Positions 1-26,585 of a DNA stretch of 26,585 nt are shown in pieces (positions within the stretch are counted from its first letter, which is position 1; the number at the start of each line of letters is the position of its first letter). The DNA is taken from positions 1 to 26,585 of the IMG/VR virus record IMGVR_UViG_3300020202_000198; one strand, given 5' to 3'. Position numbers and translations under genes: made by a program. The notes below the pieces were generated by a model that worked only from the letters and a program-made list of their open reading frames with translations, ran no database searches and had not been told where the DNA came from. This stretch comes from a virus.

Positions 1-77
1 TGGAATGTCTCGAAGAACATCCCGTGCTTCGTGGGTAGATCACCGCTGGTTTTTTCTTTCTGATCTGTCATGCTCAT
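1..77 (-). CDS. Unknown protein, N-terminal fragment (cut by window edge)
   Basis: An open frame begins at ATG 77-75, two bases after the helicase stop codon, and runs off the left edge without a stop. The first residues read MSMTDQKEKTSGDLPTKHG, followed by MFFETF. A second in-frame ATG at 71-69 is also possible. The start is hydrophilic and no family can be recognised from 25 residues. The tight spacing and shared strand suggest co-transcription with primase and helicase. Confidence 0.5.
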   Translation of the reverse strand, partial: MSMTDQKEKTSGDLPTKHGMFFETF

Positions 78-79
78 AT

Positions 80-1612
80 TTACGAGGCTTTCGCCGCCTT
101 CTTCTGGATCATACCGATCACTTTGTCCTGGACCTTGCGGCCGGTCTTGGCCTGTCCCGATTCTTTGGGTTTCTCCTCCGGAACCACAACGCCCTGTTCG
201 CGTGCGATGGGGTCCTTCTCGACGCGGGTCTTATCGCGAGCACCTGCTTTCCTGCGCAGGACCGGGTTCGCCTCCAGGAGGAGTTCCTCATCCGGCCATG
301 AGGTCATGCGTTGGGTCTCGGCGTTCCAGCGGAACGGGAATTTCAGGCCCGAGCCCCCACTGGAGCGGGCCTTCTGGATGTAGCCCCATCCGCGTTCTTC
401 CATGCGGTCGTCCTGGGAGCGTTTCAGAATGATCAGGTTGTCGCAGGTGCTGACCTTGTCCTTGCCTCCGGCGACCGAGCCCATGTTGGAGTTGGTCTCG
501 GTTTCCGCGCCCTTGATCTGTTGGGATGCGGACCATACGATCTTGTAGCAGGTCGGATCGTGAGCGAAGTCGTTCATCTCTTCGGAGATGGCTTTGTCTC
601 GGAGATGGATATCATCCAGGCGGATGCCCTTGCGCATGGGTGTCATCACGTCGATGTAGTCGATGCCCACGATGGGCCAATCCTCACCAGTCTCCAGGGT
701 GAGGTCCTGATAGTGGGCCTGGATGTCTGCCATGGTCGTGCCCACCATGGGGAATTTCTTCACCATGATATCGCCGGACTTGCCCTGCATGCCCTTGAGC
801 TTGAACACGACCTGATCGCGATCCTGGTAGACGCGACCCATAGCGGTGTCCGACATCATCGCGGCAAAGCGCTTGAAGATGGTCTTCGGCTCAAGCTCCA
901 ACGTGTAGAACACCACGTTCACCCCGAACAGAACCGCATAATTCATGGCGATGTTCTGGAGCCAAATCGACTTGCCGTAGCCCGAACTCGCACTGACCAA
1001 GTTCAGACTCGGATACTCGGTGCCGCCGTCGAAGCAGCGGTCCAACATGGCCATCCCCGTGGGGATCAGATCGGTGTCCTTGTTGGCTTCGAGCATCGCG
1101 TGCATGTCACGGAACACGCTCTGACCAAGGTCACGATGCACCGCTATACGACTGATCTCCTGCATCTGCTTGAACAGGCCGGGTGTGGACTTCCCGCTGG
1201 GGTCCTGACCGATAGCCTCGGCCGCGTTATACAGGAATAGCTCGGTTGCCTTGTTGCGGACGAACGCCTCGATGTCGTTACAGACCGCCGTCATCACATT
1301 GAGATCGCTCGCGTCTGCCGGTGTTTCCAGACGAACATTGGTCTTGCCCTGGATCGTCAACGGACTGGGCAGACGATTATACTCGGAACGATACTGATTG
1401 ATCAGGTCGATGACCGGACGGAATTCGGGATCAAAATATTCCGTCTTCAGGATGGGAGCGCAACGAGTCCAGATCGTGGGATTCGCCAGGGCGTACGACA
1501 ACAGCGCATACTGACCCATGTCCGAGGGATCAATCTGCTGGGCTGGTGGTGCGGCGATTTCGATTCGACCCGAGGCGATATCCTCGTAAGCCTCATCCGG
1601 ATACTCGTCCAA
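80..1612 (-). CDS. 41: Replicative DNA helicase, T4 gp41 / DnaB-like
   Basis: This is the hexameric helicase that unwinds the replication fork and partners with the primase encoded just upstream. The 510-residue product has an N-terminal helical region (about 30-160) and a RecA-fold ATPase domain from about 180. The Walker A-like loop SASSGYGKS lies near residues 207-215, the Walker B strand IVGIDYID near 315-322, and a sensor-type WSASQQ near 360-365. A YIQKARSSGGSG stretch near the end of the core resembles the DnaB-family arginine-finger and DNA-loop region. The last 70 or so residues are a lysine-rich tail. The start is TTG at 1612-1610, inside the last 20 bases of the primase gene. The next Met in frame, at residue 32, would leave a gp41-sized protein and is an alternative start. 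The family call is secure; the start is not. Confidence 0.9.
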   Translation of the reverse strand: MDEYPDEAYEDIASGRIEIAAPPAQQIDPSDMGQYALLSYALANPTIWTRCAPILKTEYFDPEFRPVIDLINQYRSEYNRLPSPLTIQGKTNVRLETPADASDLNVMTAVCNDIEAFVRNKATELFLYNAAEAIGQDPSGKSTPGLFKQMQEISRIAVHRDLGQSVFRDMHAMLEANKDTDLIPTGMAMLDRCFDGGTEYPSLNLVSASSGYGKSIWLQNIAMNYAVLFGVNVVFYTLELEPKTIFKRFAAMMSDTAMGRVYQDRDQVVFKLKGMQGKSGDIMVKKFPMVGTTMADIQAHYQDLTLETGEDWPIVGIDYIDVMTPMRKGIRLDDIHLRDKAISEEMNDFAHDPTCYKIVWSASQQIKGAETETNSNMGSVAGGKDKVSTCDNLIILKRSQDDRMEERGWGYIQKARSSGGSGLKFPFRWNAETQRMTSWPDEELLLEANPVLRRKAGARDKTRVEKDPIAREQGVVVPEEKPKESGQAKTGRKVQDKVIGMIQKKAAKAS

Positions 1613-2612
1613 TTTTTTCTAACCCCACGCGTGCTTGTTTGTAGTTCTTTGTTGCTCCCTGCACGATACTCACCGTGGTGAAGAGCAGTCCATTTCTGGT
1701 GATGGACTCACCTACGTCTTTGAGTTTCCCGGCCCAATCCGGAATGCTGATGGACCACTGATAGGTTTCGGCGGTTTCCAGGTAGTTTCCCCATTCCCCA
1801 CGTTTGAAGTCCGGTACCAAGATAGGTTCCTTTCCGGACACCCTCAAGAGATTCACCTGCTTTTGGGTGAATTTCGATCCACGTGTGGCCACGCCCTCAA
1901 CCGCTATGGCATCGAGCGGAGCCTCGACCACGATTGTGTTGATCTCGTCCGAGTTCAGGCTGTTCTGGTTGAACATGAAATCGGTGGGTGCTCGCTGAAT
2001 GAATCGGTTGGGGTCACCCTCCTTCGCGTATATATTACGGCCGAGGTAACCCACGATGATGTTCCCGTGCACGTACGGGATCAACAACGTGTTGGGGAGT
2101 TTCTGAGTCCAACAGAACGGATACTTGTCGATCAGGAACGGCCCACGCTGGTTCAGGTAGTTCAGCACCATACGTGCGGCTGGATACTTCTCGGCCTGCT
2201 CCGCCAGGAGGTCCGATCCCTCCGGCAATTCGCAGGGATGGAATCGGGTGACCACGTCCAGGTCCTCCTCGATCCCGACCACATTGCCACGACGATCCCT
2301 GATCAGGGCTTTGTTCTTGCGCACGCGCTCGCTGAACGGGATATCACGGAGCTTGCCCCCGAGCATGTGGAACAGCTTGAGCGGCCTCCCAAACAACCCG
2401 TTGCCGGGTTCCCAGCCGGTGGGTTGTTCGTGGAAAGTACAGCCACCGTTGTAGCAGTAGTAGCGCCAGCCTCCGGTAGTGGTCGGGGCGAATCCCCCAC
2501 GCTTACGACGATCCCCACAGGCCGGGCAGTCTATGTTGGTGAAACCGCGTGCGCTGTAATGGGGTCGGCCGTGGATGAGGTCGTGGAAACGATCAGTGAT
2601 GGTCCTCGTCAC
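1593..2612 (-). CDS. 61: DNA primase, T4 gp61-like
   Basis: This enzyme makes RNA primers for lagging-strand synthesis with gp41. A zinc-binding domain near the N-terminus has the pattern C29-x2-C32 ... C53-x4-C58 (CPACG, then YYCYNGGC). A TOPRIM-like core follows, with the acidic VVEAPLDA stretch and ILVPDF. I place the start at GTG 2612-2610, which overlaps the upstream stop as GTGA and gives 339 residues, close to the 342 of T4 gp61. A longer frame from GTG 2654 exists, but its AGGAGG lies one base from that GTG, too close to work. The 3' end overlaps the helicase start by 20 bases, so primase and helicase are probably translationally coupled. Confidence 0.87.
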   Translation of the reverse strand: MTRTITDRFHDLIHGRPHYSARGFTNIDCPACGDRRKRGGFAPTTTGGWRYYCYNGGCTFHEQPTGWEPGNGLFGRPLKLFHMLGGKLRDIPFSERVRKNKALIRDRRGNVVGIEEDLDVVTRFHPCELPEGSDLLAEQAEKYPAARMVLNYLNQRGPFLIDKYPFCWTQKLPNTLLIPYVHGNIIVGYLGRNIYAKEGDPNRFIQRAPTDFMFNQNSLNSDEINTIVVEAPLDAIAVEGVATRGSKFTQKQVNLLRVSGKEPILVPDFKRGEWGNYLETAETYQWSISIPDWAGKLKDVGESITRNGLLFTTVSIVQGATKNYKQARVGLEKIGRVSG

Positions 2613-2881
2613 AAATACATTCCCAATTGCGGATTCTCCTCGACGATCTTCCACGCCTCCTGGACGTTCTCCTTAAGACCCTCGACGGAGTGACCGTTGC
2701 GCTTGGCGTGGAGAATCATGTGGATCATCAGGAAGCTGACCCAATCGATATCCTTCACCGCGTAGATCGATTCGACCACGCGCTTCTCCCTGGTCAGACG
2801 GACCATGATCTCGACCAGATCGGGGTTGAGCTTTTTGCCCCCGCCCTTCTGGAACTGGGTGAAGTCGATTACGTCTGCCAT
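2609..2881 (-). CDS. Small conserved-looking phage protein, unknown function
   Basis: A 90-residue product beginning MADVIDFTQFQKGGGKK. The ATG at 2881-2879 follows TGAGGCAGAC, a good ribosome-binding site that contains the upstream gene's stop. A longer open frame to 3064 is mostly a serine/arginine-rich shadow of the upstream gene and is rejected. The protein is mixed charged and hydrophobic, with a likely helical segment around DWVSFLMIHMILHAKRNG, but has no signal peptide or clear membrane span. Its MADVIDF start resembles the MADIIAF start of the next gene upstream, and both proteins end in YL, so the two may be diverged relatives. Its stop overlaps the primase GTG, so coupling with primase is likely. 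Confidence 0.7.
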   Translation of the reverse strand: MADVIDFTQFQKGGGKKLNPDLVEIMVRLTREKRVVESIYAVKDIDWVSFLMIHMILHAKRNGHSVEGLKENVQEAWKIVEENPQLGMYL

Positions 2882-2888
2882 GTCTGCC

Positions 2889-3143
2889 TCAGAGATACTG
2901 GAGCAGGTTGTCGTCGGCCTCGTAGACCTGCATTTCCTGACCGAGGATCGTGAAGTAATCGGCCGGGACGTGGCCGCCCGCCGTGGCATGGCCGATGAGT
3001 TCGGCCAAGAACACCCTGGTCCAGAACTCATTGTCAAGGCCACCGTGCTTGGCCTCAAGCTCACGCTTGAGTTTCTGAATCGCCAGCAGTGCGTCGTTGG
3101 TGTTGAAGGGCTTATTGCCCCGGAATGCGATGATATCAGCCAT
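2889..3143 (-). CDS. Small conserved-looking phage protein, unknown function
   Basis: An 84-residue protein starting MADIIAFRGNKPFNTND at ATG 3143-3141, preceded by a strong GGAGGGGG ribosome-binding site six bases upstream. It contains a helical, charged segment (LLAIQKLKRELEAKHGG) and an aromatic/hydrophobic middle (FWTRVFLAELIGHA), and no motif I recognise. It ends 7 bases before the next small gene, whose product starts in a similar way. The ribosome-binding site could pair with a C-run just upstream, so translation may be regulated. Function unknown; probably an early accessory gene in the primase-helicase transcript. Confidence 0.7.
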   Translation of the reverse strand: MADIIAFRGNKPFNTNDALLAIQKLKRELEAKHGGLDNEFWTRVFLAELIGHATAGGHVPADYFTILGQEMQVYEADDNLLQYL

Positions 3144-3194
3144 ATGAACCCCCTCCAAATATTGGGGGTAACCCTGGGGTTTCAAGCCCCAGGG
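3144..3194 (-). promoter_or_regulatory. Stop-codon hairpin and ribosome-binding-site-masking RNA element
   Basis: Reading the minus strand, a perfect 8-bp stem CCCTGGGG/CCCCAGGG (3194-3172) has a 7-base loop, CTTGAAA, that contains the TGA stop of the 2H gene. Directly after it, CCCCC can pair with the GGGGG of the next gene's ribosome-binding site across an AATATTTGGA loop. No U-run follows either stem, so a simple terminator is unlikely. A translational or processing role is inferred. Confidence 0.5.
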
Positions 3195-3727
3195 ATTTTG
3201 TATGCGGTGATCGTGCCCTTGACCTCGTCCCAGTAGGTGGCCCCACGGTTCGGCTTGCGGGGCACATCGTAGGTGCGGGCCACGGTCATGTGGCTGCGGT
3301 AGGGCTTCCCCGTCTTGGGATCAGCCACGCGCAGTCCCAGTTCCTTACGGATGTCCATGATCCTCGGACACTCCACATCGACGAACCAGAAATGATCTGG
3401 TCGCTCGTAATTCTCCGTGGATTGGGTCTGCTGGACCTCCAGCCCATAGAACAGGGTCACTTCCTGGCCCTGATACTTGCGCCAGTGTTTCTTGTCCAGG
3501 TATCCCTCGCCACGGACCACGCTCACGTGGGCGTCCCAGGACGGAGCCGCGAACGGACGCTTCATCGGCCAGCGCTCCACGTCCCACCAATTCAGATTCA
3601 TCCAGTAACGGAACAGTCGGGTGATTTCGGGATCGATCTCGATCACACACCACCATTCCGTACGCGACTTCATATCCCCGCGAGGAGGATCATAGACGAT
3701 GCGGCCGGTAGTGCTCAGGTAATCCAT
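3182..3727 (-). CDS. 2H phosphoesterase-like protein
   Basis: The 181-residue product has two H-x-S/T motifs of the 2H (LigT/CPDase) fold: HVSVVRGE at H67-x-S69 and HMTVAR at H146-x-T148, spaced as the two catalytic motifs should be. The N-terminal region (GRIVYDPPRG ... WWCVIEID) and LGLRVADP before the second motif look like a phage-specific subfamily. 2H enzymes cleave cyclic or 2',3'-cyclic phosphodiesters; T4's anti-CBASS Acb1 (gene 57B) has this fold, so an anti-defence or RNA-repair role is possible but not shown. I chose ATG 3727 because a TTGACA/TAAACT promoter places +1 there. ATG 3733 is in frame but lies upstream of the predicted +1. The stop codon sits in a hairpin loop. Confidence 0.6.
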   Translation of the reverse strand: MDYLSTTGRIVYDPPRGDMKSRTEWWCVIEIDPEITRLFRYWMNLNWWDVERWPMKRPFAAPSWDAHVSVVRGEGYLDKKHWRKYQGQEVTLFYGLEVQQTQSTENYERPDHFWFVDVECPRIMDIRKELGLRVADPKTGKPYRSHMTVARTYDVPRKPNRGATYWDEVKGTITAYKIPGA

Positions 3728-3733
3728 CCCCAT

Positions 3734-3762
3734 AGTTTAGCAGAAACTACGGGAAATGTCAA
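3734..3762 (-). promoter_or_regulatory. Sigma70-like promoter before the 2H gene
   Basis: On the minus strand TTGACA (3762-3757, perfect -35) is followed by a 17-base spacer and TAAACT (3739-3734, 4 of 6 matches to TATAAT). The predicted +1 is at or beside the A of ATG 3727, giving a leaderless or nearly leaderless message. The -35 overlaps the stop codon of the preceding gene. Confidence 0.6.
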
Positions 3763-4163
3763 CGATTCCAAACCCATTCTTTGGTTCGGGCCTGAATATC
3801 CATGCGAATCTGTTCGGTCACGGGTGTGCGGTTTTGCTCCGACGTGAGATAGTCGGTGAATTCCTCGTTCACCATGTAGATGAACGCGGGCTCGTCCAGA
3901 CCGAGGACAGGGATTTCTTTCCTCTTATAGAAGAGAGGGACCCGTTCGACAAAGTCGAGCTTTTTCAGGGTTCTCTCATTCACCCTGTAGACCTCACCGA
4001 GGATTCGGTAGGTTCCCCGGATCACGGCCGGGAAATGCCCGCACGAGAGCATGTCGTAGTCGAATCGAAGGGTCGGAGCCGCCTTGACGAACTCCGACCC
4101 CTTCAACAACCAGGACAGACGCTGCTCGCGTTTGAGTGTGCCGTAGACGAATACCTGGGTCAT
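3759..4163 (-). CDS. Gamma-glutamylcyclotransferase-fold (GGCT/AIG2-like) protein, second copy
   Basis: A 134-residue protein with the family's nucleotide-binding-like loop VFVYGTLKRE at residues 4-13 and the strand ILGEVYRV, whose Glu57 sits at the usual catalytic position. GGCT-fold enzymes form 5-oxoproline from gamma-glutamyl amides; the phage substrate is unknown. The start ATG 4163-4161 overlaps the stop of the upstream GGCT gene as ATGA. An in-frame extension to 4238 only mirrors the upstream gene in another frame. The pair probably arose by duplication, but sequence identity outside the motifs is low. Confidence 0.75.
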   Translation of the reverse strand: MTQVFVYGTLKREQRLSWLLKGSEFVKAAPTLRFDYDMLSCGHFPAVIRGTYRILGEVYRVNERTLKKLDFVERVPLFYKRKEIPVLGLDEPAFIYMVNEEFTDYLTSEQNRTPVTEQIRMDIQARTKEWVWNR

Positions 4164-4666
4164 GGAGCGAACTCCATGACATCCCCGGTCAGCTGCACGC
4201 CCTTCCGGGTCAGCTTCTGCTCCGAGTGGGCACCCCACAGATACGTCCAGGCCCCGTAGAGATTCCGGTTCACCCCCTGGAAGGGAGCGACCAGATCGAC
4301 ATCCACCTGGAAACGCTCGTAAACCACAGGATGTCCCTCACACAGATCGATATTGGACAAGATATCCCCATCGACCTCGTAGAGTTCCCCACGGATACGA
4401 AACGTCCCGTCCGGAGTCAGCACCGGAGCGAGCTTGGTCGTGCCCGGCACCTGCTTGGTCCACATCAAATAACAATCACCCCGCGTGATTGCCTCGCCCA
4501 GGAAACGAGCCTTGGCCAAACGCGCATGGTTGCGAAGACCGCGCTTCATCGTCCCGTACACGAACAGGATATGTCGGCGATCCTTGTCGTATTCGGGGTT
4601 TTCCGAAACGAACCCAGTGAGTTGGGCCTGAAGGCGCTCCAGGTCCTCAAGATAAGACATTGCCAT
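4160..4666 (-). CDS. Gamma-glutamylcyclotransferase-fold (GGCT/AIG2-like) protein, first copy
   Basis: About 168 residues. A charged N-terminal helix (MAMSYLEDLERLQAQ) precedes the family motif LFVYGTMKRG, and the catalytic-type Glu follows in FRIRGELYEVDG. The C-terminus reads NLYGAWTYLWG. Start choice is uncertain: ATG 4666 fits a leaderless message from the TTGACA promoter, while ATG 4660 has GGGG eight bases upstream. The downstream GGCT gene overlaps by four bases. The enzymatic fold is well supported; the substrate and role in infection are unknown. Confidence 0.75.
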   Translation of the reverse strand: MAMSYLEDLERLQAQLTGFVSENPEYDKDRRHILFVYGTMKRGLRNHARLAKARFLGEAITRGDCYLMWTKQVPGTTKLAPVLTPDGTFRIRGELYEVDGDILSNIDLCEGHPVVYERFQVDVDLVAPFQGVNRNLYGAWTYLWGAHSEQKLTRKGVQLTGDVMEFAP

Positions 4667-4671
4667 ATCCC

Positions 4672-4700
4672 CTTGTAACATAAATACCCTGAATTGTCAA
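4672..4700 (-). promoter_or_regulatory. Sigma70-like promoter before the GGCT pair
   Basis: On the minus strand TTGACA (4700-4695) is followed by a 17-base spacer and TACAAG (4677-4672, 4 of 6 matches), then GGGAT and ATG 4666. The spacer physically overlaps a late promoter of the opposite strand (4679-4686). Confidence 0.55.
4679..4686 (+). promoter_or_regulatory. T4-type late promoter CATAAATA
   Basis: CATAAATA matches 7 of 8 positions of the T4 late consensus TATAAATA. The predicted +1 is near 4692, leaving about 20 bases to GTG 4712, with AAGGA in between. It faces the virion gene cluster. Confidence 0.65.
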
Positions 4701-4711
4701 GGATTTCAGCG

Positions 4712-5197
4712 GTGACCCAATTTCAAGTCCAGTATAATATACCGAGACCTCAGGTTCAGTTGCCGGGCAAACAGAATCGCCTGACCGATACCGTTCTGAA
4801 AATCACTCCAGGAATGACCGAACCCTTCGAGTTTCTCTTCGGAAACCAAGACGGGGTTCCACTGAGCCTACGTGGATTTAGTGTAAAACTGATTTTCTGG
4901 TCCAAGTCGGCTCTCGACGACAACTCCACCGCTATGGGTCAGTCCGACATTGTGTTGGCGAAAAAATTTGAAGTGGACGACCCCTATGCGAAATCCGTCG
5001 AAATTGTTCTCACGGATGATGACACGCTCAAATTGGGGCTCGCGCGGTCCATTGGACTACGCTGGAGTTTGTTCCTGATCAACGAAGAAGGTGATGTGTT
5101 TCCACTCCAGGTTACCAGACGGGGTGGACGCTACGGAAATGTTCAACTCGACTTGGACTCGGGTATTCCCCCGGCCGAACTCGTGAGAAGCGCCTAA
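4712..5197 (+). CDS. Putative virion (baseplate/neck-type) protein
   Basis: A 161-residue product, MTQFQVQYNIPRPQVQLPG onward. The section ITPGMTEPFEFLF ... GVPLSLRGFSVKLIF looks like a beta-sandwich of the kind found at the N-termini of phage baseplate or appendage proteins (BppU-like). This is a resemblance only. I prefer GTG 4712 because AAGGA lies eight bases upstream. A TTG start at 4694 would sit almost on the predicted transcription start. The gene is the first of a plus-strand late cluster ending in the tail fibres, which supports a structural role. No catalytic motif is visible. Confidence 0.6.
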   Translation: MTQFQVQYNIPRPQVQLPGKQNRLTDTVLKITPGMTEPFEFLFGNQDGVPLSLRGFSVKLIFWSKSALDDNSTAMGQSDIVLAKKFEVDDPYAKSVEIVLTDDDTLKLGLARSIGLRWSLFLINEEGDVFPLQVTRRGGRYGNVQLDLDSGIPPAELVRSA

Positions 5198-5202
5198 GGC
5201 TA

Positions 5203-5210
5203 AATAAATA
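5203..5210 (+). promoter_or_regulatory. T4-type late promoter AATAAATA (overlapping GCTAAATA)
   Basis: The run TAAATAAATA after the upstream stop holds two overlapping late-type boxes: GCTAAATA at 5199-5206 and AATAAATA at 5203-5210. The latter matches 7 of 8 bases of TATAAATA. The predicted +1 is near 5216 and the next ATG is at 5235. Confidence 0.6.
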
Positions 5211-5234
5211 CTGCAACTTTGAGAGAATCCACTA

Positions 5235-5582
5235 ATGCCATCATACGCATATGAAAATCTGGGCGGGATCACGGGAGTCGGCGTAACCGGTGCAAAACCC
5301 TACTCGAAGCGCGGTAAGGATCGTGACCGCTATCAGAACTTCATCTTTGAGTGCGATCCCCTGACTCCGTTCACGGGGGTCGTGCACGTGCAGGGTTCTC
5401 TGAGCGACCCGCAGGAAGCCAGTGAAACTACTACCTGGGCAGACATCGCGCGGCTCACCTTCACCAATGAGGGTGGAACGTGTTTCGTACAGTTCGAACT
5501 TGAACTCGCCGCGATCCGTGTGAACTGCAAGCAGGGCAACTACACGGGTGGAAAGATCAAATCCATCCACACGATGAGGTAA
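5235..5582 (+). CDS. Putative virion protein, beta-rich, unknown function
   Basis: A 115-residue protein starting MPSYAYENLGGITGVGVTG. Alternating hydrophobic strands (FTGVVHVQGSLSD, TWADIARLTF, CFVQFELELAAIRVN) suggest a compact beta-sandwich. No membrane span or catalytic motif is seen. The ATG at 5235 is preceded by GAGAG about eleven bases upstream, a weak site. It is the first gene after a late promoter and lies 6 bases before the large tail-fibre gene, so a small virion component or fibre-attachment protein is the likeliest role. This rests on position, not homology. Confidence 0.65.
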   Translation: MPSYAYENLGGITGVGVTGAKPYSKRGKDRDRYQNFIFECDPLTPFTGVVHVQGSLSDPQEASETTTWADIARLTFTNEGGTCFVQFELELAAIRVNCKQGNYTGGKIKSIHTMR

Positions 5583-5588
5583 ACCCGC

Positions 5589-7934
5589 ATGGCAGTCGCA
5601 GTAGTCAGTTCAGTTCCGGCCTACGGTCATGGTGCAGTTACCAGTGGTAGCTTCTCCATTCTCGCACCGAACCTGTTCAACTTTGGATTCATCAACATCT
5701 CCAGTGTGATCGGTCTTCAGACCGCGTTGGATGCGAAGCTCAATGATGTGCTGACCCAGGTCGGTCAGACCAACGTCACCGTGAAGGGTGAGGACCTGAA
5801 CCTGCTCACCGGTATGCAGGATTACGGTCTGTCCACAGCGGATTTCCAGAAACTTGCGGATACCGTTGCGCTCTCATCCGAGTTGAATAGTCTGGTTGGG
5901 GTCAGCGGCAACGTTCAGGATCAGATCGACGACAAGATCGGCTTCGGTGATTTTAGCGCATCTGGTCAGATTTTCATCAGCACGGGTGTCGGCGCTGGCA
6001 CCGTGCAGACTCTGAGTTCGGCTCTGGGCTCGATCAGTCTGAACCGGTTGGGTGATCCCACCGGGAACCTCGATATGGGTGGGTTCAAGATCATCGACAT
6101 GGCTGATCCGACCAACCCGCAGGATGCGGTCACGAAGAACTACGTGGACTCCATCGTCGGTGGTGGTGGATTCCTGCCCCGCAACGGCTCACTCCCAATG
6201 ACGGGCGACCTCGATGTCGATGGTAACGACATCATTCTGAACGCGGCCGGAACCGACCGCCTCAACAACAGCACGTCGGGTCAGTTCAACGTGGAGCTTG
6301 GTGGTGTTACGCACTTCCGTGCCTCTACCACGATCATCGACGCGTTCACGAAGAAAATTCAGAACGTTGCTGATCCGACCAACCCACAGGATGCTGCAAC
6401 CCGCGCCTACACCCTGGCCACGTTCCTCCCACTGGCGGGTGGAGTCATGGTGGGCAACATCGACATGAATGGGGCCGACATCATCCTGAGCCCGGACGGT
6501 GGAACCCGTCTGGAGAACGGAACGGATGGCGTGTTCGAGGTGTTCGTGAACTCCGCCAGCCATTTCCGTGTGACTCCGACTGTCATCGACATGCAGGGTA
6601 AGATCGTCACTGATCTGCTCACTCCGGTTGGTGTGAGTGATGCGACCACCAAGGGATATGTGGATACGAATTTCCTGGCCTTGTCTGGTGGCACCATGAC
6701 TGGTGCGATCAACATGAACGGTCAGGCTCTGATCAATCCGGCTGCTCCGAGTGCGGGCAACCATGTGGGCGATCGTACCTACAACGATGCGCGCTACCTG
6801 AAGATTTCCTCCAACCTGTCGGATTTGGCAAGTGCGGTCACGGCTCGCACCAATCTGGGTCTGGCTGATGTTGCTGCAACGGGTGATTATAACGATCTCA
6901 TCAACACCCCGACGATTCCGACCACACTGAACTCGCTCACCGATGTGAACGTGGGCACGCCGGGTGTCGGACAGAACGGACATGTTCTGCGTTGGAACAA
7001 CGGAGCGGGTGAGTTTGATCTGGTTGCTCAGCACATCACCTCGGTCTTCGGACGCACTGGTGTTGTGACCGCGCAGGCTGGCGATTACACCGCCACCCAG
7101 ATCACCAACACTCCGGCCGGAACGATTGCCGCAACCAACGTGCAGGCCGCCCTGAACGAACTGGACACCGATAAGTTGGCTCGCTCTGGTGGAACCATGA
7201 CAGGTTCCATCGACATGGGCACCAACAACATTACCAACATCGGTACCCTGGGCGTGACCAACCACACCTTCTCGGCTGCGGACTATCGCAGTGCGTTGGG
7301 TGGAAACAGCTTCTTGATCCGTACCACCAATGCTCCGTCTGCGTCGGCACCGGTCTACTCGTTCATCGGTGCTCAGACCTCGGGTCTCTGGTATACGGGT
7401 TCTCAGTTGGCCCTGACCTTTGGCGGTGCCAACAAGGTTCTCATCGATAACAGTGCGGTCGATGTGACCTCACTGCGTGTGGCAAACGTGGCTGCTCCTA
7501 CCGCGAATGGTGATGCGGTGAATCTGGCCTACCTGAATGGGCTCCGTACGGAGCGTGTTCTGGGATCGGTCACGGGTGTGAACCTGATGTCCGGTGCTGG
7601 CACGGCCACGGCGATCTACACGGTTCCGGTCGGTGCCATGCACATCATCACCAAGATCATCGCGGTGGCCACCAGTTATATTCCAGGTGTAAGCCCGGTT
7701 GATCCCGTCATCAGCATTGGCATCGGTGGACCCGACTACGACGAGATCGTGGATTCCGCGACTCTCTCGTGGGGTGCGGGAGGAGCGGCAGATCAAGCCG
7801 TTTACGTGCAACCCGATCAGGGTGCGAGCACTCCGAACGCCGCAAACGTGGTGTCCTTACAAAAGGACACACTCGCGGCCGGAACCTTCTCGTCCCTCGT
7901 TGTGACGGTGTACGTGATTGGATTCCAGGTCTAA
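5589..7934 (+). CDS. Long tail-fibre protein with repeated modules
   Basis: The 781-residue product is a typical trimeric fibre shaft. Modules such as DPTNPQDA(V/A)T, followed by YVD or YTL, and LPL(A/S)GG.M.G.I.MNG recur between about residues 165 and 560 (for example MTGDLDVDG, MVGNIDMNG, MTGAINMNG, MTGSIDMG). The N-terminal 60 residues are non-repetitive and probably attach to the baseplate. The last 130 residues (from RTERVLGSVTG) form a distinct beta-rich domain, rich in Val, Ile and Gly, likely to be the receptor-binding tip. It sits between small virion genes and a second fibre-like gene. Host-range function is inferred. No intramolecular chaperone or carbohydrate-hydrolase motif is visible. 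Confidence 0.85.
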   Translation: MAVAVVSSVPAYGHGAVTSGSFSILAPNLFNFGFINISSVIGLQTALDAKLNDVLTQVGQTNVTVKGEDLNLLTGMQDYGLSTADFQKLADTVALSSELNSLVGVSGNVQDQIDDKIGFGDFSASGQIFISTGVGAGTVQTLSSALGSISLNRLGDPTGNLDMGGFKIIDMADPTNPQDAVTKNYVDSIVGGGGFLPRNGSLPMTGDLDVDGNDIILNAAGTDRLNNSTSGQFNVELGGVTHFRASTTIIDAFTKKIQNVADPTNPQDAATRAYTLATFLPLAGGVMVGNIDMNGADIILSPDGGTRLENGTDGVFEVFVNSASHFRVTPTVIDMQGKIVTDLLTPVGVSDATTKGYVDTNFLALSGGTMTGAINMNGQALINPAAPSAGNHVGDRTYNDARYLKISSNLSDLASAVTARTNLGLADVAATGDYNDLINTPTIPTTLNSLTDVNVGTPGVGQNGHVLRWNNGAGEFDLVAQHITSVFGRTGVVTAQAGDYTATQITNTPAGTIAATNVQAALNELDTDKLARSGGTMTGSIDMGTNNITNIGTLGVTNHTFSAADYRSALGGNSFLIRTTNAPSASAPVYSFIGAQTSGLWYTGSQLALTFGGANKVLIDNSAVDVTSLRVANVAAPTANGDAVNLAYLNGLRTERVLGSVTGVNLMSGAGTATAIYTVPVGAMHIITKIIAVATSYIPGVSPVDPVISIGIGGPDYDEIVDSATLSWGAGGAADQAVYVQPDQGASTPNAANVVSLQKDTLAAGTFSSLVVTVYVIGFQV
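6102..6394 (+). repeat. Near-exact direct repeat within the fibre gene
   Basis: A 26-base segment starting GCTGATCCGACCAACCC at 6102-6127 recurs at 6369-6394 with one mismatch. It encodes ADPTNPQDA in both places. The nucleotide conservation suggests recent duplication or recombination between modules. Confidence 0.8.
7851..7870 (+). other. Hairpin near the 3' end of the fibre gene
   Basis: GTGTCCTT (7851-7858) pairs perfectly with AAGGACAC (7863-7870) across an ACAA loop. It lies in coding sequence (VVSLQKDT) and no U-run follows. A role in 3' message stability is possible; it may also be chance. Confidence 0.35.
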
Positions 7935-7936
7935 GA

Positions 7937-8332
7937 ATGGACAAACAAATGAACTCTTTTATTGAAGAAACCCGAGCCCAGTTCGGGTTTCTCACTTTTC
8001 TGGTCATGAAGGATGGGGAGGTCCGTTGCGGGATCATCCAGAACGAAACTCCCAAAATGGTTATGTTCTTCGACATGACCCGTCTCAAAGATGAGGATCA
8101 GAAGAAACGATTCCTCGCCTATGGAGACGAATGGTGGTGGCAACGGTCACAATCCGTTCCGGTAGACCGGTATATCGGCAGTCGTTTTGACGAATTCCAA
8201 CGGATACTCCGGGGCTACCCCAAAAAGTCCCTCACCGAATCCATCGGCCCCACCATGAAATTAGCCGATCTCTATCTGAAGCGCATCAAGAAAAAGCGAA
8301 TCGACATCGTAAATAGAAGTGTAAAACCCTAA
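7937..8332 (+). CDS. Unknown protein between two fibre genes
   Basis: A 131-residue product, MDKQMNSFIEETRAQFGF onward, starting at ATG 7937 two bases after the fibre stop; ATG 7949 is an alternative. Neither has a good ribosome-binding site, so coupling to the fibre gene is likely. The middle has a tryptophan cluster (DEWWWQRSQSVPVDRYIG) and the C-terminus is strongly basic (KRIKKKRIDIVNRS). I recall similar tryptophan-rich proteins near structural genes of other T4-like marine phages but cannot name a family. A perfect 9-bp hairpin lies just inside the coding region. A fibre-assembly or regulatory role is a guess from position. Confidence 0.65.
   Translation: MDKQMNSFIEETRAQFGFLTFLVMKDGEVRCGIIQNETPKMVMFFDMTRLKDEDQKKRFLAYGDEWWWQRSQSVPVDRYIGSRFDEFQRILRGYPKKSLTESIGPTMKLADLYLKRIKKKRIDIVNRSVKP
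7967..7991 (+). other. 9-bp hairpin just inside the gene after the fibre
   Basis: GAAACCCGA (7967-7975) pairs perfectly with TCGGGTTTC (7983-7991) across a 7-base loop, followed by TCACTTTTC. It could partly terminate or stabilise the fibre transcript. The downstream T-run is short and displaced, so it is a weak terminator at best. Confidence 0.4.
8308..8315 (+). promoter_or_regulatory. T4-type late promoter CGTAAATA
   Basis: CGTAAATA lies in the last codons of the preceding gene. The predicted +1 is near 8321, 25 bases before ATG 8346. The same 8-mer occurs at 23518-23525 ahead of the bS21 gene. Confidence 0.5.
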
Positions 8333-8345
8333 TCGGTAACGAGAA

Positions 8346-9860
8346 ATGACCGTCACCAAGCAACTCAGGGGCACTTCTGAGCTACACTTTCGTATCGGCC
8401 TTGCCGGTCCCACTATCTATGAGGGTAGTGCGAACCCCACCATTACTCCACCCACAGCGATTGATTCCCTGAAAGACGGAGACATCTACATCCGTACAGG
8501 AACCGGTAATGAGGGTATCTGGGTGAGGGAGAGCGGAACCTTCTCTCGTATACCCACCGGGGCTGGTGGTGGCACCTATACCGGGGCGATCACCTACGAC
8601 GGCAACGTCATTATGAATGGATCGTCGGTTACCGTGGGTAACGCTCCGGGAGACCAGATCGTATTGAACGCCAGGGCTTCCTTCCCCAATGCCACGTCTC
8701 TGGGTAATTCCCTGTTGATCGGTGGTGATGCGGTCCTCTACAGGAACGCCCTAACCACCCTGCGCACGGAAGGGGACTTCCAGGTCGGGGCGAACCAGAC
8801 CGTTGGTGGCAACATCACTGTCACCGGTACTCTGATTGCCACGACAAACCCCGCGATCTTTTCGCTCGGTTCTGCTGGTAGTCCTGCGCTGACCTTTGTC
8901 GGCGACACCAACACGGGTATCTACCGAGTTGGTTCAGATGAATTGGGTATCGCCGCAAACGGAGCACTCAATACATCGTTCAGTGCAACCCAAATGAGTG
9001 TGGTGGTGCCGATTCGCGGTACTGCCGGGATCATCACGACGCCCGGTTTCTCGTTCCTCACCGATACCGACTCGGGTATGAACCAATTGACCACGGGGAC
9101 CGTTGATCTGGTCACGGATGGCATCGCCGCATTGAGATCGTCCGCCACCACAACGACTCGTTTCGCCACCAGTGCTGTTCCCGCACTTCGCGTGCAGCGC
9201 ACGGACGGTGGTAATGGTGTGGTGATCGGTCAGGTTGATTTTGCCGCACCAGATTCTGCCGCGACAGTCGAGGTGTTTGGTCAGATCAAGACGACCTCTG
9301 TCGATAACACAAACACCTCCGAGGACGGCAAGATCGAGCTATCCGTGATGGCAGCGGGATCGCTCACCTCGATGCTTAGTATTGAAGCGGGTGCGGTCTT
9401 CCCGAGTACCGATAACACCTTCACTCTGGGTAAGGTGGCGAATCGTTGGAGCACGGTTTTCGGCGAGGCAACCTCTGCGAAATACGCCGACCTTGCCGAG
9501 CGCTATTTCAGCGCGGCCGATACCCTGCCGGGAATGGTCATGGTGATTGCGGATGCCAATTTCATCTGGCCCTGCGACAAGGCGGCAGACGAGCGAGTCC
9601 TGGGTGTGATTTCGACCAAGCCCGGATTCCTTATGAACGACGACTCGGATAAGCAGGATTGGCCCATCGTGGCTCTGCGTGGACGCGTTCCGGTGCTCTG
9701 TGTAGGTGATGTCGGACCCGGTGATCTTCTGGTCACCCGGAGCCGTGCAGGCTACGCCCAGAAGGCCACGTGGTTCCAGAAAGTGTTTCGTCCGCACGCG
9801 GTATTCGCCAAGGTCCTAAAACGAATCGACCGCAAGACGGTCGAAGCTGTCATCCTTTAA
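8346..9860 (+). CDS. Tail-fibre / appendage protein with a C-terminal beta domain
   Basis: A 504-residue product. The N-terminus (residues 1-75) is unique; residues 75-350 are a low-complexity, Gly/Thr/Asn-rich shaft with phrases such as FVGDTNTGIYRVG and FLTDTDSGMNQL, common in phage fibres. The final 145 residues begin at NRWSTVFGEATSAKYADLAERY and continue with a compact domain (DERVLGVISTKPGFLMN, VALRGRVPVLCVGDVGPGDLL) that I associate with the C-termini of other marine-phage fibre proteins. The YADLAE signature marks its start. It may be the trimer cap or receptor-binding tip. A late promoter lies in the previous gene. The stop overlaps by 11 bases the 3' end of the converging DnaE-like gene, with no terminator between them. 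Confidence 0.8.
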   Translation: MTVTKQLRGTSELHFRIGLAGPTIYEGSANPTITPPTAIDSLKDGDIYIRTGTGNEGIWVRESGTFSRIPTGAGGGTYTGAITYDGNVIMNGSSVTVGNAPGDQIVLNARASFPNATSLGNSLLIGGDAVLYRNALTTLRTEGDFQVGANQTVGGNITVTGTLIATTNPAIFSLGSAGSPALTFVGDTNTGIYRVGSDELGIAANGALNTSFSATQMSVVVPIRGTAGIITTPGFSFLTDTDSGMNQLTTGTVDLVTDGIAALRSSATTTTRFATSAVPALRVQRTDGGNGVVIGQVDFAAPDSAATVEVFGQIKTTSVDNTNTSEDGKIELSVMAAGSLTSMLSIEAGAVFPSTDNTFTLGKVANRWSTVFGEATSAKYADLAERYFSAADTLPGMVMVIADANFIWPCDKAADERVLGVISTKPGFLMNDDSDKQDWPIVALRGRVPVLCVGDVGPGDLLVTRSRAGYAQKATWFQKVFRPHAVFAKVLKRIDRKTVEAVIL

Positions 9861-10470
9861 GGGCTTCGTCGATCAATTGCATATGAATAAGGATGGCCAG
9901 AGCGAAGGCCACGGCGTGCGACTTCTTGAAGAAGTAGCCTTCCTCACCGGATAGTTTCTGCCAGACCTTCTCCTTGATCTCCTCCCAGGGTTGACCCACG
10001 AGGTATTTCTTTCTCGGTCGAATCAGTGCGTTCAGAATAGCAAGGTCACCGACCGACCTCGGTGGATAATCCTCACAGAGGTGTTTGTGTCGGGTGATCT
10101 GGGTGATCTGGAGATGTGGATCATCACTCGTATAAAAACGTTCCTCCTGGAACCAACCCCAGGGAAAATCCCCCTGGGCACGGTCCAGCAACTGATTGAG
10201 ATGGCGTTCCGACCTCACCCCGTCATAGATGTGATAGGGAAGGAAATCCACCTTGTAATAGCCAAAGGGTTCGGCCACGTCATAGGGGAAGCTTGCATAT
10301 CCGGTGACCGGATCAATCGGGATATCCTGGAAGTAGATGCCCGACTTGTGTCGGACAAGATTTCCGTGCTGATCCAGTTGGGATGCGGTGATGGCGTTCT
10401 CGAACAGCAGCACCGCTCGATCACGATCCTTCACGTCCAGATCGACATCCGGTAGTTCAAACTTATCCAA
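9850..10470 (-). CDS. Miniature DnaE-like (Pol III alpha palm-type) protein
   Basis: The 206-residue product carries, in order, the hallmarks of the bacterial replicative polymerase active site. PDVDLDV (residues 7-13) aligns with PDFDVDF of E. coli DnaE (D401/D403 correspond to D10/D12). HKSGIYF (41-47) aligns with HAGGVVI, and KVDFL (73-77) with KFDFL (D555 corresponds to D75). DLAILNALIRP (142-152) aligns with the DLIALVALFRP-type segment, and KKSHAVAFA (182-190) with NKSHSAAYA. PHP, most of the fingers and the C-terminal domains are missing, since DnaE exceeds 1,100 residues. The start is TTG 10470, inside the upstream gene, preceded by GAGGGGG. It is last in a transcript with a zinc-finger gene and a gp62-like gene. 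I recall a similar pair in T4-like cyanophages but cannot confirm it. Activity is unknown. Confidence 0.7.
   Translation of the reverse strand: MDKFELPDVDLDVKDRDRAVLLFENAITASQLDQHGNLVRHKSGIYFQDIPIDPVTGYASFPYDVAEPFGYYKVDFLPYHIYDGVRSERHLNQLLDRAQGDFPWGWFQEERFYTSDDPHLQITQITRHKHLCEDYPPRSVGDLAILNALIRPRKKYLVGQPWEEIKEKVWQKLSGEEGYFFKKSHAVAFALAILIHMQLIDEALKG
10158..10178 (-). other. Hairpin within the DnaE-like gene
   Basis: CCCAGGG (10158-10164) pairs perfectly with CCCTGGG (10172-10178) across a 7-base loop. It lies inside coding sequence for QGDFPWGW. No regulatory context is visible; it may be chance. Confidence 0.25.
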
Positions 10471-11155
10471 GAGCCCCCTCTAGGATCGACGCAACACGAG
10501 AGGTTCCGGCCTCGTTCGATCTGATCAGACTCATCCAGTGGGTGGTGTTCACATACTCGTTGATCTGGTAGAGGTATTCCGGTGCGAGTCGATCCACCAG
10601 TTCCACCAGAGAACGATCATACCCGAACAACACCCAGGGAGAAATCTGGTTGTTCTTCACCATCAGAACAAGCTCACCCGGTGAGACCTCACGAAAAAAC
10701 GCATTCGCGGGCTGACCCGTGCGAATGGCCCAGTCCTGAATCGTACTGACCGAGGTGTTTGCCTGGAGTTCAGGATCATCGTTCAACCGCATAGCCGCGA
10801 TGAATCCGGCCAGGGTGTCACCCTGCTTCCACTTGACCTCGGGTATCTGCTTGTCCACGAGATAATCCACGTAGCGAAGTGGTGCGGCCACGTTGTTCGC
10901 ACTGATGAATTCGGCAAGACTCATGAACGTCGAGAACAGCGGAGACTTGCTGAACTCCTCCTGGGTCTTTTCCTTTCCCTTCTTGAGAAATCCGGTCTTG
11001 GTCTGCCAGTACGTAAACAGACGATGACCCGCAACCACGTCGAGTCCATGCTTTTGATCGAACTCCTGGCGATCCTTGCAGTCGTGCTTGTCGAACCAGG
11101 ACTTACGCTTGAAAGTCCGACCGCACTGCTGGCACTTGTAATTTCTTTCGATCAT
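10463..11155 (-). CDS. C2HC zinc-finger protein, possible replication factor
   Basis: A 230-residue protein with an N-terminal zinc finger C8-x2-C11-x12-H24-x-C26 (CQQCGRTFKRKSWFDKHDC). A helical body follows, with FSKSPLFSTFMSLAEF, RYVDYLVDKQIPEVKW and NQISPWVLFGYD. I recall the same architecture (finger, then an F..SP..F segment, then ISPWV) in an uncharacterised protein of T4-like cyanophages. DNA or protein binding is the likely role. The ATG at 11155 overlaps the gp62-like stop as ATGA, and the stop lies eight bases inside the DnaE-like gene. The three genes are thus tightly coupled, which suggests a shared job at the fork. It is not recognisably gp59, though a helicase-loader role is an alternative. 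Confidence 0.72.
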   Translation of the reverse strand: MIERNYKCQQCGRTFKRKSWFDKHDCKDRQEFDQKHGLDVVAGHRLFTYWQTKTGFLKKGKEKTQEEFSKSPLFSTFMSLAEFISANNVAAPLRYVDYLVDKQIPEVKWKQGDTLAGFIAAMRLNDDPELQANTSVSTIQDWAIRTGQPANAFFREVSPGELVLMVKNNQISPWVLFGYDRSLVELVDRLAPEYLYQINEYVNTTHWMSLIRSNEAGTSRVASILEGALG

Positions 11156-11649
11156 GAGCCTTTTACCCCATCATACGCTTTGAGGAGAGCTTCCTGGTCC
11201 TCGGTCTGGTAACCCGCCCTTGAGGCCAACTCGATCAGGTCCTCACGGTCGTTCTGCCTCAGCCATAACTCAACCTCTTCCTGACGAATGTCCGGATAGA
11301 CCAGGAGTAACAATTCCATCACTTTGTCCATCTGTGGATTCGTTCTGGGTTTGGTGAATTTGTGTTTCACCTTTCGACCCAGCCCACACAAGGCCAGCAA
11401 CTTCAACTGCAACTCCGGATGTTTTTGGAAACTATACCAGCCGGGATTCGCCACCTCGTTGAACCTGCTAATTAGGGCAGCATGGTCCTTATCGTTGTAG
11501 GCACCGGTCATCCATTGGGGCAACAGCCATCCGGCATTGCGGTCCAATTCCTTGAGACCCTCGGGGTCATCCAGATAGACCTCTCGGACCTGGAGACTTC
11601 GCTGATCAAGAAACTCCAGGATTCCGAAGAGATCAAACTTCTGTTTCAT
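11152..11649 (-). CDS. 62: Probable sliding-clamp-loader small subunit, T4 gp62-like
   Basis: The 165-residue all-helical product follows the pattern I associate with gp62 of marine T4-like phages: FDLFGILEFLD at the start, a short linker, then LPQWMTGAYNDKDHAALISRFNEV, a conserved-looking YSFQKHPELQLKLLALCG, a basic stretch GRKVKHKFTKPR, and a final helical bundle (VELWLRQNDREDLIELASRAG). gp62 holds the gp44 ATPase ring that loads the clamp. No gp44 or gp45 gene lies in the window, which weakens the call. The start ATG 11649 overlaps the upstream stop as TGATG; a TTG six bases upstream is possible. Similarity is by pattern, without an exact motif. Confidence 0.55.
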   Translation of the reverse strand: MKQKFDLFGILEFLDQRSLQVREVYLDDPEGLKELDRNAGWLLPQWMTGAYNDKDHAALISRFNEVANPGWYSFQKHPELQLKLLALCGLGRKVKHKFTKPRTNPQMDKVMELLLLVYPDIRQEEVELWLRQNDREDLIELASRAGYQTEDQEALLKAYDGVKGS

Positions 11650-12161
11650 CACCAAATGTCCGAGATCGGCCTGTTAACGTCAATACGATTTGGAGAAAAT
11701 ATAGCGCATACCGGGCCACGTTCAATCTGATCCTCATGACGCTGGATAATTCCCAGTGGTACAACCAACATGTCACGATCATCAATGGGTGGGCAGGTCC
11801 AGGTCATATTCGGGAAGATTTCCCTCGTACGCATCTTCAAGTAATAGGGCATGTAACCGTCCACCGGATTCAGACAGAACACATCGTAGGTGCGGCCGTT
11901 TATCTCGTGCAGAGGAATCGATTGGACATATTCCTTGTCCGAACACAGCACGGACCAATGGAATGGAATGACCACGGTGAACGGATTGGGCTCACCTATC
12001 TCCAACAAAATACTAGCCGATGTGAATTCCTCGATTTGCGTAAGCTTCTCGAAGTAAAAATCAGGATTGCGAAAGTCTTTGAATCGAAGAACCGAGTAAT
12101 GACATTCCTGATTTATAATATCAGTGTCGATCTTCTTATTTGTTTCACTCAAAATCAACAT
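11649..12161 (-). CDS. Conserved-looking T4-like phage protein, unknown function
   Basis: A 170-residue product starting MLILSETNKKIDTD at ATG 12161, seventeen bases inside the uvsW 3' end, with GAGG ten bases upstream. A longer frame to 12257 only reads through uvsW and is rejected. The second half has distinctive phrases: VVIPFHWSVLCSDKEYVQSI, DVFCLNPVDGYMPYYLKMR, MTWTCPPIDDRDMLVVPLG, FSPNRIDV and PISDIW. I recall very similar phrases in a conserved hypothetical protein of marine T4-like phages. No catalytic motif is evident. The first third is more A+T-rich than its neighbours. Its place between uvsW and a replication gene suggests a DNA-metabolism role. Confidence 0.68.
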   Translation of the reverse strand: MLILSETNKKIDTDIINQECHYSVLRFKDFRNPDFYFEKLTQIEEFTSASILLEIGEPNPFTVVIPFHWSVLCSDKEYVQSIPLHEINGRTYDVFCLNPVDGYMPYYLKMRTREIFPNMTWTCPPIDDRDMLVVPLGIIQRHEDQIERGPVCAIFSPNRIDVNRPISDIW

Positions 12162-13635
12162 GATACTCAACCTCAATTCGTTCAACTTCTTGATTGGCTT
12201 CCCTATATAGGGCTCGCCTTTTATTGGCATGGGCATACGAATATCCGTGATTTCCATGAATATCCACGGCCGTCAGTATCTTCTTGTCTTCGGTCGTGCG
12301 CAGACCGCGTCCCAGAATTTGCATGACCTTTTCGAATTTCTTGCCCTGCTCGATCACGACTAGATTGAAAATCCTAGGGATGTCAATTCCGGTGGAGGCG
12401 ATGCCCATGGTGGCGATCAGAATATTCCCGTCTGAGGTGTCAAAGCTTTCATAGACCTCCTTTCGGAATTCCGGCTTGTCACGGCCATCCAGGCTGATGC
12501 TGCCAGGGATGAGTTGTTCCAGGATTTTCCCATGCTCGCGGAACTGCACCAGGATCAGTGTGTTGCCGTTCTCCTCGGTCAGACCCAGAACGAGATTGCG
12601 AACGTAGTTGAGACGGGCACTGTTGTGGAAGAACCAATTGACCTGATCCTTCCATTCCTCGAACGAGGAGTCGCCCCACTGTTTGCGAGTCTTGCGTTTG
12701 TCCTCGGGCACGAAATCTGGATAATCCGGATTGTGGGTGTCCATCAAACTGAACTGGGTGATCCTGGTTTGCGCCAGCACTCCCTGATTCTGTAGCTGCC
12801 ATGTCTGATACTTGAAGATGACCGGTCCCACACTCGCCTTGAGTTGTTGGCGAAACAGGTCCTCTTTCGGAACGGTGCCGGTGCAACCGAATCGGAACGG
12901 GACATTCGCAGCCGGACCCGTCATGATCTCGTTGATGGTCTTGGCCTTGCCCTGATGAGCTTCGTCCAGGATCACGCACTTCACGTCGGCGAAGAGTTCC
13001 GGTGTCTTGTCCAAACTCTGCCACGTGCAGATGGTGATACGATTGCGGTCGTGTGCGTCCATGTACCAGGTGCCGGTGTGCTCCTTCAGACCGACATCCT
13101 TGAACTGACCGAATGTCTGAAGGATCAGGCCGATGTCGGGCACAATCACCACGACGTTTCCCACCTCCATATAGACGCGTGCGATGCCCGCACAGATCAG
13201 GGTCTTACCTGAGCCGGTCGCCAACTCCAGCAGGCCAGCACCGGTTTGAATCGCCGTGTGAATGGCGGCAAGCTGATAATCCCTGAGGATCACCGGTTTT
13301 CCCTTGATCATGTGTTCGGAAAAGAGATTCTGATCCGGGAGCTTGATCTGCTCGATCAGGCTGGTGTAATCGGTGCGGAAATCCACAATCTCGAAGTCAT
13401 AACCGGCCTGATCCAGGATCGGAAGGATATCCTCCAACAGGTTCAGATAGGTCATACCGGACGCGGTCAGCAACTTGATACGCCCATCCCATCGCCCCAG
13501 CTTATAAGCGGGCGTGAACATGTAGGCGGGGAAGAAATACGTTAGGTGATCCTGGGCCTTCTGAAGAGTAATCTGATCGACGCCACGAATCCTAATGTTT
13601 ACTTCGTCTTTGATCTCGATGATCGCATTCGACAT
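12145..13635 (-). CDS. uvsW: RNA-DNA and DNA helicase UvsW (SF2)
   Basis: A 496-residue superfamily 2 helicase. UvsW remodels forks, branch-migrates recombination intermediates and removes R-loops, thereby ending origin-dependent replication in T4. The N-terminal ~110 residues match the UvsW DNA-binding domain (FFPAYMFTPAYKLGRWDG). Then come a Q-like LRDYQ, Walker A LATGSGKT (138-145), DEAH box VILDEAHQ (221-228), motif III FGCTGT and motif VI QILGRGLR near the C-terminus. Length is close to the T4 protein. The ATG at 13635 has no strong ribosome-binding site; a short hairpin lies just upstream. The downstream gene begins inside its 3' end. Confidence 0.93.
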   Translation of the reverse strand: MSNAIIEIKDEVNIRIRGVDQITLQKAQDHLTYFFPAYMFTPAYKLGRWDGRIKLLTASGMTYLNLLEDILPILDQAGYDFEIVDFRTDYTSLIEQIKLPDQNLFSEHMIKGKPVILRDYQLAAIHTAIQTGAGLLELATGSGKTLICAGIARVYMEVGNVVVIVPDIGLILQTFGQFKDVGLKEHTGTWYMDAHDRNRITICTWQSLDKTPELFADVKCVILDEAHQGKAKTINEIMTGPAANVPFRFGCTGTVPKEDLFRQQLKASVGPVIFKYQTWQLQNQGVLAQTRITQFSLMDTHNPDYPDFVPEDKRKTRKQWGDSSFEEWKDQVNWFFHNSARLNYVRNLVLGLTEENGNTLILVQFREHGKILEQLIPGSISLDGRDKPEFRKEVYESFDTSDGNILIATMGIASTGIDIPRIFNLVVIEQGKKFEKVMQILGRGLRTTEDKKILTAVDIHGNHGYSYAHANKRRALYREANQEVERIEVEYHVDFE

Positions 13636-13648
13636 GATTGCAATATGT

Positions 13649-13670
13649 CTGGAAATTCAAGGATTTCCAG
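13649..13670 (-). other. Hairpin between the HD gene and uvsW
   Basis: An 8-bp perfect stem CTGGAAAT/ATTTCCAG with a 6-base loop fills the space directly after the HD stop codon and ends 13 bases before the uvsW ATG. It is A+T-rich and lacks a T-run, so it is not a convincing terminator. Message processing or control of uvsW translation is possible. Confidence 0.45.
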
Positions 13671-14333
13671 TTATTTGATCCCGAATAGTTCAAGCGCAAC
13701 CACACGGAAACACTGGTTTGAATCCGCCTGATTACGTGGGACCACAAACCTCATCATGTCATCATAAAGGTCGATCTGTTCCGGAGTTCGACCACATGCA
13801 CGGTAATAGGCCAATGCATCCCTGCCGAAGAAGAACAGCTTCTCTGCACAGCCCATGGCACGGTCATATTTCTCGAATTCCGTGGCATCGACCTTGGACA
13901 TGTCGATGTCCCACTTCTCCTGGACGATCTCCTGGATACGGACCTCAGCCTTGTTGTAATCCGCCATTACAGCTTGAATCTTCAACGGATATGGAATGTC
14001 GTTGATGATCGCTTCAGATGCATCGTGGAACAGCGCCCATTTCACCGTCATCGAATCCTTGGGAAATCCCTTCTCGTGGATCAGATACTGGACGAGTTGC
14101 ACACAGTGGGTGCCCACCGTGTACGGGACCGGGGTGTGATTGGCGAATCTTCCCTCTCCGGAGATCGCATGTACCACGGAATCAAAATCCAACTCGTCCG
14201 CACGGGGCTGGAGCGGCCAAAAGAAACGCCCGTTTCTCAACTGGATCGACTCACTCAGCTTGCGCCCATGCAGAGCCTGCCAACCACTCGTCAAATAGAT
14301 CGCATCATTCTCTACTGTGCCTAGTTCAACCAT
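13671..14333 (-). CDS. HD-domain phosphohydrolase (YfbR-type 5'-nucleotidase-like)
   Basis: A 220-residue metal-dependent HD hydrolase. The metal ligands are visible: H66 and/or H76 in NHTPVPYTVGTH, the HD doublet at H103-D104 in WALFHDASEA, and D112 in INDIPYPLK. The phrase LFHDASEAIINDIPYPLK is typical of the YfbR/dNMP-phosphatase group. Such enzymes dephosphorylate deoxynucleotides, which would fit nucleotide supply or salvage beside the dUTPase and recombination genes. The ATG at 14333 has a good AAAGGAG site and lies inside the uvsY 3' end. Substrate is inferred; a defence-signal nucleotide is an alternative. Confidence 0.82.
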   Translation of the reverse strand: MVELGTVENDAIYLTSGWQALHGRKLSESIQLRNGRFFWPLQPRADELDFDSVVHAISGEGRFANHTPVPYTVGTHCVQLVQYLIHEKGFPKDSMTVKWALFHDASEAIINDIPYPLKIQAVMADYNKAEVRIQEIVQEKWDIDMSKVDATEFEKYDRAMGCAEKLFFFGRDALAYYRACGRTPEQIDLYDDMMRFVVPRNQADSNQCFRVVALELFGIK

Positions 14334-14922
14334 GTTCGGTCTCCTTTCTAGGATCGATGAAGACTTCTTGTAGTTTCTCCACGCGAATATTCACGACGTG
14401 GTTCAGCATGATGGAGCGGCTCGTGAACCCCTCGCAGACGTTATCCATCATGTGGTCGTAGTAGGAGATCAGGCGAATCTGCTCGGCGAGTTCGATGATG
14501 TCGTCCTCGGCCTTCACAAAGTTCTTCACCTCGGTCACCTTGAGGTCCCCGTATTTGTCCTTGGCCTCTGGAGAGGTGGCGAACCACTTGTATTTCTGTG
14601 CGGTTCTGATCTCCAACTGCTCCTCCAACCAACGCCTGATCTGCTGGGCATCGGTATGGATGTTGCGGTAGAAGAAGGCCAAACCTGGAGTTTCAGCGAC
14701 CAACGTCTCCAGATTCCCGTACATCTCCAGATGCTGACGAGCATCGGTTGCAGCCGCACGGTAGTAATCGAATGCCTCTTTGAGGCGGCTACGATCCTGA
14801 CGAATCGTATCGAACCAGAATATTGCCTTGAGCGGCTCTGAACCCTGTACGGGTTGAGAAACCTGCCCGGAGGCAGGTTTCTTCTGGCGCATCTTCTCTC
14901 GCATCTCCTCGATGCTGGGCAT
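14326..14922 (-). CDS. uvsY: Probable recombination mediator, UvsY-like
   Basis: A 198-residue protein coded directly after uvsX with a one-base TAATG overlap. UvsY helps UvsX displace gp32 from ssDNA. The UvsY-like part is the last ~110 residues: an AQKYKWFAT stretch, a basic KDKYGDLKVTEVKNFVKAEDD segment, a LISYYDHMMDNVCEGF helix and TSRSIMLNHVVNIR. The extra N-terminus (T4 UvsY is 137 residues) begins MPSIEEMREKMRQKK, very like the MPTIAEMRARLKAKE start of the ssDNA-binding protein two genes upstream. That may be a common binding peptide. The assignment rests on gene order plus pattern. Confidence 0.65.
   Translation of the reverse strand: MPSIEEMREKMRQKKPASGQVSQPVQGSEPLKAIFWFDTIRQDRSRLKEAFDYYRAAATDARQHLEMYGNLETLVAETPGLAFFYRNIHTDAQQIRRWLEEQLEIRTAQKYKWFATSPEAKDKYGDLKVTEVKNFVKAEDDIIELAEQIRLISYYDHMMDNVCEGFTSRSIMLNHVVNIRVEKLQEVFIDPRKETEHG
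14858..14881 (-). other. 10-bp hairpin early in the uvsY coding region
   Basis: GAAACCTGCC pairs perfectly with GGCAGGTTTC around a 4-base loop (TCCG on the minus strand), about 41 bases after the uvsY start, in codons for KKPASGQVS. Its strength and position could slow elongation or attenuate downstream expression. No U-run follows. Confidence 0.5.
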
Positions 14923-16076
14923 TACTCAACCTCTTCTGGCTCAGGTTGAGCCTTAGCATCGGGTGTGGAGATGTCCTCCTTGGCCAAAGCCATCACAGTG
15001 TCGGCATGTTCACGCCACTTACCGCGTTGGAACTTCACCTCTTTGCCGGTCTTGTCGGTATACGCATACCAACCCGTGGACGGACTTGTGATGACACCTT
15101 CCTGGAAGAGAAGCTCGAACAGTCCCGAGTAGGGATCGATGCCCGTCATGTAGGGAATCTGGACCTCGATCTTCTCAAACGGCTTGCTCACGCGAGACTT
15201 GATATTCTCGACAATCGCAGTGATACCCACGGTGCGCTTTCCACCACGAAGCTTCTTCTTCATCTCCGCTGTCATACTGGCGGAGAGTTCCTTGTAGTGC
15301 TCCGCCACTTCTTGGTTCTCAACCACATCATCGGTGAGTTCCTTCTTGGTCAGCAGCAGACAGCCAGAGGCCATGTAGATCGCTTTGTTGCCACCCGAAG
15401 TCTTGTGCTTACGACCACCCATGTCCTGATTGTCGTAGACATGGTGCACGCCGATGCACATGATCGGGATTCCCGAACAGAGGTGATTGATCGCAAGAAC
15501 TACATCACCGGTCTGCTTGGCCTTCTGACCCTGGTCACCCACGAGATCACCAGACTCCATGCGCTCGATCTGGGAACCAGTGAGCGCAGCCGCCCAAGAG
15601 TCCACCACGAACACGATGGGACGTAGATCGGTCTCGCCGTTCTTCTGGCCTTCGCGATATTCCACGGCCATACCGGAGATAGTCTTCTTGATGTCCTCCA
15701 ACGAGGCCATACTCAGATAGAGGAAGTTCTCCGGATCAATGTCGATGCCAGCACGTGCTAACCAAGCCTCACCAGCTTCGTCGTCGTTGGCGTGCTCGAT
15801 GTCCAGCCACACCACAAATGCGTTGTGCTGCTTTTGGGAATCCGCAGCGAGATAGGCCGCCATCAATGATTTGGCTGAGCCAGATTCTCCGTAGAGGATG
15901 TATTCGCGACCGAAAAGAAGTCCTCGGTCGAATCGCCCCGACATGATGCGATTCATCGCGTAATTGCCGAAGCTGATCCACATGTCCACCTTGGAAAAAC
16001 CAACATGGAACATGTCAGAGTTGATCGTTGTGAGCACACTCGTCATGCGCTCACGAAAAGACTTTTTCTTTGCCAT
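14922..16076 (-). CDS. uvsX: RecA-like strand-exchange recombinase UvsX
   Basis: The 384-residue product forms filaments on ssDNA and drives strand invasion in recombination-dependent replication. Walker A is GESGSAKS at 63-70 in LYGESGSAKS; the Walker B-like strand is PIVFVVDSWAAAL. The L1/L2 region is MCIGVHHVYDNQDMGGRKHKTSGGNKAIYMASG, in two segments around GGRKH. The C-terminus is acidic (PEPEEVE), as in T4. The start ATG 16076 follows GGGGG about eleven bases upstream. A strong 12-bp hairpin separates it from the gp32 gene. Downstream it is coupled to the UvsY-like gene. Confidence 0.93.
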   Translation of the reverse strand: MAKKKSFRERMTSVLTTINSDMFHVGFSKVDMWISFGNYAMNRIMSGRFDRGLLFGREYILYGESGSAKSLMAAYLAADSQKQHNAFVVWLDIEHANDDEAGEAWLARAGIDIDPENFLYLSMASLEDIKKTISGMAVEYREGQKNGETDLRPIVFVVDSWAAALTGSQIERMESGDLVGDQGQKAKQTGDVVLAINHLCSGIPIMCIGVHHVYDNQDMGGRKHKTSGGNKAIYMASGCLLLTKKELTDDVVENQEVAEHYKELSASMTAEMKKKLRGGKRTVGITAIVENIKSRVSKPFEKIEVQIPYMTGIDPYSGLFELLFQEGVITSPSTGWYAYTDKTGKEVKFQRGKWREHADTVMALAKEDISTPDAKAQPEPEEVE

Positions 16077-16099
16077 TTCTGTTTACCCCCAGGCAACGA

Positions 16100-16134
16100 G
16101 GGGTAGGTTGGAGAGTCGAAAACCAACCTACCCC
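16100..16134 (-). other. Strong 12-bp hairpin between gp32 and uvsX
   Basis: GGGGTAGGTTGG and CCAACCTACCCC form a perfect 12-bp stem with an 11-base loop in the 78-base gp32-uvsX gap. On the minus strand it is followed by TCGTTGCC, not a T-run. It could be a stability or processing hairpin that lets gp32 message accumulate beyond uvsX, or a factor-dependent terminator. Confidence 0.65.
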
Positions 16135-16154
16135 GAGCGCCGCCCTCCGAAGTT

Positions 16155-17399
16155 TTACGCCCTGTTTTCCTTCGCCTTGGCCCTGATCTTCGCGGCAAGG
16201 TTCAGCACCTTGTCCGTGGTGGTCGCGGCCGGAGCGACGGTTTCGGGTTCTTGTGCGGGAGCAGCCACGGCCGCAACCGGCTCGGGCTGAGTCTCCGTCA
16301 CGGGGCTCGGAGTTGCCGCCCCGCGATTCTTCAAACGAGCCGCCACCGAGGCCGCGTTCACCGTGGCCTTTGTGGTCTGTCCCTGACTGGTGGCTGCACC
16401 ACCAGATACTGCCGCCTTCACGCGGTTCGCGATGGAAGAGACACCCTTGGTCTCGCCCTCGGGCTCACTGGCCTTCTCGCCAGACTTCCTCGGACGGAAC
16501 GGCTTGAATCCAGCCGCTTCCCAATCGGTGTTCCACAATCCATCACCTTCGCCACGAGCGTAGGCCAGACTGATCTCCATCATCTCGCAGAGGACATCGT
16601 ATGCCTCATCGGTGGGCTGCTCAGGCAGCGCCTTGCGAAGATCATGGAATCCGTACTTGTCCAGTGCCTCAAGCTGTTCGTCGGTCAGGCTGGTCTTGGA
16701 CTTGACGAACGAAGAGTTCGACCAATCCGCATACTCGCCCTTCTGGGTCTTCTTCAAGAGCAGGTCGTAGCCCTCGAACTTCGCCAACAACGCCTCGGCA
16801 TCAGCCTCGGACATTTCGCCACCCGCCATCAGCGTCTTGAGATCGTCGATCTCGAACTGACCAGTCGGGAGCACATCAAACGGATCAGAGTCGTCAAACA
16901 TCTGAGTGGTGATGCGACCCTGAATCTGCTTGGTGAACGGGAAACGACGGATCGGATTCTCTGGGAGATTTTCCTCCTGGAAGCCCGACTTGTTCACGAA
17001 TCCCTGGTAGTAATAGGTGAAATCCTTCCAGTGCTTGGAAGCGATCTTACTCAGAACTTCCTCTTCCTTGGTGCGGCCGGAATCCTTCAGTTCCTTGCAC
17101 TCCTTGTAGATTCCACGCACGATGTCAGCGACCGGGCACTTGGTGCTCGGGTCATACATCTCTCGGCACGGAGCCTTGAAGGTGATGATCTTCGAGTTGT
17201 CCTGCGGATCAACGAAGTTCATCGGCAGCAACTGCTTTTCAGTCCAGATCATTCCGGAAACCGGATCGACCCAGGGCAGCAAACGCAGGGCAGAGTTGGA
17301 GTTGTAGGTCAGGTTCCAGAACGCGTAGATGGAATCATCCTTCTGGAACTGGTTCTCTTTCGCCTTGAGGCGAGCACGCATTTCAGCAATCGTAGGCAT
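16155..17399 (-). CDS. 32: Single-stranded DNA-binding protein, T4 gp32-like
   Basis: This SSB coats ssDNA and coordinates replication and recombination. At 414 residues it is longer than T4 gp32 (301). The core region SALRLLPWVDP ... WTEKQLLPMNF matches the OB-fold start. The cysteine pair APCREMYDPSTKCPVADI (C78, C88) resembles the zinc site, but the third Cys is replaced (A91) and no clear His ligand is seen, so zinc binding may be lost. The tail after 305 is Ala/Pro/Thr-rich, with three short basic helix motifs (SIANRVKA 322-329, SVAARLKN 351-358, NLAAKIRA 400-407) in place of T4's acidic tail. The N-terminus MPTIAEMRARLKAKE is similar. The ATG at 17399 follows AAGGAAG. Confidence 0.85.
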   Translation of the reverse strand: MPTIAEMRARLKAKENQFQKDDSIYAFWNLTYNSNSALRLLPWVDPVSGMIWTEKQLLPMNFVDPQDNSKIITFKAPCREMYDPSTKCPVADIVRGIYKECKELKDSGRTKEEEVLSKIASKHWKDFTYYYQGFVNKSGFQEENLPENPIRRFPFTKQIQGRITTQMFDDSDPFDVLPTGQFEIDDLKTLMAGGEMSEADAEALLAKFEGYDLLLKKTQKGEYADWSNSSFVKSKTSLTDEQLEALDKYGFHDLRKALPEQPTDEAYDVLCEMMEISLAYARGEGDGLWNTDWEAAGFKPFRPRKSGEKASEPEGETKGVSSIANRVKAAVSGGAATSQGQTTKATVNAASVAARLKNRGAATPSPVTETQPEPVAAVAAPAQEPETVAPAATTTDKVLNLAAKIRAKAKENRA

Positions 17400-17424
17400 T
17401 CTTTTTCTTCCTTATGATAGTCAG

Positions 17425-17534
17425 TCTATAGGATCGTCTATAGGGTTTTCTGTTCTTGTTTTCTAAAGCGGTCCTCGGTCTTCAATCTGTCTAAGCGTCA
17501 GTCCATTTCAAGTTCTATAAGGTCGTCTACAAAG
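17425..17534 (-). repeat. Imperfect direct repeat in the gp32 leader
   Basis: TCTATAGGATCGTCTATAGG at 17425-17444 and TCTATAAGGTCGTCTACAAA at 17514-17533 are related over 21 positions (16 identical). Each is preceded by GTCAGTC at a different distance. The first copy can also fold through its two CTATAG palindromes. Together they fill much of the 140-base gap before gp32. Confidence 0.6.
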
Positions 17535-17543
17535 TTTTTTCAA
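17514..17543 (-). promoter_or_regulatory. Candidate sigma70-like promoter for gp32
   Basis: On the minus strand TTGAAA (17543-17538, beginning in the dUTPase stop) is followed by an 18-base spacer and TATAGA (17519-17514, 4 of 6 matches). The -10 lies inside the second leader repeat. The first repeat also holds TATAGA (17442-17437), with only a weak TTAGAA upstream. Confidence 0.4.
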
Positions 17544-18343
17544 AGGCCGGTCGAACCAAAGCCACCCGAACCGCGATCCGTTTCGGAAACCTCATCAATA
17601 TCAACGAGGCGAACGAGCGGAACACGAGAGATGACCATCTGAGCGATTCGCATGCCCCTCTCAACGGTAAACCTGTTATTCGAGGTATTCGTCAAGATGA
17701 CCATGATCTCGCCCCTGTAGTCGGCATCGACGGTTCCCGGAGAATTGGTCACCACGATTCCGTTCTTCGCAGCCAAACCAGATCGAGACCTAATTTGCGC
17801 TTCGAAACCTACCGGTAGTTCCAGGATGAAACCCGTGGGAATCACTACCCTGGCACCCATACTATTTAGCAAAATTGGTTCAGAATTTGCCGAATACAGG
17901 TCGAAGCCAGCACTACCAATAGTAGCTGGTTTCATGCGTTCCGGACCTGCGTAGTGCGGTAGTTTCTTGATTCCAATGTCGGTGAATCCGGACGAAGATT
18001 CGTGCACAAGTTGTGCGCGTAAAGCATTTGCTTCCGCCTCGGTCATGGCTGGTCCAACCACCTCAACAGTGAGAGATTCCGGGGTTTCAGGAGCGTAGGA
18101 GAGAAGCTCCGTGAGATCGTCGCCGGTTACCTCAGTGCCGGAATATTCATCGGCCAGAGTCTGTGCGGTCAACGCAGCCTGAAGGTCGGCGGTTATTTCC
18201 TGAAGGACCGGATGGTCGTCAGGCACGCCCGGCATGGTGACGGTCACGGTGGGTTCGGGCGCGTAGCCCAGTACCTCGGTGAGGTCATCGCCGATGACGG
18301 CGGCAAATTCAACGGTTTCTTCTTGATTCTTCTCGGTGTCCAT
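17540..18343 (-). CDS. dut: dUTPase with a repeat-bearing N-terminal extension
   Basis: Trimeric dUTPase hydrolyses dUTP to dUMP and PPi, protecting DNA from uracil and feeding dTMP synthesis. All five motifs are present: SAGFDLYS (144-151), RSRSGLA (185-191), NSPGTVDADYRGEI (200-213), RGMRIAQMVI (229-238) and RGSGGFGSTG (257-266). The core begins near residue 124. About 120 extra residues precede it, acidic and containing a duplicated motif: IGDDLTEVLGYAPE (17-30) and TGDDLTELLSYAPE (73-86). The two copies use different codons, so the motif is kept by selection or is an old duplication. ATG 18343 follows AGGGGATAATCC. The family call is certain; the extension is unexplained. Confidence 0.92.
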   Translation of the reverse strand: MDTEKNQEETVEFAAVIGDDLTEVLGYAPEPTVTVTMPGVPDDHPVLQEITADLQAALTAQTLADEYSGTEVTGDDLTELLSYAPETPESLTVEVVGPAMTEAEANALRAQLVHESSSGFTDIGIKKLPHYAGPERMKPATIGSAGFDLYSANSEPILLNSMGARVVIPTGFILELPVGFEAQIRSRSGLAAKNGIVVTNSPGTVDADYRGEIMVILTNTSNNRFTVERGMRIAQMVISRVPLVRLVDIDEVSETDRGSGGFGSTGL

Positions 18344-18400
18344 GGATTATCCCCTGGGTTTGCAAAGGACAATCTTGAGGGATTAGACGAGAAGTCAAGA

Positions 18401-20197
18401 TCAGACGATTGGCAGTAGAGGCATATTGTGATCGTGCTGCATATCGTCGGGATCGTAGGGGAGTTCGAGGTCCTCGACGGCGATGCGGTCTTCCAGATCG
18501 GGCTCCTGCCTGTAGAGTTCGTCGAGCATGGCCGTCATGATGACGCACCGCATCACGATATCATCCTTGGAGCCTTCCTTCGCACCGAAGCCCATATTGC
18601 CCTGACGGACAAACGTTTTTAGCTGGGACACCAGATATTTGGAGCGCGGGATGAAGATGTTGCGCTCGATGATCGATTTGAATTGCAAGGAAAAGCGCTT
18701 CTTCGTGGCCGCACTCATAAAGAGACCGCGCCAACGGTTAATCTTTTGGTTACCATGACCGATACCCTTCTGATGGATCGTGGCCTCCGTTGCGTCGATG
18801 AACCAACCCTGGAAACGGTGCAGGCCGGTAAGTTCGATGATGTTGATAATGCCCACACCCACTCCGTTGCGTTCAACGCTGAAATAGGTGTTGTTCACCC
18901 CATCATGCTCGGGGAAATCGTCCTGCATGCGCTTGATCGTCTTCAGCACACGACGCAGTACCTTAACCTGTCCGGGTTGATCAACTTTGTTAGAGTTCCA
19001 CTCCGCTACCTGGATCAGACTAGGAATCTCCCAGACCTGAATACAGGCATCGTCCAGATCAACACCTTCCGAGGGGTCAAGTGTTACCGCGTAGGCGGTG
19101 TTCGGTTTGATCTCCTCGTACCAACGCACCCCATACTTGTCCACGAACCTAGGCTCACGGATGAAGAATCGAAGTGATGCCAGCTTCGGTGCGGAGATCA
19201 GAGTGGCTTCGGTCGAGACAAACGCGCATTCGAATTCCGCGAGCCATTGGGCCTCGTTCAAACCCGACGACATCATCTCCTTCTTGAATCGTTCACCACG
19301 CGGTTTACCATCACGATCCGGCGTGTTGGTCCAGTGACTGAAGTACCGGCGAAACTCCTGAATGGTCTCCTCATCTGATTTGATCTCATCGATCACATTG
19401 GTGGACTTGAAGAACTCAGCATGAAGCTTGTCTTCGAACTCCGTCTGATACTCAACTTCTGGTGTCCGGGCGATGGTATGCTTGATGCGTTCCGCCATGG
19501 GATCGACCCAGGTATCAGACACCGGCACGGGATTCGCGTTCATGAAGATTTTCGCAAACAGGTCTTCGTCTGTGTTCGGGGTCCGGGTGATGATGGCCTT
19601 ACCACCCGTGGAGATGACCGGAAAGATCGAGGCCCAGAACTTCGTGGCAATACTCGGGCGCACGAATGCGAACTCGTCCAAATACAGCAGGGAGATCGAC
19701 ATACCACGACCAGTCTTGTCGGTCGTGGCCAGAGCCATGATTTCCCGACCGTTCCGGAGCTTCTTGTGGGTGATGTCGTTCTTGGTCGCAGACGGCTTCA
19801 TCCACCACGGCAATTCTTCGTAGGCGTACCAGAGACGGCTCATGATCTCGTTCGCACCAGTCTGGTCCTTGGAGGTGACCAGGACCTTCTGGTTCTTCTT
19901 GAAGATCAACCACCACAGAAGAAAGGCCGATGCCGTAGTGGTCTTGCCAGACTGACGCCGCAGCAACGCGACCACGCGCATATTCTGCTCGTAGGTCCTC
20001 AACAGATTGACCTGATACGGGAATAGATTGAACTTGATCGCACCACGCACGGGGTGCTGAATCTTCACGTAGTTCTCGACGAAATAAATCAGGTCGTTCG
20101 CACAGCGTTGAAGTTCCGTCTCTTCGAATGACGAGTAATTGTGTTTGTAATAGATCGGTGGTAGTTTACCACCATCCGCTTCTGTTAAACGTGGCAT
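18401..20197 (-). CDS. 17: Terminase large subunit, T4 gp17-like
   Basis: The DNA-packaging motor: an N-terminal ATPase and C-terminal nuclease that translocate and cut concatemeric DNA at the portal. In the 598 residues (T4: 610), Walker A is LLRRQSGKTT (78-87), Walker B is LLYLDEF (170-176) with catalytic E175, and IITRTPN is the coupling motif. Nuclease acidic residues are in TLDPSEG (D), FSVERNGVG (E) and GSKDDIVM (D). ATG 20197 has AGG three bases upstream and lies 7 bases after the preceding stop. It is the last gene of the structure/packaging transcript; dUTPase begins 57 bases beyond its stop. Confidence 0.95.
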   Translation of the reverse strand: MPRLTEADGGKLPPIYYKHNYSSFEETELQRCANDLIYFVENYVKIQHPVRGAIKFNLFPYQVNLLRTYEQNMRVVALLRRQSGKTTTASAFLLWWLIFKKNQKVLVTSKDQTGANEIMSRLWYAYEELPWWMKPSATKNDITHKKLRNGREIMALATTDKTGRGMSISLLYLDEFAFVRPSIATKFWASIFPVISTGGKAIITRTPNTDEDLFAKIFMNANPVPVSDTWVDPMAERIKHTIARTPEVEYQTEFEDKLHAEFFKSTNVIDEIKSDEETIQEFRRYFSHWTNTPDRDGKPRGERFKKEMMSSGLNEAQWLAEFECAFVSTEATLISAPKLASLRFFIREPRFVDKYGVRWYEEIKPNTAYAVTLDPSEGVDLDDACIQVWEIPSLIQVAEWNSNKVDQPGQVKVLRRVLKTIKRMQDDFPEHDGVNNTYFSVERNGVGVGIINIIELTGLHRFQGWFIDATEATIHQKGIGHGNQKINRWRGLFMSAATKKRFSLQFKSIIERNIFIPRSKYLVSQLKTFVRQGNMGFGAKEGSKDDIVMRCVIMTAMLDELYRQEPDLEDRIAVEDLELPYDPDDMQHDHNMPLLPIV

Positions 20198-20204
20198 CTA
20201 CCTG

Positions 20205-21104
20205 TTAGAGGTCCTTCGGCCGGATCGCGATCAGGTTGTCCGGGTTCAGCTTTTCTCGCATCGCCACGGTATCAATCCCGGCATTGCGGGCACTGATCGC
20301 ATCACCTGCGGACACCACAACGGTGAAATTACGACCGCTGTCGTTGTCCTGGACCTCTACCTCCCACTTACGCGGACCACCCTGTTGGGGTTGGGACACG
20401 TGCTCCAGAGAATTCGTATCCATGTGGAACTCATAAAGGTCACCCTGACGGGTCTCCTTCACCAGCTTCAGACCCGGATTCAAACTCTCCGCGTAGGCGT
20501 AATTCATCGGAGCCTTCTTGAACGGACCGGTGATCAACGCGGTGTTCCGCTTGGCCTCACCCTCGACCAGATAAAACCCACGACGCACCACACGGCCCAG
20601 AACGGCTTCCAGAGCCCCGTGGTTGACCACGGCCCGCTCCATGTTGGTTTGGGGCTTCACTTCCTTCGGCTGCTGATCCTTGCGCTCCTGAGCGAGGTCC
20701 GCAAGGAATCCATCCAGACGCTTCTGTCCCACATCGGACTGCGCGTCCTTCACCTCGGACTTTTCTTTGTCCTCAGCCTCGGGCTCATCTCCGGTGACCT
20801 TGAGGTTCTCATCCCGGATATTCAGATACTGACAAACCGCCTGCTGAAGCACGCGGTTCCGGGGATTCATCACCGTAACCACCTTCACACAATAACAGGG
20901 CGTGTCGGGATGATTCGGAAATTCCTTGTTCTCCTTCCGAACCGGTTTGAAGAAATCCTTCTCCAATTCCAGCACCTTATACCCGGCCAGAGCCATGCCG
21001 ATACGACCCATCAATTCCTGGTCGTGGATGTTCGCGACCGAGATGATTTTGTAGGTGTGCTCTTTTTCCTGCTCAATGAGCAGGGCTTGGAAAGACTTTC
21101 TCAT
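20205..21104 (-). CDS. Late protein between the terminase subunits, unknown
   Basis: A 299-residue protein with a late promoter directly in front and a GAGGGG site before ATG 21104. It has two parts. The N-terminal region (1-105) has mixed strands and helices (TYKIISVANIHDQELMGRIG, VLELEKDFFKPV). A highly charged linker follows (EPEAEDKEKSEVKDAQSD). The C-terminal part ends in a small domain (RKWEVEVQDNDSGRNFTVVV ... IAIRPKDL). No enzymatic motif is seen. It splits gp16 from gp17, which are usually adjacent, and has its own promoter. A packaging accessory or virion role is plausible but unproven. Confidence 0.7.
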   Translation of the reverse strand: MRKSFQALLIEQEKEHTYKIISVANIHDQELMGRIGMALAGYKVLELEKDFFKPVRKENKEFPNHPDTPCYCVKVVTVMNPRNRVLQQAVCQYLNIRDENLKVTGDEPEAEDKEKSEVKDAQSDVGQKRLDGFLADLAQERKDQQPKEVKPQTNMERAVVNHGALEAVLGRVVRRGFYLVEGEAKRNTALITGPFKKAPMNYAYAESLNPGLKLVKETRQGDLYEFHMDTNSLEHVSQPQQGGPRKWEVEVQDNDSGRNFTVVVSAGDAISARNAGIDTVAMREKLNPDNLIAIRPKDL

Positions 21105-21126
21105 GGTTTTTGCCCCTCTTCCCTCT

Positions 21127-21134
21127 TATTTAGT
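21127..21134 (-). promoter_or_regulatory. T4-type late promoter ACTAAATA
   Basis: ACTAAATA on the minus strand shares the TAAATA core of T4 late promoters (6 of 8 to TATAAATA). The predicted +1 is about 17 bases upstream of ATG 21104, and GAGGGG lies between. Confidence 0.6.
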
Positions 21135-21150
21135 GAACAACCTCAATCAT

Positions 21151-21648
21151 TTATCCTTCGGATTCCTTTGGTTTGTTCATGATGTAGTCGAGCATCTCCG
21201 GTTGTGAGCCCGTGAAGATAATGTTGTTGGTGGTGTTTCCGGCCTGCGGGCCGCTGCTTTTACCCTTCTTGCCTTCGAACTCGGCCTCTTTCAGACGCAT
21301 CTCCTTTTTATCCTTCTGAGTGCTTATCTTCGTGCGGACCGCCTCCAAAGCCAATCCCAGACTGACATTGGCCGCCTCGACGAAACGACCACGGAGTTTT
21401 GGCTCCACTGTTGGAATTATCTCCTGCGCTTCAGCTACCGCATCTAGGCTAACCGTGATGATCGTTTCCAACTGCTTCTCACCCTCCAACATGCGCTTGT
21501 CGATGTCGGTCATATCCGGGAGTGCAGGATTATCCACGCGCACAATCTCGCTCGGCTCGACCACTACGGGAAGCTTCAGCGAATTCGGTTCTTCCGGGGG
21601 CAAAGCAATACCCAGAGACTCGGCGATTTTCGTATTGAATGTGCTCAT
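21151..21648 (-). CDS. 16: Terminase small subunit, T4 gp16-like
   Basis: At 165 residues it matches T4 gp16 (164) in length and layout: a variable N-terminus with acidic and proline-rich stretches, a central coiled-coil/oligomerisation region (about 45-115, MLEGEKQLETIITVSL ... ALEAVRTKIS), a lysine-rich segment, and the ending NTTNNIIFTGSQPEMLDYI, closely like the FMGSPTELMDEI end of gp16. gp16 forms rings that recognise viral DNA and stimulate gp17. ATG 21648 overlaps the gp4 stop as ATGA. The gene order gp4-gp16-unknown-gp17 supports the call. Confidence 0.85.
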   Translation of the reverse strand: MSTFNTKIAESLGIALPPEEPNSLKLPVVVEPSEIVRVDNPALPDMTDIDKRMLEGEKQLETIITVSLDAVAEAQEIIPTVEPKLRGRFVEAANVSLGLALEAVRTKISTQKDKKEMRLKEAEFEGKKGKSSGPQAGNTTNNIIFTGSQPEMLDYIMNKPKESEG

Positions 21649-22241
21649 ACTTTCTTCACCTTCCTAACGCGAGACACCGAACTGGCCTTACGTTTGGCCA
21701 GACGTTGTCTGATCCGAGCCAACTTCGATTTAGGTTTGGTTGGCTTCTTTTTCTTCTTCAGGTTCAGACCCGGTGCATACTCCGCTACCGGATTCACACG
21801 GGGCTTCATCAGGTTCGCACCCTTGAACATGTGCCGCTCATTCATAACTTCGAAGGTAATACCGCGACGGGCACACCACGCGATGGCAGCACCCCACTTC
21901 GCACGGTTCCTCGCCTGGATCGCCGCGTCCTGAGTATTGCGGGCGTATTCCGTAAGCTGCTCGTGCATGGGTTTGACCTCGACCAGTTTGGTGCGACGAT
22001 CCCTGGAAATGTGATCGATATAGGTGATCAAGAAGTCCGGCACATAAACCTTCTGACGACCTGTCAACGGATCATGATAAGGGATTTGTGCCATCTCACT
22101 GGCCCACTCCAGAACCCGGTCGTTCTGATCGCACATAACCATGAAATCCCATTCCCACCGCCGACGTGAGATGATCGGGTAGGTTCCGGTATATTTCTGA
22201 GGATTCTGAGGGACAAACTCCCTCTTCACAGGTCTAGCCAT
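21645..22241 (-). CDS. 4: Head-completion nuclease, T4 gp4-like
   Basis: A 198-residue protein with the gp4 signature: SRRRWEWDFMVMCDQNDRV (E30), a strand with VPDFLITYID (D69), and LVEVKP (E88-x-K90). Together these form the E...D...E-x-K active site of the TnsA/PD-(D/E)xK fold. T4 gp4 finishes DNA-filled heads, trimming DNA before tail joining. T4 gp4 is about 150 residues; the excess here is a very basic C-terminal tail (KKKKKPTKPKSKLARIRQR), likely DNA-binding. The start overlaps the upstream stop as TAATG. Confidence 0.85.
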   Translation of the reverse strand: MARPVKREFVPQNPQKYTGTYPIISRRRWEWDFMVMCDQNDRVLEWASEMAQIPYHDPLTGRQKVYVPDFLITYIDHISRDRRTKLVEVKPMHEQLTEYARNTQDAAIQARNRAKWGAAIAWCARRGITFEVMNERHMFKGANLMKPRVNPVAEYAPGLNLKKKKKPTKPKSKLARIRQRLAKRKASSVSRVRKVKKV

Positions 22242-23503
22242 TACTGAATCAACTGCTTCCTGGTTGCCGCTTCGGCCCGCTTGGTTGCTTCTGAGATCGC
22301 ACGCTGGGCACGCTCTGCATCGAGCGCCCGCAGATTATCCAAATGATTCTGCTGCTGTTGGATGATATCCCTGAAAACAGCCTTCTGACCCTCATCAAAC
22401 ACCGGACTACCATTGGAGGTGGTCTCATTCATGGTTCGAGTGAGATTGTCGATGTTCTGTTGTGTGACTTCCATCCGGGGCGAGAAGAATGGAGACTGTT
22501 CCGCTGGCACAGCCGCTACTGGTGGATTCGGAGCCTGTGGAATACCCAACGGGCTCAATGGATTTCCTCTGATCGCAGTGTCCATGGGTGGCACATTCGT
22601 GTCGAGCACACCCGGATCAGCCGTGAGACTGGTCGGTGAGGTCGCGAGTCCTTTGTTCGGCGCTACCATCGTGACGTGACCACGCACCGGCAGTGTTGGC
22701 ACCGGCCGTGAGATGCCCAGAATCTGCAAGATGATCGGTGATAGAACCGAGTTGTTCTGGCCCACAGCCATATACATATTTTCGGGTTCCAGCGTGAAGC
22801 GGACCTCACGCTGCCCGGTGCGGTCGAAATAGTCGAGATTGTCCAGATCGGTCTGCACGATCACCGGATTCACATACCGGAAGACATTGACCGAATCCGG
22901 TTCCGAGCCCAGGTCGTAGATCGTGATGTTCTCGAAGAAATGACGCTTGTAGTAGGGACGCAGAGTCATACCGATGCTCGGATGGATATCCATATCCCGA
23001 CGCACCTCTGTGCCGGTCAGATCATTCTGGGAGCGGAACTGGTTGTTCTGGTTCAACCGTCGATTCTGACTGATCACCACACCACGACCCACATCCCCGG
23101 CATTCCGGTAGAACGCCAAGTATTCCTTCCACAGGGCCATGGCCATCGACGTATTGTCGTCGTGGAACTGCATCCGGAACGCACCGAACTCCGGGGTGGT
23201 GTGGATTTTGACAAACTTGTTGTAGGAACGCAGCGTCTCGGTCTTCAGGTTGGTCTTGGGCAGATCGATCCGCTTCAAACTCGCATAGAGACGACCATTC
23301 TGGATATGATTGCGTAGATCAGTCTGGGAGAATCCCGGCGTTAATGCTTCCTCATTGATCTGAAACTCCACCAAATAGGTGAATTTGAACCTGGGCAGGA
23401 CCATACTGGCACGACCCGGACCCGTAGTGGTCTGGGTCCCGCGAAGCTCCATCGCGTGATTCACAAAGGGCCAGCCAAAGAAACTACCGTCATTCACCGC
23501 CAT
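22241..23503 (-). CDS. Tail-tube-family / baseplate tube protein (gp54- or gp48-like)
   Basis: A 420-residue product whose first ~250 residues look like a tail-tube fold: FKFTYLVEFQI, LYASLKRIDLPKTNLKTETL, EFGAFRMQFHDDNTSMAMAL, LWKEYLAFYRNAG, FFENITIYDLG and REVRFTLEPENM. The C-terminal 150 residues are proline-rich, then coiled-coil-like with many Gln, Asn and Ala (QQQQNHLDNLRALDAERAQ). T4 gp54 and gp48 form the top of the baseplate and start tube assembly; I cannot tell which is closer. A late promoter and a strong GGAGG site precede ATG 23503. It is first in the transcript leading to gp4 and the terminases. Confidence 0.6.
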   Translation of the reverse strand: MAVNDGSFFGWPFVNHAMELRGTQTTTGPGRASMVLPRFKFTYLVEFQINEEALTPGFSQTDLRNHIQNGRLYASLKRIDLPKTNLKTETLRSYNKFVKIHTTPEFGAFRMQFHDDNTSMAMALWKEYLAFYRNAGDVGRGVVISQNRRLNQNNQFRSQNDLTGTEVRRDMDIHPSIGMTLRPYYKRHFFENITIYDLGSEPDSVNVFRYVNPVIVQTDLDNLDYFDRTGQREVRFTLEPENMYMAVGQNNSVLSPIILQILGISRPVPTLPVRGHVTMVAPNKGLATSPTSLTADPGVLDTNVPPMDTAIRGNPLSPLGIPQAPNPPVAAVPAEQSPFFSPRMEVTQQNIDNLTRTMNETTSNGSPVFDEGQKAVFRDIIQQQQNHLDNLRALDAERAQRAISEATKRAEAATRKQLIQ

Positions 23504-23517
23504 CTAAAGGATTCCTC

Positions 23518-23525
23518 CGTAAATA
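23518..23525 (+). promoter_or_regulatory. T4-type late promoter CGTAAATA (rightward)
   Basis: CGTAAATA faces the bS21 gene. The predicted +1 is near 23531 and the ribosome-binding site GGAGG is at 23552-23556. It abuts a leftward late promoter, together forming the palindrome TAAATA-T-TATTTA. Confidence 0.5.
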
Positions 23526-23526
23526 T

Positions 23527-23534
23527 TATTTAGC
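23527..23534 (-). promoter_or_regulatory. T4-type late promoter GCTAAATA (leftward)
   Basis: GCTAAATA on the minus strand, with predicted +1 near 23521 and GGAGG then ATG 23503 downstream. It drives the tube-like, gp4 and gp16 genes, and perhaps further. Confidence 0.65.
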
Positions 23535-23561
23535 CCAGCCCGGAAACCTATGGAGGCATGA

Positions 23562-23891
23562 ATGCTGGTTAAGGTCTATAATAACGATGTCGGTGGAGCC
23601 CTCAGGAAGTTGAAGAAGAAGATGTTCAACGAGGGCATCATCAAAGAGGTGATGGATCGCAGGGCCTATGAGAAGCCCTCGGTCAAGAAGAGAAGGAAGC
23701 AGAACGACGCCAAACGCCGTGCCAAGAAGGAACAGAACCGTCGTCTGATCCGGTATGGTTTGATGGAGGAGCCCAAGCGCAAGACCAAGCTCACCCGCAA
23801 GCAGGCAAAGGAAGCGCTCTTGAAGAAGAACCGCCCCTCACCCAGTTATACCCCGGTGGATTTCAAGGCCGAGGCTACAACCGATGACTAA
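23562..23891 (+). CDS. rpsU: Phage-encoded ribosomal protein bS21
   Basis: The first ~60 residues are a clear bS21: VKVYNNDVGGALRKLKKK, then GIIKEVMDRRAYEKPSVKKR and a basic helix rich in Arg and Lys. bS21 sits on the 30S platform next to the anti-Shine-Dalgarno region and exchanges readily, so a phage copy could bias initiation toward phage mRNAs. Bacterial bS21 is about 70 residues; this has 109, with a basic C-terminal extension (KRKTKLTRKQAKEALLKKN). ATG 23562 has GGAGG five bases upstream. A late promoter precedes it, so late expression is predicted. Phage bS21 genes are known, for example in pelagiphages and large freshwater phages. Confidence 0.92.
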   Translation: MLVKVYNNDVGGALRKLKKKMFNEGIIKEVMDRRAYEKPSVKKRRKQNDAKRRAKKEQNRRLIRYGLMEEPKRKTKLTRKQAKEALLKKNRPSPSYTPVDFKAEATTDD

Positions 23892-24135
23892 AACTATTCG
23901 CCAAGAAACATGGTGGTCAGTTGAGGACAAACACGGTTGTTTTATTGGTCATATATTCATGTATAATGGTCAATACTCTGCTACATACGATGATTGGGGT
24001 ATGTTTCCCGTCTTGTATAAAAATAACGAGAAAATTCGTGAAGAATCTCAAGAATGGTTGGGATTGTTTAAGACACTCGAAGAAGCCGCAGATACAATCA
24101 GTCTACGTCGTAAAACAAAAAAGCTTGAGAGGTGA
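23884..24135 (+). CDS. Small A+T-rich orphan protein, unknown
   Basis: An 83-residue product, MTKTIRQETWWSVEDKHG onward, starting inside the last 8 bases of the bS21 gene. It is aromatic-rich (WWSVEDKHGCFIGHIFMYNG) and ends in a basic helix (SLRRKTKKLER). Codon use is strikingly A+T-rich (AAA, AAT, ATA, TTG, ACA codons) compared with its neighbours, suggesting recent acquisition. There is no signal peptide or convincing membrane span. A phage-typical regulator or inhibitor is possible, but nothing identifies it. The stop codon is part of the first hairpin of a structured RNA region. Confidence 0.65.
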   Translation: MTKTIRQETWWSVEDKHGCFIGHIFMYNGQYSATYDDWGMFPVLYKNNEKIREESQEWLGLFKTLEEAADTISLRRKTKKLER

Positions 24136-24256
24136 GAACGGCCACCTCACACACCAGGACCAGCGAGGTTCTGGTAAAGTAGCCCGAAAGGGTAAAGAGA
24201 TCGCGTATGGCACCGCGCTCAAGCAGGAAGGGGGAGAGGGCAACCTCTCCCCTTTT
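24129..24256 (+). ncRNA. Candidate structured RNA with a terminal hairpin
   Basis: Between the orphan gene and the GNAT gene, consecutive foldable elements occur: GAGGTG/CACCTC (24129-24134 with 24143-24148); CCAGGACC/GGTTCTGG (24154-24161 with 24167-24174, one G-U pair, loop AGCGA); CCC-GAAA-GGG (24183-24192); and a 9-bp terminator hairpin. An unpaired stretch containing CGCG repeats separates the last two. No tRNA-like arm is present. It could be a small RNA cut from the bS21 transcript or a 3'-end structure. It is not a family I recognise. Confidence 0.45.
24231..24256 (+). terminator. Rho-independent terminator
   Basis: GGGGAGAGG and CCTCTCCCC form a perfect 9-bp, G+C-rich stem with a GCAA (GNRA) loop, followed by TTTT. 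It ends the bS21 transcript directly before a late promoter. Confidence 0.85.
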
Positions 24257-24264
24257 CATAAATA
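24257..24264 (+). promoter_or_regulatory. T4-type late promoter CATAAATA
   Basis: CATAAATA directly follows the terminator T-run. The predicted +1 falls about at ATG 24270, so the GNAT message may be leaderless. It is the same 8-mer as at 4679-4686. Confidence 0.62.
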
Positions 24265-24269
24265 TTCGC

Positions 24270-24974
24270 ATGCGTGTTCAGACCCTCATCGAGGCCACCC
24301 AGGAATATACCAAGAAGGTCATCGACCCAGCCCTGATGACGTTCCAGGAATACCACGACTTTTTGAACCCCAAGAATAAATGGCACTCGGATCGGGCTTA
24401 CGACTGGAGTCTCGAACAGATGCAGGGATTCCGGTATAATCGTTATCGGGAATTCCCGATCCTGCTCAATCGCATTCGAATCCAAGATCAATCTTTCGAG
24501 GTCCGTCTCCAGCGCAAAGACATGTGGGATGGGACCTACCACTTCACCAAGACCACACCCGATGGGGATATCGTACGTGGTCCGGATGGGATGGCACTGT
24601 ATCTGAGTGTGGAAGAGATCAAAGCCGATCCTCGCATTCGTCGCTTCCGTCACATGATCGGGGTGTTTAACGAGCAGAAACAAAACGTCGCGATTGCCCA
24701 GGAGGAATGGGGTGCGTGGCTATTCGTGGTGGCTCAGGAGTATCGCGGGCTCGGTCTTGGCAAACTCGTGGGCAAGCTCGCCTGGACTCTGGAACCGGAT
24801 CGTGGCCGGGGTGGATTTCGGAACTCCGGTTTCAATAATCTTCGTGGAATCCATAAACGGTTCGTCCAGGAGTATGTTCGATCCGGAATGTATCGGTTCC
24901 TGGTCAAACGGGGTCAGATAACCCCACAACGTGCACAGGAAATCATCGCATCAACACGTCCGGAAACTCGTTGA
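24270..24974 (+). CDS. GNAT-family N-acetyltransferase
   Basis: A 234-residue product. The acetyl-CoA-binding motif A is WLFVVAQEYRGLGLGKLVG, with the QxxRGxGxG signature. The N-terminal section (MRVQTLIEATQEYTKKVIDP, then a KWHSDRAYDWSLEQM phrase) is unlike ordinary GNATs and looks phage-specific. I chose ATG 24270 because longer frames run through the terminator and the late promoter; the predicted transcript starts at about the same base. Late expression suggests a substrate in virion assembly or host proteins. The target (protein, tRNA or small molecule) cannot be told. Confidence 0.75.
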   Translation: MRVQTLIEATQEYTKKVIDPALMTFQEYHDFLNPKNKWHSDRAYDWSLEQMQGFRYNRYREFPILLNRIRIQDQSFEVRLQRKDMWDGTYHFTKTTPDGDIVRGPDGMALYLSVEEIKADPRIRRFRHMIGVFNEQKQNVAIAQEEWGAWLFVVAQEYRGLGLGKLVGKLAWTLEPDRGRGGFRNSGFNNLRGIHKRFVQEYVRSGMYRFLVKRGQITPQRAQEIIASTRPETR

Positions 24975-24999
24975 CAATCCGGAAACTCCAAGATATTCT
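24971..24999 (+). promoter_or_regulatory. Sigma70-like promoter, leaderless arrangement
   Basis: TTGACA (24971-24976), a 17-base spacer and TATTCT (24994-24999, 4 of 6 matches), then TGGGAT and ATG 25006. The -35 overlaps the stop of the GNAT gene. Predicted +1 is at the A of the ATG. Confidence 0.6.
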
Positions 25000-25005
25000 T
25001 GGGAT

Positions 25006-25302
25006 ATGTTTAGGATTCCCATCTTCAAGGATCGGGACGGGAACGAGATCATCATTCCCGGTCTCTGGTATGACTCGGAGAACCCCGAGCACGACTCCAT
25101 CCGAACCACGATGGACGCCATGATGTATGGGGTCGCTCTGAACCTGAAAACGGAATGGCGTGACTACGAAATCCAGGGTGACTCTCTCCCAATCCACTAC
25201 TACGAGACCGAAATCATCCATTCCGGGTTTGTTCATGGCGGAGCCACTATCTTCCTGATCGGTGGACCGCAATTCCAGGCACGAGAAGAGGCCAAATCGT
25301 GA
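25006..25302 (+). CDS. Unknown early protein, 98 residues
   Basis: Starts MFRIPIFKDRDGNEIIIPG. The start is set by the promoter; a frame upstream to 24931 lies in the GNAT gene. Features are LWYDSENPEHDSIRTTMDAM, a possibly beta-rich middle and a Gly-rich ending (GFVHGGATIFLIGG). No catalytic motif or membrane span is recognised. It overlaps the ASCH gene start as GTGA. Probably part of an early operon of three small genes. Confidence 0.65.
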   Translation: MFRIPIFKDRDGNEIIIPGLWYDSENPEHDSIRTTMDAMMYGVALNLKTEWRDYEIQGDSLPIHYYETEIIHSGFVHGGATIFLIGGPQFQAREEAKS

Positions 25303-25691
25303 AGGCCCTATCGATCCGGCAACCCTGGGCCTGGGCTATTCTCCACGCCGGAAAGAACATCGAAAACAGAAGTTGGAACACCAAGTTCCGAGGGACCTTC
25401 CTGATCCACGCCGGATCGACCTTCGACAAAGCCGCCTACCAACTGATGCGGTTGTATCCGATCCCCAACGTGATCCTGCCGGAGCGAGACTACTTCAAAC
25501 AGTTCCAAGGCGGAATCATCGGCCGCGCCATTCTGGTCGATGTGATGAAGCCGGGCTCGCCCATGACCGTTCCCTGGTATGAGGGCGATTACGGTTTCGT
25601 CCTGACCAATCCGGAATCGTTGCCTTTCCGGCCCCACAAAGGCAAGCTCAACTTCTTCGAGGTTCAAGATGAAACACTTGTCCAAGTATAA
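25299..25691 (+). CDS. ASCH-domain protein
   Basis: The first residues KALSIRQPWAWAILHAGK, then NIENRSWNTKFRGTFLIHAG, are a textbook ASCH domain (PUA-like fold). The domain is thought to bind RNA or modified nucleosides; some members hydrolyse N4-acetylcytidine. The product is 130 residues, essentially a single domain, with a later VDVMKP and YGFVLTNPESLPF strand pair. GTG 25299 overlaps the upstream stop. Phage ASCH proteins are common but mostly uncharacterised. Confidence 0.85.
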   Translation: MKALSIRQPWAWAILHAGKNIENRSWNTKFRGTFLIHAGSTFDKAAYQLMRLYPIPNVILPERDYFKQFQGGIIGRAILVDVMKPGSPMTVPWYEGDYGFVLTNPESLPFRPHKGKLNFFEVQDETLVQV

Positions 25692-25908
25692 GCTCGTGTT
25701 CTTCTCGATGCTTGCTTTGATGCTGTTCCAGCTAGGCGCGATAGGGTTCTGGACCCACTACGCTTACCAGACCCATGATCTGTTCGGGTTGTTCGTGACC
25801 CTGATCTGGATCGGACTCTACTTCGTAGAGATCAAGATATTCATCAGCATGGTCAGGGCAATTGAAGCTCGGTTCGAGCGCGAAGAGAATCCTCACTCCG
25901 CGATATAG
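25669..25908 (+). CDS. Small two-span membrane protein
   Basis: A 79-residue protein. A basic start MKHLSKYK is followed by two hydrophobic segments (LVFFSMLALMLFQLGAIGF and LFGLFVTLIWIGLYFVEIKIF), then a charged tail (AIEARFEREENPHSAI). It probably lies in the inner membrane. The ATG lies within the last 23 bases of the ASCH gene. The stop overlaps by 16 bases the 3' end of the converging minus-strand gene. It may be a superinfection-exclusion or lysis-related protein; the sequence does not decide. Confidence 0.68.
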   Translation: MKHLSKYKLVFFSMLALMLFQLGAIGFWTHYAYQTHDLFGLFVTLIWIGLYFVEIKIFISMVRAIEARFEREENPHSAI

Positions 25909-26144
25909 ACGAACTCGCCTGCGTGTTCCCGATTCATGTGGTTGATCATTTCAAGGAATCCTAGACGATCCTTAATCGTGCCGGGGTAGCTGGGCTTGTT
26001 GTTCCAGGTCTGTTGTTCGACCTTGCCGGTCTGGATGTTGTAGACGACATAACGGAACGACTTGGCCGGAATCTGACGCTTGATACCTGCACGAGTGCGG
26101 ATATCAATGACATCCGAGTCCTCATACCGAGCCGCCTCAGTCAT
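25893..26144 (-). CDS. Small unknown protein
   Basis: An 83-residue protein starting MTEAARYEDSDVIDIRTRAG at ATG 26144, with GGAGG ten bases upstream. The rest is mixed (SFRYVVYNIQTGKVEQQTWN, then FLEMINHMNREHAGEF). An extension to 26207 is a shadow of the membrane peptide gene. The ATG overlaps the 23-residue peptide's stop as ATGA. No family is recognised. Confidence 0.62.
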   Translation of the reverse strand: MTEAARYEDSDVIDIRTRAGIKRQIPAKSFRYVVYNIQTGKVEQQTWNNKPSYPGTIKDRLGFLEMINHMNREHAGEFVYIAE

Positions 26145-26212
26145 TTCTGCATGCCCTCCATGATCACGTAAACCGTGATGCACAGGATCACGAACAACCA
26201 GAGCCAAAGCAT
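26141..26212 (-). CDS. 23-residue membrane peptide
   Basis: ATG 26212 to TGA 26141 encodes MLWLWLFVILCITVYVIMEG plus MQK, a single hydrophobic span. The start overlaps the tube-like gene's stop (TAATG) and the stop overlaps the next ATG (ATGA). The double coupling argues it is translated despite its size. There is no independent strong ribosome-binding site. Confidence 0.5.
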   Translation of the reverse strand: MLWLWLFVILCITVYVIMEGMQK

Positions 26213-26585
26213 TAGAAGCTTACACCAAATCCACCGTTGCTGCCCGATCCGACCTGTCCACCGATGGTCGCACCACCCACGGAAAGTCCGGTGAAGCCGA
26301 CATTCACGGAACCACCGCTGATCCGGACGTTGATACCGCCGGTCACGCCGATACCCGTCGAGGCCACACCCTGTTGGGCCGCAATCTCAGCGGTATGCCG
26401 GAACGTGCCCATGCGGACTCCGTTCTGGTTGAAGCCGATCACGTTGTCGTAACGGATCGTGCAGTTGATCGTCATGTAACGCTGCTCGTCGTAGTTCATC
26501 TCGCCGAGTTCCACGTTGGTCAGCATGCATCCGGCGTAGCACCACTTCTGAAGGATGTTGGGGTCCGCAGCAGAGCGCAGCGCCT
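26212..26585 (-). CDS. Tail-tube-family protein, C-terminal part (cut by window edge)
   Basis: The frame is open to the right edge. Near the edge it reads LRSAADPNILQKWCYAGC, then MLTNVELGEMNYDEQRYM and TINCTIRYDNVI. This W.Y.GC ... L..Y ... I..TIRYDN pattern is typical of the last strands of phage tail-tube proteins (gp19, gp54, gp48 family). A Gly/Val/Ser-rich tail of about 55 residues follows (GVTGGINVRISGGSVNVG ...), which is unusual. The upstream part is outside the window, so the exact member cannot be decided. An internal Met at 26526 is not the start, since the fold continues before it. Confidence 0.6.
   Translation of the reverse strand, partial: ALRSAADPNILQKWCYAGCMLTNVELGEMNYDEQRYMTINCTIRYDNVIGFNQNGVRMGTFRHTAEIAAQQGVASTGIGVTGGINVRISGGSVNVGFTGLSVGGATIGGQVGSGSNGGFGVSF

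Follow-up and report, generated by a model that had tools for sequence, protein, structure and literature searches.

The window, a stretch of 26,585 nucleotides that is itself a fragment of a viral genome (IMG/VR record IMGVR_UViG_3300020202_000198), contains on its minus strand an open reading frame of 206 amino acids located among genes for T4-like replication proteins. The sequence-only reading of this DNA had described the product as a DnaE-like protein with the three aspartates of the polymerase palm. We refer to this protein as the Asp-half, and to its putative partner, which is encoded elsewhere in related phages, as the GS-half. The features of the locus considered here are the following:

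80–1612, minus strand: gp41/DnaB-like helicase, conserved in the downstream flank of the Asp-half gene (55/58 loci)
1593–2654, minus strand: gp61-like DNA primase, conserved in the same downstream flank (55/58 loci)
9850–10470, minus strand: Asp-half ORF, 206 amino acids, TTG start, open up to its stop codon; probably the C-terminal half of the catalytic core of a minimal, split Pol III alpha
9901–9927, minus strand: fingers motif KKSHAVAFA, with K182 and H185 invariant; FNKSHxxxY in DnaE
10015–10047, minus strand: fingers motif DLAILNALIRP, with P152 invariant and R151 in 85/86 sequences; K154, just after the motif, is invariant
10240–10254, minus strand: KVDFL, with K73 and D75 invariant; K553 and D555 in E. 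coli DnaE
10330–10350, minus strand: HKSGIYF, with H41, G44 and Y46 invariant; KHAGGVVIA, just past the thumb, in DnaE
10432–10452, minus strand: PDVDLDV, with D8, D10 and D12 invariant; D10 and D12 are D401 and D403 of E. coli DnaE ('MPDIDIDFxDR' in the alignment with solved DnaE)
10463–11155, minus strand: C2H2 zinc-finger protein, phrog_11058, upstream of the Asp-half in 93 of the 94 loci with enough flank
11152–11655, minus strand: conserved neighbour, phrog_11758-like (PHROG match and locus comparison)
11649–12257, minus strand: conserved neighbour, phrog_11279 (PHROG match and locus comparison)
12145–13635, minus strand: UvsW helicase, flank of the conserved block (52/56 loci)

The first 8 bp of the Asp-half ORF are shared with the 3' end of the upstream gene, and the purine-rich stretch AGAGGGGG immediately precedes its TTG codon. 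This start position is the same as in homologues, at or slightly before a (P/T)DIDID motif. The 5 DnaE-like motifs pointed out earlier are all present in this ORF and occur in the order of DnaE: PDVDLDV (residues 7–13), HKSGIYF (41–47), KVDFL (73–77), DLAILNALIRP (142–152), and KKSHAVAFA (182–190). This agreement goes well beyond what chance would produce.

Homology of the Asp-half had to be established with profiles, as searches with the single sequence were uninformative: no Pfam model matched and phmmer against the PDB sequences returned only noise. The protein matched PHROG 11778 ('DNA polymerase') at 6.9e-47 over residues 8–203, and a profile made from 62 homologues placed Pol III alpha chains on top of the PDB sequences in four collinear pieces (best 6.6e-4). 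Aligning a small Asp-half alignment with one DnaE sequence by hhalign gave a weak match (39.8% probability). With tblastn, 63 phage records were found at 30–40% identity, and those inspected belonged to the T4-like jumbo phages typified by RaK2, 121Q, PA5oct, Atu_ph07 and XacN1. A relative is encoded in at least 480 IMG/VR stretches, the closest among the matches listed being 50% identical and having the same gene order (L060). The homologous sequences are mostly 35–50% identical. D10, D12 and D75, previously proposed to be the palm aspartates, are nevertheless retained in all 86 distinct environmental sequences and in all cultured phages aligned. D8 is invariant as well, and so are R16, H41, G44, Y46, P51, K73, Y82, W104, P152, K154, W170, K182 and H185, while the RP and FKKSHA motifs of the fingers are kept in approximately 95–100% of the environmental homologues. 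We also considered a cellular origin for this form of the protein and rejected it on the matches listed from a scan of genomes, among which only two contigs (L230 and L231; 3.7 and 29.7 kb) are binned as archaea, in a Pacearchaeota and a Natrialbaceae MAG, and both are probably misbinned phage.

The AlphaFold model of the Asp-half (pLDDT 94.0, pTM 0.83) places D10 and D12 on one strand (residues 9–13) and D75 on another (74–78). The comparison with DnaE/PolC palms that had been proposed was clear: the best nine Foldseek matches in the PDB were all Pol III alpha. VIA-align superposed 187–198 of the 206 residues on Pol III alpha structures and reached a Z of 9.3 over 198/206 residues with the Taq enzyme (3e0d), compared with 4.1 for the best unrelated chain. 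Glyoxalase/bleomycin-resistance folds, which scored a Z of approximately 4, span only residues 1–79 and were dismissed as background. The predicted structure thus matches Pol III alpha along its entire length. Neither a missing Pol-beta-like palm nor a loss of the aspartates in homologues, both of which the sequence-only reading had named as fatal to its proposal, was observed. In E. coli DnaE numbering the model covers approximately residues 395–781, so that the PHP, beta-binding and OB regions are missing, as had been stated. Relative to DnaE, approximately 90 residues (the thumb) are absent between D12 and K73, before HKSGIYF, and approximately 87 residues of the fingers are absent between the RP and FKKSH motifs. 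Hence, the view that little of the fingers remains was right in that a part has been lost, but more of this subdomain is retained than was claimed. In DnaE the GS motif (residues 361–364 in E. coli) comes before the strand with the DxD aspartates (PDFDVDF, 400–406). Since the model starts at residue 395, the GS motif, and with it the N-terminal half of the palm, is not part of the Asp-half chain.

This missing unit is encoded by a separate gene of approximately 175 codons, the GS-half (PHROG 11127), located far from the Asp-half gene in related phages. When 8 phage genomes that are complete or nearly so were searched for PF07733, each gave exactly one match above the cut-off, always in a separate ORF (approximately 170–185 amino acids) and over family positions 13–98. 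Scanning with a GS-half alignment retrieved more than 500 stretches, and using one divergent member as query retrieved none. The GRGSS sequence was present in 78/78 distinct environmental sequences, and in 67/80 loci the C-terminus of the protein lies 33 residues away from the first residue of GRGS. The GS-half model (pLDDT 87.1) aligned to residues 278–394 of E. coli DnaE, with Z values of 9.9–11.2 on E. coli chains and a best value of 12.5 on 5lew. The 2 models therefore cover adjoining parts of the DnaE catalytic core without overlap, and the break falls at approximately 394/395. The gp44 clamp-loader gene lies downstream of the GS-half gene in 48/57 loci, and no fusion of the 2 halves was seen in approximately 170 loci. 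The GS-half also matched PHROGs 13169 (463 amino acids) and 7513 (461 amino acids), which have a GS-half-like region near their C-terminal end and could be the N-terminal halves of further Pol III alpha genes that are split.

Both halves were found in 59 of the 60 phage records listed with an Asp-half, the exception being a 109-kb record (PP728206), and they are also both present in Salicola phage SCTP-2. Of the 10 environmental contigs above 200 kb that were tested, 9 contained the two genes. The GS-half was absent from 14 of the 24 environmental contigs tested with an Asp-half, 13 of them shorter than 200 kb and one of 280 kb, which we ascribe to these contigs being fragments. Shorter contigs mostly carried one half, in line with the distance of tens to hundreds of kb between the genes. 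The 26.6-kb window likewise contains no GS-half; from its relatives we infer that the phage possesses one. The distances of the 2 halves correlate at 0.81, a value obtained without a control that we do not count as proof. A family B polymerase, the type that the sequence-only reading had ascribed to T4-like phages, was detected in 8/8 cultured relatives tested (PF00136) and in 11/13 large contigs. The family B exonuclease domain was found in 9/9 phages and a DnaQ-like exonuclease above the cut-off in 7/9, while no family A polymerase scored above the cut-off in 8 phages tested. No family B polymerase was recognized among the ORFs examined in the 26.6-kb fragment. This gene is in two frames in Atu_ph07 (NC_042013.1, 212336–214615) and is interrupted by approximately 2.5 kb in the PA5oct-like phage PAC2 (PP408249.1, 202097–206726), likely through an insertion or a split gene.

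The position of the Asp-half gene, between uvsW and gp61/gp41, is conserved. The zinc-finger protein encoded upstream, phrog_11058, occurs in the same kinds of phages as the Asp-half (61 records) and may be an accessory DNA-binding partner, or candidate third component, of the Asp-half. The idea that the two genes are always adjacent was refuted by the large insertions of RAS14 and XacN1, in which approximately 10 kb of other genes separate them; only the order is kept. Tail-fibre-like genes lie on the plus strand of the window (4694–9860), opposite to and between gp61 and the Asp-half gene, and also in L060, whereas in several cultured phages the Asp-half is directly followed by just one small gene on the opposite strand. 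The replication/tail region includes a pair of gamma-glutamyl cyclotransferase-like (GGACT) genes that adjoin and overlap each other (3759–4238 and 4160–4681, minus strand). A gene for a YfbR-like/HD deoxynucleotidase (13671–14333, minus strand) separates uvsY from uvsW; in RaK2 and 121Q this place is taken by a DnaQ-like exonuclease.

Altogether, profile, structure and neighbouring genes corroborate the presence of a family C palm/fingers module with three catalytic aspartates in a T4-like replication block. Such a module had been regarded as unexpected. However, group 2.2 jumbo phages have already been reported to possess, besides their family B polymerase, a minimal Pol III alpha specific to phages, which is split into separate proteins encoded by distantly located genes, the N-terminal protein binding the NTP and the C-terminal protein binding Mg2+ and template (Iyer et al. 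2021, PMC7824862). The window protein is a further member of this computationally predicted family (PHROGs 11778 and 11127), with which it shares the phrog_11778 match and the neighbours, and presumably the two-gene organization beside a T4-like family B polymerase. Nothing fundamental differs: it is divergent, sharing 30–40% identity with cultured phages and 50% with its closest relative from the environment, and is adjoined by tail-fibre-like genes. In the passages found in the Atu_ph07 and CBB genome papers, the GS-half alone is named as a Pol III alpha subunit. The literature searched, which covers few subscription journals, contained no experimental work or biochemistry on the split mini-Pol III. 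As the split-enzyme idea is thus published, the value of our analysis lies in confirming it, in defining its anatomy more sharply and in the broad range of members assembled. Beyond PMC7824862, it adds the break point, the loss of the thumb and of part of the fingers, the extent of residue conservation, the conserved setting among replication genes and the co-distributed zinc-finger neighbour.

The Asp-half has the aspartate triad, the lysine before the third aspartate, the RP and FNKSH-like motifs and a collinear fold in common with the DnaE proteins of E. coli, Thermus aquaticus and Mycobacterium. The phage enzyme differs from these in consisting of 2 polypeptides, in having shortened fingers, and in lacking the PHP domain, most of the thumb, and the beta-binding and OB/C-terminal regions. 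Cyanobacteria also encode the family C DnaE by 2 genes, the halves of which are spliced into one protein by inteins. In contrast, neither phage half contains extra intein sequence, and the phage break is located just before the DxD strand.

We consider it probable that the Asp-half represents the C-terminal half, responsible for Mg2+ binding, of a miniature family C nucleotidyltransferase (Pol III alpha/DnaE-like) that consists of 2 proteins without a covalent link, a conclusion also reached independently by Iyer et al. (2021, PMC7824862). The suggestion that the Asp-half alone could be a minimal polymerase is not supported, since it lacks the GS-motif unit encoded by the second gene, phrog_11127. 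That the similarity is a matter of chance, an unrelated protein sharing a few short motifs with DnaE, could be argued from the failure of the single sequence to match Pfam or to give more than noise in the PDB. This reading has next to no chance of being correct and is refuted by the profile, Foldseek and VIA-align results, which all rank Pol III alpha clearly first, and by a partner that supplies exactly the missing half. The small size of this standalone protein and the separate, full replicase of its relatives would also fit a catalytically dead relic retained as a structural piece of the replisome. We think this very unlikely because the aspartates, GRGS, and the lysine and histidine residues, which a relic would lose first, are invariant across sequences that are mostly only 35–50% identical.

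A reading that is unlikely, but deserves more weight, is that the 2 halves form an active nucleotidyltransferase of the Pol-beta fold that is not a template-dependent DNA polymerase and, for example, tails ends or modifies nucleic acids or proteins. Such an enzyme need not grip a duplex, which would account for the loss of the thumb, an unusual loss for a processive polymerase that keeps non-templated activity conceivable. The invariance of catalytic and nucleotide-binding residues in a protein that has lost approximately 90 thumb and 87 fingers residues, and the complete family B replicase of the relatives, are also consistent with it. It accords less well with the near-complete retention of the family C fingers motifs RP and FKKSHA and with the location of the gene within the replication block.

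For the split family C enzyme we propose the following mechanism. The GS-half would supply the N-terminal half of the Pol-beta-like palm, in which GRGS(S) holds the triphosphate of the incoming nucleotide. The Asp-half would contribute the three catalytic aspartates and the shortened fingers, with Lys, His and Arg residues for triphosphate and template. Together, the halves would rebuild E. coli DnaE from approximately residue 278 to 781, minus most of the thumb and part of the fingers. By binding each other they would restore a two-metal active site of the Pol-beta type able to add nucleotides, and they most likely assemble into an active nucleotidyltransferase/polymerase. This complex may polymerize DNA beside the family B replicase of the phage. 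Its most plausible task would be short synthesis, such as the extension of gp61 primers before hand-off, or alternatively gap filling in recombination-dependent replication or repair; our guess is that these tasks fit the neighbouring genes best. Primer extension of this kind would be analogous to the hand-off from DnaE to PolC in Bacillus subtilis. A bolder version, which we regard as quite unlikely, gives the T4-like replisome a second functional polymerase in the split mini-Pol III, with the C2H2 protein as third subunit gripping the DNA instead of the thumb and with gp61 primers being passed to the family B replicase. Should the two halves prove active, they would make up one of the smallest family C polymerases, with a divided catalytic domain and working in viruses already equipped with an unrelated replicase. 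A two-polymerase phage replisome would then be testable, and the enzyme would bear on the origin of the large bacterial Pol III.
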